DNA of 64,000 bases from Peptoclostridium acidaminophilum DSM 3953 (GTDB lineage: Bacteria > Bacillota > Clostridia > Peptostreptococcales > Peptostreptococcaceae): the NCBI RefSeq assembly GCF_000597865.1, contig NZ_CP007452.1, positions 2,177,183-2,241,182 on the forward strand, given 5' to 3'. Each line of letters begins with the position of its first letter. The stretch's first letter is position 1. A program made the position numbers and the translations under genes. Of this stretch, positions 1-64,000 are shown piece after piece. The notes beneath the pieces are model-generated. The model was not told the DNA's origin. It searched no databases and saw only the letters and a program-made list of their open reading frames with translations.

Positions 1-518
1 AATTCATCTCCACCTATGCGGCTTATAACATCGGCTTCACCTATGGACTCTTTTATTACGTCTGCAAATGTTCTAATTATGAAGTCGCCCTCTATATGTC
101 CGTAGCCGTCATTGATGCTCTTGAGGCCGTCTATGTCTATAAAGCATATCGAAAAATATGTATCTTCATTTTGCAGTCTCTTGAGCTCCCTGTCAAGAGC
201 CATGAATCCGTTTATTCTGTTGGGCACTCCAGTCATCATGTCAGTGAATGCGTAGTATTCAAGCAGCTCCTGCTGTCGCTTTCTCTCTTCTATCTCCCTG
301 GCCAGCTCAGCCTGCACTTCTTTTAAATACACCTGCTGTCCATCGCTTATGCTTGTGAGCTTGATTGTTGTTTTGAGGTTGCGCTCAAAAACAGCCACCA
401 GCTCCCGGAATTCGTCAATCAGCTCGTTTGCATTGTTTTTATGGTCGTTGCATATCGCCTGGGCCTTTTGCAGCTTTTCAAGTTCTTCCTTGAAAAGAGC
501 CTTTGTGTTTTTGCTCAT
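1..518 (-). CDS. GGDEF diguanylate cyclase, SiaD-like (3' end outside window)
   Basis: The visible 172 residues are a helical, Lys/Glu-rich N-terminal stalk (about 1-90, probable coiled coil) followed by a GGDEF domain. The domain shows TDMMTGVPNR near residue 92, FIDIDGLKSIND near 126, and GGDE exactly at the window edge. It should make cyclic di-GMP from two GTP in the cytoplasm. I start it at the ATG at 518, which has GGTGGAG about 5 bases upstream; an in-frame ATG at 533 has no ribosome site. It is the third gene after a SpoIIE-type phosphatase and a SiaB-like kinase, the arrangement of the Pseudomonas siaABCD switch, so SiaD-like is the best reading. The C-terminus, including the active-site Phe and the I-site region, lies outside. 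Confidence 0.85.
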   Translation of the reverse strand, partial: MSKNTKALFKEELEKLQKAQAICNDHKNNANELIDEFRELVAVFERNLKTTIKLTSISDGQQVYLKEVQAELAREIEERKRQQELLEYYAFTDMMTGVPNRINGFMALDRELKRLQNEDTYFSICFIDIDGLKSINDGYGHIEGDFIIRTFADVIKESIGEADVISRIGGDE

Positions 519-551
519 ATTCTCCACCTTCATATCGTTTTTGCGCGTCCT

Positions 552-1121
552 TTAGGAAACTACTGCCTTCAATGTGAAAAAAGAGTATCTTTCATCTCTT
601 TCTATGAACATATATTCGAGCTTCCGGCTTGATCGTCTTGCCATCTCAATAAGTCCCAGACCTGCCCCAAAGCCGTCTACGCTTCCTGATCTCAGCCTTT
701 CCTTATAGAATTTTTTGAGTTCTGCTCTATCGAGCGAATTGATATGATCTATGCTCTCCTTTAGGTGCTCCCTGTCTTCATTGCTAAGTACATTCCCTGA
801 GCATATGTAGTAACCGCTTTCCTCCTTGCCTATTACGACTATGCTTTCAAAAGCCGCCTTGAAGAACTCGGCATCGCTTTCGCGTTCTACTTTCTTTTGA
901 ATGTAGTTTTTTATGTTTTGCGACTGCTCGATATATATTGAAAACACGTTATAGCTCACACTTTCATTGTCTTCCTGGCCACTCATATCCTTTTCTATGT
1001 ATTTTTTTATAGCTTCGCCTATGTCTTCGATTATATTCTGTGTAAACGAGCCGTTAAAGCTTATGACTACTCCGCTTTCACTCAGTTCCTTGACCATTGA
1101 ATTCATCTTTTCTTTTATCAT
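552..1121 (-). CDS. SiaB-like protein kinase (DUF6272)
   Basis: A 189-residue cytoplasmic protein. It has the features of the SiaB/DUF6272 kinases: ISFNGSFTQ-IIEDIGEAI near the N-terminus, an FSIYIEQSQNIKNY stretch near residue 62, and a GAGLGLIEMAR motif (about 153-163) like the ATP-lid glycine box of GHKL kinases. In Pseudomonas the homologue phosphorylates the small partner SiaC, and SiaA reverses this, so that free SiaC activates the cyclase SiaD. Here it lies 43 bases after the phosphatase gene and 33 bases before the GGDEF gene, clearly one operon. The ATG has GAGAGGT about 6 bases upstream. No SiaC-like frame lies between the genes, so the substrate is not visible. Confidence 0.8.
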   Translation of the reverse strand: MIKEKMNSMVKELSESGVVISFNGSFTQNIIEDIGEAIKKYIEKDMSGQEDNESVSYNVFSIYIEQSQNIKNYIQKKVERESDAEFFKAAFESIVVIGKEESGYYICSGNVLSNEDREHLKESIDHINSLDRAELKKFYKERLRSGSVDGFGAGLGLIEMARRSSRKLEYMFIERDERYSFFTLKAVVS

Positions 1122-1164
1122 AGAGCGTACCTCTCTAATTGTATTTTTAGCATTTGCAGCATTG

Positions 1165-2478
1165 CTATAAAGGCTTTACTGCAAACACAGTGACATCGTC
1201 ACGCTGCACCTCGCAGCCCTTGTGCGCCGAAAAACGCTTAATCATCTCGCTTCTTTGCTTTTCAAAATCATATTTTGCCACAGCGTCTATCGCTTCGACG
1301 AATCTTTCGGCTCCAAACGGATGGATGTCCTCATATCCGTTCTGATCTAAAAAACCGTCTGTCGTCATGTAGAACGCGTCTCCCGGCAAATAATCAATCA
1401 CTGCATCCTCGAATTCCTGCTCTTTTTTCTTCCTCTCACTGTATCCAAGGCTTTTGTTTGCTCCCCGCAGCTCCCTTGTGATTCCCTGGCTGTGACTGAA
1501 CAGCGACATGCGCGCTCCCGAGTATGTCAGTCTCCTGGACTCCTGGTCGAACATGCAAAGTCCCATGTCGAGCCCTGCGTGAAGGTTGTCGTATTTGTTG
1601 AATTTGTAGAATGTGTCCTTTACCATTGCGTTTATTTTATTGAGTATTTCACTGGCGCTCCCATGCCCGGAATCCTCGAAAGCTCTTGATATCATCTGGT
1701 TTAAGGCGATTGTCATGAATGCTCCGGCCACGCCGTGTCCCGTGCAATCCATGAGCACAGCGCAAAAGCCCTTGCGTGTGGGTGCAAACCAATAGAAATC
1801 GCCCCCCACTATGTCCTTGGGCTTCCATATTGCAAAAGCGTCATCCGCATGTTTTTTTATAAATGACATATCAGGCAGCAGGGAGTTTTGTATCATGCTT
1901 GCATAGTGGACGCTTTCAACTATCTGCTCGTTCTTCGCTCTTACTTCTTCCTGCGCTTTTCTCCTCTCCTCTTCAAAATGCTTTGCATTCTCAGACGCTA
2001 TGGATATTTGAATCGAGAGTGAGCCGAAAAAGTCAATTTTTGAATTTGTAAAATAGTTTTCAGCACTATGCTCTGCAATTATAATCCCTACTCTTTCCTT
2101 GTTCTTGAAATCATTAAGCGGCGACAGGAGCACCGACTTTGTGCTTTTACCCTGTATGAACCAGTGCTGCTCATCTTTTGTATCGAATACGCAGGTGTCC
2201 TTGACATGGATTATGTGCGTTGGGAAATCACTCGATTCCTCCGATAAAAATCTGTTCTCATTTTGTATGCCCCTTGAGTATGATTTAAAGCCGTTGTCGC
2301 TTTTCATCCAGATTGTGCATGTGTCAAGACCCATGACACCCATTAGCATGTCTGTTGTAACCTCCATGAGCCCTATGAACGAGTCAATATTTGAGGATAT
2401 CTTTATGACTTCACCCAGAAGCCATGTCATGGCCTTTTGCTCCTGAAGCTCCTCTATGTATTTCGAATCTATATCCAT
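1165..2478 (-). CDS. GAF-SpoIIE (PP2C-type) protein phosphatase, SiaA-like
   Basis: About 437 residues: a GAF-like sensor domain (about 25-165), a short coiled linker (about 165-195), then a PPM/SpoIIE serine phosphatase domain. Metal-binding motifs are GGDFYW (about 225), MDCTGHGVAGAFM (about 243) and the terminal RDDVTVFAV. There is no membrane segment, so unlike Pseudomonas SiaA it should sense a cytoplasmic signal through GAF. The ATG at 2478 is preceded by GAAGGAAGG at good spacing; an upstream TTG (2502) is less likely. It leads the phosphatase-kinase-cyclase operon and probably acts opposite the SiaB-like kinase. Confidence 0.85.
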   Translation of the reverse strand: MDIDSKYIEELQEQKAMTWLLGEVIKISSNIDSFIGLMEVTTDMLMGVMGLDTCTIWMKSDNGFKSYSRGIQNENRFLSEESSDFPTHIIHVKDTCVFDTKDEQHWFIQGKSTKSVLLSPLNDFKNKERVGIIIAEHSAENYFTNSKIDFFGSLSIQISIASENAKHFEEERRKAQEEVRAKNEQIVESVHYASMIQNSLLPDMSFIKKHADDAFAIWKPKDIVGGDFYWFAPTRKGFCAVLMDCTGHGVAGAFMTIALNQMISRAFEDSGHGSASEILNKINAMVKDTFYKFNKYDNLHAGLDMGLCMFDQESRRLTYSGARMSLFSHSQGITRELRGANKSLGYSERKKKEQEFEDAVIDYLPGDAFYMTTDGFLDQNGYEDIHPFGAERFVEAIDAVAKYDFEKQRSEMIKRFSAHKGCEVQRDDVTVFAVKPL

Positions 2479-2763
2479 TGCAAGCCCTTCCTTCGTGCTC
2501 AAATCACACTCTTTTTCTGTGTATTCATTCGCGCATATGTAATCTGTTACTATCTTTGCTGGCTCTTTTACAATATTGTATCGTCATATAAAATCATACC
2601 ATATCATTTTATTTTTCACTGCAATTTTTCTTATTTTTTAACAAAGCTGAGCTTTATAACTATTCTGTGGTATATTATCTATATGAATATGCATGAGAGA
2701 CTCGGGCTCATAGCCTGTCTAGTCGTATTATACTCTGAAGCTTGAGTCACAAGGAGAATCCAG

Positions 2764-4050
2764 ATGAATAACTCAAATTCTATAAAAATAATAAAGGGAA
2801 ATATAATATTCACCTCTGTGCCTGAGGGCTTCAATATAACGGAGCAGGGATTCCTTGTAATGCGCGATGGCAAGGTTGAGGGCGTATACGAATCGCTTCC
2901 CGATATTTACTCGGGAATTGAAATAACCGACTACGGCGACAAGCTCATAATACCCGGTATGAACGACCTGCACTGTCATGCCCCACAGTTTCGAAATCTT
3001 GGCATGGCAATGGACAGGGAGCTGCTTCCCTGGCTTGAAAACTACACCTTCCCCGAAGAGTCCAGGTTCAAGGATAAGGAGTACGCCCGCAGCGTCTACT
3101 CCGCGTTCATAAGGGAGATATGGAAACAGGGCACCACAAGGATTGCCGTATATTCGACGGTCCACAAGAGCGCAGCTCTGCAGCTTATGGAGCTCTTTGA
3201 GAAATCAGGGCTCGGCGCTTATGTGGGCAAGGTCAATATGGACCGCAACTGCCCTGATTCCATACGCGAATCTGCCGAAGGTTCGCTCGCAGACACCCGG
3301 GAACTGCTCGAAGCCAGTGCCGGCAAAGACAGTCTTGTTAGACCTATAATAACGCCCCGCTTTGTGCCAAGCTGCAGCGCCAGGCTTCTTGAAGGCCTTG
3401 GCGAGCTGGCAGTCGAATACTTCGCCCCCGTGCAGTCCCACCTTTCTGAAAACAAGGGCGAAATAGAATGGGTCAAGGAGCTCCATCCGGATTCAAGCTG
3501 TTACGGAGATGTCTACGACAAATACAAGCTTTTCGGACAGACTCCTACGCTCATGGCCCACTGTGTCTATTCAGACGAGCAGGAGAGAGAGCTAATGCGC
3601 TCAAGAGGCGTCATTGCAGTCCATTGCCCTACCTCCAACATGAACGTAGGCAGTGGAATGATGCCTGTCAGGACATTCCTCGATGAAGGAATACGCGTGG
3701 CACTTGGCTCAGACATAAGCGGCGGCCACACATGCTCGATATTCAAGACGATGGTCTATGCCATACAGATTTCAAAGCTGCTATGGGCGGAGTCAGGAAA
3801 GCAGATATCATTCCTTTCTAATTCCGAGACCTTCTACATGGCCACAAAGGGCGGAGGAAGCTTCTTTGGCAATGTGGGCAGCTTCGAGAAGGGCTATGAT
3901 TTCGACGCCCTCGTGATAGACGACTCGGAGCTGAGCACCCTTGGCTACACTATCGAGCAAAGGCTTGAGAGATTCATATATGTCGGAGACGACAGGCATA
4001 TACTCCACAGATATGTGCAGGGCAAGCTTATAGAGGAGCCTGAGCTGTAG
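2764..4050 (+). CDS. guaD: Guanine deaminase
   Basis: A 428-residue amidohydrolase that converts guanine to xanthine and ammonia in purine salvage or catabolism. Zinc-site motifs are in the usual order: PGMNDLHCHAPQF (about 64-76, the HxH pair and the guanine-deaminase APQF signature), SHLSEN (about 226), AHCVY (about 265) and GSDISGG (about 314). The length is normal for the family. AAGGAG lies about 9 bases before the ATG. It is divergent from the SiaA-like operon and convergent with hcp, with a shared bidirectional terminator. No purine riboswitch is evident in the roughly 285-base upstream gap. Confidence 0.93.
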   Translation: MNNSNSIKIIKGNIIFTSVPEGFNITEQGFLVMRDGKVEGVYESLPDIYSGIEITDYGDKLIIPGMNDLHCHAPQFRNLGMAMDRELLPWLENYTFPEESRFKDKEYARSVYSAFIREIWKQGTTRIAVYSTVHKSAALQLMELFEKSGLGAYVGKVNMDRNCPDSIRESAEGSLADTRELLEASAGKDSLVRPIITPRFVPSCSARLLEGLGELAVEYFAPVQSHLSENKGEIEWVKELHPDSSCYGDVYDKYKLFGQTPTLMAHCVYSDEQERELMRSRGVIAVHCPTSNMNVGSGMMPVRTFLDEGIRVALGSDISGGHTCSIFKTMVYAIQISKLLWAESGKQISFLSNSETFYMATKGGGSFFGNVGSFEKGYDFDALVIDDSELSTLGYTIEQRLERFIYVGDDRHILHRYVQGKLIEEPEL

Positions 4051-4141
4051 CGAATGCCGACAGCGCGATGCTACATTTGCAGGGCGTGCCCTTAAAAGGC
4101 TTTAGCAACATGGATATTAGGTTATAATTTTTAAGTATGGC

Positions 4142-4173
4142 AAAACCCCCGGCGTAATAATGCCGGGGGTTTT
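4142..4173. terminator. Bidirectional terminator between guaD and hcp
   Basis: A perfect 12-bp stem (AAAACCCCCGGC against GCCGGGGGTTTT) with an 8-base loop lies between the convergent genes guaD and hcp. The T/A-rich flanks serve both strands. Confidence 0.9.
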
Positions 4174-4211
4174 GTGGTCTGTAATCTTTTAAATTTATAG
4201 TTAGTATCGTG

Positions 4212-5921
4212 TTACTCTCCCATGAACATCTTTATGTCTTCGTCCACGCTGCCTATTCCGCCTATTCCGAATGTCTCCACAAGTATGTTGGCTACGTTCG
4301 GCGACAGGAACGCAGGAAGTGTAGGTCCAAGGTGAATGTTTTTCACTCCAAGGTGAAGCAGTGCCAGCAGAACTATAACGGCCTTCTGCTCGTACCAAGC
4401 TATGTTGTATGATATAGGAAGTTCGTTGATATCCTCAAGTCCGAACGCCTCTTTTAGTTTAAGCGCTATTACTGCCAGCGAATAAGAGTCGTTGCACTGC
4501 CCTGCATCCAGAACTCTTGGTATTCCGCCTATGTCTCCCAGATTAAGCTTGTTGTACTTGTACTTGGCGCAGCCTGCTGTTAGTATCACTGCGTCCTTTG
4601 GAAGCTTCTCCGCAAATTCCGTATAGTAGTTTCTGCTCTTAGCTCTTCCGTCACAGCCCGCCATTACAAAGAATCTCTTTATTGCGCCTGATTTTACCGC
4701 GTCAACCACCTTGTCTGCAAGAGCCATTACCTGATTGTGAGCGAATCCGCCTATTATCTCTCCCTTTTCTATTTCAACAGGCGCAGCGCATTTCTTCGCT
4801 TGCTCTATCAAGGCTGAGAAGTCCTTAGGCTGGCCATTCTTGCCGTCTTCAATGTGTTTTACGCCGCTGAATCCTGTAACGCCTGTAGTGTATAGCCTGC
4901 CCTTGTATGAATCCTTAGGAGGCACTATGCAGTTTGTAGTCATAAGTATAGGACCGTTGAAGCTTTCAAATTCGCTGTCCTGCTTCCACCATGCATTTCC
5001 ATAGTTTCCTACAAAGTGGTCGTATTTCTTGAATGCAGGATAATAGTTGGCAGGAAGCATTTCACTGTGGGTATATACGTCCACGCCTGTGCCTGCTGTC
5101 TGCTTGAGCAGCTCCTCGAAATCCTTGAGGTCGTGTCCGCTCACTAGTATTCCAGGATTGTTTCTTGTGCCTATGTTTACCTTTGTTATTTCAGGGTTTC
5201 CGTATGTTGACGTGTTGGCAGAATCAAGCAGCGCCATTGCATCCACGCCGAATTTTCCAGCCTCCATGATTATACCTACAAGGTCGTCTGCAGAAAGCGT
5301 ATCGTCAAGCGTAGCCGCAAGAGCCTTGTGCATGAAGCCGTGAATATCGTCGCTGTCGTATCCCAGGTTCATCGCATGGTGCATGTAGGCAGCCATTCCC
5401 TTTATTCCGTATACAAGCAGCTCTCTTAGCGATCTTATGTCTTCGTTTTCAGTTGCGAGAACGCCCACCTTTTCAGCCTTGCTGTCGAAATCAGTCACGC
5501 TTGAAGCGAACCATACCGCCGCGTCAGGAAGCGAAACGCCCTGCGACTCCATTCCGATAAGTCTTTTGAGCTTGTCGAAAAGGCCCTCGGCGCTAGCTGA
5601 TGGAAGCTTGCCTGCCGCCTCAAGCTTGCTTCTTAGAGACTCCTTAAGCGCAAGTCCTTCCCTTACTCTGTTTATTATGCCTTCTCTGTCGAAATTCGCA
5701 TTTGTTATAGTAGCGAACAGGCTGTTCATAACATACTTGTCAGCCGCCTTGTCTATTATGCCCGCTTTCCTTGCCATGTCGCTGTATACCGACACTCCCT
5801 TGGCCACATATACAAGCAGGTCCTGAGCCTTAGCCACATCCTCAGTCTTTCCGCATACTCCTCTTGATGTACAACCTTTGCAGCCAGCAGCTTCCTGGCA
5901 CTGATAACAAAACATACCCAT
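4212..5921 (-). CDS. hcp: Hydroxylamine reductase / hybrid cluster protein (class I)
   Basis: A 569-residue cytoplasmic hybrid-cluster protein. The N-terminal cysteines Cys5-X2-Cys8-X8-Cys17-X5-Cys23 are the class I spacing that holds the cubane cluster. The hybrid-cluster ligands are present further on in [34 protein letters not shown] and the C-terminal WYEQKAV. The family reduces hydroxylamine and, more probably in vivo, nitric oxide, protecting anaerobes from nitrosative stress. GGAGGT lies about 10 bases before the first ATG; a second ATG two codons on is too far from it. No hcr reductase gene follows, and the gene appears monocistronic. Its promoter carries a CRP/FNR-type palindrome. 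Confidence 0.96.
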
Positions 5922-5977
5922 AATATATATACCTCCGCTTTCATTAATTATATTTTTAAAATTTCACTTTCAACTTG

Positions 5978-6026
5978 TGAGTTAATTATATTATCATACT
6001 GGCCTTATGGTTGTAACTTGAGTTAC
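5978..6026 (-). promoter_or_regulatory. hcp promoter with CRP/FNR-type operator
   Basis: A -10 hexamer TATAAT occupies 5990-5985, giving a predicted start near 5978. The palindrome GTAACTTGAGTTAC (6013-6026, arms GTAACT and AGTTAC) is centred at 6019.5, that is about 41.5 bases upstream. This is the textbook position for an activator of the CRP/FNR family contacting polymerase. HcpR, the family member that commonly controls hcp in anaerobes, is the obvious candidate. There is no good -35, consistent with activator dependence. Confidence 0.6.
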
Positions 6027-6046
6027 GCTTTTGGGAATATAATAGC

Positions 6047-6083
6047 AAAAGCCGCAAAAATCTTTTCAGATTCCGCGGCTTTT
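6047..6083 (-). terminator. Terminator overlapping the end of the Mut7-C gene
   Basis: The stem AAAAGCCGC / GCGGCTTTT is 9 bp and its loop contains the TGA stop codon of the minus-strand gene. A short T run follows on the minus strand. Confidence 0.6.
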
Positions 6084-6845
6084 TGAGCACCTCTCTATAA
6101 TTATGTCCACGAGCCGTGCCATGTTGTCATAGTGGCTTCCTCTCCAGTATATCTTCCCGCAACCCCTGCAGCGCTGGTACTCCTTGCACCATGACTTTAC
6201 GCCAGGCGGGATTTGGCCTTCAATATCCTTGTATTCCTGCGAATCCAACGTTATAGGCTCTATGATTCCGTTGCACTGTATGCAGCGAGTAAAGGGCTTT
6301 ATATCGCTGCAAAGTCCAAAATGTTCGAGCACCTCAGCGACCTGCAGCAGCGGATACTTGTTCCTTATTATACGTCCCCTTTCGACGCTATTTCTCATAA
6401 GCAGCCTTCTGTCCCTTGTAAGGAGTATCCTGTCCTCTTCATGCGCAATACGGGCAATCTCAGGATCATCACGTAGAGAGTCGTAGTCCGCATCAAATCC
6501 AAGGAGCCTAAGATAGCGCGCAAGCGTCCCAAGATGCACATCGAGCACGAATCTGCTTCCTCCCTGCTCGCTCCTATGTATCTTCTTGATTCCATCTATT
6601 TCAATATTGCAAAATCTTGGGTACACGCTCACCCGGTCGCGGTCGCCGACAATACGCTCGAATCCGGCCGAGTCGCCGTTTACAAGAATGAGGTCGACTT
6701 CCACATGCGGCACGCTGAAGCTCTCTATGAGATCTTTTACAGACCGTATCCCGTAAAAATAGCTGTCTATGTCGCATTGCCTGTCTTCCGCATCCAGAAA
6801 GTCGTTCAGTTCTCCGTAGAATCTTATAGTCACATGGCTTTTCAC
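6066..6845 (-). CDS. Mut7-C RNase-domain protein with N-terminal ubiquitin-like domain
   Basis: About 259 residues. The N-terminal ~80 residues look like the ThiS/MoaD-type beta-grasp domain found fused to Mut7-C proteins. The remainder is a Mut7-C (PIN-fold) domain with FVLDVHLGTLARYLRLLGFD, a conserved acidic/aromatic start, and ILLTRDRRLL. It ends in a zinc ribbon (CIQC and CRGCGKIYW). PIN-fold relatives are metal-dependent RNases; the target is unknown. The GTG at 6845 has GAGGTGG 5 bases upstream and is preferred over the GTG at 6854. It is a single-gene unit, divergent from the Fe-S/FMN gene. Confidence 0.8.
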   Translation of the reverse strand: MKSHVTIRFYGELNDFLDAEDRQCDIDSYFYGIRSVKDLIESFSVPHVEVDLILVNGDSAGFERIVGDRDRVSVYPRFCNIEIDGIKKIHRSEQGGSRFVLDVHLGTLARYLRLLGFDADYDSLRDDPEIARIAHEEDRILLTRDRRLLMRNSVERGRIIRNKYPLLQVAEVLEHFGLCSDIKPFTRCIQCNGIIEPITLDSQEYKDIEGQIPPGVKSWCKEYQRCRGCGKIYWRGSHYDNMARLVDIIIERCSKSRGI

Positions 6846-7138
6846 TGCTACCACCTCGTGATTTATATACCCAAAATGGCTTCAATCCCCTAATTTAAAG
6901 ATTCCAAGCCGTGTTTTTATGCTCTCGATACACTAACAATTCTCTTATCAAATTCTTCATGCTCATTTTTTTGAATGTTTTTTTCACAGTTTGAACACAT
7001 TTTCAAAACAATTTTGTGATAAATTATAAATTATAATCAAGTATAAGTTTCAGTTATTTTTAATGTTTAAATTTCCTGCAAGCGTTTAATAAAAATGAAT
7101 TTAGCAGCCACTGTATATATTATGAAAGGAGTTTTCCA

Positions 7139-8254
7139 TTGAAAAAAATTCAAAAATTACGTTTTACAGTCCAGGGCATATGCCTTATTCTGACTGTCAC
7201 CTCATTCTTCATAAACTTCAAAATCGCCATGATTGCCATTGCAGCTCTAACAGTGTTTTCCGGAGCCTTTTACTGCGGCTGGATATGTCCGTATGGCTTC
7301 ATGCAGGATCTTTTCAGCAAGTTCGGAAGCCTTTTGGGAATTAAGAAGAGAAAAATGCCATCATCACTTCAAATCATTCTTGTTTTTAGCAGATATGTTC
7401 TGCTTGCCATTGTACTCTTAATTGGTTCCGACTTTGTATTTAGCTTGATGACTTTTGACCCACGTGCTAATTTCTCGAATATGCTAGTTGGAAACATTGC
7501 CGGATTTGCAGCAATATCAGTCATGGCGTTTTTTCTAATAGTTTCACTGCTTTTCGAAAGGCCTTTTTGCAACTACCTTTGTTCTGAAGGTGCCAGATAT
7601 GGCCTGATGGGGAGCCTTAGAATATTCACTATAAAAAGGGACCAGTCCTTATGTGTGAATTGCCAAAAGTGCGATAAGGCATGTCCAATGAACATAAGAG
7701 TTTCAAAAGCAACAAATCTGCGATCACCCCAGTGCATAAACTGCTTCCAGTGCATTTCAGCCTGTCCTGTCAAAGGGGCTCTATCATTTGGAAAGATGAA
7801 CACCGATAAAAATGAAAAGAGAAAATATATGGCAATTGCATTGTCAGCACTTGTGCTGTTTGGGTCTTTTGCCGCTTACAAGTTTTTCGGCGGGAAAGAA
7901 GATGTCTCAGAGGAAGTCACTGCTCCAAGTTCAAGCGAGTCCAGTTCAGCTCAAGGCAGCGGCGACACTTTTTCCGATGCGCAGGGAATCGCTGACGGCA
8001 CCTATACTGGAGAAGGGTACGGCTTCAAAGGCAGCACTGTGGCTCAAGTGACAGTAAAAGATCAGATGATCACATCTATTGAAGTTACACAGACCCGTGA
8101 TGATAAACCGTGGTTTGACAGAGCCAATTCAGAAATACCTGAGAGGATAATACAGTCCCAGAGCACTGATATAGACGTTGTGAGTGGAGCTACCTATTCT
8201 TCAATTGGAATTAAAGATGCCGTGAAAAATGCTCTTGAAAATGCAAGACAGTAG
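7139..8254 (+). CDS. NapH-type 4Fe-4S membrane protein fused to an FMN-binding domain
   Basis: 371 residues. The N-terminal half has about five membrane segments and the two CxxxCP-type motifs of NapH/RnfA-like proteins (YCGWICPYGF near 45, FCNYLCSEGAR near 144). Two 4Fe-4S motifs follow, CVNCQKCDKACP (about 172) and CINCFQCISACP (about 199). After a last membrane segment (about 230-248) and a Ser-rich linker, an FMN-binding domain ends with DVVSGATYSS (about 345). This matches the ApbE flavinylation motif, whose Thr carries FMN covalently. The protein should pass electrons across the membrane from cytoplasmic carriers to an outward flavin. It starts at TTG with AAAGGAG at good spacing. The roughly 280-base upstream gap is AT-rich, with no other feature seen. 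Confidence 0.85.
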   Translation: MKKIQKLRFTVQGICLILTVTSFFINFKIAMIAIAALTVFSGAFYCGWICPYGFMQDLFSKFGSLLGIKKRKMPSSLQIILVFSRYVLLAIVLLIGSDFVFSLMTFDPRANFSNMLVGNIAGFAAISVMAFFLIVSLLFERPFCNYLCSEGARYGLMGSLRIFTIKRDQSLCVNCQKCDKACPMNIRVSKATNLRSPQCINCFQCISACPVKGALSFGKMNTDKNEKRKYMAIALSALVLFGSFAAYKFFGGKEDVSEEVTAPSSSESSSAQGSGDTFSDAQGIADGTYTGEGYGFKGSTVAQVTVKDQMITSIEVTQTRDDKPWFDRANSEIPERIIQSQSTDIDVVSGATYSSIGIKDAVKNALENARQ

Positions 8255-8274
8255 CCATTCCATTGGAAACTGCT

Positions 8275-8320
8275 ATAAAAAAATCCCCAAATCCATTGAT
8301 TTCAATGGGTTTGGGGATTT
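8275..8320 (-). terminator. Long hairpin terminator
   Basis: A stem of about 18 bp (outer arms AAATCCCCAAA and TTTGGGGATTT) is followed on the minus strand by seven T residues. It terminates the U32/ABC-F transcript. Because it directly follows a tRNA-Cys 3' fragment, it may be the original terminator of a lost tRNA gene. It can also stop the Fe-S/FMN gene from the other side. Confidence 0.85.
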
Positions 8321-8327
8321 AATTCTT

Positions 8328-8356
8328 GGAGGCGACACCCAGATTTGAACTGGGAT
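8328..8356 (-). pseudogene. tRNA-Cys 3' remnant (T arm and acceptor end)
   Basis: Read on the minus strand, the segment gives a perfect T arm (TCCCAGTTCAAATCTGGG includes the CCCAG/CTGGG stem and the TTCAAAT loop), then TGTCGCC, a U discriminator and CCA. The 3' acceptor TGTCGCC-U-CCA is the signature of Clostridia/Bacilli tRNA-Cys, whose 5' end would be GGCGACA. No D arm, anticodon arm or 5' acceptor is present: four bases upstream is the stop codon of the U32 gene. It is therefore a remnant or an att-type footprint, not a working tRNA. Confidence 0.8.
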
Positions 8357-8360
8357 TTCC

Positions 8361-10604
8361 CTACAAAATCTCTTTATTAAAATGTCCTCTTGTGTCTGTT
8401 TCCTTATTAAAGACAGCTTTATTCATTGAGCCATTTAATTTGCTTAAGGCCTCGTTAATGGTTTTCACAACCTGATCTTTTGATTCAACTGTGAAGTTTA
8501 ATCTGAATGCCTCGATTCCTTTTATGCTTTGCACCTCATCTAAAAGATTAAGCGTCTTCCCATTAAGGATAGTCGTTGTACAATCATCATGAGAAATGAT
8601 AGGGAAGGTTCCGTGCTCATCTTTTAACTCATGGCTCCTCGTTTTGCAAATACCGCACTGATTCATTTTTTTCAGCGGACAATATTTTGTAAACATCAAA
8701 GGAGCCTTGCCATACACAATCATTTCCAGTGCAGGATAGCCGTCATTTTCTTCATAATAGGCATTAATTAAATCTTCAATTTGTCTCTTATTCAATTCAT
8801 AAGATAAAGTTACTCGTTTCGCGCCTAATCTATATAATTCATAGCAGCTAGTAGAATTAACAACATTTAGAGAATAGTCCGTAACAAAAGGATTAGTTTT
8901 TCTGTAGTGGTAAATTCCGCCATATCCTCCGATTAACAGCTGCCCTTCTTTTTCCTTATAATCGTTCTGGTTTCTTCTAACCACGTTTTCAAAATAGATT
9001 TCCTTAATTCCACAGCTCATGCAAGCATCATACTGTTCCTTAGTAGTTACAGAGACCGTAAGATATGGTGTTTTGGGGGCAAAGCTTATTTTTTCTTTTG
9101 CATTCACAGCTTTGATTCTTTTCTTTTGGCTGTTAAGCTTTAAGTCATATAAGCCCTGTACAATATCTCTTCTTGCTGCATTTAGCAGTTTGGCTGGAAT
9201 AAATGCATTGCATTCCTTAAAATCTACATGATTAAGTTCGAATATAGTATCATTTAATCTTGAAAATTGCTTTATTACCTGTTCTTTTGTAGTTGGATTA
9301 TTAATTGCTTCGCCTAGTATTTCCTCGCTTTCATATAAATAATTAAAGCCTAAGCCTTCCGCATCTATGATAAGCTTTGAATCTGGATATGCATACACTC
9401 TAATATCTAGGTTAAAGCGTTTAAATTCTTTTTCCAGTGATGACTCTAACTCTTTGTAATAGAAATTATCCTTCGTTATATATACTAAATCACCCTTAGA
9501 TATCTTTTCTTTGATTTTGATATAGCAGACATCATCTGCTTTGTTGATTAAATTGCCAGCTTTATCGTACAGTTTTACAACAGTTAAAACAACATCTTCA
9601 TTGTTATGACTTATTCTGATTATATCGTTTTGATTTAAAGGACGTGTAAGAGTTATTTCATACATGTCTTTAACAATCTTGCTGATTCTACCAATTTCAT
9701 AACCAGCATTATTAGGTCTTAAGGTGTTTGTAATATCTTTTATATCTTCGTGAAACACATATCCCTTAGTAAAGGTTCTATTGAATGTTTTGCTCAGATT
9801 TTCTTTATCTTCTTCGGTTATTTTGTTATCTAAGGCCCTGCGATATTTTGATACAGCATTAGCAACATACGCAGGCTCTTTCATTCGACCTTCTATTTTT
9901 AAAGAATCAATTTCTTTTAAATCATTGATATAATCGATTGTGTTTAAGTCCTTAGTAGATAGAATATAGTTTTTCCCTAAAGATGTATCTGTTGTCTTAT
10001 CAATTAGTTCATACTCCTTACGGCATGAACCAACACATCTTCCGCGATTTCCGCTTCGATAGCCGATTAATCCAGACATCAGACAGTTTCCAGAATAAGA
10101 TACACATAGAGCGCCGTGAACAAAAATTTCTAAAGGTATTTTAGCTATTCTTTTTATCTCTTTTACTTTTTCAATCTCAACCTCACGGGACAGAACGACT
10201 CTTTTAGCACCAAGTTCTTTAAATAATAAAGTTCCGTCTAAATCGTCTATTCCCATTTGAGTTGAACAATGTGCTTCCATATCAAGAAAGTTATTAACTA
10301 TATAATCGAAAGCAGCCAGATCCTGGACGATAATTCCATCGACACCGATTTCATTTAATTCGTCCACCTGCTCTTTCATCTCTTCAACTTCGTTTTCGAA
10401 AACGATGGTATTCATTGTAACATAGATTTTGACATTCCTCAGGTGCGCATACGTAACAGCCTCTTTTAACGATTCTAAATCAAAATTAGATGAGTATGCA
10501 CGTGCGCCAAATTTTTGAGTTCCTAAGTATATGGCATCACACCCATTGGAAATTGCCGCTTTTAAAGCTTCCATGCTTCCTGCTGGAGCTAATAATTCAG
10601 TCAT
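8361..10604 (-). CDS. U32 family peptidase-like protein (RlhA/YdcP type, large form)
   Basis: About 747 residues. The U32 signature EIFVHGALCVSYSGNCLMS lies near residue 165, followed by further cysteines (GRCVGSCRKEY). A DUF3656-type middle region and a second Cys set near the C-terminus (CPLKKMNQCGICKTRS) follow. E. coli RlhA of this family hydroxylates C2501 of 23S rRNA at the peptidyl-transferase centre; others process proteins or act in ubiquinone synthesis, so the rRNA role is an inference. The ATG at 10604 has GGAGGG 5 bases upstream and lies 21 bases after the ABC-F stop, so the pair is co-transcribed. Base composition looks more AT-rich than the flanks. It ends four bases from a tRNA-Cys remnant. 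Confidence 0.85.
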   Translation of the reverse strand: MTELLAPAGSMEALKAAISNGCDAIYLGTQKFGARAYSSNFDLESLKEAVTYAHLRNVKIYVTMNTIVFENEVEEMKEQVDELNEIGVDGIIVQDLAAFDYIVNNFLDMEAHCSTQMGIDDLDGTLLFKELGAKRVVLSREVEIEKVKEIKRIAKIPLEIFVHGALCVSYSGNCLMSGLIGYRSGNRGRCVGSCRKEYELIDKTTDTSLGKNYILSTKDLNTIDYINDLKEIDSLKIEGRMKEPAYVANAVSKYRRALDNKITEEDKENLSKTFNRTFTKGYVFHEDIKDITNTLRPNNAGYEIGRISKIVKDMYEITLTRPLNQNDIIRISHNNEDVVLTVVKLYDKAGNLINKADDVCYIKIKEKISKGDLVYITKDNFYYKELESSLEKEFKRFNLDIRVYAYPDSKLIIDAEGLGFNYLYESEEILGEAINNPTTKEQVIKQFSRLNDTIFELNHVDFKECNAFIPAKLLNAARRDIVQGLYDLKLNSQKKRIKAVNAKEKISFAPKTPYLTVSVTTKEQYDACMSCGIKEIYFENVVRRNQNDYKEKEGQLLIGGYGGIYHYRKTNPFVTDYSLNVVNSTSCYELYRLGAKRVTLSYELNKRQIEDLINAYYEENDGYPALEMIVYGKAPLMFTKYCPLKKMNQCGICKTRSHELKDEHGTFPIISHDDCTTTILNGKTLNLLDEVQSIKGIEAFRLNFTVESKDQVVKTINEALSKLNGSMNKAVFNKETDTRGHFNKEIL

Positions 10605-10624
10605 TTTTCCCTCCATACTACTCA

Positions 10625-12361
10625 CTACTTAGCGCTAAGTACTTCTAACTGATTGCAAAGTTTTTCTACGGTTTTCAGCTCATTTTTTTTAAAGGCTAAT
10701 GTAATATTGGCTTCTAATTCTTGTTTTTTCTTGTCTATTTCTAAATACTTCTGATTGAAATACTTATCATACACCATTTTACGGAAAGAACGTGTACGCA
10801 TACGTCTAATAGTATTGTCTTCTACAAGTAAAACATAATCCGCACAATTAGCTACAAGATAGAAATCATGGCTTACCATGAGTACGGCCCCTTTATATTC
10901 GGAAATGGCTTTTTCCAGAGCCATTTGTGCGTAAATATCCAAATGGCTAGTCGGTTCATCAAGAATAAGAAGTTCTGCATTTGTATTTGCAATCATCGCA
11001 ATTTGGAGCAAATTCTTTTCTCCGCCTGATAACTGGCCTACCTTCTGCTTTAAGGCATCACCTTCCAAACAATATTTCCCGAGATACTCACGGATACTTT
11101 CACTTGTCTCAAAACCCAAGTTTTCCATAAGCTCGTATACCGTTTTTGTTTCATCTATATTCTCGTCCTTAAGCTGAGATAAACATGCATAGCTTGTATT
11201 CTCATCGATATGGATGGAAGGATGGTTATTCTTTAAGATATCGCGCATTAAAGTAGTTTTTCCTGTACCATTTGCACCAACGATGGCTACTTTTTCGCCA
11301 GATAGTAATTCAAAATTGATATTTTCCAATAAACTTTCATCAAATGAAACATTATAATCTGTAATGCTTAAAACAGTATTCCCTGTTTCAACTTCTATTG
11401 CCTGCAATTCAATCTTTGGCTCACGAAGTTCAATAAAAGGTGCCTTAATTTGTCTTGCAAGTAAACGGTCAAGTTGTGTTTGCTTTGCATTTACGGCGCT
11501 TCCAATAACAGGATTAGCAACCAGCGTAGCTCTTGTGCGCAGACTATCAACCATTTTCTCGGTACGCTCAATTTCTTCCTGTTCTTCAATACTCTGCAGT
11601 TTAAGTTTTAATTTTTCCTTTAGCTGGGAACAACGATATTCTGCATAGTTGCCCTCATATTCCTGAATATCACCGTTTTCCAAATGTAAAATCTTGTCAA
11701 AACAATGATTCAATAAATATCTGTTATGTGTAATAACCAATAATGTGCCCTTATAACCATTAATCAACTGACAAAGTCCATTTAAGTTGCCAAAATCAAG
11801 AAATACATCCGGTTCGTCCAAAACAAGAAGATTTTGAGATAATAACATTTCTCTCATAATCTGAAGTAATTTATACTCTCCACCACTAAGTTGCGATAGC
11901 TTTGTTTCTTCTAATTCACGCATACCGGCTACATATAGCTGTTTATGGATATTGTTTTCATAATTGTCTCCGTCCATGGCCTCAAAGGCGTCTGAAAGAG
12001 CCTGATATTGCTCAAATAAGGGCTCCACATCCTCAGCCACTGCCATTTCATCACACACTGCAAGTGTCGCTTTTTGATTTTCCACGAATTTCTCACTTAG
12101 ATATTCAAAAACAGTGCATTCCTGCTCTTTATCTCTCACAGCAAACTGCCTGGCATAACCAATACGGCAACTTTCATCTTTGATTATCTTTCCATCGTAC
12201 CAATACTTATCCGGATGAATAATCATATCAACAAGAGTTGATTTTCCAGCGCCATTGCTTCCAATAAAAGCAGCGTGCTGCCCCATTTCCAATGTAAACG
12301 AAACCTCTTTATATAAATCTTTTGCAGGGAAACCATAGGAAAGTTTTTCTATTTGAATCAT
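10625..12361 (-). CDS. ABC-F family ATPase (possible ribosomal protection protein)
   Basis: 578 residues with two ABC ATPase domains on one chain and no membrane segment. Walker A motifs are GSNGAGKST (about 34) and GANGTGKTT (about 357); signatures are LSGGE in both. The Walker B regions differ: LLVLDEPDVFLD in the first, instead of the usual DEPTNHLD, and LLILDEPTSHLD in the second. The interdomain linker (about 235-315) is rich in Glu/Lys/Arg. ABC-F proteins bind the ribosomal E site; some displace drugs from the peptidyl-transferase centre and give resistance to lincosamides, pleuromutilins and streptogramin A. Whether this is a resistance or a housekeeping member cannot be told from motifs. 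It is followed at once by the U32 gene. Confidence 0.88.
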   Translation of the reverse strand: MIQIEKLSYGFPAKDLYKEVSFTLEMGQHAAFIGSNGAGKSTLVDMIIHPDKYWYDGKIIKDESCRIGYARQFAVRDKEQECTVFEYLSEKFVENQKATLAVCDEMAVAEDVEPLFEQYQALSDAFEAMDGDNYENNIHKQLYVAGMRELEETKLSQLSGGEYKLLQIMREMLLSQNLLVLDEPDVFLDFGNLNGLCQLINGYKGTLLVITHNRYLLNHCFDKILHLENGDIQEYEGNYAEYRCSQLKEKLKLKLQSIEEQEEIERTEKMVDSLRTRATLVANPVIGSAVNAKQTQLDRLLARQIKAPFIELREPKIELQAIEVETGNTVLSITDYNVSFDESLLENINFELLSGEKVAIVGANGTGKTTLMRDILKNNHPSIHIDENTSYACLSQLKDENIDETKTVYELMENLGFETSESIREYLGKYCLEGDALKQKVGQLSGGEKNLLQIAMIANTNAELLILDEPTSHLDIYAQMALEKAISEYKGAVLMVSHDFYLVANCADYVLLVEDNTIRRMRTRSFRKMVYDKYFNQKYLEIDKKKQELEANITLAFKKNELKTVEKLCNQLEVLSAK

Positions 12362-12430
12362 TTTTGTTATCCTCTATTCTAAAAAAATTTGTCCGAATCT
12401 GTCACAGTAGAATTATAACAATTTACACTG

Positions 12431-13876
12431 CTATCTACAAGCTCTACTAACGTTGCGCAGCCTGCCCTTTATAGGTGTCTTCTGGAGCTTTTCAAGCACC
12501 ATTTCGCCCTTGTTGTTTAGTATCTCCACAAAAGTAGAGACGTCAAGTATGCTTATTATACCTATGTCCGCCGCGCTCATGCCTTCTATGTTGCAAAGCG
12601 TGCCTACAATGTCTACAGGCCTCATCTTCGTTTTCTTGCCTGCATTTACATGAAGCTTCATAATTTCTTTGCTCAGCTGCGCGCCTTTCGTCTCCTTTAT
12701 TTCAGGGCTCGCGCTTGCTTTCTTTTCAAACTCATGCCTGGAGCTGTCCACGGCTGCATTCTCTGGCCTCTCCTTCAAAGCTATCTCTCTGCCTATATAG
12801 CTGTGGATTTCATTTAAAAACTTGTCTTCGTAGCGGGTCACGAAAGTCATTGCCTTTCCGGAGCTGCTCGCCCTGCCCGTTCTTCCTATCCTGTGGACAT
12901 AGCCTTCCTTGTCCTGAGGTATGTCGTAGTTGATTACATGCGTAATGTTGTCGATGTCTATACCTCTGGCTGCGACATCTGTGGCAACGAGATATCTGAA
13001 GCCGCCCTGCTTGAAATCATCCATTACACTGAGCCTGTCCTCCTGCTCCATTCCGCCGTGTATCTTATCGCAAGGATAATCAAGCCTTGAAAGCCCTCGA
13101 TGTACCTCGTCCACCTTCTGCTTTGTATTGCAAAATATAATGCAGCTGTCCGGATTTTCAACTATAGTAAGGTCTCTTAGCAGTTCGAGTTTGTCAGCTT
13201 CGTTCACGCTGTATCGTTCCTGCTCTATCTTGTCGGCCGTAAGGCCTTTGGATTCTATCTCAATGCTGATTGGATCTTCCATGTATCTGCTGCAGAGCGA
13301 GTGTATGTCCGCAGGCATAGTTGCCGAGAAAAGCATTGTCATCCTCTCTTTAGGCAGACTGCCTATTACAGCTTCTATCTGCTCTATGAAGCCCATGCTC
13401 AGCATCTCATCCGCTTCGTCAAGCACGAGATATTTGATGCATGATGTGTCGAGCGTTCCTCTTTCTATATGGTCAATAATTCGGCCCGGCGTCCCTACAA
13501 CCACGTGTGTTTTTTGCCTTAGTTCCCGCTCCTGCCTTCTGTATGGAGACTTTCCGTATATTGATGCCACCTTGAGCCTTTTGAATCTGCCTATGTTGAA
13601 GAAATCATCCTGTACCTGTATTGCAAGCTCCCTTGTAGGAGTAATCACAAGCGCCTGCGGCTTGTTCTCCTCCCACTCCACCATTTGGCATATTGGAATG
13701 GCGAATGCGGCCGTCTTCCCGCTGCCAGTCTGTGACTTGACCGTTATGTCACGTCCCTCCAGTGCGGCTGGTATAACCTCTTGCTGAACCTTAGTAGGGC
13801 TCTTGAAATTAAGCAGCTCTATTGCTTTTAGCAGTTCGCCGCCTATATTGTAATCCTTAAAATTGATTGTTGTCAT
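12431..13876 (-). CDS. dbpA: DEAD-box RNA helicase DbpA/YxiN
   Basis: 481 residues. The DEAD-box core is complete: Q motif (FKSPTKVQ), SQTGSGKT (I), PTRELA (Ia), TPGR (Ib), DEAD (II), SAT (III), IIFCNT (IV), [10 protein letters not shown] (V) and HRIGRTGR (VI). The C-terminal ~75 residues ([28 protein letters not shown]) are the RNA-recognition domain of DbpA/YxiN, which binds hairpin 92 of 23S rRNA and directs the helicase to large-subunit assembly. It lies upstream of the ABC-F gene on the same strand, 69 bases apart, so read-through is possible. Confidence 0.92.
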
Positions 13877-14164
13877 TTAGTCATCTCTTTCTTTATAATT
13901 GTTTTTTAAGTTTTGTTAGCATTACAGCTTTATCATTATAGCATATAAATGCATAATGCGATATTCCAGGAAAATTAAACTGACTGCAATTTAACAGATT
14001 TTTCAGCAAGAATTCTCCCGCCTCTAAGCGTAGCATAGGCGGTGGGATGAATTGCTGATTATTTATGTCTTTTTCTTGAAAATCATGGGTTTTGAGCAAG
14101 TAATCGGGTATAATCAAATTGACAAACACACGTTCCTTTATTGTTTGTGAAAGGAGCAATCCCA

Positions 14165-15340
14165 ATGATTAGATGCCACAAGACCAATTTTTATGCCACA
14201 AAAACCGACACCGACAGATTATTTGCGTGCAACAGGCTTTCGGCTGAAATCTGGAACGCCTGCCTTTTGTCTGCGAAGGACTACTCCCTTGCAAACGAGG
14301 GAAAGTGGATAGGCAAGTCTCAGCTTCAAGCCGAAATGAAGGGCAGATTCTTGCTTCATAGTCAGTCGGTGCAAGCCGTTTGCCACAAGTACCTATTCGC
14401 CAGGGATTCAGCCAGAGCCGCTAGGCTCAAGGGCTACAAGGCCAAGTATCCCTACAAGACCAAGAAAAACTACAACACCAAATGGGTTGACAAGGCTTTC
14501 AAGGTTTTCCTAAACGGTAAAATAGAGCTTTCCATGGGCACATTCGATGGCAAAAGGCAAAAGCCCATAACCATCTGGTGCAAGGATGTTCCCAAGGGGG
14601 ACATCAAGGAAATCGAGCTTGTCTACGACAGAGGGCTCATGGTTTCCATGAGCTATGACGACTACGCCGCTGAAGCCAAAGCTTCAGGAACAAGCAGGGT
14701 TGCCGTTGACCTTGGCGAGATTCACTCCATCGCCGCATTCTGCGAAAACGGCGAGAGCCTAATCGTAACAGGCAGAAAGCTTCGAAGTATACACAGGCTC
14801 AGAAACAAGAAACTCGCAGAGCTTCAAAGGCTCATGAGCAGGTGCAAGAAGGGTTCGCGCCAGTGGAGACGCTATAACAAGGCTAAGCAGTACATCTTGT
14901 CCAAGTCCGAAAAACAGCTAAAGGACGCATTGCACAAGTCCAGCAGGAAGTTTGCCGATTGGTGCTTAGCCAATGCTGTGGGAGAAGTCGCCGTGGGCAA
15001 AGTCGAAGGCGTCCAGCGTAATGCAAAGGGCAAGCTCAGGAAAAAAGAATCCCAAAAGCTCTCAAACTGGGCGTTCGACAGACTCCAAAAATACATGGAG
15101 TACAAGCTCAAAGCCTTAGGCGTAGCCATGTCCAAGATTGACGAGAGCTACACAACACAGACATGTCCTGTCTGCGGCAAGAGGAAGAAGACCTCTGGCA
15201 GAATCTACAAGTGCAAATGCAGCTACAGCTGCCACCGTGACATACACGGGGCAAGGAACATCCTCTCCAAGCACATTAACAGCGGGTGGATAACGTATGT
15301 AGCCGACATTGAGAACACAACGTATCTACGGATAGCATAG
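14165..15340 (+). CDS. tnpB: TnpB RNA-guided nuclease (IS605 OrfB family)
   Basis: About 391 residues. RuvC catalytic residues appear complete: Asp in AVDLGE (about 182), Glu in AVGKVEG (about 281) and Asp in CHRDIHGARNIL (about 359). The zinc ribbon is CPVCGK ... CKCSYSC. TnpB proteins are RNA-guided endonucleases, ancestors of Cas12, that cut donor sites and help the element persist. AAAGGAG lies about 9 bases before the ATG at 14165, so the upstream in-frame ATG at 14141 is not used. The catalytic set and full length suggest an active protein. Confidence 0.9.
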   Translation: MIRCHKTNFYATKTDTDRLFACNRLSAEIWNACLLSAKDYSLANEGKWIGKSQLQAEMKGRFLLHSQSVQAVCHKYLFARDSARAARLKGYKAKYPYKTKKNYNTKWVDKAFKVFLNGKIELSMGTFDGKRQKPITIWCKDVPKGDIKEIELVYDRGLMVSMSYDDYAAEAKASGTSRVAVDLGEIHSIAAFCENGESLIVTGRKLRSIHRLRNKKLAELQRLMSRCKKGSRQWRRYNKAKQYILSKSEKQLKDALHKSSRKFADWCLANAVGEVAVGKVEGVQRNAKGKLRKKESQKLSNWAFDRLQKYMEYKLKALGVAMSKIDESYTTQTCPVCGKRKKTSGRIYKCKCSYSCHRDIHGARNILSKHINSGWITYVADIENTTYLRIA

Positions 15341-15541
15341 GGCATCCTGTGCTTGAAGTTAGTAGACGGGCTGTTCCGCCCCATCCGAAAGGATGTTGCT
15401 TGCTTAGAATCCCCAATCTGCCCCCGCAGCGATGCTGTGAGGGCACGCAGCAAACCTGCGTGTCCGCGTGGGAGAAAGTTTTTTCGATGGCAAGAAACCC
15501 CCAGCTTCAAGCTCCGTTAGGAGTTAAGTGGGGGAGGTTCA
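15230..15541 (+). ncRNA. Predicted omega RNA of the TnpB element
   Basis: In TnpB elements the guide RNA scaffold is made from the 3' end of tnpB and the right end of the element, and the guide is the flanking chromosomal sequence. Here the ~200 bases after the stop codon contain GC-rich pairing segments (for example around 15365-15400 and 15425-15470) and the right-end hairpin at 15498-15534. The guide would begin near 15541-15543. These bases make up most of the 339-base stretch without a protein gene. The exact 5' end is unknown. Confidence 0.45.
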
Positions 15542-15679
15542 TTTGGCTGTCTTTTGCATGCCCTTTGCTTTTTCTGTTGACATATAAACGATAAAAGTAT
15601 ATTCTCATTAAGGTTACACTTTTATACTGCGCTAACTATAATGATTTTTAATATATTTCAAACAAAAAGGAAGATAAAT

Positions 15680-17284
15680 ATGCCAGAGAAAAATTTCACT
15701 TTCATAGAAGAGGTTCGCAGAAGAAGGACTTTTGCGATCATATCTCACCCTGATGCAGGTAAAACTACGCTTACCGAAAAATTTCTGCTTTACGGAGGCG
15801 CTATACGCGCTGCCGGTTCTGTAAAGTCGAGGCGTTCACAAAAGCATGCCGTATCCGACTGGATGGAGATTGAAAAGCAAAGGGGAATCTCGGTAACCTC
15901 GAGCGTTCTCCAGTTCGAGTATGATGATTTTTGCATAAACATACTCGACACCCCCGGTCACCAGGATTTCAGCGAGGACACATACAGAACGCTAATGGCG
16001 GCAGACAGCGCCGTCATGGTAATCGACTGCTCAAAGGGAGTCGAGGCACAAACCAAAAAGCTCTTCCACGTCTGCAAGATGAGGGGAATACCGATATTCA
16101 CATTCATAAACAAGATGGACCGAGAAGGGATGAATCCTTTCGAGCTTATTGAAGACATAGAAAACGCACTTGGAATACGTTCATGTCCTATGAACTGGCC
16201 TATAGGCTCAGGCAAAAACTTCAGAGGTGTTTTCAACCGTCATAAAAATCAAATAGAGCTCTTCAACGACGGCAACCATGGGCAGTCAATCGCCAAATCT
16301 ACAACCGGAGATATGTTCGACGGAAAATTCAAGGACCTGCTGGGCGATGCACTTTACGACCAGCTGCTAAGCGACATAGAGCTGCTTGACATTGCAGGGG
16401 ATGAGTATGACCTGGATGAGATATTGAGCGGCAATCTGACTCCGGTATTCTTTGGAAGCGCCCTTACAAACTTTGGCGTTGAGCCGTTTCTCGAGTCGTT
16501 CCTTGAGATAACAAGACCGCCTCAGCCACGCAGCAGCAACCTTGGATATATCGACCCCGAATCCTCTAATTTTTCGGGCTTCATATTCAAGATTCAGGCC
16601 AACATGAACCCTGCGCACAGGGACCGCATTGCCTTCCTCAGGATATGCTCAGGCAAATTCGAAAAGGGCATGTCGGTAAACCATGTACAGAAAAACAAGA
16701 GCATAAAGCTTGCCCAGCCACAGCAGTTCGTGGCCCAGGACAGGGTCATTGTAGACACGGCCTACCCCGGCGACATAATAGGAATACACGACCCAGGCAT
16801 ATTCAACATAGGCGACACGCTTTGCCAGGACAACTCGCAGCTTAAATACACAGGTATTCCGCAGTTTGCTCCGGAGCATTTTGCAACCGTATCAACGCCA
16901 AATTCCCTAAAACGCAAGCAGTTCGTCAAGGGAATAATGCAGCTTTCCGAAGAAGGCGCAATACAAGTATACAGGCGTCCCCATGCAGGCATGGAAGAAG
17001 TGATTGTGGGAGTTGTGGGCGTGCTTCAATTCGAGGTGCTTGAATACCGCCTCAAGAACGAATACAACGTCGACATCAACATGCACATGCTCCCATACCG
17101 CTATATACGCTGGATTGAAATGGACAAATTCGACCCTGCCAACTTCACGCTGGCTATGGACACTATGCTGGCCGAAACTAAGCAAGGCGACCCGGTAGTT
17201 CTCTTCCAGAACGAATGGTCAATAAGAAACGTGCTTGAAAGAAACAAGGGACTTGTCTTGGGAGAAACCTCCCGTTTAGAGTAA
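15680..17284 (+). CDS. prfC: Peptide chain release factor 3
   Basis: 534 residues. It is a translational GTPase with SHPDAGKTTLTEK (G1), DTPGHQDF (G3) and NKMDR (G4), and with the RF3-specific IEKQRGISVTSSVLQF and C-terminal YRHLP-like region (MHMLPYRYIRWIE). It recycles RF1/RF2 after peptide release. AAGGAAG lies about 6 bases before the ATG at 15680; the upstream ATG at 15641 has no ribosome site. It stands alone on the plus strand just after the TnpB element, with a strong terminator. Confidence 0.96.
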   Translation: MPEKNFTFIEEVRRRRTFAIISHPDAGKTTLTEKFLLYGGAIRAAGSVKSRRSQKHAVSDWMEIEKQRGISVTSSVLQFEYDDFCINILDTPGHQDFSEDTYRTLMAADSAVMVIDCSKGVEAQTKKLFHVCKMRGIPIFTFINKMDREGMNPFELIEDIENALGIRSCPMNWPIGSGKNFRGVFNRHKNQIELFNDGNHGQSIAKSTTGDMFDGKFKDLLGDALYDQLLSDIELLDIAGDEYDLDEILSGNLTPVFFGSALTNFGVEPFLESFLEITRPPQPRSSNLGYIDPESSNFSGFIFKIQANMNPAHRDRIAFLRICSGKFEKGMSVNHVQKNKSIKLAQPQQFVAQDRVIVDTAYPGDIIGIHDPGIFNIGDTLCQDNSQLKYTGIPQFAPEHFATVSTPNSLKRKQFVKGIMQLSEEGAIQVYRRPHAGMEEVIVGVVGVLQFEVLEYRLKNEYNVDINMHMLPYRYIRWIEMDKFDPANFTLAMDTMLAETKQGDPVVLFQNEWSIRNVLERNKGLVLGETSRLE

Positions 17285-17290
17285 AACTTC

Positions 17291-17338
17291 AAAAGCGCCG
17301 CCTCTGCTTTTTAAAAACAGCATTGGCGACGCTTTTTT
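17291..17338 (+). terminator. prfC terminator
   Basis: A long imperfect hairpin (outer arm AAAAGCG against CGCTTTT, inner TGCTTTTT/AAAAACAGCA) is followed by six T residues. Confidence 0.85.
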
Positions 17339-17340
17339 CA

Positions 17341-17356
17341 TGGAAACCGGTTTCCA
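17341..17356. promoter_or_regulatory. 16-bp perfect palindrome next to the partition genes
   Basis: TGGAAACCGGTTTCCA is a perfect 16-bp palindrome, 22 bases from the stop codon of the ParB-like gene. It is the right size for a parS-like centromere or a dimer operator, and differs from the chromosomal parS consensus. It is not part of the prfC terminator hairpin. Confidence 0.45.
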
Positions 17357-17378
17357 CCTTTTATAAATTTTTAACAAG

Positions 17379-18296
17379 CTACTGCTTTGACTTTAGCTTA
17401 ATCCATTTGCGCGCCATCTCGACAAATTCTTCCCTTAGCTCCGCAGGCACTTCTATTTTGACTACGCTCACTTCCCCAACTTCCGGATTAAACAGCGCGC
17501 CAAATTCCTCCCTGCTCATGCCCGCCTTTATTGCGTTTACAACCTTGTTGTCACAAACAGCTTCCCCGAAGCTGTCATAAATCCACTGCTGCATGTCGCC
17601 GTCAAAATACGTAAGCTTGACGCCAGCCTTTACGCCCAAATCCTGACTCCTCAGCATCTCCTGGAACGGCTCTATCAGGTCGGCAAGCTTTCTGTAGTTG
17701 TCTACCTGCCTTCCCGTGATGCTGTACTCCTGGGCTATTATGTCCCTTCTTAGGCCTTTGGCGTGCGCCTTCTTTTCCTTGCTGCCAAGTATCATGTATT
17801 TTCTTATGATCGACTGGCTTTTCTCGTATGCGCTCAGCTGCCTTGACACCCAGTTGGTGTCTATTACTATCTCCTTGGCCTGCTCCTGGTCTATCTCGTG
17901 CGGCTTTTTTACATGCGCCATTATAACAGCATACTTTGGATCATTTGTCGCCTCATGCAGCCTTCTGAAGGCCTCTACCCTGTTATGCCCTGAAAGTATT
18001 GTGTAACGGGCCGGCTCAGGATACATGGCTTCCTGCTCCCATACTACTATAGGGTGCAGCAGACCTTTTTGCTCTATGGACTCCACCAGCTCAGCCATCT
18101 TGTCTTCGTCCAGTGGCCTGTAGAAGTTCCACTCCAGCGGTGCCTTATCGAGCAAATCGAGCTCCAGCTGCAGCACATATGCCCCTGATTTTGCGCTCAT
18201 GAAGCCAAAGGGATCCTTGCCCGAGTCATCCCTTTTTATGAAAAAATCGTCCGTAAAGCTCGAATTTGCCCAATCCTTCTTGTTTTTACTTGCCAT
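17379..18296 (-). CDS. ParB/RepB-like partition protein
   Basis: 305 residues. The N-terminal ParB domain has LDLLDKAPLEWNFYRPLDED (about 45), a KGLLHPIVVWE strand (about 77) and LSGHNRVEAFRRL (about 102). The last corresponds to the nucleotide-binding GxRR region of ParB CTPases, but reads GHNR rather than GERR. A helix-turn-helix follows (EYSITGRQVDNYRKLADLI, about 195). The ATG at 18296 overlaps the parA stop (ATGGCAAGTAA) and has GAGGTGG 6 bases upstream, so the two are translationally coupled. It resembles plasmid- or element-type ParB rather than the oriC ParB at 61.2-62.0 kb. Confidence 0.82.
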   Translation of the reverse strand: MASKNKKDWANSSFTDDFFIKRDDSGKDPFGFMSAKSGAYVLQLELDLLDKAPLEWNFYRPLDEDKMAELVESIEQKGLLHPIVVWEQEAMYPEPARYTILSGHNRVEAFRRLHEATNDPKYAVIMAHVKKPHEIDQEQAKEIVIDTNWVSRQLSAYEKSQSIIRKYMILGSKEKKAHAKGLRRDIIAQEYSITGRQVDNYRKLADLIEPFQEMLRSQDLGVKAGVKLTYFDGDMQQWIYDSFGEAVCDNKVVNAIKAGMSREEFGALFNPEVGEVSVVKIEVPAELREEFVEMARKWIKLKSKQ

Positions 18297-19275
18297 ACTT
18301 GACCACCTCTTTCGCAAGAGCCATATACTGCTTTGCCGCCCTGGATCTCGGGTCGAATTCGCTTATATGCTCCCTGCTCCATTGCGCCTTCTTTACATTC
18401 GTATCTATAGAAATATAACTGTCAAATATTCTCACATTATCAAACACGGACTCAAGCGCGCGGTCCGCTGTGTCAGTGACGGCCTCCCGCCTGTCGACTT
18501 TCGTCTTAAGCACTCCGAGTATCTCAAGCTTGTGGTTGACTTCCTTTATTTTATTGATATATCTGAATATGGTGTCAAGCCCCTGCAGGCCGTAGGCAGA
18601 GAGCTCAACTGGCACTATGACATAGTCGCTTATGCTGAGTATGTTGAAGTTGAGAAGCCCAAGATTCGGCGAAGTATCTACAACAACGTAATCGTACATA
18701 CCCTTTTCGAGTATCTCGCTCATGCCCCTTTGGAATATCGTCTCCTGATACTGCTTCCTCGAGAGCTCAAAGTCTACAGTAGCCAGAGAATAGTCGGCTA
18801 TTATGATGTCGAGATTGTCAGTTCCCGTAGGCTGTATGTAGCCTGCGAAGTTGTCCTCTCTCATGAGCGCCGCATACAGACTCATACCTGTGTTTTCCGG
18901 TATTCCCAGCCCGAAGCTCAGATTCCTTTGCATGTCGGCCTCTACTATGAGTACCTTGTTGCCGTCTATCCTTGAGAGGGCGTGCGCAAGGCCAAGCACA
19001 GAGCTTGTCTTTCCGACCCCGCCCTTTGAATTTGAAAGAGTTAAAATTGTCGTGTTGCGAAAGTCCTCTATGTATATCTCCTCTAATCGGACTTCCAAAA
19101 CCAGGGCTATTGCTGCTGCCACTTCCTTTGTGGTCCCGTTTCTGCCAATCTCGATATTTTTTATCTGCATTATTGAAATGCCGGCTTTGTCAGCCAACGC
19201 GCTTTGAGTAAGCTCCCTCTCATCACGCAAGTGCCTGATCTTCTCTCCAAATATTTTGCCTCTCTGCCTAGCCAT
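18286..19275 (-). CDS. Xre-ParA: partition ATPase with N-terminal DNA-binding domain
   Basis: About 329 residues. An Xre-type helix-turn-helix (about 8-62, LTQSALADKAGISIMQIKN) is fused to a ParA ATPase with SNSKGGVGKTSS (deviant Walker A, about 80-91), VEADMQ (A') and VVDTSPN (B). ParA proteins with their own DNA-binding domain normally both drive segregation and repress the par promoter. GGAGGTG lies 6 bases before the ATG at 19275. A good promoter with an 8-bp palindrome in its spacer lies directly upstream. The organisation is that of a type Ia plasmid partition operon in a chromosomal setting. Confidence 0.85.
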   Translation of the reverse strand: MARQRGKIFGEKIRHLRDERELTQSALADKAGISIMQIKNIEIGRNGTTKEVAAAIALVLEVRLEEIYIEDFRNTTILTLSNSKGGVGKTSSVLGLAHALSRIDGNKVLIVEADMQRNLSFGLGIPENTGMSLYAALMREDNFAGYIQPTGTDNLDIIIADYSLATVDFELSRKQYQETIFQRGMSEILEKGMYDYVVVDTSPNLGLLNFNILSISDYVIVPVELSAYGLQGLDTIFRYINKIKEVNHKLEILGVLKTKVDRREAVTDTADRALESVFDNVRIFDSYISIDTNVKKAQWSREHISEFDPRSRAAKQYMALAKEVVKYGK

Positions 19276-19308
19276 TTTTGCACCTCCACATATCATGCGT
19301 ATATGCTC

Positions 19309-19337
19309 AGTATATTAAAAGTGCGCACCTTTGTAAA
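19309..19337 (-). promoter_or_regulatory. par operon promoter with operator in spacer
   Basis: TTTACA (19337-19332), a 17-base spacer and TATACT (19314-19309). The spacer contains the palindrome GTGCGCAC (19321-19328). A second weak inverted repeat (CATAT ... ATATG) lies in the leader. This suits autorepression by the Xre domain of ParA. Confidence 0.65.
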
Positions 19338-19405
19338 CCTCTCCACCCCCAAAATTGGATTGAGCCTATACCTGAATTAACAGGCAAACTCTCCGATATT
19401 GACAT

Positions 19406-19441
19406 AAAAAAAGAAAGTCAAAGGATAGTCCCTTGACTTTC
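19406..19441 (-). terminator. serS terminator
   Basis: The 12-bp hairpin GAAAGTCAAGGG / CCTTTGACTTTC (one G-T pair) is followed by seven T residues on the minus strand, 20 bases after the serS stop. Confidence 0.88.
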
Positions 19442-19460
19442 AAATCAGTATGCGTAAATG

Positions 19461-20738
19461 CTATTTTATTACTGTCATGCCGCCCATGTATGGCTGAAGT
19501 GCAACAGGAATATTTACAGAGCCGTCTGCATTCAGGTTGTTCTCCAGGAAGGCTATAAGCATTCTTGGCGGCGCAACCACTGTATTGTTTAGTGTATGTG
19601 CGAAATATTTGCTGTTTTCGCCGTTGACACGTATTTTCAGACGACGAGCCTGCGCATCGCCCAGGTTGGAGCAGCTTCCAACTTCGAAGTATTTTTGCTG
19701 TCTTGGAGACCAGGCTTCTACGTCAACCGATTTGACTTTAAGGTCTGCCAGATCGCCAGAACAGCACTCTAGTGTTCTTACAGGTATATCAAGCGTGCGG
19801 AAGAAGTCCACAGTGTTTTGCCACAGCTTGTCATACCACATCATGCTGTCTTCAGGCTTGCACACAACTATCATTTCCTGCTTCTCGAACTGGTGTATTC
19901 TGTAAACGCCTCTCTCTTCTATGCCGTGGGCTCCTTTTTCCTTTCTAAAGCAAGGAGAATAGCTAGTGAGTGTATGAGGCAGAGATTCTTCAGGCAGTAT
20001 TGTATCGATGAATTTGCCTATCATCGAGTGTTCGCTTGTTCCTATCAGATAAAGATCTTCACCTTCAATTTTGTACATCATGGCATCCATTTCTGCAAAA
20101 CTCATAACTCCTGTTACAACTTCGCTGCGAATCATGTACGGCGGTATGCAGTATGTAAAGCCGCGATTTATCATAAAGTCTCTGGCATATGAAATGACTG
20201 CAGAATGAAGCCTTGCTATGTCTCCCATAAGGTAATAGAAGCCATTGCCTGCAACCTTCCTAGCGCTTTCCAAATCGATACCGCTTAATTTTTCCATGAT
20301 TTGAATGTGATATGGCACTTCAAAATCAGGTACAGCAGGCTCTCCATAGCGAGCCACTTCCACATTCTCGCTGTCGTCCTTGCCTATGGGAACACTTGAA
20401 TCAATTATGTTTGGAATAGTCATCATTATTTGCTTTATTTTTTCTTCAAGCTCATTTTCTTTTGTTTCCAATTCAGCCAGGCGCTCTGATTCCGCAGTAA
20501 CCTTTTTCTTTAATTCTTCTGCTTCTTCCTTTTTGCCCTGAGCCATTAGTCCGCCGATTTGCTTTGAAAGCTTATTTCTATCGGCTCTTAGATCGTCTGC
20601 CTCCTGCTTTGAATTCCTGAATTCAGCATCTAAAGCTATTACTTCATCCACCATACCAAGCTTATTTTCCTGAAACTTTTTTTTCATGTTTTCCTTAACA
20701 ATTTCAGGATTTTCCCTTACAAATTTAATATCCAGCAT
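19461..20738 (-). CDS. serS: Seryl-tRNA synthetase
   Basis: 425 residues, class II synthetase. An N-terminal antiparallel coiled-coil arm (about 25-110) contacts the long variable arm of tRNA-Ser. Motif 2 is CFRKEKGAHGIEERGVYRIHQFEKQE (positions about 264-289) and motif 3 is NGENSKYFAHTLNNT followed by PPRMLIAFLENN. It charges tRNA-Ser, and tRNA-Sec in selenium users. GGGGGT lies about 7 bases before the ATG. Expression should depend on serine charging through the T-box leader. Confidence 0.97.
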   Translation of the reverse strand: MLDIKFVRENPEIVKENMKKKFQENKLGMVDEVIALDAEFRNSKQEADDLRADRNKLSKQIGGLMAQGKKEEAEELKKKVTAESERLAELETKENELEEKIKQIMMTIPNIIDSSVPIGKDDSENVEVARYGEPAVPDFEVPYHIQIMEKLSGIDLESARKVAGNGFYYLMGDIARLHSAVISYARDFMINRGFTYCIPPYMIRSEVVTGVMSFAEMDAMMYKIEGEDLYLIGTSEHSMIGKFIDTILPEESLPHTLTSYSPCFRKEKGAHGIEERGVYRIHQFEKQEMIVVCKPEDSMMWYDKLWQNTVDFFRTLDIPVRTLECCSGDLADLKVKSVDVEAWSPRQQKYFEVGSCSNLGDAQARRLKIRVNGENSKYFAHTLNNTVVAPPRMLIAFLENNLNADGSVNIPVALQPYMGGMTVIK

Positions 20739-21038
20739 ATTGTTACCCCCTATATATAACTATTATTTTTTACTAAAAAACAAAAACTCCCGCCCCACGC
20801 ATATATAAATATACCCATGGGACGGAAGTAATATCCGCGTTGCCACCCAAATTGCTGATCTTTAATAGAAATCAGCCACTCGTCAACAGTAAGATAAAGG
20901 ATACCAGCCTTTCGGTTCATCACCGACAGCTCCAAAAGTGGAAAGATTTAACCTTTCACCGATTCTCACCAACCATCGGCTCTCTTGAGAAATTTATAAA
21001 TCGCAGCTTTTGTAATCACCATTTTCAATATGTTATTA
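20739..21038 (-). promoter_or_regulatory. T-box riboswitch leader of serS
   Basis: The T-box core AATTTGGGTGGCAACGCGG lies at 20853-20835. Stem I has the hallmark AGAGAGCCGATGG-TTGGTGAGAATCGG (20976-20950 region). A terminator follows: CTTCCGTCCCA (20828-20818) pairs with TGGGGCGGGAG (20797-20787) ahead of a T run. The 5' part of the terminator arm can instead pair with the T-box bulge region, as in the family. A serine codon AGC (20931-20929) lies in the stem I specifier area, but I could not fold it exactly. Uncharged tRNA-Ser should favour read-through. This leader fills the 440-base gap to the dapB-like gene together with its promoter. Confidence 0.9.
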
Positions 21039-21044
21039 TGCTTT

Positions 21045-21073
21045 ATTATATATTCTTTTATGATTATTTGCAA
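21045..21073 (-). promoter_or_regulatory. serS promoter
   Basis: TTGCAA (21073-21068), a 17-base spacer and TATAAT (21050-21045), giving a start near 21038 and a leader of about 300 bases. The remaining bases up to 21179 show nothing else. Confidence 0.75.
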
Positions 21074-21179
21074 GAGTTATCCAATTTACAGAATTTCATT
21101 CACAAAGCTGTATCCAAGCCTCAGTCCACAATATATGATTATTGCTCTGCAAACTATGTTTATCCGTCTTACAGCTCTA

Positions 21180-21947
21180 TTAATATACAGGTCTGTGCTT
21201 GGAAAACATCTCCGCTACTATGTTCTCCATAGAATAAATTCCTTTGGGCTGATCCCTTAAAAAGATCGCTGCAAATATCGCTCCCTGTCCGAATGCCGCC
21301 CTGCTTATGCTGTCATGCGTAAGTCGTATTGTCTGGTAGGGCATTCCGAATATGACCTCGTGGTGCCCTACAATACCTCCTACTCGAATTGAATTAACTC
21401 GCTCCTGCTCGTCCAGCCCAAGTACATTTGCGATTTTGCGGGCAGTTCCAGACACTTCCCTTTTGCCTTTGAAGTGCTCCTCGACAATCTCTATGTCTGC
21501 ATGCGGAGCTATCTTTTGTATTATCTGCGACGCCACGAGCAATATGTTTATTCCCAAAGTTATATTTGGCGAGTGCAAAACGGCAACCTTGTCCGCAAGC
21601 GAATAAAGCAGCTTCTGGTCTTCAGACTCATACTTGGATACTGCCGAAATTATCCTTATGCCCGCGTCCGCAGCTCCCTTGTAGTATTGCACTCCTGACG
21701 AGTCCGAAAAATCAATTATTACATCAACCTGCTTTTCTTTGAAAAAGTCGCCTGTAATCTCTTCAATCGAAAAAATCTCACCGCAGTCCTTTTCATAGCC
21801 CAGCAGCCTGCTTGCATATTTATGAATATCACTTTTGCCTTTTCTTACTACCCACACCAGATTGAATCTCTCATCCTTTATGAACTCGTTTACAACCAGC
21901 TTTCCTGTTTGTCCAAATCCAAAAACTCCTATCTTAATTCTGCTCAT
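21180..21947 (-). CDS. 4-hydroxy-tetrahydrodipicolinate reductase-like protein (DapB family)
   Basis: 255 residues. A Rossmann NAD(P) site GVFGFGQTGKLV (about 6) and a DapB-type C-terminal domain (RVGGIVGHHEVIF, about 205) are present. The catalytic stretch reads EEHFKGKREVSGTA (about 147), against the usual E-x-HH-x-x-K-x-DAPSGTA. The proton-donor His and the Lys are kept, but the second His is Phe and the DAP triplet is replaced and one residue shorter. It may still be DapB of lysine/dipicolinate synthesis, or a family member with a shifted substrate. No other lysine gene is near. GGGGAGG lies 6 bases before the ATG at 21947. Confidence 0.8.
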   Translation of the reverse strand: MSRIKIGVFGFGQTGKLVVNEFIKDERFNLVWVVRKGKSDIHKYASRLLGYEKDCGEIFSIEEITGDFFKEKQVDVIIDFSDSSGVQYYKGAADAGIRIISAVSKYESEDQKLLYSLADKVAVLHSPNITLGINILLVASQIIQKIAPHADIEIVEEHFKGKREVSGTARKIANVLGLDEQERVNSIRVGGIVGHHEVIFGMPYQTIRLTHDSISRAAFGQGAIFAAIFLRDQPKGIYSMENIVAEMFSKHRPVY

Positions 21948-22020
21948 AAAATTCCTCCCCTTATATTTCATTACCCCTATAAACGTTATAATATTCATAC
22001 TGCCATAATATTCATGCATA

Positions 22021-22090
22021 GTTTCAAACAGAAATTTTCACCCCAGTTATCGGGTTCCCCGCTTCCACAATGTGAAACTCGGCGATAGCC
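22021..22090 (-). ncRNA. Candidate structured leader RNA upstream of the dapB-like gene
   Basis: On the minus strand this 70-base GC-rich island sits in an AT-rich 303-base gap, 74 bases before the gene. Two crossing helices can be drawn. GCTATCG (22088-22082) pairs with CGATAAC (22053-22047) with one mismatch, and AGTTTCA (22079-22073) pairs with TGAAACT (22026-22020). The order makes a pseudoknot. Between them lie GCGGGGAACCC and GGGGTGAAA, which recall the 5' half of the ydaO/c-di-AMP riboswitch, but the 3' half of that riboswitch is missing. Upstream, TTGCAT and TAATAA could form the promoter. The remaining bases to 22250 show nothing clear. Confidence 0.4.
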
Positions 22091-22250
22091 ATTCATTTTA
22101 TTTATTATATTATAAAAAAATGTAATGCAAAAGTTTTTTTAATCTGCCACTCCATTCGCAAAAACAAAAATAGGGAGAAGATGAATTATGTCACCTTGTC
22201 CCTTTTTGAAACAGCTTAGATCTACTCTAGCATGTTGGCGTCATTCCGTT

Positions 22251-22592
22251 TTATGCTTTTTTGACAAATTCTGATTTGAGTTTCATCTCCCCGAAGCCGT
22301 CAATCTTGCATTCGATGTTATGGTCTCCGTCAACCAGTCGTATGCTTTTTACCTTCGTGCCTATTTTCAGGGAAGACGAGCTGCCTTTTACTTTAAGGTC
22401 CTTAATTATAGTCACGGAATCTCCATCGCTCAGGATATTTCCGTTGGCATCTTTTACTACTTTTTCATCTGAGCCTGTTTCAGCTTCCGATTCAAGAGTC
22501 CACTCATGGCCACATTCCGGACACACCAGAAGAGTTCCATCCTCGTAGGTATATTCCGAATTGCATTTCGGACAATTTGGCAATTTTTCCAT
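22251..22592 (-). CDS. PhnA/YjdM family zinc-ribbon protein
   Basis: 113 residues. An N-terminal zinc ribbon ([22 protein letters not shown], Cys at 7, 10, 24 and 27) is followed by the PhnA C-terminal domain with [15 protein letters not shown] and KVKGSS. The family was named from an alkylphosphonate operon, but its molecular function is not established and no phosphonate genes are near. GGAGG lies about 8 bases before the ATG. It has its own promoter-like sequence upstream (TTGTTA-17-TAGTAT), followed by the decamer ATGCATATGC (22635-22626). Confidence 0.88.
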
Positions 22593-22769
22593 TATCTTTT
22601 TCCTCCGTTATTTAAAGTGAATTTCGCATATGCATATATACTATCATAGTCTTCCCATGTTAACAAATTTTCTTCCAGTTTTGCTTTAAATCCATTTTTT
22701 AAGTATATTTTGATGATTAATTGTAAAATCAAATTAACTAAATATTACCAAAACAAGTTTATTAACCAC

Positions 22770-24491
22770 TTATATAGGTTCTACTTCTTTATCCAGGTAA
22801 ATTCTTTTGCCATTGTCGTCTTTATGCCATTTTGAGAACCATTCATCCCAAATAAGCGAAATCTCTTTAGGTATTATGCTATGAGCTCTGTTCATTGTCA
22901 CTGTATAACGCACCATCGGGATATTATTCTCATTAGTCCATTCGTACGTTAAAAAACGGCCATCTTTTTTAGACATATGGTCACCAAAAGTTCCAGCCTT
23001 ATTTCTAACAAGCCAATACTCCAGCGTATTTTTCACATCCATATTCACATTAAAGTCGTATGGCCAAATATCGTATTCACCAATAAACGTCCAAAATGGT
23101 ATCGGTTCAAATCGGGTCGTATCCCTTTTAACGTCTAGCGGTCCACCCATGAATGACTCAATATATAATGCGGATGTGGTCGCCATTGCAGCGAAATATT
23201 CCGACATATTCATGCCTATAAGCATTGATAACATGCCGCCCATAGAATGCCCGCTGATATAGCGTCTGCCCGGATCAATATTGTAGTCATTATCTATTTG
23301 CTTTACCAATGCCTCAATAAATTTCAAATCGTAATTTTTTCCAATAGTCTTTGTCAAATCCCACACAGGCCAATTTTCATGATTTATATCCGCAATACCT
23401 TGAGCAATAACGAGTATGAATTTCCCATCATCAGCTACTTCCCACATGCGCGATATATCGAATATCATCTTATGGGTTTGCTGACTGCCTGGAAAATAGA
23501 ATAATACCGGAGCTGCTTTATTGCTTCTCCTAACACTTTGGGGAATGTATATAAGATATTCTCGCATGCGATCTCCTACGGTAATCTTTTTGATTTCAAC
23601 TCCCAGTTCCCTGTGGTCCGGTCTATTGCCTAATGTATTGCCGCCTGCAAATCCGCCATAGCGAGTATATAGAGAAAGAAATTTTTTGTATATCATTTCG
23701 GTTAAAGCAGCATCAGCATATTCCGCCCTTTTCTTTTCCATAAGCGCTACGCTGCTGCAGCTAGTGGGCGTAAATTGGCTTAAGCTGCCTTTTTCCTGAT
23801 AATAGATTTTCCCTCCATTAAAATTACAGGAGGTGGAAACGCAGGCATTAGCTTTTTTCCAATAATCTGCAACAGCAGCGGTGGCTCCTGAAAATTTTTC
23901 GGATATGAGCAAAACGAGCATAGGCACTTCACTAAACGCAATGTCAGTTTTTTCATATTTGCTATTTGACATTATGCGCAGGTAATTTTCATCAATATCG
24001 CTAGCACCAACAAATGCTGCTGCCGCAACAGTTATGCTGTTTTTCATGGCGAACATTTGAAGAGCCTTCCCACCTGCTCCATAGCCCACCAGATACCTTG
24101 TAGCAAAAGTAAGGTAATGTTTTCCTCTAGTGGCAAAAATATTCGTATATGCTTGCTTGATATAAGGCATCTCGTTCTCAATGGTTCCCCATCTTTTGTC
24201 TTTGGGCTCCATTACATACAGCCATATGTTATGTTGCGTGGCCATTGTCATCCAACCGCTCGATGCCATCCACTCAACAGTATCTTCACCATCTGGAACA
24301 GTTAAAACGACAAAATAATCACCTGCTTCAGCATTTTCGGGTATGTAAATTTTTACAGCACGCTTGCCAACTGTCGCATTTGTAACTATAACGGACTTTT
24401 CAAATAAACCTGTGATAGGCATTTTAATTCCATCCTTGGCTGGATCAAATGACATTGGAGTATCGTCTGTTAATTTTATGACTTTTTTCAA
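22770..24491 (-). CDS. Tandem alpha/beta hydrolase, PHB depolymerase/esterase-like
   Basis: 573 residues in two similar halves. The C-terminal half (about 290-573) is an alpha/beta hydrolase of the LpqC/PHB-depolymerase type with nucleophile elbow GHSMGG (about 418), a following GEYDIWPYD (probable acid) and NRAHSI (probable His). The N-terminal half mirrors its opening (TVGKRAVKIYIPENA against TVGDRMREYLIYIPQ), but its elbow reads VGYGAGG (about 135), with Gly where Ser should be. It is therefore a probable inactive or lid/binding domain. There is no signal peptide, so it is cytoplasmic. It starts at TTG after GGGGG. The substrate is unknown. Confidence 0.75.
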   Translation of the reverse strand: MKKVIKLTDDTPMSFDPAKDGIKMPITGLFEKSVIVTNATVGKRAVKIYIPENAEAGDYFVVLTVPDGEDTVEWMASSGWMTMATQHNIWLYVMEPKDKRWGTIENEMPYIKQAYTNIFATRGKHYLTFATRYLVGYGAGGKALQMFAMKNSITVAAAAFVGASDIDENYLRIMSNSKYEKTDIAFSEVPMLVLLISEKFSGATAAVADYWKKANACVSTSCNFNGGKIYYQEKGSLSQFTPTSCSSVALMEKKRAEYADAALTEMIYKKFLSLYTRYGGFAGGNTLGNRPDHRELGVEIKKITVGDRMREYLIYIPQSVRRSNKAAPVLFYFPGSQQTHKMIFDISRMWEVADDGKFILVIAQGIADINHENWPVWDLTKTIGKNYDLKFIEALVKQIDNDYNIDPGRRYISGHSMGGMLSMLIGMNMSEYFAAMATTSALYIESFMGGPLDVKRDTTRFEPIPFWTFIGEYDIWPYDFNVNMDVKNTLEYWLVRNKAGTFGDHMSKKDGRFLTYEWTNENNIPMVRYTVTMNRAHSIIPKEISLIWDEWFSKWHKDDNGKRIYLDKEVEPI

Positions 24492-24531
24492 TTGGATTCC
24501 CCCTTTAAGATGTATTTTATGAAATCCTTTG

Positions 24532-25011
24532 TTATTTGTGATAGGGTTCGTTCCGGATTATGCGATAGCTCCTATATATCTGCTCAAGGAGTATAAGCCG
24601 CATTAGCTGGTGGGGGAATGTCATCCTTGAGAATGAGAGCGCGTAGTCAGAGCGCCTTAGCACCTCGTCGGATAAGCCTATCGAGCCTCCTATCACAAAT
24701 GTGATATCGCTTTTTCCACTGACGCCGAGCTTTTCCATCTTGCCGGCGAGCTCCTCGGACGAGAGCATGCTGCCACCTATTTCAAGCGTTATCACATATG
24801 AGCCTTCCTTTATATTTGAAAGTGTCCTTTGACCTTCTGCACGCCTTACGTTTTCCATCTCTTTTTCGCTCATGTTTTCAGGAGCCTTCTCGTCGGCCAC
24901 CTCTATGACGCTTAGCTTGCAATACTTTGAGAGCCTCTTTTGGAATTCATCCATGCCGAGCTTTATGTATTTCTCCTTTATCTTTCCTACCGATACTATA
25001 GTTATGTTCAT
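24532..25011 (-). CDS. rlmH: 23S rRNA (pseudouridine1915-N3)-methyltransferase
   Basis: 159 residues, SPOUT family. The N-terminal [23 protein letters not shown] (about 102, the knotted SAM loop) and C-terminal [17 protein letters not shown] are diagnostic. It methylates pseudouridine 1915 in helix 69 of the large subunit. In Bacillus it is the last gene of the walRK neighbourhood, and here too it closes that series after htrA, 107 bases on. Confidence 0.97.
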
Positions 25012-25050
25012 GTATCCTATTCCTTTCCCGTTATATATACACGCTAATAC

Positions 25051-25066
25051 AGTTTCACGTGTAGCA
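25051..25066. promoter_or_regulatory. parS-like site
   Basis: AGTTTCACGTGTAGCA matches the parS consensus TGTTTCACGTGAAACA at 13 of 16 positions, including the whole core TTTCACGTG. It lies between rlmH and the htrA terminator, in a region near oriC where ParB sites cluster. Confidence 0.35.
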
Positions 25067-25082
25067 CAGTTTCAAATTTCAG

Positions 25083-25111
25083 AAAGGCCCGGAAGCAATA
25101 TCCGGGCCTTT
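25083..25111 (-). terminator. htrA terminator
   Basis: The 11-bp perfect stem AAAGGCCCGGA / TCCGGGCCTTT has a 7-base loop and lies just after the htrA stop. The following T run is short (TTTCT), so rlmH may receive some read-through. Confidence 0.7.
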
Positions 25112-25118
25112 TTACTGT

Positions 25119-26195
25119 CTATAGCTTTACATTGAGTTCTACTGCTTTACCGCTTCTGTCCACTGTCACAGTCGTCTCGTCTCCCGGCGAAAGCTTGTAA
25201 AGCTCCCTTACAAGGTTCCCCATTGACTTGATATCCGCCTTGCCTATCTTTATTATTACGTCTCCGGCTTTTATTCCCGCTTTGGCTGCTGCGCTTCCGG
25301 ATACAGTTTCAAGCACGTATACTCCTGTTTCAGCCGGAAGGTCTTCGCCTGATGCCTGCTCATATCTGGCTACGTTTACTCCCTGTATGCCCAGTACTAC
25401 CTTTTCAAACCGGCCTTTTTCTATGAACTGCTTGACTATAGGCTTGGCCAGATCTATTGGTATTGCAAATCCTAGCCCCTCGGCTGTTTGAATTTTTGCA
25501 GTATTTATACCTATAACCTTTCCCTGTGAATCGAGTAGAGGCCCACCACTGTTGCCCGGGTTTATGCTCGCATCCGTCTGAATCAGGTTCTCCATTGTCT
25601 CATACTGGTTTATGTCTATGCTCCTGTTTAGTCCGCTTATTATTCCCTGCGTAACTGATCTTTCGAATTCAAGCCCGAGCGGATTGCCTATTGCTATTGC
25701 TATATCTCCGACCTCAACGCCGTCGCTGTCTCCGAGCTCAGCCACATCAAGGTCCTGCTTTTCCACCTTGATTACAGCCAGGTCAATGAGGGAATCGTAC
25801 CAGAGCACCTGTGCCTCTTCTTTTGTTCCGTCGTAAAAAAGCACAGTCACATTTTTAGCCTGCCCGCTCGATATGACATGGGCATTCGTAAGTATATAGC
25901 CTCTCGAGTCAACTATGACTCCGGTTCCCACCCCGCTCTGCTCAGTGTCTCCGAAAAAGAAATCCTGCTGAACCGTCACCGTAGTTATCCCGACAACAGA
26001 AGGCATGGCTTTTTTAGCAACCGCCTTGTACACGGTTTCCTCCTTTGCCGTTGTTCCAACCAGAGTCTGCTTGGTTGGCTCCTCTGTTGAGCCCTGCCTT
26101 AAGAAGGAATCGGGCAGTACATTAAATACCGTATAGATTGTAAGCAGCGTGCCTATCACTGCACCTATGATTCCTGCAACTAGTCCTTTTCCCAT
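25119..26195 (-). CDS. HtrA/DegP-family serine protease, membrane-anchored
   Basis: 358 residues: an N-terminal membrane anchor (about 5-27), a trypsin-like domain and one PDZ domain (about 255-355). The catalytic triad is His in TNAHVI (about 103), Asp in LIDLAVIK (about 135) and Ser in NPGNSGGPL (about 215). It acts outside the membrane on misfolded or specific substrates. It follows walJ, as htrC does in the Bacillus wal operon. GGAGGTG lies about 6 bases before the ATG. Confidence 0.95.
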   Translation of the reverse strand: MGKGLVAGIIGAVIGTLLTIYTVFNVLPDSFLRQGSTEEPTKQTLVGTTAKEETVYKAVAKKAMPSVVGITTVTVQQDFFFGDTEQSGVGTGVIVDSRGYILTNAHVISSGQAKNVTVLFYDGTKEEAQVLWYDSLIDLAVIKVEKQDLDVAELGDSDGVEVGDIAIAIGNPLGLEFERSVTQGIISGLNRSIDINQYETMENLIQTDASINPGNSGGPLLDSQGKVIGINTAKIQTAEGLGFAIPIDLAKPIVKQFIEKGRFEKVVLGIQGVNVARYEQASGEDLPAETGVYVLETVSGSAAAKAGIKAGDVIIKIGKADIKSMGNLVRELYKLSPGDETTVTVDRSGKAVELNVKL

Positions 26196-26222
26196 AAAAA
26201 CACCTCCGGCAACATAAGTCCA

Positions 26223-27008
26223 TTATATGCTGTACACCCTTGAAGCCTGCTGGCGCAGCAGCACATCTATGCTTATGTTTTCTATACCCTTGATTTTCAA
26301 TGTTCCAACAACAGTTTCATATGCCAGCTCCGGAAAATTGTTCTCCCTGCTAAGATGTGCAAGCAATACCCTTTTTACGCCCTCGTTGGCGAGCTCGACG
26401 CAAAATAAAGCCGCATCGTCATTCGAAAGGTGGCCATTCGATGATAGTATCCTTCTTTTCAGATGGTAGGGATAAGCGCCCATCTTTAGCATTTCAACGT
26501 CATGGTTGGACTCGAGTACCACAAGGTCCGAGTCATGCAATTGCCCTCTTATTTCATCGCATATGCAGCCAGTGTCTGTTGCTATGCTGAGCTTTTTTTT
26601 GCCGTTGTCTATGCAAAAGCCCACGGGATCGGCAGCATCGTGATGTATGCCAAAAGCCTTTATCCTGAGACTTCCTATGTCAAAGCTCCTGCCTGTTTCA
26701 AACACCTGTATGTTCTCCGGCGAAACCTTGCCGAGCTTGTCACCCATCTCCTGCCAGGTTCTTGCATTGGCATATATGGGTATATCATGCTTTCTGGATA
26801 GTATTCCAGCCCCTTTAATATGGTCGACATGTTCATGAGTTATTAGTATTGCTTTCAGACCATCCATTCCCAATTCAATGCTTTCAAGGTTCTCCCTGAC
26901 CTTCTTGCCTGAAAGCCCTGCGTCCACAAGTATGCCAGTCCCTTCAAAGCCTATGTAGTGGCAGTTACCGCAGCTGCCGCTTGCCACAGAAGCATAATTA
27001 AAGCCCAT
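26223..27008 (-). CDS. walJ: WalJ/YycJ metallo-beta-lactamase-fold hydrolase
   Basis: 261 residues. MBL fold with THEHVDH (about 57), a later His in GIHHDA (about 119), Asp in ATDTG (about 143) and HLSRENN (about 220). YycJ/WalJ homologues are nucleases or hydrolases linked to cell division and chromosome coordination; the substrate is unproven. It overlaps the end of murA (ATGGGCTTTAA) with GAGGAAG inside murA, so the two are translationally coupled. Confidence 0.9.
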   Translation of the reverse strand: MGFNYASVASGSCGNCHYIGFEGTGILVDAGLSGKKVRENLESIELGMDGLKAILITHEHVDHIKGAGILSRKHDIPIYANARTWQEMGDKLGKVSPENIQVFETGRSFDIGSLRIKAFGIHHDAADPVGFCIDNGKKKLSIATDTGCICDEIRGQLHDSDLVVLESNHDVEMLKMGAYPYHLKRRILSSNGHLSNDDAALFCVELANEGVKRVLLAHLSRENNFPELAYETVVGTLKIKGIENISIDVLLRQQASRVYSI

Positions 27009-28269
27009 CGTCGTCTTCCTCGCCTATTCTGCTTATTTTTCCGCCTATGCCTCTTATCTTTTCTGCTATATCGTCATAGCCTCTTTCAACATGGTATATG
27101 TCTTCTATTTCTGTAACGCCCTGAGCCATGAGCCCCGCTATTATAAGGCATGCTCCTGCGCGCAGGTCGGATGCCTTTACGCTTGTTCCTGAGAGCTTCT
27201 GGGGTCCGTTTATTATCACAGTCGAGTTTTCGACCATTATTCCAGCTCCCATTCTGTTGAGCTCGTCCACATGCCCGAACCTGTTTTCAAATATGGTCTC
27301 TGTCACTATTGAGGTTCCTTTGGCCTTGAGCAAAAGAGTTGTGAACGGCTGCTGCATGTCAGTTGGGAATCCCGGATATACAAGCGTCTTTACATTGACT
27401 GCGTGCATTTCCTCCTTGCCTATGACCCTTATGCTGTCATCATATTCTATAACTTCTGCTCCCATCTCTCGCAGCTTTGCGCTCACAGGTTCCATGTGTA
27501 TAGGTATTACATCCTTTACAAGCACGTCTCCCGCGGTTGCAGCTGCCATTGCCATGAATGTGCCTGCCTCTATCTGATCAGGAATCACTGTGTATTCGCA
27601 TCCGTTCAGACGCTCGACTCCTCTTATCTTAATAGTGTCTGTTCCTGCTCCGACTATTTTTGCTCCCATGGCGTTTAGGAAATTTGCCAGGTCCACTATG
27701 TGCGGCTCCTTTGCAGCATTATCTATTACAGTAGTTCCCTGTGCCATTACGCTGGCAAGCATTATGTTCATTGTGGCGCCTACGCTCACTATGTCCATGT
27801 ACACTTCCTGTCCTATGAGCTTTTCGGCTGATGCCTCTATTATGCCGTGCTCGAGGTTAACGTGCGCTCCAAGCGCCTCAAAACCTTTTTTATGCTGGTC
27901 TATAGGTCTTGTACCTATTTCACAGCCTCCCGGATATGCAACCTTTGCATGATTAAACCTGCCAAGCCCCGCGCCGAGAAAATAGTACGACGCCCTTAGC
28001 ATTTTAGCCATTTCATATGTAGCAAAGCATTCAGTCACACCTGATGTGTCTATTATTGCGGTTTTTCCGTCATATTCCACATCGGCGCCCATGCTCGAGA
28101 GTATTTTGCATATCATTCTTATGTCGCTTATATTTGGAAGGTTATTTATCTTGAACTTGCCACTTGCCAGTATACACGCCGGTAATATTGCAACTGCTGC
28201 ATTCTTGAATCCGCCTATGCTGACCTCGCCGCAGAGTTTGCTTCCGCCTTCTATTATAAATTTACCCAT
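26998..28269 (-). CDS. murA: UDP-N-acetylglucosamine 1-carboxyvinyltransferase
   Basis: 423 residues from the ATG at 28269 (AAAGGTGAT just upstream; two upstream in-frame starts lack a better site). It catalyses the first committed step of peptidoglycan synthesis, adding enolpyruvate to UDP-GlcNAc. The catalytic loop is YPGGCEIGTRP (about 110), with the fosfomycin-target Cys present. FKNAAVAILPA at the N-terminus has the substrate Lys/Asn pair. Its position inside the wal region puts it under cell-wall control, but an IS21 element now separates it from walI. Confidence 0.95.
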   Translation of the reverse strand: MGKFIIEGGSKLCGEVSIGGFKNAAVAILPACILASGKFKINNLPNISDIRMICKILSSMGADVEYDGKTAIIDTSGVTECFATYEMAKMLRASYYFLGAGLGRFNHAKVAYPGGCEIGTRPIDQHKKGFEALGAHVNLEHGIIEASAEKLIGQEVYMDIVSVGATMNIMLASVMAQGTTVIDNAAKEPHIVDLANFLNAMGAKIVGAGTDTIKIRGVERLNGCEYTVIPDQIEAGTFMAMAAATAGDVLVKDVIPIHMEPVSAKLREMGAEVIEYDDSIRVIGKEEMHAVNVKTLVYPGFPTDMQQPFTTLLLKAKGTSIVTETIFENRFGHVDELNRMGAGIMVENSTVIINGPQKLSGTSVKASDLRAGACLIIAGLMAQGVTEIEDIYHVERGYDDIAEKIRGIGGKISRIGEEDDDGL

Positions 28270-28342
28270 GTCATCACCTTTTCCCATTATGGTAAACTTC
28301 ACAAAACACATGTGTATTCTCAGAAATATTGCTTATAATAAG

Positions 28343-28350
28343 TTCTGATT
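28343..28350 (+). repeat. Target duplication of the IS21 element, left copy
   Basis: TTCTGATT, repeated exactly at 30851-30858, frames the IS21-family element. Confidence 0.75.
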
Positions 28351-28514
28351 CTGAATGTCAATGAATATTTGAGCCAGGCGCTAGTGAATTTCTGAGCCAC
28401 CTGTGCTAATGAAAAAGTATACCATTTTCATATTTGTGCTAATGAATATTTGAGCCACTTATTGTAATAAAGAAGGGAAATTGGGTTTAGCCTTCATTTC
28501 CCTTAATTCATCTT

Positions 28515-29258
28515 TTATTTGCTGTTGCTGTCCTTTCGATAAGAATCGCCATTCATGTTTAATACATAGGAGCGGAATGTTATTCTGTCAACTAGGGCTG
28601 CGACCATTATTGGATTATCGAAAAGCTCTGTCCATCTTGAGAATTCAAGATTTGTGGTTATTATGATGCTGCCTTTTTCGGATCGATCAGAGATTACCTT
28701 GAAAAGCAGATCTGACTGATGCCTGTTAAAGCTTAGGTATGAGAGTTCATCTAGTATTAGCAGATCAACTTTAGACAGCTGTTTTTCAAGCTTTGCCAGC
28801 CTTTTGTACTCGCTGGCCTCGACCAATTCAGTTGCAAGTGATGCGGCGTTATAAAACTTGACGGAATATCCGAGGGTGCAGGCTTTCAAGCCAAGGCTTA
28901 TTGCAAGATGCGTCTTGCCTGTTCCGGGATTCCCTATCATTACAATGTTTTGATGTTTGTCTATGTAGTCGCACTCAGACAACTCAAAAATAAAAGGTTC
29001 TTTTACATGTTTAAGCCGGCTTGTATCAAATTCATCAAGAGTCTTCAAATATGGATACTTTGCAGCTTTGATCCGCCTTTTGCGATTATTTTCCTGACGC
29101 TGGTCGTTCTCAACTCTTAGTAGCGCAAGGAGGAAATCCTCATAGCTCATATTGGTGTCCATCTGACGGATCATATTTTCATAATCACAAAAGGTAGGGA
29201 GCTTGAGCTGCTTGCAGTAAAGAGAAATAGACTGTGCCTTCACGTTTATTTCACCCAT
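28515..29258 (-). CDS. istB: IS21 helper ATPase IstB
   Basis: 247 residues, AAA+ of the DnaC/IstB class: Walker A GNPGTGKTH (about 105), Walker B LLILDELSYLSF (about 166) and sensor STNLEFS-type region ITTNLEFSRW (about 198). It assists IstA in target-site selection. It overlaps the istA stop codon (TAATG). Confidence 0.93.
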   Translation of the reverse strand: MGEINVKAQSISLYCKQLKLPTFCDYENMIRQMDTNMSYEDFLLALLRVENDQRQENNRKRRIKAAKYPYLKTLDEFDTSRLKHVKEPFIFELSECDYIDKHQNIVMIGNPGTGKTHLAISLGLKACTLGYSVKFYNAASLATELVEASEYKRLAKLEKQLSKVDLLILDELSYLSFNRHQSDLLFKVISDRSEKGSIIITTNLEFSRWTELFDNPIMVAALVDRITFRSYVLNMNGDSYRKDSNSK

Positions 29259-30733
29259 TATCCGTTCACCGCCACTTTGAATTTGGCATCATAAGCCGAT
29301 AGGTCCACATTATCAACTGAGATATCCGTTGCAACCGATATTACGCCGTTTGATACAGGACCATCCAAGTAACTTCGTACCAGGTCGATTGTGGGACTTA
29401 CCGTAGCAGGTATTTGGTTTTTAATGCCGATTATCCTGTCAGTGCCATAATCAAGGCACAATCGAAGAAGTTTGACAGTATCCCTGTTTGCATTTGGGAA
29501 TTTCATTCCCCATTCAAGCAGGTCTCTCTGAATAGCCTGCCTTACAGGTTTGGCGTTGAATACGGAGCGTGGCTTTCGTTCCAGAAGTGGCATGTAGTGC
29601 TCCAGAGTATAGCTGGTGTAGCCCCCTGGACCATAGATGCGGTCATAGGATGCCACGACTGCAGACTTGTGATGTATTCTGATTTCGTTGCCATAGGCCT
29701 TTATTGTGGCTTCCTGGCCTATCAGTGTTGCCGGAACTGAATAATTGTTTTTATCAAACCTTACTGTGGAGTATTCATTTACTTTTGCAATCGCAGTTTT
29801 GCTTGTATCAAAACTGTATTTTGGAAGTGAGTAGAAGTATGATGCTTCTTGAAAGAGCCGCATACCGACAGTTCCCTCACGTCCTTGTATCATATGCTGC
29901 TTATACTCGTTGCATTTTTCTGATAGTAAACTATTCAGCTCTGATAAGTTTTTTATCCTTGGAACAGGAACCAGGAAGTTTCTTCTTGAAAATCCTACAA
30001 GGTTTTCAACCAGGCCCTTTTCATTTCCGCTTGCAATGTTGCAAAACAACGGTTGAAATGCATAATGGGCGCTAAAGGCCTTGTACCTGTTTTGAATCTT
30101 TGCGTATTGGCCAAAGCCTTCTTTTACTGCAACTTTAGCATTATCAAATATTGTTTTATGAGGAATACCGCCAAAGAATTCAAATGCCTTCTGTTGACCT
30201 TCCAAGAAGGATTCCTCGTTCTGGTGCTTGAATGCCATTACGAAAATTGCGCAACTGAAGCATAGCCTTGCACAAAAGAGATTGATTTTGTTTTTAATCC
30301 CGTCAAGATACACGGTGGCTTCTCCCCAATCAATTTGGAGAGCTTCCCCCGGATCGAATTCCAATGGGATAAATGACTTGGGAATATTCCCTTTAATCCT
30401 TTTTACAGCCAATCTTACTGTTGACTCGCCGCCGGCAAACTGTTTTTCAGTTACAAGCCGTTGATATATGCGCCTTGCAGTATGCTGCTGTTTGTTTATA
30501 TTTTCGGATTTGTCTTCCTCAAGGCAATGAAGAATGAACTTTAATACATCGTCAGTCAGAATGTCTGCCTTACGATTGTATTCTTTGCGTTCCCATGGAA
30601 CGCTGTCACCGTCACAATATTTTTTGACGGTATTGCGAGATATGCCGAGCGTTTTAGCGATAGCCCTTTGAGACATACCCTGGATTGTACTCATTTCTCT
30701 AATCTTTTGGTAAATGTCCACGTCAATGATCAC
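29258..30733 (-). CDS. istA: IS21 transposase IstA
   Basis: About 491 residues. The N-terminal helix-turn-helix is MSQRAIAKTLGISRNTVKKY; the DDE integrase core has Asp in LQIDWGEATV (about 131), Asp in TIFDNAKVAV (about 197) and Glu in ASGNEKGLVENLVGF (about 242). I prefer the GTG at 30733, which has GGGAGG 9 bases upstream; an ATG three codons earlier touches that site. Full length. Confidence 0.92.
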   Translation of the reverse strand: MIIDVDIYQKIREMSTIQGMSQRAIAKTLGISRNTVKKYCDGDSVPWERKEYNRKADILTDDVLKFILHCLEEDKSENINKQQHTARRIYQRLVTEKQFAGGESTVRLAVKRIKGNIPKSFIPLEFDPGEALQIDWGEATVYLDGIKNKINLFCARLCFSCAIFVMAFKHQNEESFLEGQQKAFEFFGGIPHKTIFDNAKVAVKEGFGQYAKIQNRYKAFSAHYAFQPLFCNIASGNEKGLVENLVGFSRRNFLVPVPRIKNLSELNSLLSEKCNEYKQHMIQGREGTVGMRLFQEASYFYSLPKYSFDTSKTAIAKVNEYSTVRFDKNNYSVPATLIGQEATIKAYGNEIRIHHKSAVVASYDRIYGPGGYTSYTLEHYMPLLERKPRSVFNAKPVRQAIQRDLLEWGMKFPNANRDTVKLLRLCLDYGTDRIIGIKNQIPATVSPTIDLVRSYLDGPVSNGVISVATDISVDNVDLSAYDAKFKVAVNG

Positions 30734-30850
30734 ACCTTTCATCCTCCCTGCACTAATCTTTGAGATTAGTATACAGGTTTTTTGAAAAGTGGCTCACTTT
30801 TTGGTTAGCACAAAGGCACTAAATGGCTCACTCTTATACTAGCATTCACA

Positions 30851-30858
30851 TTCTGATT
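30851..30858 (+). repeat. Target duplication of the IS21 element, right copy
   Basis: TTCTGATT, second copy of the 8-bp direct repeat. Confidence 0.75.
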
Positions 30859-30933
30859 TCACACGCCTTATCAATACAATTAAATTATACCAAATTATCG
30901 AACTCTGTATTAAATTTTTGTAAAAATAATTAT

Positions 30934-30961
30934 AAAAAGCCCCCGATTAAAAATCAAGGGC
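30934..30961 (-). terminator. walI terminator
   Basis: The 9-bp stem GCCCTTGAT / ATCGGGGGC (two G-T pairs) overlaps the walI stop codon and is followed by TTTTT on the minus strand. It marks the end of the walR-walI transcript upstream of the IS21 insertion. Confidence 0.65.
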
Positions 30962-31732
30962 TGAAACATACTTTTCAGTGCCGTCCGAGAGTGTAATCCG
31001 CCATGCTGGAAAAGCCTTTGCTGTTTTAGTATCCTTTATGTTCATTGTTTCCCCCAACTTGAAATAATATCCAAGGCTTATGTCACTTATGTCGCTTGAT
31101 TTATCAAGCTCTGGATATATCTTTACTATGGCCTCGTATGGCGATATGGGCCTCCTCTTGGGGAAGCTTTCCTTTTCAGGTGTGAGCCATAGCCTTTCTA
31201 CTTTAAGGCTCCCGTCTTTGTAGAACCTGAAGCTCATATAGCTTTTTTCCAAAAAATAGCCTTCATAATCGCCGACATATGTAACTTCAATATATTCCGG
31301 ATTTTCAAAGGCATTCTTCAGCTTTATGTCTTGACGGTCCAGCCCATGAAGCTTCAAGAATCCATTTGCATAATCGACTGCGCTTTCGACATCATGCTTT
31401 TTAAGCTTCATCCCAAACGTGAGTACCGACTTGTTGCCGTCTTCCACTTCATACGCCGCTCCCTGATCTTTCACAAGCGTCTCGTACATGCTCTGCTCCG
31501 GCAGTTCATATTTCACTAGAATCGGGCCGAGCCTTTGCTCATACTCCGGAACGTTGGCGCTTAGCTTTATGCTCTTCTTCTCCAGAAGCATCTCTACATA
31601 CTCCTTGTATTCGCTGTCGGAGAAGCTTTCGTTTTGTGCAATGCTTTTGGTTTTGTAATAACTGTATCCCAGAAAAAGATTTGTTATTATGAATGCAATT
31701 ATTAGTATGAATTTAGCCTTTGCCCAGTCCAT
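30947..31732 (-). CDS. walI: WalI/YycI-like regulator of WalK
   Basis: 261 residues: an N-terminal membrane segment (about 6-26) and an extracytoplasmic domain that is mainly beta. The gene order directly after YycH and the single-pass topology are those of WalI, which with WalH restrains the WalK kinase in Bacillus. I start at the ATG at 31732, preceded by GGGGAGAGG; this overlaps the end of walH by 20 bases. Sequence similarity to WalI is judged from context more than from motifs. Confidence 0.75.
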   Translation of the reverse strand: MDWAKAKFILIIAFIITNLFLGYSYYKTKSIAQNESFSDSEYKEYVEMLLEKKSIKLSANVPEYEQRLGPILVKYELPEQSMYETLVKDQGAAYEVEDGNKSVLTFGMKLKKHDVESAVDYANGFLKLHGLDRQDIKLKNAFENPEYIEVTYVGDYEGYFLEKSYMSFRFYKDGSLKVERLWLTPEKESFPKRRPISPYEAIVKIYPELDKSSDISDISLGYYFKLGETMNIKDTKTAKAFPAWRITLSDGTEKYVSALDF

Positions 31733-33113
31733 TGCTAAGCCTCTCCCCTGTATATGCATCAAATACGTATCGGCTGTTTTCGGTTTCAAAACTCCAGGAC
31801 GGTATGAACATGTTCTTGTCGCTTAAAAAATAGATGAGCTCAATTGACTTGAATCTGCTGAGCACATCTTCCGTCATGTCCATGCCCTTTGCATCTCCGG
31901 AAGCAAGCTCGCTTTTGAAAAAATCAAAGTTCTCGTTGAGTATCGCCTGCGGACTGAGCGTATGCAAATCCGAGAAGACATTGTATGCCATGTTGTCTTC
32001 TATGCCTATGAGATTGCCCGTCAGGGAATAGACCTCATCGCCGGCAACCGTGGCTTTAATATGATCTATGCCGCCCTCTGAAGTGAATTTAAGACCGTCT
32101 ATGTTGTATGAAAATGTAAACATAAAAGCATCATAGCCTTTGATCTTTAACTTCTGGGCAGAAACCAGATACACATCTTTGCCGTCTATGCCCATTTCAG
32201 ATAGCAGCCTCGAAACCTTGGAGAAAGCTTCAAACTGATCAAGCTGGGCCTTGCTTATAGTTTCATTGAGATACTCTATCTTCCCGTCGGGCTGTATTCT
32301 AAGCACTCTTTCCCCGAATCCGTATATGAATGAGTTTGCTCCGCCTGTTTCTACTACTCTGTTTACAAAATCATATTTTTCCTTGAATACTTTTTGTGCC
32401 ATTTCTACGAGGGCATCTTCATTTTTTACATCAATGCTGCTTTTGCCTTTGAAATACGGATATTTGTAGTTTGAAGGGTCTATTGGTATGAGCAGATTGC
32501 TTTCAATTCCAAGCAACGATTTGATAGAATAGTATTTTACAAGCTTGCCTTCATTCATGCTGTCTTCCAATTCGTCAATAATAGTCAGCTTTTTTACTCC
32601 GCTTATATCGACTCTTACAGCGCCTCCCTGCACGAGCAAAAAATATATCCCCCCGTCGTCAACAAGGGGAATAATTATTGTGTCTATGCCTTTATAACTG
32701 TCAAGTACGCTTTTATCCAAACCAATGGCCTTGGACACAATCCTGCCTTCTGACGGGAAAGTGAGCTGCACCTCGATAGTTCTCATGTCCGCCAATTTCT
32801 GGACGCCATTTTCATCCACTTCGCTTATACGCGATGCCTTGCCTATTTCTGTATTCAAAATCTCCTTAAGCTGCTGCCAGTATTCGCCCTTTTGCTCTAT
32901 GATTTCTACGTTGTTGCCGTCTCCTCCCGCAAAATGTACAAATAGCCGGCTGGGCTTAAAATGATATTCGATATCCTTTGTGTTTTCAATGCTTGCAAAA
33001 AATTTGCCATATCCGCTGAAATGGTCTGTCAAATCCAGATTCAAAGCAGTAAGAACAAGGCTTGTTATAAACAAAGCCGTAAGCACAAAAGTCTTAATCT
33101 TCTCCTTAATCAT
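31713..33113 (-). CDS. walH: WalH/YycH-like regulator of WalK
   Basis: 466 residues with an N-terminal membrane segment (about 8-28) and a large extracytoplasmic part. Size, topology and place (two genes after walK, overlapping walI) fit YycH, which dampens WalK signalling in Bacillus. It ends with a YcgO-like strand SRYVFDAYTGERLSNG. GGGAAGAG lies before the ATG. Confidence 0.78.
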   Translation of the reverse strand: MIKEKIKTFVLTALFITSLVLTALNLDLTDHFSGYGKFFASIENTKDIEYHFKPSRLFVHFAGGDGNNVEIIEQKGEYWQQLKEILNTEIGKASRISEVDENGVQKLADMRTIEVQLTFPSEGRIVSKAIGLDKSVLDSYKGIDTIIIPLVDDGGIYFLLVQGGAVRVDISGVKKLTIIDELEDSMNEGKLVKYYSIKSLLGIESNLLIPIDPSNYKYPYFKGKSSIDVKNEDALVEMAQKVFKEKYDFVNRVVETGGANSFIYGFGERVLRIQPDGKIEYLNETISKAQLDQFEAFSKVSRLLSEMGIDGKDVYLVSAQKLKIKGYDAFMFTFSYNIDGLKFTSEGGIDHIKATVAGDEVYSLTGNLIGIEDNMAYNVFSDLHTLSPQAILNENFDFFKSELASGDAKGMDMTEDVLSRFKSIELIYFLSDKNMFIPSWSFETENSRYVFDAYTGERLSNGLGKG

Positions 33114-33128
33114 ACTGCTCTTCCCCTA

Positions 33129-33614
33129 TTATTGAGATATCATATTGTTCATCAGCTGTGTCATGCTACTTTCTCTGAGTTGCTCCATTGACTTTTTCAC
33201 ACTTGATTCCTCGAGCTTCTTGAAATTTATTATCTTTTCAATTCTCGCACCATCTGATAGCGATTTGATTATCACCTTGTTTTCTCCAAGGCTGAGCCTT
33301 ATTTCCTTCACGAATATTCCCATAGAACCTATTTTGAAGTAGTCCTTAGTTGTGCGCCTTGTAAAGTTTGAGTTTTTTGTATCAGCATCTCTCTGCATGC
33401 TGATGTTGTTTGATTGCGCATAAACTTCAAGCAGGACCGGTGTGCCAGGATCGCCTTTTCCAGATACTACTGCCGTCGAATTTGTAGTAACCGTATAATT
33501 AGCCTGAGGCTTTATTGCTTCTATTGACTGCTCGGCTTGCACAGGATTTCCCACAAATCCGCTTCCTGCAAGCATCAGGCCGATTAAAACACCCGAAACA
33601 AGTTTCTTCATCAT
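33129..33614 (-). CDS. Secreted protein of the wal locus, unknown function
   Basis: 161 residues. A clear signal peptide (MMKKLVSGVLIGLMLAGSG, cleavage near VQA-EQ at 27/28) precedes a small domain that looks like a single beta-sandwich (TTNSTAVVSGKGDPGTPVLLEVYA ... LGENKVIIKSLSDG), with a charged helical tail. The TNSTAVVSGKGDPG pattern resembles the start of bacterial Ig-like or carboxypeptidase-regulatory domains. GGAGGT lies 5 bases before the first ATG. It sits between walK and walH, a place where Bacillus has no gene. I do not recognise the family. Confidence 0.7.
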   Translation of the reverse strand: MMKKLVSGVLIGLMLAGSGFVGNPVQAEQSIEAIKPQANYTVTTNSTAVVSGKGDPGTPVLLEVYAQSNNISMQRDADTKNSNFTRRTTKDYFKIGSMGIFVKEIRLSLGENKVIIKSLSDGARIEKIINFKKLEESSVKKSMEQLRESSMTQLMNNMISQ

Positions 33615-33706
33615 GCAGACCTCCCTTATAATAGCATTTGTACTCTATAAAATTATACATAATTTATATTACAAAACTATTACAAATGAATTAAAAGGTT
33701 TTTACA

Positions 33707-33735
33707 TTATCCACAATTCCACAATGTTATCAACA
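33707..33735 (+). promoter_or_regulatory. Pair of DnaA-box-like 9-mers
   Basis: TTATCCACA (33707-33715, exact consensus) and TTATCAACA (33727-33735, one mismatch) have the same orientation, 20 bases apart. They lie in the short gap between walK and the secreted-protein gene. Confidence 0.4.
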
Positions 33736-33740
33736 GGGTT

Positions 33741-35534
33741 TTACACAGGTTTATCTAGAGGCAGGCTTAGAATAAATATCGTACCGCTCCCAAGCTCGCT
33801 TTCCACAGATATGCTGCCGCCATGGTCCTCTATTATGTGCTTTGTTATCGAGAGTCCCAGCCCTGTTCCCCCCATGTCTCGCGATCTTGCCTTGTCCACC
33901 CTGTAGAACCTTTCAAATATCCTGGACATGGCCTCTTTTGGAATTCCTATTCCGTTGTCCCTTATCCTGATGTAAGCCCGTTCATCGTCTGATGATACTG
34001 CAAGGCTTATGTCTCCTCCGTCCGGGGTGTATTTTATGCAGTTTGTAAGTATGTTCTGCAAGGCCTGTTCGAGCTTGTTAGTATCCGCCTTTATAAGCAC
34101 GGGCTCCTCCGGAAACATGTGTATGAAATTGTGGTTTTTTTCGCTGAATGCCAGGCTGAATTTTTTTGCTATTGCCGATGTGAATGCCACAAGCTCTACC
34201 TGCTCAAATTTCCAGTCCACATTCTTTGTGTCCAGCTGTGAAAGCTGCAGGAGCTCCCTTACTATAAGCGCCATTCTGTCAGTTTCGCTCTCTATGACCT
34301 TCAAAAACTGCATGGTCGTAGCCTTGTCGTCCACAGCGCCGCTGAGGAGGGTTTCCGAATAACTCTTTATTGTGGTTATTGGAGTTCTCAGCTCATGCGA
34401 AACGTTGGCAACGAACTCCCTTCTCATATTGTCGAGCTTCTGGTGCTCTGTTATGTCCTGGAGTACAAGTATAATGAGGGATACCTCCCTGCTGGCATCT
34501 CGTATGCACGCAAAGCTGACCTTTAGTATGGCCCCGCTTTCAACCTCCACTACTTCGCTGCCAAAATCGCTGCCGCATTCAAGTATGCTCTCGAGCATTA
34601 GATTCTTGCTGTATCTTCCGATTATTTCTTCATAGTCCATGGCGTCTGCAGCTTTGCCTTCAAGAGACATCATCTCCAGAAATCTGGGGTTTAGATGCAC
34701 AATTCCGCCCATGAAATCTACCGCCAAAAGACCGTCAGCCATGTGAGTTATTATTGCATCCAGCTTGCTCTTTTCGCTTGAAATCTCAGAAAGCGTCTGC
34801 TTGAGCTTTGCCGTGAGGTAGTTGAACATCCTGCCCAGCTGGCCTATCTCATCATCCGATTTGACCTCAACCACCTGATCGAAGTCGCCCTTGGCCATCT
34901 TGAGCGCCTTTTTTGTAACATCGTTTATCGGTGTTGTTATAGATGTTCCCACCAGAAAACCGAGTATTATGGTCACAAGAAGGCCCAGCTCTATTGCCCT
35001 TATGAATATGACCTTAGAATTGTCGAGTATATTGTATATGTCATCCAGGTTGGCCATGCAGTAGATTATGCCTATGACCCTGCCGCTCTTGTCCTTATAT
35101 GGGAATGCCATATGCTTTACTGCATACTTGCCGTTGTCGCCAAAACCGACATTTTTTTCTGAAATCTTGCCCACCGAAGCAGCAAGCATAACCGAATCAT
35201 CAAGAAGCTCCAGCGCATTCATTCGCGCTATTTCAGGGTTCGACGATGCAACTATTTCAAAGTCTGCAGCTGCAGCTACTATTATTACCTGGTATCCTAT
35301 CGAAAGCGGTATCCTTTCGATATCCTTTTGTATGTTGTCCCTGTTTTGTCCCAGATTTTCTTGCGGCAGAAATTTTTTCACGGTATTGTTTGAGATATAC
35401 TTGAGATCGTCTCTGACCTTGTTGAGATAGTATTGCTCAAACTGGCTGGTCATGAATATCCCTACAATAACCATGGCTATAAATACAAGGAGAAAATATA
35501 TGGTTATGAACTTCCATCTTATGCTCCTTAGCAA
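33741..35534 (-). CDS. walK: Sensor histidine kinase WalK
   Basis: 597 residues. Membrane segments lie at about 8-30 and 183-203 around an extracytoplasmic sensor domain. These are followed by HAMP (about 205-257), PAS (about 265-360), HisKA with the phosphoacceptor VSHELRTP (about 382), and HATPase_c with NILTNCIKYTPDGG (N box), RDNGIGIP (G1) and GGTGLGLSI (G2). It monitors cell-wall synthesis and phosphorylates WalR. It starts at TTG just 4 bases after the walR stop, with GGGGGA upstream; the start LLRSIRWKF aligns with the Bacillus protein. Confidence 0.93.
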   Translation of the reverse strand: MLRSIRWKFITIYFLLVFIAMVIVGIFMTSQFEQYYLNKVRDDLKYISNNTVKKFLPQENLGQNRDNIQKDIERIPLSIGYQVIIVAAAADFEIVASSNPEIARMNALELLDDSVMLAASVGKISEKNVGFGDNGKYAVKHMAFPYKDKSGRVIGIIYCMANLDDIYNILDNSKVIFIRAIELGLLVTIILGFLVGTSITTPINDVTKKALKMAKGDFDQVVEVKSDDEIGQLGRMFNYLTAKLKQTLSEISSEKSKLDAIITHMADGLLAVDFMGGIVHLNPRFLEMMSLEGKAADAMDYEEIIGRYSKNLMLESILECGSDFGSEVVEVESGAILKVSFACIRDASREVSLIILVLQDITEHQKLDNMRREFVANVSHELRTPITTIKSYSETLLSGAVDDKATTMQFLKVIESETDRMALIVRELLQLSQLDTKNVDWKFEQVELVAFTSAIAKKFSLAFSEKNHNFIHMFPEEPVLIKADTNKLEQALQNILTNCIKYTPDGGDISLAVSSDDERAYIRIRDNGIGIPKEAMSRIFERFYRVDKARSRDMGGTGLGLSITKHIIEDHGGSISVESELGSGTIFILSLPLDKPV

Positions 35535-35537
35535 TCC

Positions 35538-36230
35538 CTATTCCCCCTTGAAGTAGTATCCCACCCCGCGCCTTGTAACTATATACTTCGGATTCGAAGC
35601 GTCCTCTTCTATCTTTTCCCTAAGACGCCTTACCGTGACATCCACCGTTCTTATATCACCATAATATTCATAGCCCCAAACTTTTTCAAGCAACTGCTCC
35701 CTTGAAAACACCTGCTCCTTCTGTATGGCAAGGAATTTGAGCAGCTCGAATTCTCTGACTGTCAGCTCGAGCACATCATCTCCCTTTCTCACTTCATATT
35801 TTACCATGTCTATCGTAAGCTCCCCGAAGTTAAGCACATCGCCATGCTTTTCATTTGACAAAGACATATCCATCCTTCTCAGATTCGCCTTGACCCTGGC
35901 AACTAGTTCTCTTACGCTGAAGGGCTTTGTGATATAGTCATCAGCCCCCAGCTCGAGACCCAAGACCTTGTCGACCTCGTCTTCCTTGGCGGTTACAATT
36001 ATTATAGGCATCGAAAATTTCTCTCTTATCTTCTTGCACACTTGGAATCCATCATGCTTTGGTATCATTATGTCGAGCAGGACAAGCTCCGGCTCGAATT
36101 CCCAAGCTTTTTTAATTGCCTCTTCCCCGTCATATGCCGTCTCTACGCTGTAGCCTTCCTTTTCGAGGTTGAATCTTAAAATGTCCGCGATAGGCTTTTC
36201 ATCCTCTACAACTAGTATCTTTTTTCCCAT
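35538..36230 (-). CDS. walR: Response regulator WalR
   Basis: 230 residues, OmpR/PhoB class. Receiver domain: VVEDEKPIA, phosphoacceptor Asp in VLLDIMIP (about 53), Thr in IVTAKED and Lys in ITKPFS. A winged-helix DNA-binding domain follows (about 130-228, [23 protein letters not shown]-like). The pairing with walK and walH/walI identifies it. It controls autolysins and wall turnover; the neighbouring M23 gene is a plausible target. Confidence 0.95.
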
Positions 36231-36250
36231 AATCAGTCCCCCCTAACGGA

Positions 36251-36265
36251 TTAGCATATTGCTAA
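36251..36265. promoter_or_regulatory. 15-bp inverted repeat upstream of walR
   Basis: TTAGCATATTGCTAA has perfect 6-bp arms with a 3-base centre. It lies 21 bases before the walR start codon, between the M23 terminator and walR. It is close enough to the ribosome site to act as an operator or small hairpin. Confidence 0.35.
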
Positions 36266-36266
36266 A

Positions 36267-36298
36267 ACAAAAAGCTGTTGGTGGCAACAGCTTTTTGT
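36267..36298 (-). terminator. M23 gene terminator
   Basis: The 14-bp perfect stem ACAAAAAGCTGTTG / CAACAGCTTTTTGT has a 4-base loop and a run of T on either strand. Confidence 0.9.
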
Positions 36299-36330
36299 AA
36301 TCTATGCAGTTTGCTATATACCAAAATCCT

Positions 36331-37764
36331 TTATATATATTTCGACGGATTCACAGGAGTGCCGTTTTTTCTCACTTCAAAATGCAAATGCGGACCTGTC
36401 GATCTGCCCGTATTGCCTACGGCTCCAATGTTTTGTCCCCTGTAGACCCTGTCCCCTGCTTTGACGCTAAATGAGCTGCAATGCCCATAGTATGTCTGGT
36501 AGCCGTTTTCGTGATTTATTATTATTATCTTTCCGTATCCGTCCTTCCAGCCTGCGAACGTAACCTTGCCTCCGTCAGCCGCAACAATCGGAGTCCCTAT
36601 AGGGCCTGCTATATCTATGCCTGTATGCATCCTGCCCCATCTTCTTCCAAAAGGCGAAGTGAGCCTGCCCCTGGTTGGAGTTATGAAAGCTCCAAACGCC
36701 AATGTTTTTGGCCTTTCCTTGATTCCCTGCACTATTATATTGTCCTTTGGTGCCTTGATTATGTCTTCGCTTGTGACTGTTGTAGATGCTATGACGCCGT
36801 CTATCTTGACCTGCTTTGCCTGGACTTTCTTGAGACCCTCTTCGCCCTCGGCTTTCATCTTCTTGTCGCCTTTGTACATCGCACTTGTGTCCTCGTAAAC
36901 CACATTGTATGGTATGCGCTCTTCATATGCTATATTTTCAGTGGTCTTCACGCTTATAAGGGGTTTTGGAAGGCTAAGGCTTATAGTCTGCCCTATCTGG
37001 AGATTTTCGATGTTGGTGCCAGGATTTGCATCTTGTATCTGCGAAACGTCAATTTTGAATTTTTCTGATATGCTCCATGTTGTATCTCCCGGTTGCACAC
37101 TGTATGTATGAAGCTCATGTCCGCCATTTTTTATGTATTCCACGGCATTTTGCGGAGTTTTAACTAGCGCTATGTCCGCCTGAAGCTTCTTTATTTCCAC
37201 CTTTTGAAGAAAATCAGTATTGATGCTCAATGTATTGTCTTGCTTTGCCGTATACGGCTGTTTTATAAGTTCAAGCACCTTCTTTGCCTCAGCTTCGCTC
37301 TTTAGCGCCACTACAAGCTTGCCTTGCGCTTTTATGCCGTATGCTTCCACCTGAAGGTCTATTCCGGATTTTATCTTCTTTTCAAGATCTGCAGCGTTCA
37401 GCAGCTCGCTGTCTGGCACATGCACTACCTTGAACTCTATCTTCTGGCCCAGCTTTATATCGCTCCCAAGCGTCTTTGGAACGCTTCTTTTGATGTTTTC
37501 TATGGCCTCATATACCTGCGCTTTCTTGTCGACTGCGCCTACAGCCTTGCCGTCTATGTAGAGCTCATAATCCATAGTAGCGAAAAATGCCGCAGCCGAA
37601 ATAGCTACTGCACACGTTCCGGCTGCCATGTATGCAGGCATATTGCCTCCTCGCATTTGCTCCGGCAGCATGTCTGTAAGCCTGGAGTTTTTTATCAGTG
37701 TCGTGATGCTTTCCGAGGCTTTTTTTGCGCCTGTAGCCACTCTATTTAAAAGTGTATTTTTCAT
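36331..37764 (-). CDS. LysM-G5-M23 cell-wall endopeptidase
   Basis: About 477 residues. One membrane segment (about 45-65) anchors the protein. A middle region is followed by LysM (about 225-270, HTYSVQPGDTTWSISEKF), G5 (about 275-350) and a C-terminal peptidase M23 domain (about 375-475) with zinc ligands in MHTGIDIAG and GPHLHFEVR. It should cleave peptidoglycan cross-links at the cell surface. I start at the ATG at 37764, 9 bases after GGAG. It lies immediately upstream of walR with a terminator between; the DD-endopeptidase class is a usual WalR target. Confidence 0.92.
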   Translation of the reverse strand: MKNTLLNRVATGAKKASESITTLIKNSRLTDMLPEQMRGGNMPAYMAAGTCAVAISAAAFFATMDYELYIDGKAVGAVDKKAQVYEAIENIKRSVPKTLGSDIKLGQKIEFKVVHVPDSELLNAADLEKKIKSGIDLQVEAYGIKAQGKLVVALKSEAEAKKVLELIKQPYTAKQDNTLSINTDFLQKVEIKKLQADIALVKTPQNAVEYIKNGGHELHTYSVQPGDTTWSISEKFKIDVSQIQDANPGTNIENLQIGQTISLSLPKPLISVKTTENIAYEERIPYNVVYEDTSAMYKGDKKMKAEGEEGLKKVQAKQVKIDGVIASTTVTSEDIIKAPKDNIIVQGIKERPKTLAFGAFITPTRGRLTSPFGRRWGRMHTGIDIAGPIGTPIVAADGGKVTFAGWKDGYGKIIIINHENGYQTYYGHCSSFSVKAGDRVYRGQNIGAVGNTGRSTGPHLHFEVRKNGTPVNPSKYI

Positions 37765-38018
37765 TTTAAAAGCTCCTTTCAAAACAGTTCAACTCATTAT
37801 AACAAAAAATTAAGCATAATTTCAAATGAATATGTTAAATTTGATTAATGTTTTCTATTGAATACTGCTCTTTATTTATTTTTTTGTCTGCGCCTAAAAA
37901 AATCACAGACAGTTTATTTTATATCAATTATTCCTTTATTGCAAGTTTTTGTGGGAACAGTTACCAATTGCGACTTTCTCATACTGTTATGATATAATCT
38001 TTACGAGGTGATATTTTG

Positions 38019-39086
38019 ATGTTTTACAAGGAAAAAAGCGATATCAGCTTTGGGCAGACGCCTATTGACAATATATTCATAGACATATTCATGCCCATGT
38101 CAAACGGCGCTTTTGTCATGGTATATATTCTAGGCTACCGCTATGCGTGCCAATTGGGCGAGCTTGAGAATCCTCCTGGCAACATTATGATTGCCAGGAA
38201 TCTTGGCATCCCCCTTTCTGATGTGCTGGGTGCGTGGAATTTCTGGGAGGAGCGGGGTCTCATAAAAAAACACCCCAACTCTTCCTCTGACGAATCGGAC
38301 TACAGCGTAGAATTTATGGACCTCAAAAAGCTCTATCTGGAAAAGATCATGCCGGGTGCCCAAAAGCCCAAAAGCGAAAGGATAGGCGTGGACGATCTTA
38401 TTCTTCTCAATGAAAACGAGAGCATACAATCAATGTTCAACTTCATAAACGAGACAATATCCAGGGAGCTTGTGCCGAACGAAAAGCGCAAGATACTCGA
38501 GGTGATGGAAAAGTATAACATGACCTGCGACGTAGTCAAGATGGCTTATACTCAAGCCGTGTCAAAAAAAGGCATAAAAAACATCAGCTATGTAGAGTCC
38601 ATACTGCGTAACTGGTATGATCTTAAAATAACAAATATTCAGCAGCTCGAGGAGCATCTTGGCCGCCAGAGCGACAAACTCTCACTCTACAGAGAGGTTT
38701 TCAAGGCACTTGGATTTGCGCGGACTCCCTCTGCTGAGGAAAAAAAGGTCATGGATTTCTGGGCCGACAACATGCAATTTGATATCAAGCTCATACTTAA
38801 AGCCTGCTCCAGGTCAAAAAATACGTCCAATCCGTCCATCGCGTATATAAACGGCATACTCAAAAACTGGCATGAAAAGGGCATAGCGACAGTTGAAGAT
38901 GCTGAGCGTGAAATCGAAGCGCGAGCAAAAAAACAACAGCCGGCCGGACGTCAAAAATCCGCCGATAGACCTGCCACAAATCCTTACAAGACAAAATTTC
39001 ATTTTGAGGATGAACGAAGCTCCAAATATACTCAGGACGAGCTCGAGAAAATGATTCTTGAAAGCCAGAAAAAAAAGTTTAAGTAG
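38019..39086 (+). CDS. DnaD-domain replication initiation protein
   Basis: 355 residues: an N-terminal winged-helix part (about 25-105) and two DnaB/DnaD C-terminal domains. Each domain ends in the conserved YxxxILxNW motif (YVESILRNWYDLKI near 178, YINGILKNWHEKGI near 278). Such proteins load replicative helicase together with a DnaC/DnaI-type ATPase, which is the next gene. The ATG at 38019 follows GAGGTGAT by 8 bases; a TTG one codon earlier is possible. Confidence 0.92.
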   Translation: MFYKEKSDISFGQTPIDNIFIDIFMPMSNGAFVMVYILGYRYACQLGELENPPGNIMIARNLGIPLSDVLGAWNFWEERGLIKKHPNSSSDESDYSVEFMDLKKLYLEKIMPGAQKPKSERIGVDDLILLNENESIQSMFNFINETISRELVPNEKRKILEVMEKYNMTCDVVKMAYTQAVSKKGIKNISYVESILRNWYDLKITNIQQLEEHLGRQSDKLSLYREVFKALGFARTPSAEEKKVMDFWADNMQFDIKLILKACSRSKNTSNPSIAYINGILKNWHEKGIATVEDAEREIEARAKKQQPAGRQKSADRPATNPYKTKFHFEDERSSKYTQDELEKMILESQKKKFK

Positions 39087-39094
39087 GTGACAAC

Positions 39095-40087
39095 TTGAGA
39101 GAAGAAACTCTTAGAAAGATACTTTTAAAATACGAAAAAAAACGCGACTTGGCTGCTATAAACCTTGAGCTGCGCAAGAAGAAGCTCTACTCAGTTTTTC
39201 CAAGGCTTGAAGAAATTGAAGGCGAGATATTCAGACTTGGCCTGAAAATGGGCAAGCTCGCCCTTGACAGTCCGGATAATCTCGAAAGCATAGTGGAGAG
39301 CTGCAAACAAAGTCTCGAAGCATTAAAGCGTGAAAAGGAGTCCATTATGAAAGCCTCGGGCTTTCCAACAGACTATCTTTCAATGCAATATGAATGTCCT
39401 CTATGCAAGGACAGGGGCTTTCTCAGCAGCGGGGAAAAATGCCGCTGCCTCAAGCAGGAGCTCATTGACGAAGCCTACAAGATGTCCAACCTAAAGCAGG
39501 TCTTGAGCAAGGAGAATCTCTCCACCTTCAATCTCGACATATTCTCCGATGACAAAAGTTCGGCTTCCGTACTTTCGCCAAAGGAAAACATGGCCACAAT
39601 ACTTGCAATATGTGATGACTTCATAAGGAACTTCCCTAAAAACAACGGCGAAAATCTGCTTTTTTATGGCACAACAGGCTCCGGAAAGACGTTTATGTGC
39701 AACTGCATAGCCAAAGAGCTCCTCGACAGGGGCAATTTTGTCATATATCAAACCGCCTTTTCGCTGTTTGCCATAATAGAAGGCTACCGGTTCCAAAAAA
39801 AGAACAGTGCAATAGACAAAGAGTCATATGAGTCGCTTTTTGAGTGCGACCTGCTCATAATAGACGACCTTGGCATTGAGATACAAAACTCTTTTACAAA
39901 CAGTGAGCTTTTCCACATAATAAACACCAGGCTTATAAATGAAAAAAAGACAGTTATATCTACAAATTTCAATCTTTCAGAGCTGTCTCAACGATATACA
40001 GACCGGATATTTTCAAGGATATCAAGCAGCTTCAGGCCACTTAAGTTCTTCGGAAATGATCTACGATGGGAAAAAGGCAACAAGTAA
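39095..40087 (+). CDS. DnaC/DnaI-type helicase loader ATPase
   Basis: 330 residues. An N-terminal helical region is followed by a zinc site CPLCKDRGF ... CRC (about 108-126) and an AAA+ domain with YGTTGSGKTFMCN (about 190), LLIIDDLGIE (about 252) and sensor STNFNLSEL (about 288), ending in an arginine-finger region. It loads the DnaB helicase. It starts at TTG 8 bases after the dnaD-like stop with GTAGGTGA upstream. Its terminator was split by the IS3 insertion. Confidence 0.93.
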   Translation: MREETLRKILLKYEKKRDLAAINLELRKKKLYSVFPRLEEIEGEIFRLGLKMGKLALDSPDNLESIVESCKQSLEALKREKESIMKASGFPTDYLSMQYECPLCKDRGFLSSGEKCRCLKQELIDEAYKMSNLKQVLSKENLSTFNLDIFSDDKSSASVLSPKENMATILAICDDFIRNFPKNNGENLLFYGTTGSGKTFMCNCIAKELLDRGNFVIYQTAFSLFAIIEGYRFQKKNSAIDKESYESLFECDLLIIDDLGIEIQNSFTNSELFHIINTRLINEKKTVISTNFNLSELSQRYTDRIFSRISSSFRPLKFFGNDLRWEKGNK

Positions 40088-40098
40088 ATTAAGGCAAT

Positions 40099-40115
40099 AA
40101 AAAAGATGCCCGAAA
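40099..40115 (+). terminator. Left half of a terminator split by the IS3 element
   Basis: AAAAAAGATGCCCGAAA is the left arm. The matching right arm TTTCGGACATCTTTTTT lies at 43294-43310 on the far side of the element. Joined through one copy of ACATT they form a 17-bp stem (one mismatch) with a 2-base loop and a T run. Confidence 0.8.
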
Positions 40116-40119
40116 CATT
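40115..40119 (+). repeat. Target duplication of the IS3 element, left copy
   Basis: ACATT, repeated at 43291-43295. Confidence 0.6.
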
Positions 40120-40157
40120 AAACTGGACCCTATGTCAAGGACAATCAAAAAAGAGTG

Positions 40158-41549
<1,392 letters not shown>

Positions 41550-41596
41550 CTACTGAAGAACTTGCGGTTTTAATGAACCTTAAGGTCATAGTAAAA

Positions 41597-41643
41597 AAAG
41601 ACGATTTCTCAACACCAGTAAATGGGTATGAGAGTCGTCTTTT
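41597..41643 (-). terminator. Terminator of the IS1182 transposase gene
   Basis: Outer arms AAAGACGA and TCGTCTTT with an inner TCTCA/TGAGA pair. A T run follows on the minus strand. Confidence 0.65.
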
Positions 41644-41674
41644 TCTCTGTATATGACCGATCGTTGTTGTTTTT

Positions 41675-43126
41675 TCACTTCATTAACTTTAATATTCTTT
41701 TTATATTTACAGTGAATATCGCCATTGCACCTTGTAACTCCATGCCGACAAGACCCGAGGATGTCGCCACATCATACCCGTGTCTGTGTTTCAGTTCGCT
41801 GTTCTTTGCCTCAATTTTGTAACGTTCCTTGGCCTTCGTCTTAAAGTACTCAGTCTCCTGGAAAGCCATCTGTTCAGTATGTTCGTCGGACTTTATGCTC
41901 ACCGAATAGGATTTACTTTTTGCCCCTTCCTTGTAGCAACCTTGACGGCGTAAGCATCTCTTGCACTTTTCCACATCAAAGTAGTATGTATCCGTCTGGT
42001 TTGTGCCGATGCCTTTCTTGCCTTGACGGGCCTTTCGGATTGCCATGTGGCCAGCTTTGCAGACATACATTCCTGCATCCTTATTGAACTGGAATTCATC
42101 TTCATGCTTACGGTAGCCTTGTGTAACAGACGGGTTAAGCTTAGCCACTAGTTCAACCGTGTTCTCTTTGGCGTAAGTGATGTTATCTTTTTCGGAGTAT
42201 GCCGCATCTCCGATGACTGTATTCACTTCCATGCCTGCTTGCTTGCTCTTCTCGATTAAGGTCTGCAATTGTTTGCCATCATTCTTCTCACCAGTTGTTA
42301 CAACGGCTGCCGTAATAATTCTTTCCTCGGTCATAGCAATATGGGTTTTGTAGCCAAAGAACGAAGAGTCCGCACTCTTATGACCGATCATTGCATCTTG
42401 GTCTTCCGAGATTCGAAGTTGTTCAAGGTCATCTGCAACGGTTTCTTTCAGTAGATTGAGCGGTTCTTTTATCTTAGGCAGCTCACAAACGCCGCCTTCT
42501 GCCTCGACTACCTCGATAAGCTTTTTACAATAGGCGAGTTCGTCCTCTAACATATTGCTTGTATTTTTCGCAGGAAACTTGGCTTTTACAGATTCATCAA
42601 CCTTGTAGATAGCCTTTCTGAGTTTTCGAGAACGGTCCTGTAAAATTTCACGTGGAGACTTCTGGTTATAACGAGCTTTCGTATGCGTCGCATCTACGAT
42701 GATGGATTTACTCTGGATAATGCCTTTTTCGATGGCGAGTTCAACCGTCTTGTTAATCAGCAAATCGAGTAAATTCATATCCTTTAACCGAAGTTTTCGG
42801 AACTTGGTTAGTGAACTAGAATCTATCACCTGCTCTTCCGGTGCCATATCCAGAAAGTACTTAAACGACATATCATATTTCGATCTCTCGACGATGTCGG
42901 CGTCGGACAATTCAAAGATTGCTTTTAGCAGCAGGTATTTAAACATGCGAATAGGGTCAATCGCATTTCTCCCATTGTCCAGGCAGTAATTCTGTTTGAG
43001 TTCTTCATATATAAAAGAAAAATCAACAAGCTCATTGATTTGCCGCAACATATTATCCTTGGGGATCACTAGATTGTAAAGCTCCAGATATGGACTTATG
43101 ACCAATGTTTGCTGTAGCTGAATCAA
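41675..43126 (-). CDS. IS1182-family transposase
   Basis: 483 residues. The N-terminal DUF772-type domain has VDFSFIYEELKQNYC ... IDPIRMFKYLLL. The DDE domain has IIVDATHTKARYN (Asp about 145), TVIGDAAYSEKDN (Asp about 310) and the C-terminal NSELKHRHGYDVA (Glu about 446). A Cys cluster (CKRCLRRQGC) typical of the family lies near 390. It starts at TTG after GAAGGTG. Intact. Confidence 0.94.
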   Translation of the reverse strand: MIQLQQTLVISPYLELYNLVIPKDNMLRQINELVDFSFIYEELKQNYCLDNGRNAIDPIRMFKYLLLKAIFELSDADIVERSKYDMSFKYFLDMAPEEQVIDSSSLTKFRKLRLKDMNLLDLLINKTVELAIEKGIIQSKSIIVDATHTKARYNQKSPREILQDRSRKLRKAIYKVDESVKAKFPAKNTSNMLEDELAYCKKLIEVVEAEGGVCELPKIKEPLNLLKETVADDLEQLRISEDQDAMIGHKSADSSFFGYKTHIAMTEERIITAAVVTTGEKNDGKQLQTLIEKSKQAGMEVNTVIGDAAYSEKDNITYAKENTVELVAKLNPSVTQGYRKHEDEFQFNKDAGMYVCKAGHMAIRKARQGKKGIGTNQTDTYYFDVEKCKRCLRRQGCYKEGAKSKSYSVSIKSDEHTEQMAFQETEYFKTKAKERYKIEAKNSELKHRHGYDVATSSGLVGMELQGAMAIFTVNIKRILKLMK

Positions 43127-43241
43127 TTAGCACACCTTCTCTCATGTTATACTTCAATTATACAAGAAAAAAGGTACAACCTCCTCAATAATATTGAGAA
43201 AGTGTACCTTCTTATTTTATATGGACTTTTTCAGTGGCCTC

Positions 43242-43250
43242 GTAACCGAA
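43242..43250 (+). repeat. Target duplication of the IS1182-family element, right copy
   Basis: GTAACCGAA, second copy. Confidence 0.85.
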
Positions 43251-43290
43251 ACACTCTTTTTTTAAGTGTCTAGTCTACAGGGTCCAGTTT

Positions 43291-43310
43291 ACATTTCGGA
43301 CATCTTTTTT
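43291..43310 (+). terminator. Right half of the split terminator, with IS3 target duplication
   Basis: ACATT (43291-43295) is the right target copy, and TTTCGGACATCTTTTTT (43294-43310) is the right arm of the terminator interrupted by the IS3 element. Confidence 0.75.
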
Positions 43311-43314
43311 TAAT

Positions 43315-43390
43315 TGGTGGGAGCAACAGGGCTCGAACCTGTGACCCCCTGCTTGTAAGGCAGATGCTCTCCCAGCTGAGCTATGCTCCC
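43315..43390 (-). tRNA. tRNA-Val (UAC anticodon)
   Basis: 76 bases with encoded CCA. Acceptor GGGAGCA / TGCTCCC with discriminator A; D arm GCTCAGCTGGGAGAGC; anticodon loop CTTACAA in stem CTGC.../GCAGG; T arm ACAGGTTCGAACCTGT. It is a single gene; the IS3 remnant lies directly after its 3' end. Confidence 0.97.
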
Positions 43391-43481
43391 ACGAATTTTT
43401 AACTCGTGTTTTATTGTACTATCGTTTGGCCTGTATGTCAACACCTATGGCTCAAATATTTGAAAAAGGCATAATGATAAA

Positions 43482-43511
43482 AAATGGCGAAAGCATGCGC
43501 TTTCGCCATTT
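43482..43511 (-). terminator. purA terminator
   Basis: The 13-bp perfect stem AAATGGCGAAAGC / GCTTTCGCCATTT has loop ATGC. It is followed on the minus strand by TTTTATCATT. Confidence 0.85.
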
Positions 43512-43524
43512 CACTGTCTGTATT

Positions 43525-44811
<1,287 letters not shown>

Positions 44812-44951
44812 TCACCTCTTTATTTATGAAAAATATTATTCACGTATATTCGAACACTACAAGTTTTATTTTATCAAATATACGTATTATAATCAATCTT
44901 TAAATTCTGAACTAATTGAGTCAGGCCTTTTGAGCGTTGCAGGCAGAGCGT

Positions 44952-44980
44952 CAAAAAAACCGCCTGCAAAGAGGCGGTTT
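44952..44980 (-). terminator. Terminator of the cysteine desulfurase-like gene
   Basis: The 9-bp stem AAACCGCCT / AGGCGGTTT is followed by seven T residues on the minus strand, starting right after the stop codon. Confidence 0.88.
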
Positions 44981-44984
44981 CTAT

Positions 44985-46142
44985 TTATTCCATCAACTCG
45001 AGAGTTTTTTTGATTGCATTGGCGGCATACTCCACCTGTTCAAGCGTCGTGGCATAGCCGAAGCTGAATCTCACTGTTCCCTGAGGGAATGTTCCAAGTG
45101 TCTTGTGGGCCGAAGGCGCGCAGTGAAGACCAACCCTTGTAGATATTTGGTATTCGTGCTCAAGCGCAAAACCTATTTCCGCATTGTCGCTGCCTTCAAA
45201 ATCTATGGAGACTACGGCAACTCTGCCTTCTTTCCCTTCTCTGCCCACTAGCCTTACTCCAGGCAGCTCCTTCACCCTTTTTATGAATTCCATTGTCATT
45301 TCAAGCTCGTGTCTTCTTATGCTCTCTATGCCTTTTTCCTTCAGGAATTTCAGCGAAGCATTGAGGCCGTATATTCCCACTATGTTTTGCGTGCCTGATT
45401 CAAACTTGTCCGGCATGAAGTGAGGCTGCTCCTCAGATTCTGAAGTGCTGCCGGTTCCGCCCTCTATGAAAGGCTCCACCTGTCCGCACAGCCTGTCATT
45501 TATGACGAACCCGCCCATCCCCGGAGGCCCTAGCAGGCTCTTGTGGCCAGTGAAGGCTATGGCGTCGGCACCCAGCTTTTTCATGTCGACTTCAAGCACT
45601 CCTGCAGTCTGGGCAGCATCAACTATGAAAAATATGCCGTGCTCCTTTGCTATCCTGCCCACGCCTTCAAGGTCAAGCACAGTTCCGCATACGTTCGAGG
45701 CGTGCATCATTATTATAGCCTTTGTATTTTCCTTTATCAGGCTCTTTACGCTTTCAAGGTCAAGCTGTCCGTCCTGATGACATTTGGCTCTTGAAAATTC
45801 AACGCCTTTCTTCGATAGGCTGTTTAGTGGCCTTGTAACAGCGTTGTGCTCCATCGACGATATTATCGCGTGGTCCCCGGCTTTTAGCAGCCCCTTCATT
45901 ATGGCGTTTAGGCTTTCTGTTATGTTCTTTGTGAACACCACATTCTCAACCTTGTCGCAGTTGAAAAGCTCGCATAGCAGCTCCCTGGTTTCAAGGACTG
46001 TCCTTTGCGCCGCAAATGCATCCTCGTACGCACCTCTTCCCACATTGCAGCCTACATTGTTTATATAGTTCGCCATTGCTTCTGCCACGCCAGGAGCCTT
46101 CGGAAATGCAGTAGCTCCGTTGTCCATGTATACACCCTTCAT
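44985..46142 (-). CDS. Cysteine desulfurase-family class V aminotransferase
   Basis: 385 residues, PLP enzyme. YMDNGATAFPK at the N-terminus, SMEHNAVTRPL (about 91), DAAQTAGV (about 177), the PLP lysine in FTGHKSLLGPPG (about 203), and the catalytic Cys in RVGLHCAPSAH (about 344). It belongs to the short cysteine-desulfurase/selenocysteine-lyase subfamily seen in Clostridia. It faces yedE, a TusA-like protein and DUF3343 across a 303-base gap, which points to supply of sulfur or, more likely, selenium from (seleno)cysteine. I chose the ATG at 46142, preceded by GGGGGTG; an upstream start would extend it by 16 residues. Confidence 0.88.
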   Translation of the reverse strand: MKGVYMDNGATAFPKAPGVAEAMANYINNVGCNVGRGAYEDAFAAQRTVLETRELLCELFNCDKVENVVFTKNITESLNAIMKGLLKAGDHAIISSMEHNAVTRPLNSLSKKGVEFSRAKCHQDGQLDLESVKSLIKENTKAIIMMHASNVCGTVLDLEGVGRIAKEHGIFFIVDAAQTAGVLEVDMKKLGADAIAFTGHKSLLGPPGMGGFVINDRLCGQVEPFIEGGTGSTSESEEQPHFMPDKFESGTQNIVGIYGLNASLKFLKEKGIESIRRHELEMTMEFIKRVKELPGVRLVGREGKEGRVAVVSIDFEGSDNAEIGFALEHEYQISTRVGLHCAPSAHKTLGTFPQGTVRFSFGYATTLEQVEYAANAIKKTLELME

Positions 46143-46445
46143 ATATTCGACACCCCCACAATCAAATGATTTTATTTTCCGCCATTTCAATTTATTACCC
46201 GATTGAATTCGCTTGAAATTCTATATTACTTTTTTGTCTTGTCTTCTTTTTGAATGCCACCCCTAATATTAATATAAAACAGGCCATAAATAAATCCCAA
46301 ATGCCCAATTATTCCCGCCATATCCATAGAAGTATTTTATCGTTGCCTGGCAATGCATCAAAAACTTCAATTATGCATATGCTATGAATTCTGCTACAAT
46401 CGTTTTGGGTTTTACAATTTTACAATATTGTAAGGAGGGATTTAA
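46143..46445. promoter_or_regulatory. Divergent control region of the first selenium locus
   Basis: It contains an extended -10 promoter for yedE (TGCTACAAT, 46392-46400) and the 13-mer ATGCATATGCTAT (46373-46385) that recurs at the second selenium locus. A 14-bp perfect palindrome TTACAATATTGTAA (46420-46433) touches the yedE ribosome site. The left 200 bases are AT-rich with no further pattern seen. Confidence 0.55.
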
Positions 46446-47528
46446 GTGGGTAACAAAAAAGGAATCATTTTATCTGGAGCAATCGTCGGACTTATTTCAG
46501 TTCTTCTCGTGAAGCTGGGCAACCCAATGAACATGGGTATGTGCATAGCCTGCTTTATAAGAGATATCGCAGGGGGTATAGGACTACATAGAGCCGAGGT
46601 GGTTCAGTACATAAGACCCGAGGTCATTGGTCTTGTAATTGGTGCTTTTGGAATGGCCATGTTTTCAAAGGAATTCGAAACAAAGGGAGGTTCTTCTCCT
46701 TTCACGAGGTTCATACTCGGAATCGCCGTTATGGTTGGAGCCCTTGTTTTCCTGGGCTGTCCTCTGAGGATGGTGCTTAGGCTTGCAGGAGGAGACCTCA
46801 ATGCGTTATTTGGCATCGCAGGCTTTGTAGCTGGAATACTTCTGGGAATAGTTTTCCTCAATAAGGGCTTTAGCCTCAAACGCAGCTACAAGCTGTCAAA
46901 GGCTGAGGGATTCATGTTCCCTGCTGTTTTTGCAGGCCTTTTCGCTCTTTTAATGGCAGCTCCTTCTTTCATATTCTTCAGCAAGGAAGGCCCGGGATCA
47001 ATGTACGCTCCAATATTCTTCGCATTGGCTGCAGGCCTTGTAGTGGGCGTGCTGGCTCAAAAGACAAGACTTTGCATGGTTGGAGGAATAAGAGACCTTG
47101 TAATGTTCAAGGATACATACCTTCTTTCTGGATTTGTTGCAATACTAGTGTTCGCCCTGATAGGCAATATGGCTTTCGGCTTCTTCAAGCTGGGCTTTGC
47201 AGAGCAGCCTGTCGCTCACACTGATGCTCTTTGGAACTTCCTTGGAATGGCTCTTGCCGGTTGGGGATCGGTTCTTCTTGGAGGATGCCCTCTAAGACAG
47301 TTAATACTTGCAGGCGAAGGCAATACGGACTCTGCCGTGGCGGTAATGGGAATGCTTGTAGGTGCCGCTTTGTCTCACAACTTCGGACTTGCTTCAAGCC
47401 CTAAAGGAGTTACTCCAGCAGGCCAGATAGCAGTAATCATACTTTTTGCAGTTGTTCTGGTAATTGCTTCGCTTAACATAGAAAAAAGCTCAAAAGTGGA
47501 AATGAAAGGGGATGTGAAAATTGGTTAA
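46446..47528 (+). CDS. yedE: YedE-type selenium metabolism membrane protein
   Basis: 360 residues with about ten membrane segments. It is a YeeE/YedE transporter with the two repeats of the family: Cys-bearing GCPLRMVLRLAGGD (about 103) and GGCPLRQLILAGEGN (about 278), and MCIACFIRDIAG (about 32) and RLCMVGGIRDLV (about 208). Relatives import thiosulfate; this subfamily co-occurs with selenoprotein synthesis and is the proposed selenium importer. It starts at GTG after AAGGAGGG. The stop overlaps the start of the next gene. Confidence 0.9.
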   Translation: MGNKKGIILSGAIVGLISVLLVKLGNPMNMGMCIACFIRDIAGGIGLHRAEVVQYIRPEVIGLVIGAFGMAMFSKEFETKGGSSPFTRFILGIAVMVGALVFLGCPLRMVLRLAGGDLNALFGIAGFVAGILLGIVFLNKGFSLKRSYKLSKAEGFMFPAVFAGLFALLMAAPSFIFFSKEGPGSMYAPIFFALAAGLVVGVLAQKTRLCMVGGIRDLVMFKDTYLLSGFVAILVFALIGNMAFGFFKLGFAEQPVAHTDALWNFLGMALAGWGSVLLGGCPLRQLILAGEGNTDSAVAVMGMLVGAALSHNFGLASSPKGVTPAGQIAVIILFAVVLVIASLNIEKSSKVEMKGDVKIG

Positions 47529-47730
47529 AGTAGATGCAAGGGGAGTTTCTTGTCCTCAGCCCGTGCTGCTTACAAAAAATGCGGCCAAGAACAATCCAGC
47601 TGAAATCCAGGTGGTAGTTGACAATAATACTGCAAAATCAAACGTGGAAAGATTCCTGAAAAACTCAGGATACAAGAGTATATCATTCTCATCTCAGGGC
47701 GACGATTATGTAGTTACGGCAAAGAAATAG
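47521..47730 (+). CDS. TusA/YedF-like sulfur (selenium) carrier protein
   Basis: 69 residues, a complete TusA-fold protein with the active-site Cys in VDARGVSCPQPVLLTK (Cys about 11). It relays persulfide or perselenide from a desulfurase to a biosynthetic acceptor. It starts at TTG inside the end of yedE (8-base overlap), so transfer from the importer is the natural reading. Confidence 0.9.
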   Translation: MVKVDARGVSCPQPVLLTKNAAKNNPAEIQVVVDNNTAKSNVERFLKNSGYKSISFSSQGDDYVVTAKK

Positions 47731-47744
47731 GAGATTTTTAAATA

Positions 47745-47981
47745 ATGGAATACACTGCAGTTTTTTACACCCACTCGGGTGCAATAAAATACGACAAATT
47801 TCTAAGAGAACAGTCCGTAAAGTGCCAGCTCATGCCTGTTCCAAGAGCGCTCAGCACCAGCTGTGGCATAGGCATTCGCTTTACTTATGACGGCGACATA
47901 TCGCTTATTGTATCAAGCGACATAGAAAAAATATTCAAGGCTACAGCTTCAGGCTACGAGCTTATTTATGAAAATGAGTAG
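47745..47981 (+). CDS. DUF3343 protein, putative Se/S carrier
   Basis: 78 residues. The conserved motif PRALSTSCGIGIRF (about 33-46) has a single invariant Cys. DUF3343 proteins are found beside YedE/YedF and are proposed selenium or sulfur carriers. AGGAG lies about 11 bases before the ATG, 14 bases after the TusA-like gene. A paralogue lies at 57.0-57.3 kb with the same SCGxxIRF pattern. Confidence 0.88.
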   Translation: MEYTAVFYTHSGAIKYDKFLREQSVKCQLMPVPRALSTSCGIGIRFTYDGDISLIVSSDIEKIFKATASGYELIYENE

Positions 47982-47987
47982 TCACCA

Positions 47988-48026
47988 AAAAGGGTTGACC
48001 CGGCAGTATGCCGGGTCAACCCTTTT
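47988..48026 (+). terminator. Terminator of the yedE operon
   Basis: The 17-bp perfect stem AAAAGGGTTGACCCGGC / GCCGGGTCAACCCTTTT has loop AGTAT and lies right after the DUF3343 stop. Confidence 0.95.
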
Positions 48027-48068
48027 ATAATTATGCTCAAACTCTCCATATATCGTCTCTAGCGGTTC

Positions 48069-48509
48069 CTACTCTTCGCCCTTGCACCACTTTATGCAAA
48101 AATCCGCCTTTTTGCTGCAAAGCACCTTTTCTGATCCGCAGGATGGGCATTTTAATCTGTCCTGGCTATACTGTATTTCGTATACGTTTCCGCAGTCGAT
48201 ACATGTGAATTTGCACATGCTTGTGGTGTAGTGACCTCCGCTGATTCTAATGGCCTTGCCTTCAATAAGCGCTGAAACCATCTTTTTTCGTGCACCGTCT
48301 ATTATATTCTGGAATGTCTGGCGCGATACCTGCATCTTTTCGGCGCACTCTTCCTGGTTGAGTTCATGTATGTCCTTGAGCCTCATTGCTTCAAGCTCTT
48401 CGACATTCAACACTATTTCGTCTATTTCACACTTTGGCTTCCCCCAGGGTACGAAATACGTAGACTCTGGAAAAAACTCCACTCTTCTGAATTTCTTTGG
48501 CCTTGCCAT
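48069..48509 (-). CDS. DUF134 (UPF0251) DNA-binding protein
   Basis: 146 residues from the ATG at 48509 (AGGAGG upstream). ARPKKFRRVEFFPE and LNVEELEAMRLKDIHELNQEECAEKM (about 42-67) form the helix-turn-helix of DUF134. A C-terminal metal-binding part has CKFTCIDCG (about 99) and CPSCG (about 121). DUF134 proteins are believed to be small redox- or metal-linked regulators. Convergent with the yedE operon. Confidence 0.88.
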   Translation of the reverse strand: MARPKKFRRVEFFPESTYFVPWGKPKCEIDEIVLNVEELEAMRLKDIHELNQEECAEKMQVSRQTFQNIIDGARKKMVSALIEGKAIRISGGHYTTSMCKFTCIDCGNVYEIQYSQDRLKCPSCGSEKVLCSKKADFCIKWCKGEE

Positions 48510-48550
48510 ATAGCAATCCTCCTGCATACGCGACGTGTTATTCTGCAAAA

Positions 48551-48596
48551 GATATCCACACTTATCAACAGGCATTCTGTTGATTATGTGGATATC
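48551..48596 (-). terminator. Large inverted repeat, probable terminator of the GNAT gene
   Basis: Left arm GATATCCACACTTATCAACAG (48551-48571 less its last base shown in two parts: GATATCCACA and CTTATCAACAG) pairs with 48577-48596 (CTGTTGATTATGTGGATATC). One bulge and one mismatch. The GNAT stop codon lies in the right arm, and TTTTG follows on the minus strand. Each arm also contains two DnaA-box-like 9-mers. Confidence 0.6.
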
Positions 48597-49150
48597 TCCA
48601 TTCTATAAAAGAGGGCCTTTATCTTGTCGCCCCTCTTAATGAACACTTTTTCTCTTTTGAACTCCTCGTCCTTTGGAATGTCACTTTTCTTAATGTTTAC
48701 TTTCATATATGACTTGTCTACATATTTGAAGCCGCAGGCTAAATAGCATCTGTAAGCCCTCCGGTTGAATGCAGCCACACGCAGCACCAGCTTTTTGTAT
48801 TTCATTCCGTTGAAATAGTAGTCCAAAAATGCCTTTATGGCGTCACGTCCATAGCCCGCATCTACATATTTAGGGCTGAATACTATCCCCATTTCTGCTT
48901 TTTTTGAAAATATGTTGACATTCCTGAGCGATATATAACCTATGACTTCACCTGAAATCGTCAGCACTGTAAAGCATTTCTTCAGGCCGCTGTTTTTTAT
49001 GCCATACCACACATCCCTCTCGCCATGCGTAAACTGTGGAAATGAGTAGTCCTTCAGAAGAGGGTCCTCATAAGGCGGCCATGTTACCATGGCGTCTACG
49101 TCTTCTCTTTCCATCCTTCGAATCAGCGTCTTTTCTCCCTTTGATAGCAA
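48584..49150 (-). CDS. GNAT-family acetyltransferase
   Basis: 188 residues. GNAT fold: IRRMEREDVDAM at the start, EVIGYISLRN (motif D), the acetyl-CoA loop VDAGYGRDAI (about 95-104, Q/RxxGxG/A type) and NRRAYRCYLACGFKYV (about 128-143). The substrate is unknown; the RimJ/RimL side of the family is likely from ALRVAAFNxxAxxCYxxCGF. It starts at TTG with GGGAGAG 7 bases upstream, 47 bases after dnaB. Confidence 0.85.
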   Translation of the reverse strand: MLSKGEKTLIRRMEREDVDAMVTWPPYEDPLLKDYSFPQFTHGERDVWYGIKNSGLKKCFTVLTISGEVIGYISLRNVNIFSKKAEMGIVFSPKYVDAGYGRDAIKAFLDYYFNGMKYKKLVLRVAAFNRRAYRCYLACGFKYVDKSYMKVNIKKSDIPKDEEFKREKVFIKRGDKIKALFYRMEIST

Positions 49151-49197
49151 ATAAGATCTCTCCCTATCAGGCCACAGCTTTATTGGGATTAGTCAAG

Positions 49198-50526
49198 CTA
49201 CAGCTCCCTTGCAATATTGTGGAATTTTTGAAATTCACCCATCCAGACAAGCTCCACCGTTCCAGTTTCGCCGTGACGGTGCTTGGCTATTATTATCTCG
49301 CCTATGTTCTTTTTTTCGGTGTCCTCGTGGTAATAATCGTCCCTGTATATGAACATTACAATATCCGCATCCTGCTCTATCGCTCCAGATTCCCTAAGGT
49401 CCGAAAGCATAGGCCTGTGGTCGGATCTTAGCTCGGGCGCACGCGAGAGCTGCGAAAGCGCAATGACGGGGCAGTTGAGCTCCTTTGCTATTATCTTGAG
49501 TGAACGCGATATCTTTGCAATTTCCTGTTGGCGGCTCTCTCCGCCCGAGTCGCTCTCCATAAGCTGCAGGTAGTCTATCAGCACCATATCAAGGCCCTTT
49601 TCCATCTTGAGCCTTCTGCATTTTGACCTTATCTCCATAACGCTTATTCCCGGAGTATCATCTATATGGATGTTGGCCTTGGCAAGAACTCCCATGGCCT
49701 CTATTATCTTGGGCCACTCGTCTTCGCTGAGGCTTCCGCTTTTGATCTTGTTTAGCTCGACATGCGACTGGGTTGATATCATACGCTGTATAAGCTGCTC
49801 CTTTGACATCTCGAGGCTGAATATCGCAACTGAGCTTTTTCCCTTAAGCGCCGCATTCTGTGCCAGATTCAGGGCAAAAGCCGTTTTTCCCATAGCCGGA
49901 CGCGCAGCTATTAGCACAAGGTCAGTCTTTTGGAGACCACTTGTCTTTCTGTCAAGGTCTGTAAAGCCGGTCGTAGTTCCCGTTATAGCGCCTTTATTCC
50001 TTGAGAGCTCCTCCATAACTTCATAGGCGCTCATTAGCACTTCGCTTATTGGGCGCATGTTGTCTCCGCTTTTTTCCTGGGATATGTCGAAAATGTTCTT
50101 TTCAGACAGCTCGAGAATTCGCTCTACAGATTCGCTGTCCGCATAACTCGCCTCAAGAATTTTGTAGGATGCGCCTATTAGCTCTCTTAGTATCGCTTTT
50201 TCCTTTACTATCTTTGCATAGTTACGCACATTTGTCGTCGTCGGCACAACGGTAGAAAGCTCTGTGATATAGGCTATGCCTCCCACTGCCTCCATCGAAT
50301 CCCTTCTCTTTAGCTCTTCGGTAAGCGTAATGAGGTCTACAGGCTCGCTTCTGCTGTATAGTGCCATTATAGCAGCATAAATATTTGCATGCGCTTCCTT
50401 GTAAAAATCTCCAGGCCTTAATATATCGGCCACTTCGCTTATGCAGTCCTTGTTGAGAAGTATCGAGCCGAGCACAGATTGCTCTGCATCAATACTGTGC
50501 GGCGGTACCTTTCCCATTAAATCCAC
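49198..50526 (-). CDS. dnaB: Replicative DNA helicase DnaB
   Basis: About 442 residues. The N-terminal domain has PPHSIDAEQSVLGSILL; the RecA-like domain has ARPAMGKTAFAL (Walker A, about 203), VLIDYLQLM (Walker B, about 305), QLSRAPELR (about 357) and IYRDDYY ... IIAKHRHGETG at the C-terminus. It unwinds the replication fork. The start is uncertain: GTG at 50526 has GGAG 8 bases upstream; ATG at 50517 is further away. It follows rplI as in most Firmicutes. Confidence 0.95.
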   Translation of the reverse strand: MDLMGKVPPHSIDAEQSVLGSILLNKDCISEVADILRPGDFYKEAHANIYAAIMALYSRSEPVDLITLTEELKRRDSMEAVGGIAYITELSTVVPTTTNVRNYAKIVKEKAILRELIGASYKILEASYADSESVERILELSEKNIFDISQEKSGDNMRPISEVLMSAYEVMEELSRNKGAITGTTTGFTDLDRKTSGLQKTDLVLIAARPAMGKTAFALNLAQNAALKGKSSVAIFSLEMSKEQLIQRMISTQSHVELNKIKSGSLSEDEWPKIIEAMGVLAKANIHIDDTPGISVMEIRSKCRRLKMEKGLDMVLIDYLQLMESDSGGESRQQEIAKISRSLKIIAKELNCPVIALSQLSRAPELRSDHRPMLSDLRESGAIEQDADIVMFIYRDDYYHEDTEKKNIGEIIIAKHRHGETGTVELVWMGEFQKFHNIAREL

Positions 50527-50545
50527 TAAAACCACTCCAGATTGT

Positions 50546-50998
50546 CTATTTGTCAGTTTCCTTAATCTCTACCTTGAGCTTGGCAACAACGTCTTGATGC
50601 AGCTTTATCTCTACGAACTTTGCGCCAAGCACCTTTATCGGTTCGTCCATAAGTATTTTCCTCTTGTCTACATCAATTCCATGCTTTTTCTTGAGGCTTT
50701 CAGCGATATCCTTTGAAGTTATAGAGCCGAAAAGCCTTCCGCCTTCCCCAGCCTTAGAAAACAGAGTTATAGTTATCTCCTCCATTGACTTGGCAAGCGC
50801 CTTAGCCGCCTCATGTTCTTTTTCCTCTTTTATCTTTTGGGCAGTCTTTTGCTCGCTCAGCACCTTCAGATTCCCGTCGGAAGCCTCTTTTGCAGCGCCT
50901 TTTGGAAAGAGGAAGTTCCTCGCATAGCCGTCGCTTACATTTATTACGTCTCCTTTTTTGCCTGTTCCCTTCAAATCCTTAAGCAGGATAACCTTCAT
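50546..50998 (-). CDS. rplI: 50S ribosomal protein L9
   Basis: 150 residues. [34 protein letters not shown] is the L9 signature (positions 1-34), with the long connecting helix (about 40-75) and C-terminal domain. Its ATG overlaps the gdpP stop (TAATG), with GGGAGG upstream, so the pair is coupled. Confidence 0.97.
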
Positions 50999-52998
50999 TA
51001 TAAATCTACCTCCCTTAGATATTCTCGTATTATATGCTCTAGTCTGGATTTTACCTCGTCAATTTCAGAGTCTGTTATCTGGGCTCCCGCGACATCCAGG
51101 TGGCCGCCTCCGCCCATTTTTTCCAATATTACCTGCACATTCACCTCACCCATTGAACGCGCACTTACATATATAACGCCGTCCGTGTCCTGGCCGAGGA
51201 CAAATGACGCCTTTATTCCCTTTATGTTTAGCAGCTCGTCAGCTCCTTGCGCTATAACAAGCTGCAGGCTGTCCGTATTTTCAGGACATACCGACATGGC
51301 TATTATCTTGTCTAGTATGACTGCGTTTTTGATGACCTCCGCCTTTCCAAAGAACGTTTCCATATCTCCCTGGAACAGCCTCTTTACAGCAGCCGTATCG
51401 GCTCCCATCTTCTTGAGCACGGCCGCTGCTTCAAAGGTTCTCACGCCCGTCCTGAAGGTGAAATTCTTAGTGTCAAGAGTTATTCCCGCAAGCAGCGCCT
51501 CGGATTCAAACTTTGAAATATATGGCTTTTCTGAAATGTACTGTATCAGCTCGGTTACCATCTCGCTTGCTGAAGATGCGTATGTTTCGTGATATGAAAG
51601 CACCGCATTCTCTATGAACTCAACGCCCCTTCTGTGGTGATCTATCACTACAACCCTATCGCAAATGTCGAGCAGCTCCTTGCACTCTGTGAAGTTTGGC
51701 CTGTGGGTGTCTACAACTATGAGCAGCGTGTCGGAGTGTGCGCTGCGCATTGCCTCGTCTTTTTTGAGGAATACATTCTTGTAGTCACCTGAAGCGCCTA
51801 TGCTTTTTACAAGCACGTCAATCGACGGATTGGACTCCTGAAGCACTATGTTGGATTCTTTCCCCAGATGGCTGCACATGCTGTGAACTCCCAGCGCGGC
51901 TCCCATGGAATCCAGGTCCGGATGTCTGTGCCCCATTATGAGAACATTTTTGCTGTCATTTATCAGGTCTCTGAGGGCATACGCTATAAGTCTTGCCTTG
52001 ACCTTTGTCTTCTTTTCTATACCCTTTGACCTTCCGCCATAAAACGTCGACTTGTCTTTTCGTTTTATTACAGCCTGATCTCCGCCTCTTCCCTGTGCCA
52101 GGTCAAGGGCACTTTCCGCATACTCAAGGCTGTTTAGCAAAGTGCTGCCCCAAGTGCCTATTCCTATGCTGAGCGTTATTGGAAGCGAATTTCCATGGTT
52201 TATCTCCCTTATCTCATCAAGCACGGCAAACTTTTGCTTTTCCAAGCCTTCGAGTATCAAGTTATCCATAAACAAAATATAACGGTCGCTCCTTGTCTTT
52301 TGAAGGGCCGCTCCTATTCCGTCCGCCCAGCCCTTGAGCGTTCTTTCTACATCGGCTACAAGCAGCGGCCGCATGTCAGAGCCTGCGCTCTCAAGCACCT
52401 CGTCAAAGCTGTCTACCTGTATTATTCCAAACACCGGCTTTTCCTCGTAATACCTCTTTGAAAGGCTAAGCAGCCTGGTGTTTTCTACGAAATAAGCCAT
52501 TATCAGGTACTTGACCTCTCCCTTGTTGTCTATCTTGACAATGTTGTATGTGACGTTGAAATTCCTATCATCCAGCGCCACGGTTGTATAGAGCTCATTT
52601 TTTTCATTCAGCGCCCTTTTGAGGTTAAGGCTTGGTATTATCTCTTCAATATTTTTCCCGAGCAGCTCCTCTTTTTTGAGCATGTCCGAAAACTTGTTGT
52701 TGTACCAGTTTATGCTGCCGTCAATTTCGAGTATGCAAAAAGGTATGGGCAGATTGAGCATCGCATTTTTAACAGTCTCATCAATGTCAGCCGAAAGGCT
52801 TTCAATATATTTTGTCCACTGTCTCGTTCTGGCATCCGACGTCTTCCTGTTGTGGTTTAAAAGATATGCTATTACCAGTAGCCACAATGCACCCAAAATC
52901 CAATTGTAGAAAAGGACTGTGACCGCAAGCAGAAGTATTATTGCCATATATGTGTTTTGTTCAGGAAACCAAAACTTAAAATTCATTTTAGTTTTCAT
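50998..52998 (-). CDS. gdpP: Cyclic di-AMP phosphodiesterase GdpP
   Basis: 666 residues. Two membrane helices (about 17-45), a PAS-like domain (about 75-170), a degenerate GGDEF domain (about 175-305), DHH domain ([15 protein letters not shown] about 355, DTHRP about 427, VIDHHRRG about 450) and DHHA1 ([11 protein letters not shown] about 637). It hydrolyses c-di-AMP to pApA, setting turgor and wall homeostasis. AGGAGG lies about 11 bases before the ATG. First gene of gdpP-rplI-dnaB after DUF2232. Confidence 0.96.
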
Positions 52999-53021
52999 TA
53001 TGGCATAGGCCTCCTAAATCA

Positions 53022-53954
53022 TCATTTTCTAATCCTTCTAAAATCTATTATGGAATCCAAGAATCCTACGATCGAAACTATTGACGAAAGCGGGCCTAAA
53101 AAAATCACCGTAAAAAGAAGCGTATTTCTAAAGAACTTGTTGATTTTCGATTTATTCAGGAAATACCCCATGACTGCGAATCCCTGTAAAAAAAACATGA
53201 ATATTATTATGAACGTTATGTTCGCCATGAGATTTTCGTAGTTTATCCACGCCATCCCCTTAGCGCTCATTGTAAGAAAATATATTATTAGCATCCCAAG
53301 AGCTATGTTGCCCGGCAGTGTAAACTCGCTGAGCTTTGGTATGCTGCCCGAATATCCCCTCGTCCTCTTTAGTATGGACAGGGCCAGATAGTAGTTGAAA
53401 AACGACATGAGCATTGCCTGTACAACTATGGCACCCGGAATTATGAGCTTCATATACTCGACTAGCTCCCCCACGTCGGCTGCTGCCTGCTTTTTTCCAA
53501 AGCTTTCTATCATATCGCCCTGAAGCTTAACCGCCTGCTCAAACATCTCAATGGCTCTTTGTATTATGTCAACGCCCAGTAATATTGACATTAGCTTTAC
53601 ATATACCATAACAAGCACTATCGAAGTTATAAATCCCCATGCTACAGGACCAAACGGCTCCTTTGAAGATATTCCCTTATACCCTATGGCAACTCCGGGA
53701 ATGAAAAACAAAAGCGCAAGCGTAATTCCATATATGGGATCTGTAAACATCGATACTCCCGCCGCAGATATTACCGAAGCCATGACGCCATATCTGAGTC
53801 CATTTCGCATTGTTATGAGTATGTATGGAACAGCTGTGAAAAATGTAAGCAACCCAAGAAGCGGTATGTATGTTCCTGCCAAGATGAATATGACTCCTAT
53901 TGCAGCTATTAGCGCAGACTCAGAAAGCCTCTGCCTGCTGTTTCTTTCAATCAC
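53022..53954 (-). CDS. YybS-like DUF2232 membrane protein
   Basis: 310 residues with about eight membrane segments. The family is conserved directly upstream of gdpP in Firmicutes (YybS); its function is unknown, though the S-component-like fold of DUF2232 suggests transport. GTG at 53954 is preferred, since AGGAGGT lies 6 bases upstream; the ATG at 53972 lies before that site. Confidence 0.85.
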   Translation of the reverse strand: MIERNSRQRLSESALIAAIGVIFILAGTYIPLLGLLTFFTAVPYILITMRNGLRYGVMASVISAAGVSMFTDPIYGITLALLFFIPGVAIGYKGISSKEPFGPVAWGFITSIVLVMVYVKLMSILLGVDIIQRAIEMFEQAVKLQGDMIESFGKKQAAADVGELVEYMKLIIPGAIVVQAMLMSFFNYYLALSILKRTRGYSGSIPKLSEFTLPGNIALGMLIIYFLTMSAKGMAWINYENLMANITFIIIFMFFLQGFAVMGYFLNKSKINKFFRNTLLFTVIFLGPLSSIVSIVGFLDSIIDFRRIRK

Positions 53955-54047
53955 GGTTTTACCTCCTGGCATGTCGTTTGATTAGAGTTCTTTCCATGCT
54001 CCCTTAAATTATTATTATATCATAACAGCATTATAAATAAAACAAAA

Positions 54048-54067
54048 GGCGAACCATAAGGTTCGCC
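54048..54067 (-). terminator. Terminator of the rpsF-ssb-rpsR operon
   Basis: The 8-bp stem GGCGAACC / GGTTCGCC has a 4-base loop and is followed by TTTTGTTTT on the minus strand. Confidence 0.85.
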
Positions 54068-54089
54068 GCATGCTTTCAACTAAATACTA

Positions 54090-54323
54090 TTAGTCAATTG
54101 TGTATGGAAGTATAGCTATAGTTCTAGCTTTCTTTATCGCAAGAGTTATCTCTCTTTGGTGCTTTGCACAAGTTCCAGATATTCTTCTTGGAAGTATCTT
54201 GCCTCTTTCAGTGATATACTTCTTAAGGCCGTCTACGTTCTTGTAGTCTATAGTCTTGTTTTTATCCGCACAGAAAGCACATATTTTCTTTCTTCTTTTT
54301 CTTGTTCTCAATTTCTCGGTCAT
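54090..54323 (-). CDS. rpsR: 30S ribosomal protein S18
   Basis: 77 residues from the ATG at 54323 (AGGAGG 7 bases upstream). [13 protein letters not shown] and the C-terminal [28 protein letters not shown]-type block identify S18. Cys residues are kept (zinc-binding C+ form). Last gene of the rpsF-ssb-rpsR operon. Confidence 0.97.
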
Positions 54324-54338
54324 TTCCAAACCTCCTTA

Positions 54339-54764
54339 TTAGAATGGAATATCGTCGTCATCAAGAGCCTGGAATCCTTCAGGATCCAGCCCCGTAGGCT
54401 CGAAAGACCTAGGAGCTTCAGATGTACCCGAACCATTCTCCTTGCTTGACCATTCCAAAAATTCAATCCTGTCGGCAACAACTTCTGTCACCCATCTTCT
54501 TTCTCCATTCTGAGTCTCATAGCTTCTTACCTGAAGTCTTCCGCTAACTCCGACCTGTCTGCCCTTTTGAAGATAGTTGGCACAGTTTTCCGCCTGCTTT
54601 CCCCAAACCTGTACAGGGATGAAGTCCGCTTCGTAATTGCCTTCTTTGTTCTTAAACGTTCTATTTACTGCAACCGTAAAGGTGGCTACTGGGTTTCCCG
54701 TTCCTGGGATGTATCTAAGATCAGGGTCCTTTGTGAGCCTTCCAATCAAAATAACACAGTTCAT
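54339..54764 (-). CDS. ssb: Single-stranded DNA-binding protein
   Basis: 141 residues from the ATG at 54764, which has AAGGTGGTG upstream. The OB fold has [30 protein letters not shown] and [19 protein letters not shown]; the acidic tail ends DDDDIPF, the partner-binding tip. It protects single-stranded DNA. Between rpsF and rpsR, the usual arrangement. Confidence 0.97.
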
Positions 54765-54807
54765 TATATACACCACCTTAAAATCGCTCATAGCTTATAT
54801 TTTAAGA

Positions 54808-55101
54808 CTATTTTACTTCTTTTCTAACTATCATGTGTCTTATTACAGAATCCATTATTTTAAGGTTTCTGTCTATTTCGCTTATTACATCATTTCCTGC
54901 TGTAAAGTTAACAAGGTTGTAGAATCCTTCGTTGAACTTCTTTATCGGGTAAGCAAGCTTTCTGTTTCCCCAAGTATCAACTGAAGCAATTTCTCCGTTT
55001 ACTGCTATTAGATCTTTAACCTTGTTGAATACAGTTTCCTTAGCTTCATCATCTAGATTTGGCTTAAGAATGTAAATCAGCTCGTAGCTTCTTGTATTCA
55101 T
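54808..55101 (-). CDS. rpsF: 30S ribosomal protein S6
   Basis: 97 residues. MNTRSYELIYILKPNLDDE at the start and WGNRKLAYPIKKFNEGFYNLVNF (about 45-67) are the S6 hallmark. GGGAGGTG lies before the ATG. First gene of the operon with ssb and rpsR. Confidence 0.97.
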   Translation of the reverse strand: MNTRSYELIYILKPNLDDEAKETVFNKVKDLIAVNGEIASVDTWGNRKLAYPIKKFNEGFYNLVNFTAGNDVISEIDRNLKIMDSVIRHMIVRKEVK

Positions 55102-55446
55102 GGTTTCACCTCCCTTTGGACTTAAGGCTCTATTTCTTATAGAGCAGAGATATTTACATACCTTGATATATTAGCACTAATATACTAAAAAAGCAAACAA
55201 AAAAAATATTTTGTCCGGTTTTAATATTAATACTGCTGTTAAAAGCTTGAAATCGTCCTCAAATACTAACATCTGTAATTTTTTTAATATTTTTTTGATT
55301 TTTTTTTAAATTTTATCTATAATTTCTCCGGTATACGGTAACTATATAATAAGTATCCCACATACTTTTTTTATCTCAATCTCCCCCTAATAAAAATTGG
55401 GAGTGGAAAAATTTCCACTCCCGCTTTTTTTGCCTATTTTCAGGTA
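55102..55446. promoter_or_regulatory. Intergenic region upstream of rpsF
   Basis: 345 bases, very AT-rich. A small hairpin GCTCTAT / ATAGAGC (55127-55145) lies just before the rpsF ribosome site, and an inverted repeat TATATTAG-CA-CTAATATA is at 55167-55184. The left end carries the aminotransferase terminator. I see no gene. The S6:S18 regulatory motif is not recognisable. Confidence 0.4.
55399..55422 (-). terminator. Hairpin between the rpsF and aminotransferase genes
   Basis: The 11-bp perfect stem GGGAGTGGAAA / TTTCCACTCCC has T tracts on both strands. It lies just upstream of position 55390 T-rich DNA and downstream of the aminotransferase stop codon at 55447. Confidence 0.85.
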
Positions 55447-56631
55447 TTACATCATTGATTTAATTGCTCTTGCAAGTCTCTTCATTCCCTCTACAAGCAT
55501 CTCATCAGTCGCATTAGAGTAGTTGAGTCTGAATGTGTTTTCGTTTCCGCCGTTAGGGTAGAATGCTCCACCTGGAACGAACGCCACTTTTTCTTCAAGG
55601 CACTTCTTGAGAAGATCCCTTGCATTTATGTGCTCTGGAAGTACAACCCAGGTGAAAAGGCCGCCTTCTGAGTAAGTCCATTTTATTCCCTCTGGAAACT
55701 CCTCTTCCATGACTTTCATCATTAGATCTCTACGCTTGCTGTATACAGCTTTGATCTTTTCAACGTGCGCATCAAGATCATACATCTCACAGTACTTTGC
55801 TGCCTCCATCTGAGCTATTGTAGATGACTGCAGGTCAGAGCCCTGCTTGACGAAATTGTATTTCTGAAGCATTTCCTCTGGTGCACAAACCCAACCTATC
55901 CTTAGTCCCGGAGCAAATATCTTCGAGAATGTTCCAAGGAATACTACAAGATCTTTAGTATCCATAGCCTTTAGCGAAGGCATTATTTCACCTTCAAATC
56001 TAAGCTCTCCGTAAGGATTGTCCTCGATTACAGGTATTTCATACTTGTTTACAACTTCCATGAACTTTGTACGTCTTTCCATTGACCATGTCTTTCCGCT
56101 TGGGTTCTGGAAATCAGGTATTACATATATCATCTTTACATTGTCAGTCTTGGCAAGTATCTTTTCAAGCTCTTCAATAATCATTCCATTGTCATCAGTT
56201 GGAACCTCTATGAACTTTGGTCCGTATGCCTTGAATGCGTTAAGGGCTCCAAGGTATGAAGGGCTTTCAACAAGCACTACGTCGCCTTCATTTATAAATA
56301 TCTTGCCTGAAAAATCAAGACCCTGCTGAGAACCGCTTGTTATAAGTATGTCGTCAAGAGTTACTTTTGTCTGGAATTTCCTGTTCATTCTCTCGGCGAT
56401 TTGCTCTCTTAGTTTTACATTTCCTTCTGTAGTAGTATATTGAAGAGCAGTCTGTCCACTTTCTTCAAGCACAGCTACAGCGACCTTCTTCATCTCTTCC
56501 ACTGGGAAAAGCTCTGGAGCAGGCAGTCCGCCGGCAAAAGATATTATTGTAGGATCCGCAGCGAACTTTAGAAGTTCTCGGATTTCTGAAGCTTTAAGGT
56601 TTTCCATACGATCAGCAAATTTAACAGCCAT
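55447..56631 (-). CDS. PLP-dependent aminotransferase (class I/II, 2-aminoadipate/LysN-like)
   Basis: 394 residues from the ATG at 56631. Motifs: FAGGLPAPELFP (about 32), QYTTTEGNVKLREQIAERM (about 66), SGSQQGLD (about 100), IPDFQNPSG (about 173), the PLP lysine in GTFSKIFAPGLRIGW (about 236) and the substrate Arg in FRLNYSNA (about 376). It resembles the aminotransferase domain of MocR proteins without the DNA-binding part; such enzymes act on 2-aminoadipate, aromatic or branched-chain amino acids. Monocistronic. Confidence 0.88.
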   Translation of the reverse strand: MAVKFADRMENLKASEIRELLKFAADPTIISFAGGLPAPELFPVEEMKKVAVAVLEESGQTALQYTTTEGNVKLREQIAERMNRKFQTKVTLDDILITSGSQQGLDFSGKIFINEGDVVLVESPSYLGALNAFKAYGPKFIEVPTDDNGMIIEELEKILAKTDNVKMIYVIPDFQNPSGKTWSMERRTKFMEVVNKYEIPVIEDNPYGELRFEGEIMPSLKAMDTKDLVVFLGTFSKIFAPGLRIGWVCAPEEMLQKYNFVKQGSDLQSSTIAQMEAAKYCEMYDLDAHVEKIKAVYSKRRDLMMKVMEEEFPEGIKWTYSEGGLFTWVVLPEHINARDLLKKCLEEKVAFVPGGAFYPNGGNENTFRLNYSNATDEMLVEGMKRLARAIKSMM

Positions 56632-56771
56632 TTGTAAAGCACCCCCATAGTCATTTAAATTACATGAAAACATTTTCCTGTCGTTACATCCAATTATAGC
56701 ACTTTGATTTTTGGTTGCCTATACAACTGGAAATATACAGAATTTTGTGTTTTTTTGAAAAACATCGAAAA

Positions 56772-56978
56772 TTAAGCTTTTTCCTCTCCGCCTTCTGCCT
56801 GCATTACCTTCCTGACTCTTTTTTCAAGATTCACCCTGTCTATCCATAGCTCTTTGCCACATTTGATGCATTTAATCCTAAAATCCATGCCCACCCTTTT
56901 TATTTCAAATTCGTTGCCTCCGCACGGGTGCGACTTTTTGAGAACTACTATGTCTCCTACGTTTAGCTTCAAAGGCAT
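56772..56978 (-). CDS. DUF951 zinc-binding protein
   Basis: 68 residues from the ATG at 56978 (AGGAGG 7 bases upstream). KLNVGDIVVLKKSHPCGGNEFEI and IKCIKCGKELWIDR give the three-Cys pattern of DUF951, a small conserved Firmicutes protein of unknown function. It follows DUF3343 by 19 bases. Confidence 0.9.
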   Translation of the reverse strand: MPLKLNVGDIVVLKKSHPCGGNEFEIKRVGMDFRIKCIKCGKELWIDRVNLEKRVRKVMQAEGGEEKA

Positions 56979-56997
56979 GCTCAAACCTCCTATTGAC

Positions 56998-57264
56998 TTA
57001 TATTATTTTTTCTGCCTGCTTTTCCTTTACATTCGGCAGCTTTGTGAGCTTAAATACCCCGTTTATCTCCACCTCGGAATTTTTTATCTTGTCCAGCACA
57101 ATATCCATGTCAGCCTTGTCGAACCTGATTGAAAGGCCACAGCTTGCTATAATCTCCCTGGGTGAAGGTATCATCATTATTTTGAGTCCTGCCTCCAGGA
57201 GTATCTTTTCGAATTTTATGGCATAGTGCGTTGAATTGAATGCCACAACATAAATCTCACTCAT
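56998..57264 (-). CDS. DUF3343 protein, second copy
   Basis: 88 residues. PREIIASCGLSIRF (about 34-47) is the DUF3343 motif with its single conserved Cys; compare the copy at 47.7 kb. Putative selenium or sulfur carrier. AGGAGGG lies 6 bases before the ATG. Its leader contains a hairpin with a T run, 20 bases before the ribosome site. Confidence 0.88.
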   Translation of the reverse strand: MSEIYVVAFNSTHYAIKFEKILLEAGLKIMMIPSPREIIASCGLSIRFDKADMDIVLDKIKNSEVEINGVFKLTKLPNVKEKQAEKII

Positions 57265-57283
57265 ACTGTCCCTCCTATAAAAA

Positions 57284-57307
57284 ATAGACTACACGGATGT
57301 AGTCTAT
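57284..57307 (-). terminator. Intrinsic terminator between yedF and DUF3343
   Basis: The 9-bp perfect stem ATAGACTAC / GTAGTCTAT has a 6-base loop and TTTTTT follows on the minus strand. It may simply end yedF, or act as an attenuator for DUF3343 if transcription starts near 57355. Confidence 0.85.
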
Positions 57308-57361
57308 CATACTAAGCTTCCTGATTTAACAGGGTTTACGTGTTTTCATCGGCTGCTTATT

Positions 57362-57377
57362 ATTATAGCATATGCAT
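57362..57377 (-). promoter_or_regulatory. Promoter element with shared selenium-locus word
   Basis: On the minus strand ATGCATATGCTAT (57377-57365) overlaps an extended -10 TGCTATAAT (-10 at 57367-57362), within the 14-bp palindrome GCATATGCATATGC (57368-57381). There is no good -35. Confidence 0.45.
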
Positions 57378-57432
57378 ATGCAATTTATAAGAATCCATTT
57401 GAAAATTCGCAAAATCATTAATGGGAATGTTC

Positions 57433-58032
57433 CTACCCTATTGTTATTGTATTTCCTGCTGCTTTCATATTCTCAACCATGTCATACATGTTTCCTATTC
57501 CCCCTACGCTTAGCTTCTCCTTCAAACCAAAGAAATCAAGGCAGGTTCCGCACGAAATTATTTTAACTCCTGCTCCCTCAAGTATCTTAAGGTTTTCAAC
57601 TGTGTGTTCGTTTTCGGTTGTAAGCTTCACGCCGCCATTTACAAAAAGCACCGCCTTTGGATAAGACTCTGATTCTGTCAGAGTGTATATGAAGTTCCTT
57701 ATAAGAACAGCCCCCAGTTCATCTCCGCCCAGTCCAAACTTGTCCGACTGTACGAGTATGACAGTGTCTCCATTTTGGAAATCAACCTCAGATTCTAGAA
57801 CTGCGGCTTCCTCGGGCAGCTCTCCCTTTGAAATTTCTATGTGGAATAACCCGTCCTTTTTATAATCCCTGTACTCGCAGTTCATTGACTTTGCAAGCTT
57901 AATAATGTTCTCTTTTGCGGTTTCATTGTCCACAATGGCCACTACAGGCTCATTCGAGGCTTCTATCGCCTTCTTTGTCATTATTACTGGCTGCGGACAA
58001 GCCAGCCCTCTTGCATCTATTTGTGTCATCAT
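57433..58032 (-). CDS. yedF: YedF-type selenium metabolism sulfurtransferase-like protein
   Basis: 199 residues: an N-terminal TusA domain (ARGLACPQPVIMTKKA, Cys about 11) fused to a DsrE/F-like C-terminal domain (VILVQSDKFGLGGDELGAVL about 91; SCGTCLDFFGL about 156, with paired Cys). This two-domain form is associated with selenium metabolism genes. AAGGAGG lies about 7 bases before the ATG. It is followed by a terminator and then DUF3343. Confidence 0.92.
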   Translation of the reverse strand: MMTQIDARGLACPQPVIMTKKAIEASNEPVVAIVDNETAKENIIKLAKSMNCEYRDYKKDGLFHIEISKGELPEEAAVLESEVDFQNGDTVILVQSDKFGLGGDELGAVLIRNFIYTLTESESYPKAVLFVNGGVKLTTENEHTVENLKILEGAGVKIISCGTCLDFFGLKEKLSVGGIGNMYDMVENMKAAGNTITIG

Positions 58033-58078
58033 GCAAGCCTCCTTTGTTTTACTTAAATTATAACATCTCCCAATATAA

Positions 58079-58684
58079 TTACCCTAGATGATTGCCATTG
58101 AATATTTCTATGAGGCCATTAAAATATTTGAACATAAAATTGTACATGTATATATATTTCGTTATTAGTGATTCATTCAGGCTCTTTGCAAAGCCTCCTT
58201 CAGGATTCAATGCTGCAAAAGGGTTTACTATTATGAATACAAGCATTATAAGAATCAGCCCCTTGGCAGCTCCAAAAATGAAGCCTGCAAGCTTGTTTAA
58301 GAAGCCTAGTGACTTTATCTTGAGCATTCCGTCTACAAATGATGCTATGAGACTTACGAGCATATTTGCAAAAATAAAAAGCAGCACTATTGCCAAGGCC
58401 CGCGAAAAAACAACATCTGAATTTGCAATAACGGTCTCTGCGTTCGGCAGACTTGAAAAAAGCTTATGCGAAAGTCTGTCTAAGAACTCCAGCATCGTAG
58501 AATTTGATGTTATATAATGGGCGAGCTGCTTGTAGTACATGCTGGTGAAGAATATGGCCACGGCGTATTTTGCAAGGCTTATAACAGAAACCGCAAATCC
58601 CTTCATGAATCCGCGCATTCCAAAAAACAGGACTACCACAATTATTATTATGTCTATGTGATTAAGCTGGGAAATATAGCCCAT
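58079..58684 (-). CDS. CvpA-family membrane protein
   Basis: 201 residues from the ATG at 58684 (GGGGG 8 bases upstream). Four membrane segments with the CvpA-type GMRGFMKGFAVSVISLAKYAVA (about 22) and LGFLNKLAGFIFGAAKGLILIM (about 127). CvpA proteins are needed for colicin V production in E. coli and are linked to membrane stress and wall functions elsewhere; the mechanism is unknown. Upstream neighbour is the DUF5711-like gene, 9 bases away. Confidence 0.88.
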   Translation of the reverse strand: MGYISQLNHIDIIIIVVVLFFGMRGFMKGFAVSVISLAKYAVAIFFTSMYYKQLAHYITSNSTMLEFLDRLSHKLFSSLPNAETVIANSDVVFSRALAIVLLFIFANMLVSLIASFVDGMLKIKSLGFLNKLAGFIFGAAKGLILIMLVFIIVNPFAALNPEGGFAKSLNESLITKYIYMYNFMFKYFNGLIEIFNGNHLG

Positions 58685-58696
58685 CAAACCAACCCC

Positions 58697-59761
58697 CTAG
58701 TCTACCGCTATTATCCTTATTTCTCCCCTGAAAACAAGCCCCAGGCAGTCATCTCCTACCTTGAATGCGTCTATTATGTCGTTTGTAAAGTTCAGACTCT
58801 CTTTTGTGCCCATAATCTCCACGCTTCTTTGAGAATTAAGCAAATCCGTGCCTGCCACCTCATTAACTCCGTATATCCTGTGCGCATACTTTTCTTGCTC
58901 AATTTCAATTCCATCAAGATTGAAACGCCTTATTCTGCTTGAGCCGTCCAATACTGTAAAGCCACTTTCCTCACGCTTTAGCTGCACTATGCCACTGTCT
59001 ATTCTTAGCGAATTGATATATTTGAGCTCCGAATCTCGCAGCTCAATATAGCCTTCCTCCCACATTACAAATTTGTCATCAACAAGCATTCCGCCCGTAA
59101 ATACCCTATTTTCAGCCTTATCGGCAGTCTCCATGTCTCCGTTTATGTTGTAGTGCATCACGCTGTTGTAGAGCCTTTCTTTTTCAATCGTAAGTCCGCT
59201 CACCAGAAATCCCTGGCCTTTTACATCCGGCGAAATGAAGTTTATGCTTATATTTGATATTTGCATATCCTTTATCTGTTTTCCAGACATGTTGAATATC
59301 CTCATGCCTTCAGCTTTTTCGTTCATATCGTATACATAGTGGACTATGAATCTGTCTTTGCCTATGGCTTCTACAAAAACAGGCTTTTCTGCAAATTTAA
59401 TCTGTTTTGATATTTTGCCATTTTTCTCAATTACTGCCAGTGTCCTTTTCACCCTGTCGAGAAAAAGTATCCTGCCATTTTGAACCGCCATGTCATAATC
59501 ATTTGATCTGAGCTCGGCCTCACCCTGCTTGTGCCCTTTTTTATCGAGCAGACTTATTTTTCTGCCGTTATAGATTACTATACCGTTTTGGAACCCCATT
59601 ATCTTCATATTTGAAGTGTTCCCATATGAAAACTTTGCCACCTCGGTCAATTGGCGGCCTGATTCACCTACGGCTTTTGTTATGAACTGAATTGTCTTTG
59701 GATTCAAAAGCAGTACTGCTGCAATAAAAGTCGTTATCAGCATTGGTTTAATAATCTTCAA
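58697..59761 (-). CDS. Membrane-anchored beta-propeller-like protein (DUF5711-like)
   Basis: 354 residues. One N-terminal membrane segment (about 7-25), then repeated beta blades with short patterns such as GIVIYNGRKISLLDKKG, RILFLDRVKRTLAVIEKNGK and MLVDDKFVMWEEG. The layout recalls DUF5711 proteins, which lie beside CvpA in Clostridia. No catalytic motif. It starts at TTG with GGGAGG upstream. Function unknown; probably outside the membrane. Confidence 0.6.
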   Translation of the reverse strand: MKIIKPMLITTFIAAVLLLNPKTIQFITKAVGESGRQLTEVAKFSYGNTSNMKIMGFQNGIVIYNGRKISLLDKKGHKQGEAELRSNDYDMAVQNGRILFLDRVKRTLAVIEKNGKISKQIKFAEKPVFVEAIGKDRFIVHYVYDMNEKAEGMRIFNMSGKQIKDMQISNISINFISPDVKGQGFLVSGLTIEKERLYNSVMHYNINGDMETADKAENRVFTGGMLVDDKFVMWEEGYIELRDSELKYINSLRIDSGIVQLKREESGFTVLDGSSRIRRFNLDGIEIEQEKYAHRIYGVNEVAGTDLLNSQRSVEIMGTKESLNFTNDIIDAFKVGDDCLGLVFRGEIRIIAVD

Positions 59762-59803
59762 GTGTCAATCCTCCCGATAACAAAAAGACCCTTTTGCAAG
59801 GGC

Positions 59804-61105
59804 CTAGTAATATATTATTTTAAGCTCTTTATAAAGCTCTACTCCCTTTGAGTAGCACTCAAGCTCCTTGTCCTTCGATACGTGTGCGTATATGTCGGCA
59901 GCCTCGAAATATGCGTCTGCGATGTCTTTTTTTGCGCCGTATTTGCTTACCAATTCTATATTTCTGTTCATATTTTCGAGCGCTATTTCAACATTTCCCT
60001 CCTTGAGGTGTGATTTTGCATAATATTTTATAGCCTTTGCCTCAAGCAGCTTGTTCTTTAGCTTTATCGCAGTTGCAAGAGCTTTTTTGCTCAGCTCCTT
60101 TGCTGACTCGACTTCCCCCTTATTCAAAAGAGCCCTTGTGTAGTCGAACATTATTTCCACCAGTTGCTCATTTTCTATATCCTTGTGTATTTCATAGGCT
60201 GACTTAACCTTTTCAAGAGCTTCCTCGTACTGCTTTAGATTCTCATGTATGTACGACATCACCAAATATGTCTTGGCCTGCTCGAGCTTTTTTTCATGCT
60301 CGTTGAAAACATCGAGGGCCCTCGAAAAATATTTTCTTGCTCTTATGTAGTCGCCTTCTCCCATGTATTTGTTGCCCAGCAGGAACAGGCTGTTACCTTT
60401 GTGCTTGTAGTCCTTCATCTTCTCCTCAATCTCGTCTACCTTCTTTGAGTAGAAAATAGCGTCGTCATGAGCTCCAAGCTCCATGCTGCAGTATGAGAGA
60501 TTTATGTACAAAAGCCTTTCAATATCATAGTTTATTACGTTATTGTCGACAAGATAGTTTTTACCCTGTATGAACTTGTCTGTAGCCGGCTTATAGCACT
60601 TTTGAAGCATATACACCTTTCCGAGTTCGAGATAGCATCCCAGCGCCCCTTTGACATTCGAAGTCTTTATGTTCAGTATTAGACTCCTTTCAAACATGCT
60701 TGCAGCCATTGTGAAATCGCCTTCATCCCTGTAAACCTGGCCGAGCAGAAACTTCGCATTTGCACAAAGCGAGTTTACATTATACTCCCTGCATAGCTCT
60801 ATAACCTTTGTAAGCTCATCCTTGGCACTCTTTAGCTTCTTGTTCTTTATGTAATACTCCCCTTTAAGGAGAATTGATTCGCTTATTTGCTTTACCTGAG
60901 CTTCCTTGCTTTCTACCAGATAGTCTACAGATACGCTCAGCTTTTGAGAAAAGTACTCCAGAAGATCCTGGCTCGGATAAGACTTATCCCTTTCTATATG
61001 ACTTATTTGCGCCGCTGTAACTCTGTTGCCGGCCAATTCCTTGAGTGTCAAATTACGCTCTTTTCTGAGCTTTTTGATCTTCTGACCCAGTGTAAGTATC
61101 TCCAT
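59804..61105 (-). CDS. Xre-TPR transcriptional regulator
   Basis: 433 residues. An N-terminal Xre helix-turn-helix (about 5-62, LTLKELAGNRVTAAQISHIE) is followed by about eight TPR-like repeats (for example AKFLLGQVYRDEGDFTMAASMFERSL and LFLLGNKYMGEGDYIRARKYFSRAL). The layout is that of RRNPP-type or similar sensors, which bind peptides or partner proteins through TPRs. No small peptide gene is visible next to it. GGAGG lies 7 bases before the ATG. Confidence 0.82.
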   Translation of the reverse strand: MEILTLGQKIKKLRKERNLTLKELAGNRVTAAQISHIERDKSYPSQDLLEYFSQKLSVSVDYLVESKEAQVKQISESILLKGEYYIKNKKLKSAKDELTKVIELCREYNVNSLCANAKFLLGQVYRDEGDFTMAASMFERSLILNIKTSNVKGALGCYLELGKVYMLQKCYKPATDKFIQGKNYLVDNNVINYDIERLLYINLSYCSMELGAHDDAIFYSKKVDEIEEKMKDYKHKGNSLFLLGNKYMGEGDYIRARKYFSRALDVFNEHEKKLEQAKTYLVMSYIHENLKQYEEALEKVKSAYEIHKDIENEQLVEIMFDYTRALLNKGEVESAKELSKKALATAIKLKNKLLEAKAIKYYAKSHLKEGNVEIALENMNRNIELVSKYGAKKDIADAYFEAADIYAHVSKDKELECYSKGVELYKELKIIYY

Positions 61106-61218
61106 GTTTATCCTCCAAACTTAGTCTGCCGCAAAATTTATTATAACCCAACATGCTATTAAAGTTAAACCCCATCTATAATGCGGCCCTATTTATATGT
61201 GAAACAGCCTCAGCCTAT

Positions 61219-62007
61219 TTACTTGTCAAGTATGAGACTTGTGATTTTTTCGAGCTCTTCTTCACTGTAGTATTCTATTTCTATCTTGCCCTTTTTTTTA
61301 CTCTGTATAATTACGACTTTAGTCCCGAGAGTTTCGACTAGCCTTTCCTGCAAGTGCTCCGTAAAGATGTCGGCTTTGGATTTGCTCTGGAGACCTTTAC
61401 TCTTAGTCTTTGAAAGTGTCTTTGCTATATCTTCAACAGCTCTTACCGAGAGCCCCTTCTGAATTATGTCGTTTGCCGTCTGAGCTTGCAGCCGCTTGTC
61501 CTCTATTCTTAGAATGGCTTTTGCATGTCCGGCTGAAATGCTCCCATCCCTTACAAGCGTAAGTACCTGGTCAGGCAGATTCAAAAGCCGCAACGTATTT
61601 GTTATGTAGGGCCTGCTTTTGCCCACTGCCTTGGATATTTCCTCCTGGGTAGTGCCGTACTCTTCAATGAGAGCCTTGTAAGCCAGCGCCTCTTCAACAG
61701 GATTGAGATTTTCTCTCTGAATGTTCTCTACAAGCGCCATTTCCATGACCTTTTTCTGCTGGGATGATTCGAGCACTATGCACGGCATATGCTCTGCACC
61801 GGCAATGAGTGAAGCCCTGTATCTCCTCTCGCCTGCAACTATTACGTGCTTTGAACCTATTTTTTGCACCACTATTGGCTGCAGCAGTCCGTGTAGCTTT
61901 ATCGAATCAGAAAGCGACTGGAGCCTTTCATTGTCAAAGTCCCTGCGCGGCTGGTTGCTGTTTGGAGTTATTTTGTCTATTGGAATCATAACCCCTAGCT
62001 TTTCCAA
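61219..62007 (-). CDS. Chromosomal ParB/Spo0J (or Noc) protein
   Basis: 262 residues. ITPNSNQPRRDFD (box I), GERRYRASLIAG (box II, CTP-binding), ENIQRENLNPVEEA, a helix-turn-helix TTQEEISKAVGKSRPYITNTLRLLNLP, and the C-terminal dimer end IEIEYYSEEELEKI. It binds parS and organises the origin region, or acts as Noc; the place after rsmG is that of noc in Bacillus, while the C-terminal motif fits Spo0J. No ParA/Soj gene is adjacent. It starts at TTG after GGGGGTG. Confidence 0.9.
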   Translation of the reverse strand: MEKLGVMIPIDKITPNSNQPRRDFDNERLQSLSDSIKLHGLLQPIVVQKIGSKHVIVAGERRYRASLIAGAEHMPCIVLESSQQKKVMEMALVENIQRENLNPVEEALAYKALIEEYGTTQEEISKAVGKSRPYITNTLRLLNLPDQVLTLVRDGSISAGHAKAILRIEDKRLQAQTANDIIQKGLSVRAVEDIAKTLSKTKSKGLQSKSKADIFTEHLQERLVETLGTKVVIIQSKKKGKIEIEYYSEEELEKITSLILDK

Positions 62008-62026
62008 AGTCTCACCCCCTGCGATA

Positions 62027-62055
62027 ATAATATTTTACTAGATTTACAGTTTCAA
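62027..62055 (-). promoter_or_regulatory. parB promoter
   Basis: TTGAAA (62055-62050), 17-base spacer, TATTAT (62032-62027). Start near 62020, giving a short leader. Confidence 0.7.
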
Positions 62056-62154
62056 ATATTATTTGATTTTTTATTTTTTTCCCACAACCTAATTATACAT
62101 AAAAAATTCGATATTTTAAGCAATTTTTTCGATAAACATTCAAGTATCTAAATA

Positions 62155-62174
62155 AAAAGGCCAGGACACCTTTT
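62155..62174 (-). terminator. Weak terminator after rsmG
   Basis: Stem AAAAGG / CCTTTT with inner TCC/GGA-type pairing, then TTTTTATTT on the minus strand. Confidence 0.4.
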
Positions 62175-62271
62175 ATTCGGCCCATATTATAGTCAGTTTT
62201 CATATGAACCGAGCTTTCATTGTGTCCAAGCCTTTATCTGTCAAACAATACATTTTCATGTTGTGCAGCAT

Positions 62272-62991
62272 TTACGCTATGGGCTTTTTCGATGGAAGCC
62301 CTGCTTTTCTGGGATATTTTGAAGGCGTGTTCGAAACCTTTCTGAAAACAAGCACATAGTGGCTTATGTCTGTAAACGGCAGCTTAATAATCAGCTTTTC
62401 TTCAAGCGCTACCCCGAGCTCCTTCATTGACTTTGCTGCCTGCACCAGCTCCTCGTCTGCTGCCGGCCCTTTCTGGCACACGAAATAGCCGCCCTTTCTT
62501 ATGAAGGGCGTGCAATATTCAAGAAGTACGTTAAGCGGAGCCACAGCCCTTGATACGGCGACATCAAATTTTTCCCTGTACCTTTTGTCATTTCCTGCAT
62601 CCTCAGCTCTCGAATGGAGGAATTCAACGCCGCTCAGGCCTATCTCGCCGCATACGTTTTCAAGGAAGTTTATGCGCTTCCTTAGCGAATCTAACAGAGT
62701 GAGCTTTAGGCTTTCATCGTATATCTTCAGCGGCAATCCGGGGAATCCAGCTCCGGTCCCAACATCTATTATCCGGCTGTCGCTTTTTATTACTCCGCTG
62801 CAAATGCACGATAGGGAATCTACAAAGTGCTTGATGTATATCTCCCGCTCCTGCGTTATGGCCGTGAGGTTCATTTTTTCATTCCACTCGAGCAATAACC
62901 TCTTGTAGGTTTCAAATTTTTCAACCAGCCTATCGTCAGCCGAGAGGCCTATCTCTTCAATTCCTTTTTTTAAATATTCACCGTTGTCCAT
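62272..62991 (-). CDS. rsmG: 16S rRNA (guanine527-N7)-methyltransferase
   Basis: 239 residues, GidB family. MNLTAITQEREIYIKHFVDSL (about 40-60), SAM-binding VGTGAGFPGLPLKI (about 77), VEFLHSRAEDAG (about 124) and SRAVAPLNVLLEYC (about 145). It methylates G527 of 16S rRNA; loss gives low-level streptomycin resistance. GGGAGGAAC lies before the ATG, 23 bases after mnmG. Confidence 0.97.
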   Translation of the reverse strand: MDNGEYLKKGIEEIGLSADDRLVEKFETYKRLLLEWNEKMNLTAITQEREIYIKHFVDSLSCICSGVIKSDSRIIDVGTGAGFPGLPLKIYDESLKLTLLDSLRKRINFLENVCGEIGLSGVEFLHSRAEDAGNDKRYREKFDVAVSRAVAPLNVLLEYCTPFIRKGGYFVCQKGPAADEELVQAAKSMKELGVALEEKLIIKLPFTDISHYVLVFRKVSNTPSKYPRKAGLPSKKPIA

Positions 62992-63014
62992 ATGTTCCTC
63001 CCTTAAAGCCTATC

Positions 63015-64000
63015 CTAGCGGCCCTGTTGGCTTCTAACCCTGCTTTCCAGATATACAAGCAAGACAGAAACATCAGCCGGCGACACTCCCGATATTCTTG
63101 AGGCCTGGCCTATTGAAAGAGGTTTTATCTTTGAAAGCTTTTGCTTCGCCTCCAGCCTGAGGCCTTCTATGGCTTCATAGTCCACATCCTCGGGTATGCC
63201 CCTTTTTTCCAGCTTCTTGAACTGCTCCACCTGCTTTAGCTGCTTTTGAATATATCCTTCATACTTTATTGTTATCTCGCACTGCTGCTTCACACGCTCA
63301 TCAAGCTCCGCGGCCGGACCTTTGCCAATGGCTTCGAGCAGTTTGTAATCCACCTCGGGCCTTTTCATGAATTCATAAAGCGACATAGGCGCCTTCATCG
63401 GAGCAACACCCATGTTTGCAAATATACCTGCCACCTCAACAGGGTGGACTTTCCCATCGCTTAGCCTGCTTAGCTCTATTTCAATTTCCGATTTTTTTCT
63501 CAGGAATTTTTCGTATCTCTCCCTTGTCACGAGCCCAATCTGATGTCCTTTTTCAGTCAGCCTCAAATCGGCGTTGTCCTGTCTTAGCAACAGCCTGTAT
63601 TCAGCCCTTGATGTCATTATCCTGTAAGGCTCGCTTGTGCCCTTTGTTACAAGATCATCTATCAGCACCCCTATATAGGCTTCTGAGCGGTCGAGTATAA
63701 GCGGCTCCCGGCCCTTTATCTTGAGTGCCGCGTTTATGCCGGCCATGAGCCCCTGCGCCGCCGCCTCCTCGTAGCCTGATGTGCCGTTGAACTGCCCGGC
63801 ACAAAACAGGTTCTCTATATCCTTCATCTCAAGCGTTGCATTAAGCTGCAGCGGGTCTATGCAGTCATACTCTATGGCATAAGCCGGCCTTATCATCCTG
63901 CAATGCTCCAATCCCTTGACACTCTTATATATCTGCAGCTGCACCTCATAGGGCAGGCTTGTCGAGAAGCCCGATATATACATCTCCTTTGAGTATTCGC
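63015..64000 (-). CDS. mnmG: tRNA uridine-5-carboxymethylaminomethyl synthesis enzyme MnmG (5' end outside window)
   Basis: The C-terminal ~327 residues are visible and the frame continues past the right edge. [46 protein letters not shown] (FAD-linked motif) and [20 protein letters not shown] are MnmG/GidA signatures, as is the C-terminal GISxxDxxxLLVYL region. With MnmE it modifies U34 of tRNAs. The ATG at 63983 is internal, not the start. Confidence 0.97.

Follow-up and report, generated by a model that had tools for sequence, protein, structure and literature searches.

The stand-alone dapB-like gene of Peptoclostridium acidaminophilum DSM 3953 is preceded by a short GC-rich island, and the question raised by this locus is what kind of leader RNA the island represents. 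An earlier note on the window—the whole stretch of 64,000 nucleotides analyzed here—had described the island as a compact pseudoknot and proposed either a new small riboswitch class or a reduced sensor of c-di-AMP. Our analysis points, with high confidence, to another answer: a deletion cut a c-di-AMP riboswitch in half, and the dapB-like gene was most likely freed from c-di-AMP control.

The dapB-like gene (21180–21947, minus strand) encoded a protein of 255 aa with the Pfam domains DapB_N and DapB_C and a TIGR00036 score of 126.8 bits (cut-off 122). It was the second copy in the genome: a paralogue with 31% identity was found at G000:C1:1592690-1593409, and the other dapB was located in an apparent asd-dapA-dapB-dapD cluster (names assigned by eye from the translations). 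The island belonged to the minus strand as well, was flanked by the dapB-like gene and a yjdM/phnA-like gene (22251–22592), and had a G+C content of 53% over positions 22037–22094. A promoter-like sequence TTTGCA-16-TATAAT, matching the consensus at 10 of 12 positions, was found by a consensus scan at 22104–22131 (minus strand), with the start of transcription expected at approximately the first base of the island. On both strands of the region 21940–22260, four promoter-like sites were identified versus 1.4 expected in shuffled sequences, all by consensus match only. The gdpP gene, reported previously in the same window, was indeed encoded there (50998–52998, minus strand); GdpP is a c-di-AMP phosphodiesterase. 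Rfam search of the window also revealed a T-box leader (RF00230, 96 bits; 20815–21025, minus strand) preceding serS (19461–20738), while no match of the Na+ riboswitch was found in the window.

The covariance model of the complete c-di-AMP riboswitch (ydaO/yuaA, RF00379), the search suggested in the earlier note, gave no match in the window at the gathering score and none in 21850–22250 up to an E-value of 10. The only Rfam matches in this region up to this E-value were SL2 and Bacilli-1, both far under their gathering scores. Models of the 5′ half of the aptamer, in contrast, did recognize the island. Model R1, built from 20 intact 5′ halves including that of the congener (G001, a Peptoclostridium MAG), scored 39.7 bits (E-value 2.5e-9), its one further match in the window having 10 bits and an E-value of 1.7. 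For model R2, which comprised 16 rows without the congener or Sporomusa and with the kamA riboswitch of the own genome, the island was the sole match across the 64 kb (30 bits, E-value 1.1e-6). The likeness to the first half of ydaO that had been noticed from the letters is thus homology, above chance with both models.

Individual alignment columns led to the same picture. At the columns invariant in eight intact sequences, the window agreed in 19 of 19 cases; at the columns common to at least seven of the eight, it agreed in 24 of 27, with three changes. The P2 hairpin, UUUCAC-AUU-GUGGAA with one G-U pair, was retained at 22063–22077 (minus strand). Over nine sequences, 90.2% of its cells were paired, and four of the six pairs had changed on both sides; this level of pairing was reached by 1 of 500 shuffles and the number of pair types by 179 of 500. 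Judged from the half-aptamer models and the congener alignment, the island (22037–22094, minus strand) is a remnant, by descent, of the 5′ half of a c-di-AMP riboswitch and is homologous to it rather than being a new class.

The congener provided the intact counterpart. In G001 (L011/L021), a complete RF00379 match of 98.1 bits was found before the orthologous dapB-like gene, the product of which was 84% identical to that of our strain, and the gene order—yjdM-like, leader, dapB-like—was common to both genomes. BLAST of the leader in 61 genomes revealed two pieces of G001, 142 nt apart there and adjacent in the window; the other matches were 28 nt in G021 (E-value 6e-5) and 34 nt on another contig of G001 (E-value 3e-4). 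At the junction (22036–22037, minus strand) GGGGTGAA (22044–22037) abuts AATTTCTG (22036–22029), and the 142 nt of G001 are missing. The identity between the window and G001 was 50/58 (86%) for the 5′ half, 75/89 (84%) for the post-junction leader, and 28/36 for positions 22095–22130. As defined by the G001 alignment, the post-junction leader (21948–22036, minus strand) contained the Shine-Dalgarno-like sequence GGGGAGG (21954–21960) and the arm TGAAACT; its counterpart in G001 was situated downstream of the complete riboswitch and of a terminator-like site. Comparison of the junction with G001 by eye revealed neither exact microhomology nor a repeat explaining the deletion.

The missing block comprised, in G001, the 3′ half of the aptamer and the terminator-like site; the conserved 3′ half (CCGTCAGCTAAC ... 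GGCGT) was absent from the leader in the window, and the earlier remark that the second half of ydaO is lacking was correct. Both strands were kept in 5 of the 26 Rfam pairs (three of the P2 hairpin plus a 2-bp helix), and one or both strands were lost in the other 21. The lost pairings were P1, the 6-bp and 3-bp long-range pairings, and two later hairpins, whose partner strands belong to the 142-nt block. We failed to find a terminator-like site in 21940–22260 of the window. The block of G001 contained one, with five pairs, versus 0.4 expected; the fold of this stretch was no better than that of shuffled sequences (z −0.52). The same promoter scan applied to G001 (L021) detected no plus-strand promoter at the corresponding place.

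When 131 of the 142 nt of the missing block were compared with the own genome, one significant match was obtained, 82% over 49 nt, at the kamA riboswitch; two other matches had an E-value of 4.2. This riboswitch (G000:C2:74313-74450, minus strand; L009) was the sole RF00379 match of the genome and was intact; it was located upstream of kamA/ablA, encoding lysine 2,3-aminomutase (TIGR03820). Its stretch had no match in the plasmid collection, in which the records of the own genome are possibly absent.

The dapB-like protein had 60 related loci, of which 15—mostly the closest ones with enough upstream sequence—were scanned with Rfam; the scan left out L030 and L033, with little upstream sequence, and 43 more distant loci. 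RF00379 was found upstream of the gene in 7 of the 15: in the Peptoclostridium MAG, three Sporomusa, a Clostridiales MAG, a Clostridia MAG, and a MAG labelled Acholeplasmataceae, i.e., in 6 of the 14 scanned relatives other than the congener. The remaining eight loci, including four of Propionispira, were without it; the riboswitch is thus not universal upstream of this gene. Because it was intact in both the congener and Sporomusa, the simplest reading of these leaders is that the intact state was ancestral here, and a loss in the window is more probable than a gain in the other lineages. The genus was represented by one other Peptoclostridium genome among 71 genomes of the family; therefore, the deletion can neither be placed on the tree nor be checked in other strains.

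Several further elements were observed in the leaders of the relatives. In the Clostridia MAG (L035:2228-2436), the dapB-like gene was preceded by two riboswitches in tandem, first one for Na+ and then one for c-di-AMP, the arrangement known from PMC9337991. A stretch after the aptamer, GAGAAGGA ... GTCCTGCC ... TCCTTCTC, was common to Peptoclostridium and Sporomusa (L021, L022, L023, L025; positions ~2335–2410); by eye, it consisted of an outer stem round a variable inner part, and the outer stem was present in the fold of L021. Leaders of Sporomusa and Propionispira (L022, L023, L026, L028; ~2440–2495) shared a block of ~55 nt, CATGCAG..TGA.GG.., before the ribosome-binding site. This block also occurred without a c-di-AMP riboswitch and corresponded to no Rfam family at the gathering score.

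The following course of events would account for the present state of the locus. In the ancestor, as in G001 today, a promoter, a complete RF00379 aptamer, and a terminator would have preceded the stand-alone dapB-like gene. A single deletion of ~142 nt would have taken out the terminator and the 3′ half of the aptamer, and with the latter the complementary strands for P1 and the long-range pairings, leaving the promoter region, the 5′ half, the later leader, and the ribosome-binding site in place. Since the closing strands and the terminator are missing, the remnant would most probably neither bind c-di-AMP nor terminate transcription. c-di-AMP riboswitches are OFF switches, in which binding of the ligand leads to the termination of transcription (PMC5575661 and PMC9337991); expression of the dapB-like gene would therefore be expected to be independent of c-di-AMP. 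Driven by its own promoter, the gene would probably be expressed in an unregulated manner, at every c-di-AMP level. As for its role, our guess would be that lysine supplied by the stand-alone DapB goes into beta-lysine, which is an osmolyte.

The extent of divergence between the two Peptoclostridium genomes bears on the age of the deletion. At the four-fold sites of dapB, 38 of 86 were identical (Jukes–Cantor distance of ~1.0), and in the spacer upstream of the promoter 66 of 102 positions were identical (65%, versus 60 ± 4% for shuffled sequences). Zero changes at 19 columns correspond to at most ~0.16 substitutions per site of free evolution versus ~0.51 for the branch; this bound presupposes branches of equal length and near-saturated sites. 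The preservation of all 19 columns under free evolution since the split would be very unlikely. Since they were kept despite the saturation-like divergence of the four-fold sites and the spacer, either the deletion was recent, as is probable, or constraint on the retained half persists, two possibilities that a single genome cannot separate.

Other half-aptamers were searched for with R1 in 247 genomes, alongside an RF00379 search, with strict filters at which weak matches are lost. R1 had 80 matches (E-value up to 0.1), of which 64 were inside RF00379 matches and 11 were under 25 bits. Of the 69 matches of at least 25 bits, 64 were inside a full RF00379 match; the other five were the window, G113, G130, and two in G127 (26–27 bits), which were judged by eye to be due to chance. 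The candidate in G130 (G130:C33:36660-36707) was a second relic consisting of the 5′ half of a c-di-AMP riboswitch; its relatives G166 and G174 had RF00379 matches at a similar stretch, and the promoter side of the relic resembled that of their intact riboswitches. Downstream of the relic (G130:C33:36640-36720; L142), ORFs resembling Spo0E and TrkA/KtrA were found, and in G174 a sensor-kinase-like ORF followed (all by eye). In G113 (G113:C312:8548-9110; L141), an ORF resembling a cell-wall hydrolase (by eye) was preceded by a c-di-AMP riboswitch that was split in a hairpin loop: the two words closing the loop (at 9048 and 8611, minus strand) were separated by 436 nt, whereas the loop of intact relatives was short. 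Inverted words inside the insert suggest a small mobile element. With nearly all strong matches in the 247 genomes belonging to full riboswitches and the rest being the window, an insertion, a relic, and chance, the half-aptamer was rejected as a stand-alone class. The relics seem to arise independently. Among the literature matches listed, there was no paper on a truncated c-di-AMP riboswitch.

A still working, reduced sensor was the second of the explanations proposed earlier. In such a sensor, as we envisage it, the retained half would bind c-di-AMP alone or pair in trans with a second half-RNA and act on translation. The 19 kept invariant columns are in favor of this view, as are the identity of the 5′ half (86%), which does not fall below that of the remaining leader (84%), and the GdpP encoded in the genome. 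However, both strands remained in only 5 of the 26 Rfam pairs, the long-range partners and the terminator were gone, three changes were found among the 27 columns of at least 7/8 agreement, and the G130 relic had no shared new element (by eye). Because 21 of the 26 pairs were broken and the terminator-like site had disappeared, a disabled riboswitch is far likelier, and we consider a reduced sensor very improbable. According to the title of a structure paper, the aptamer is reportedly “internally pseudo-dimeric”. That one half of such a pseudo-two-fold-symmetric aptamer would be under selection, sensing c-di-AMP, perhaps when paired to a different RNA, and controlling the translation of dapB rather than termination, is very improbable. 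In the complete c-di-AMP riboswitch, two ligands occupy two pseudo-symmetric pockets (PMC5393176).

The pseudoknot itself was analyzed separately. The four arms were present and crossed as had been described, all on the minus strand: GCTATCG (22089–22083), AGTTTCA (22079–22073), CGATAAC (22052–22046), and TGAAACT (22026–22020), with GCGGGGAACCC and GGGGTGAAA between them. Of the two helices of the earlier note, helix B (AGTTTCA/TGAAACT) was a perfect 7-bp helix; helix A as given there had a C-A mismatch, its uninterrupted part being TATCG/CGATA (5 bp). Crossing Watson–Crick helices of 7 + 5 bp appeared in 29 of 2000 dinucleotide shuffles of the 75-nt island (in 1516 of 2000 when G-U pairs were allowed) and any 7-bp stem in 161 of 2000; comparable crossing helices (7 + 5, Watson–Crick) were present in 25 of the 853 non-overlapping 75-nt tiles of the window. 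Thus, the pseudoknot is no more than is expected by chance somewhere in 64 kb. Nested folding was also unremarkable in comparison with shuffled sequences (z −1.18 for 91 nt and −0.03 for 162 nt).

Covariation, the check that the earlier note had asked for, did not support helix A. In an alignment of nine sequences with gaps in the loop, 87.2% of its cells were paired (7 of 500 shuffles were as high), and its covariation score was reached by 3 of 500 shuffles. This signal was gone in 21 sequences: 60.2% of the cells were paired, the shuffle mean was 60.5, 299 of 500 shuffles were as high, and displacement by +3 columns gave a higher value (72.1%) than helix A proper. Helix A occupies the P1 nucleotides of the intact aptamer, and in the congener arm B-3′ is located past the riboswitch. 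Among the six intact leaders with correct anchoring, none had a perfect partner for helix B, and two (G001 and S. ovata) had a one-mismatch partner; the row of L034, anchored on wrong bases, was excluded from this comparison. The distance between the two arms of helix B is 46 nt in the window versus 191 nt in G001 and 226 nt in S. ovata. The pseudoknot was rejected on the basis of the shuffles, the window tiling, the pair counts, and the origin of arm B-3′ beyond the lost block.

It is conceivable that a new structure of the leader, helix B with a nested stem, arose through the deletion and now tunes the expression of dapB. The 75-nt island folded alone did form helix B, with a mean pair probability of 0.86, and a C-to-T difference in P2 converted the one-mismatch arm of G001 into the perfect 7-bp helix of the window. 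The 5′ strand of the P2 hairpin also belongs to helix B. However, the minimum-energy structure of the island folded with its flanks contained P2 instead of helix B. The z-values of both folds, the frequency of 7-bp stems in shuffled islands, and the occurrence in one genome only are also against this explanation, which has a very low probability.

An assembly error, or a change in a single culture, would imply an uncut riboswitch in the species itself. Comparison with a single assembly leaves some room for this explanation, but the genome consisted of 2 contigs with a completeness of 99.96%, and no repeat was seen by eye at the breakpoints; assemblies usually collapse at repeats. We regard such an artifact as highly unlikely. 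Finally, a new small pseudoknot riboswitch class unrelated to ydaO merits almost no credence, since, in spite of the crossing arms and the pairing of helix A in nine sequences, the clear homology to RF00379 contradicts an independent origin, helix A derives from P1 and lacked covariation in 21 sequences, the arms of helix B are far apart in G001 with arm B-3′ beyond the riboswitch, and no stand-alone unit recurred among the half-model matches of at least 25 bits in the 247 genomes, while similar helices occurred in other tiles of the window.

The halving of a c-di-AMP riboswitch by deletion remains our preferred explanation, and the locus would then represent a case of riboswitch loss under way, in which the neighbour is intact, the breakpoint clean, and the remnant conserved, while riboswitches are mostly catalogued in the intact state. 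Deletion of the closure of the sensor together with the terminator would be a cheap exit of a gene from the regulon of a second messenger. The island also calls for caution, as the words of a half-aptamer in a leader can mimic a new small riboswitch. A riboswitch cut in this way escapes the full RF00379 model even at an E-value of 10 and was revealed here by the congener and the half-aptamer models.

The closest known systems include the tandem Na+-I/c-di-AMP riboswitches before dapB, which is described as their target in PMC9337991. The window shares with them the same kind of target gene and the same second aptamer; it differs from them in having no match of the Na+ riboswitch and in the incompleteness of its c-di-AMP aptamer. 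Compared with the RF00379 aptamer in general, the window keeps the P2 hairpin and the words GCCGA, GCGGGGAACCC, and GGGGTGAA, and its half is located upstream of a gene type reported to be under c-di-AMP riboswitch control (PMC9337991); what it lacks is the terminator, the 3′ half, and the strands complementary to its own in P1 and in the two long-range pairings. The G130 relic resembles the window in that the promoter side and the 5′ half were kept and the 3′ half was lost; it differs in an earlier breakpoint, with GGGGTGAA also gone, and no shared partner helix was seen by eye. The intact riboswitches before dapB in G001 and Sporomusa (L022, L023, L025) matched all 134 model positions, unlike the incomplete one of the window, and in these Sporomusa loci the orthologous gene occupies the same place. 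In G001, whose orthologous gene likewise occupies the same place, the promoter side and the later part of the leader also correspond to those of the window, the difference being its 142 extra nucleotides.
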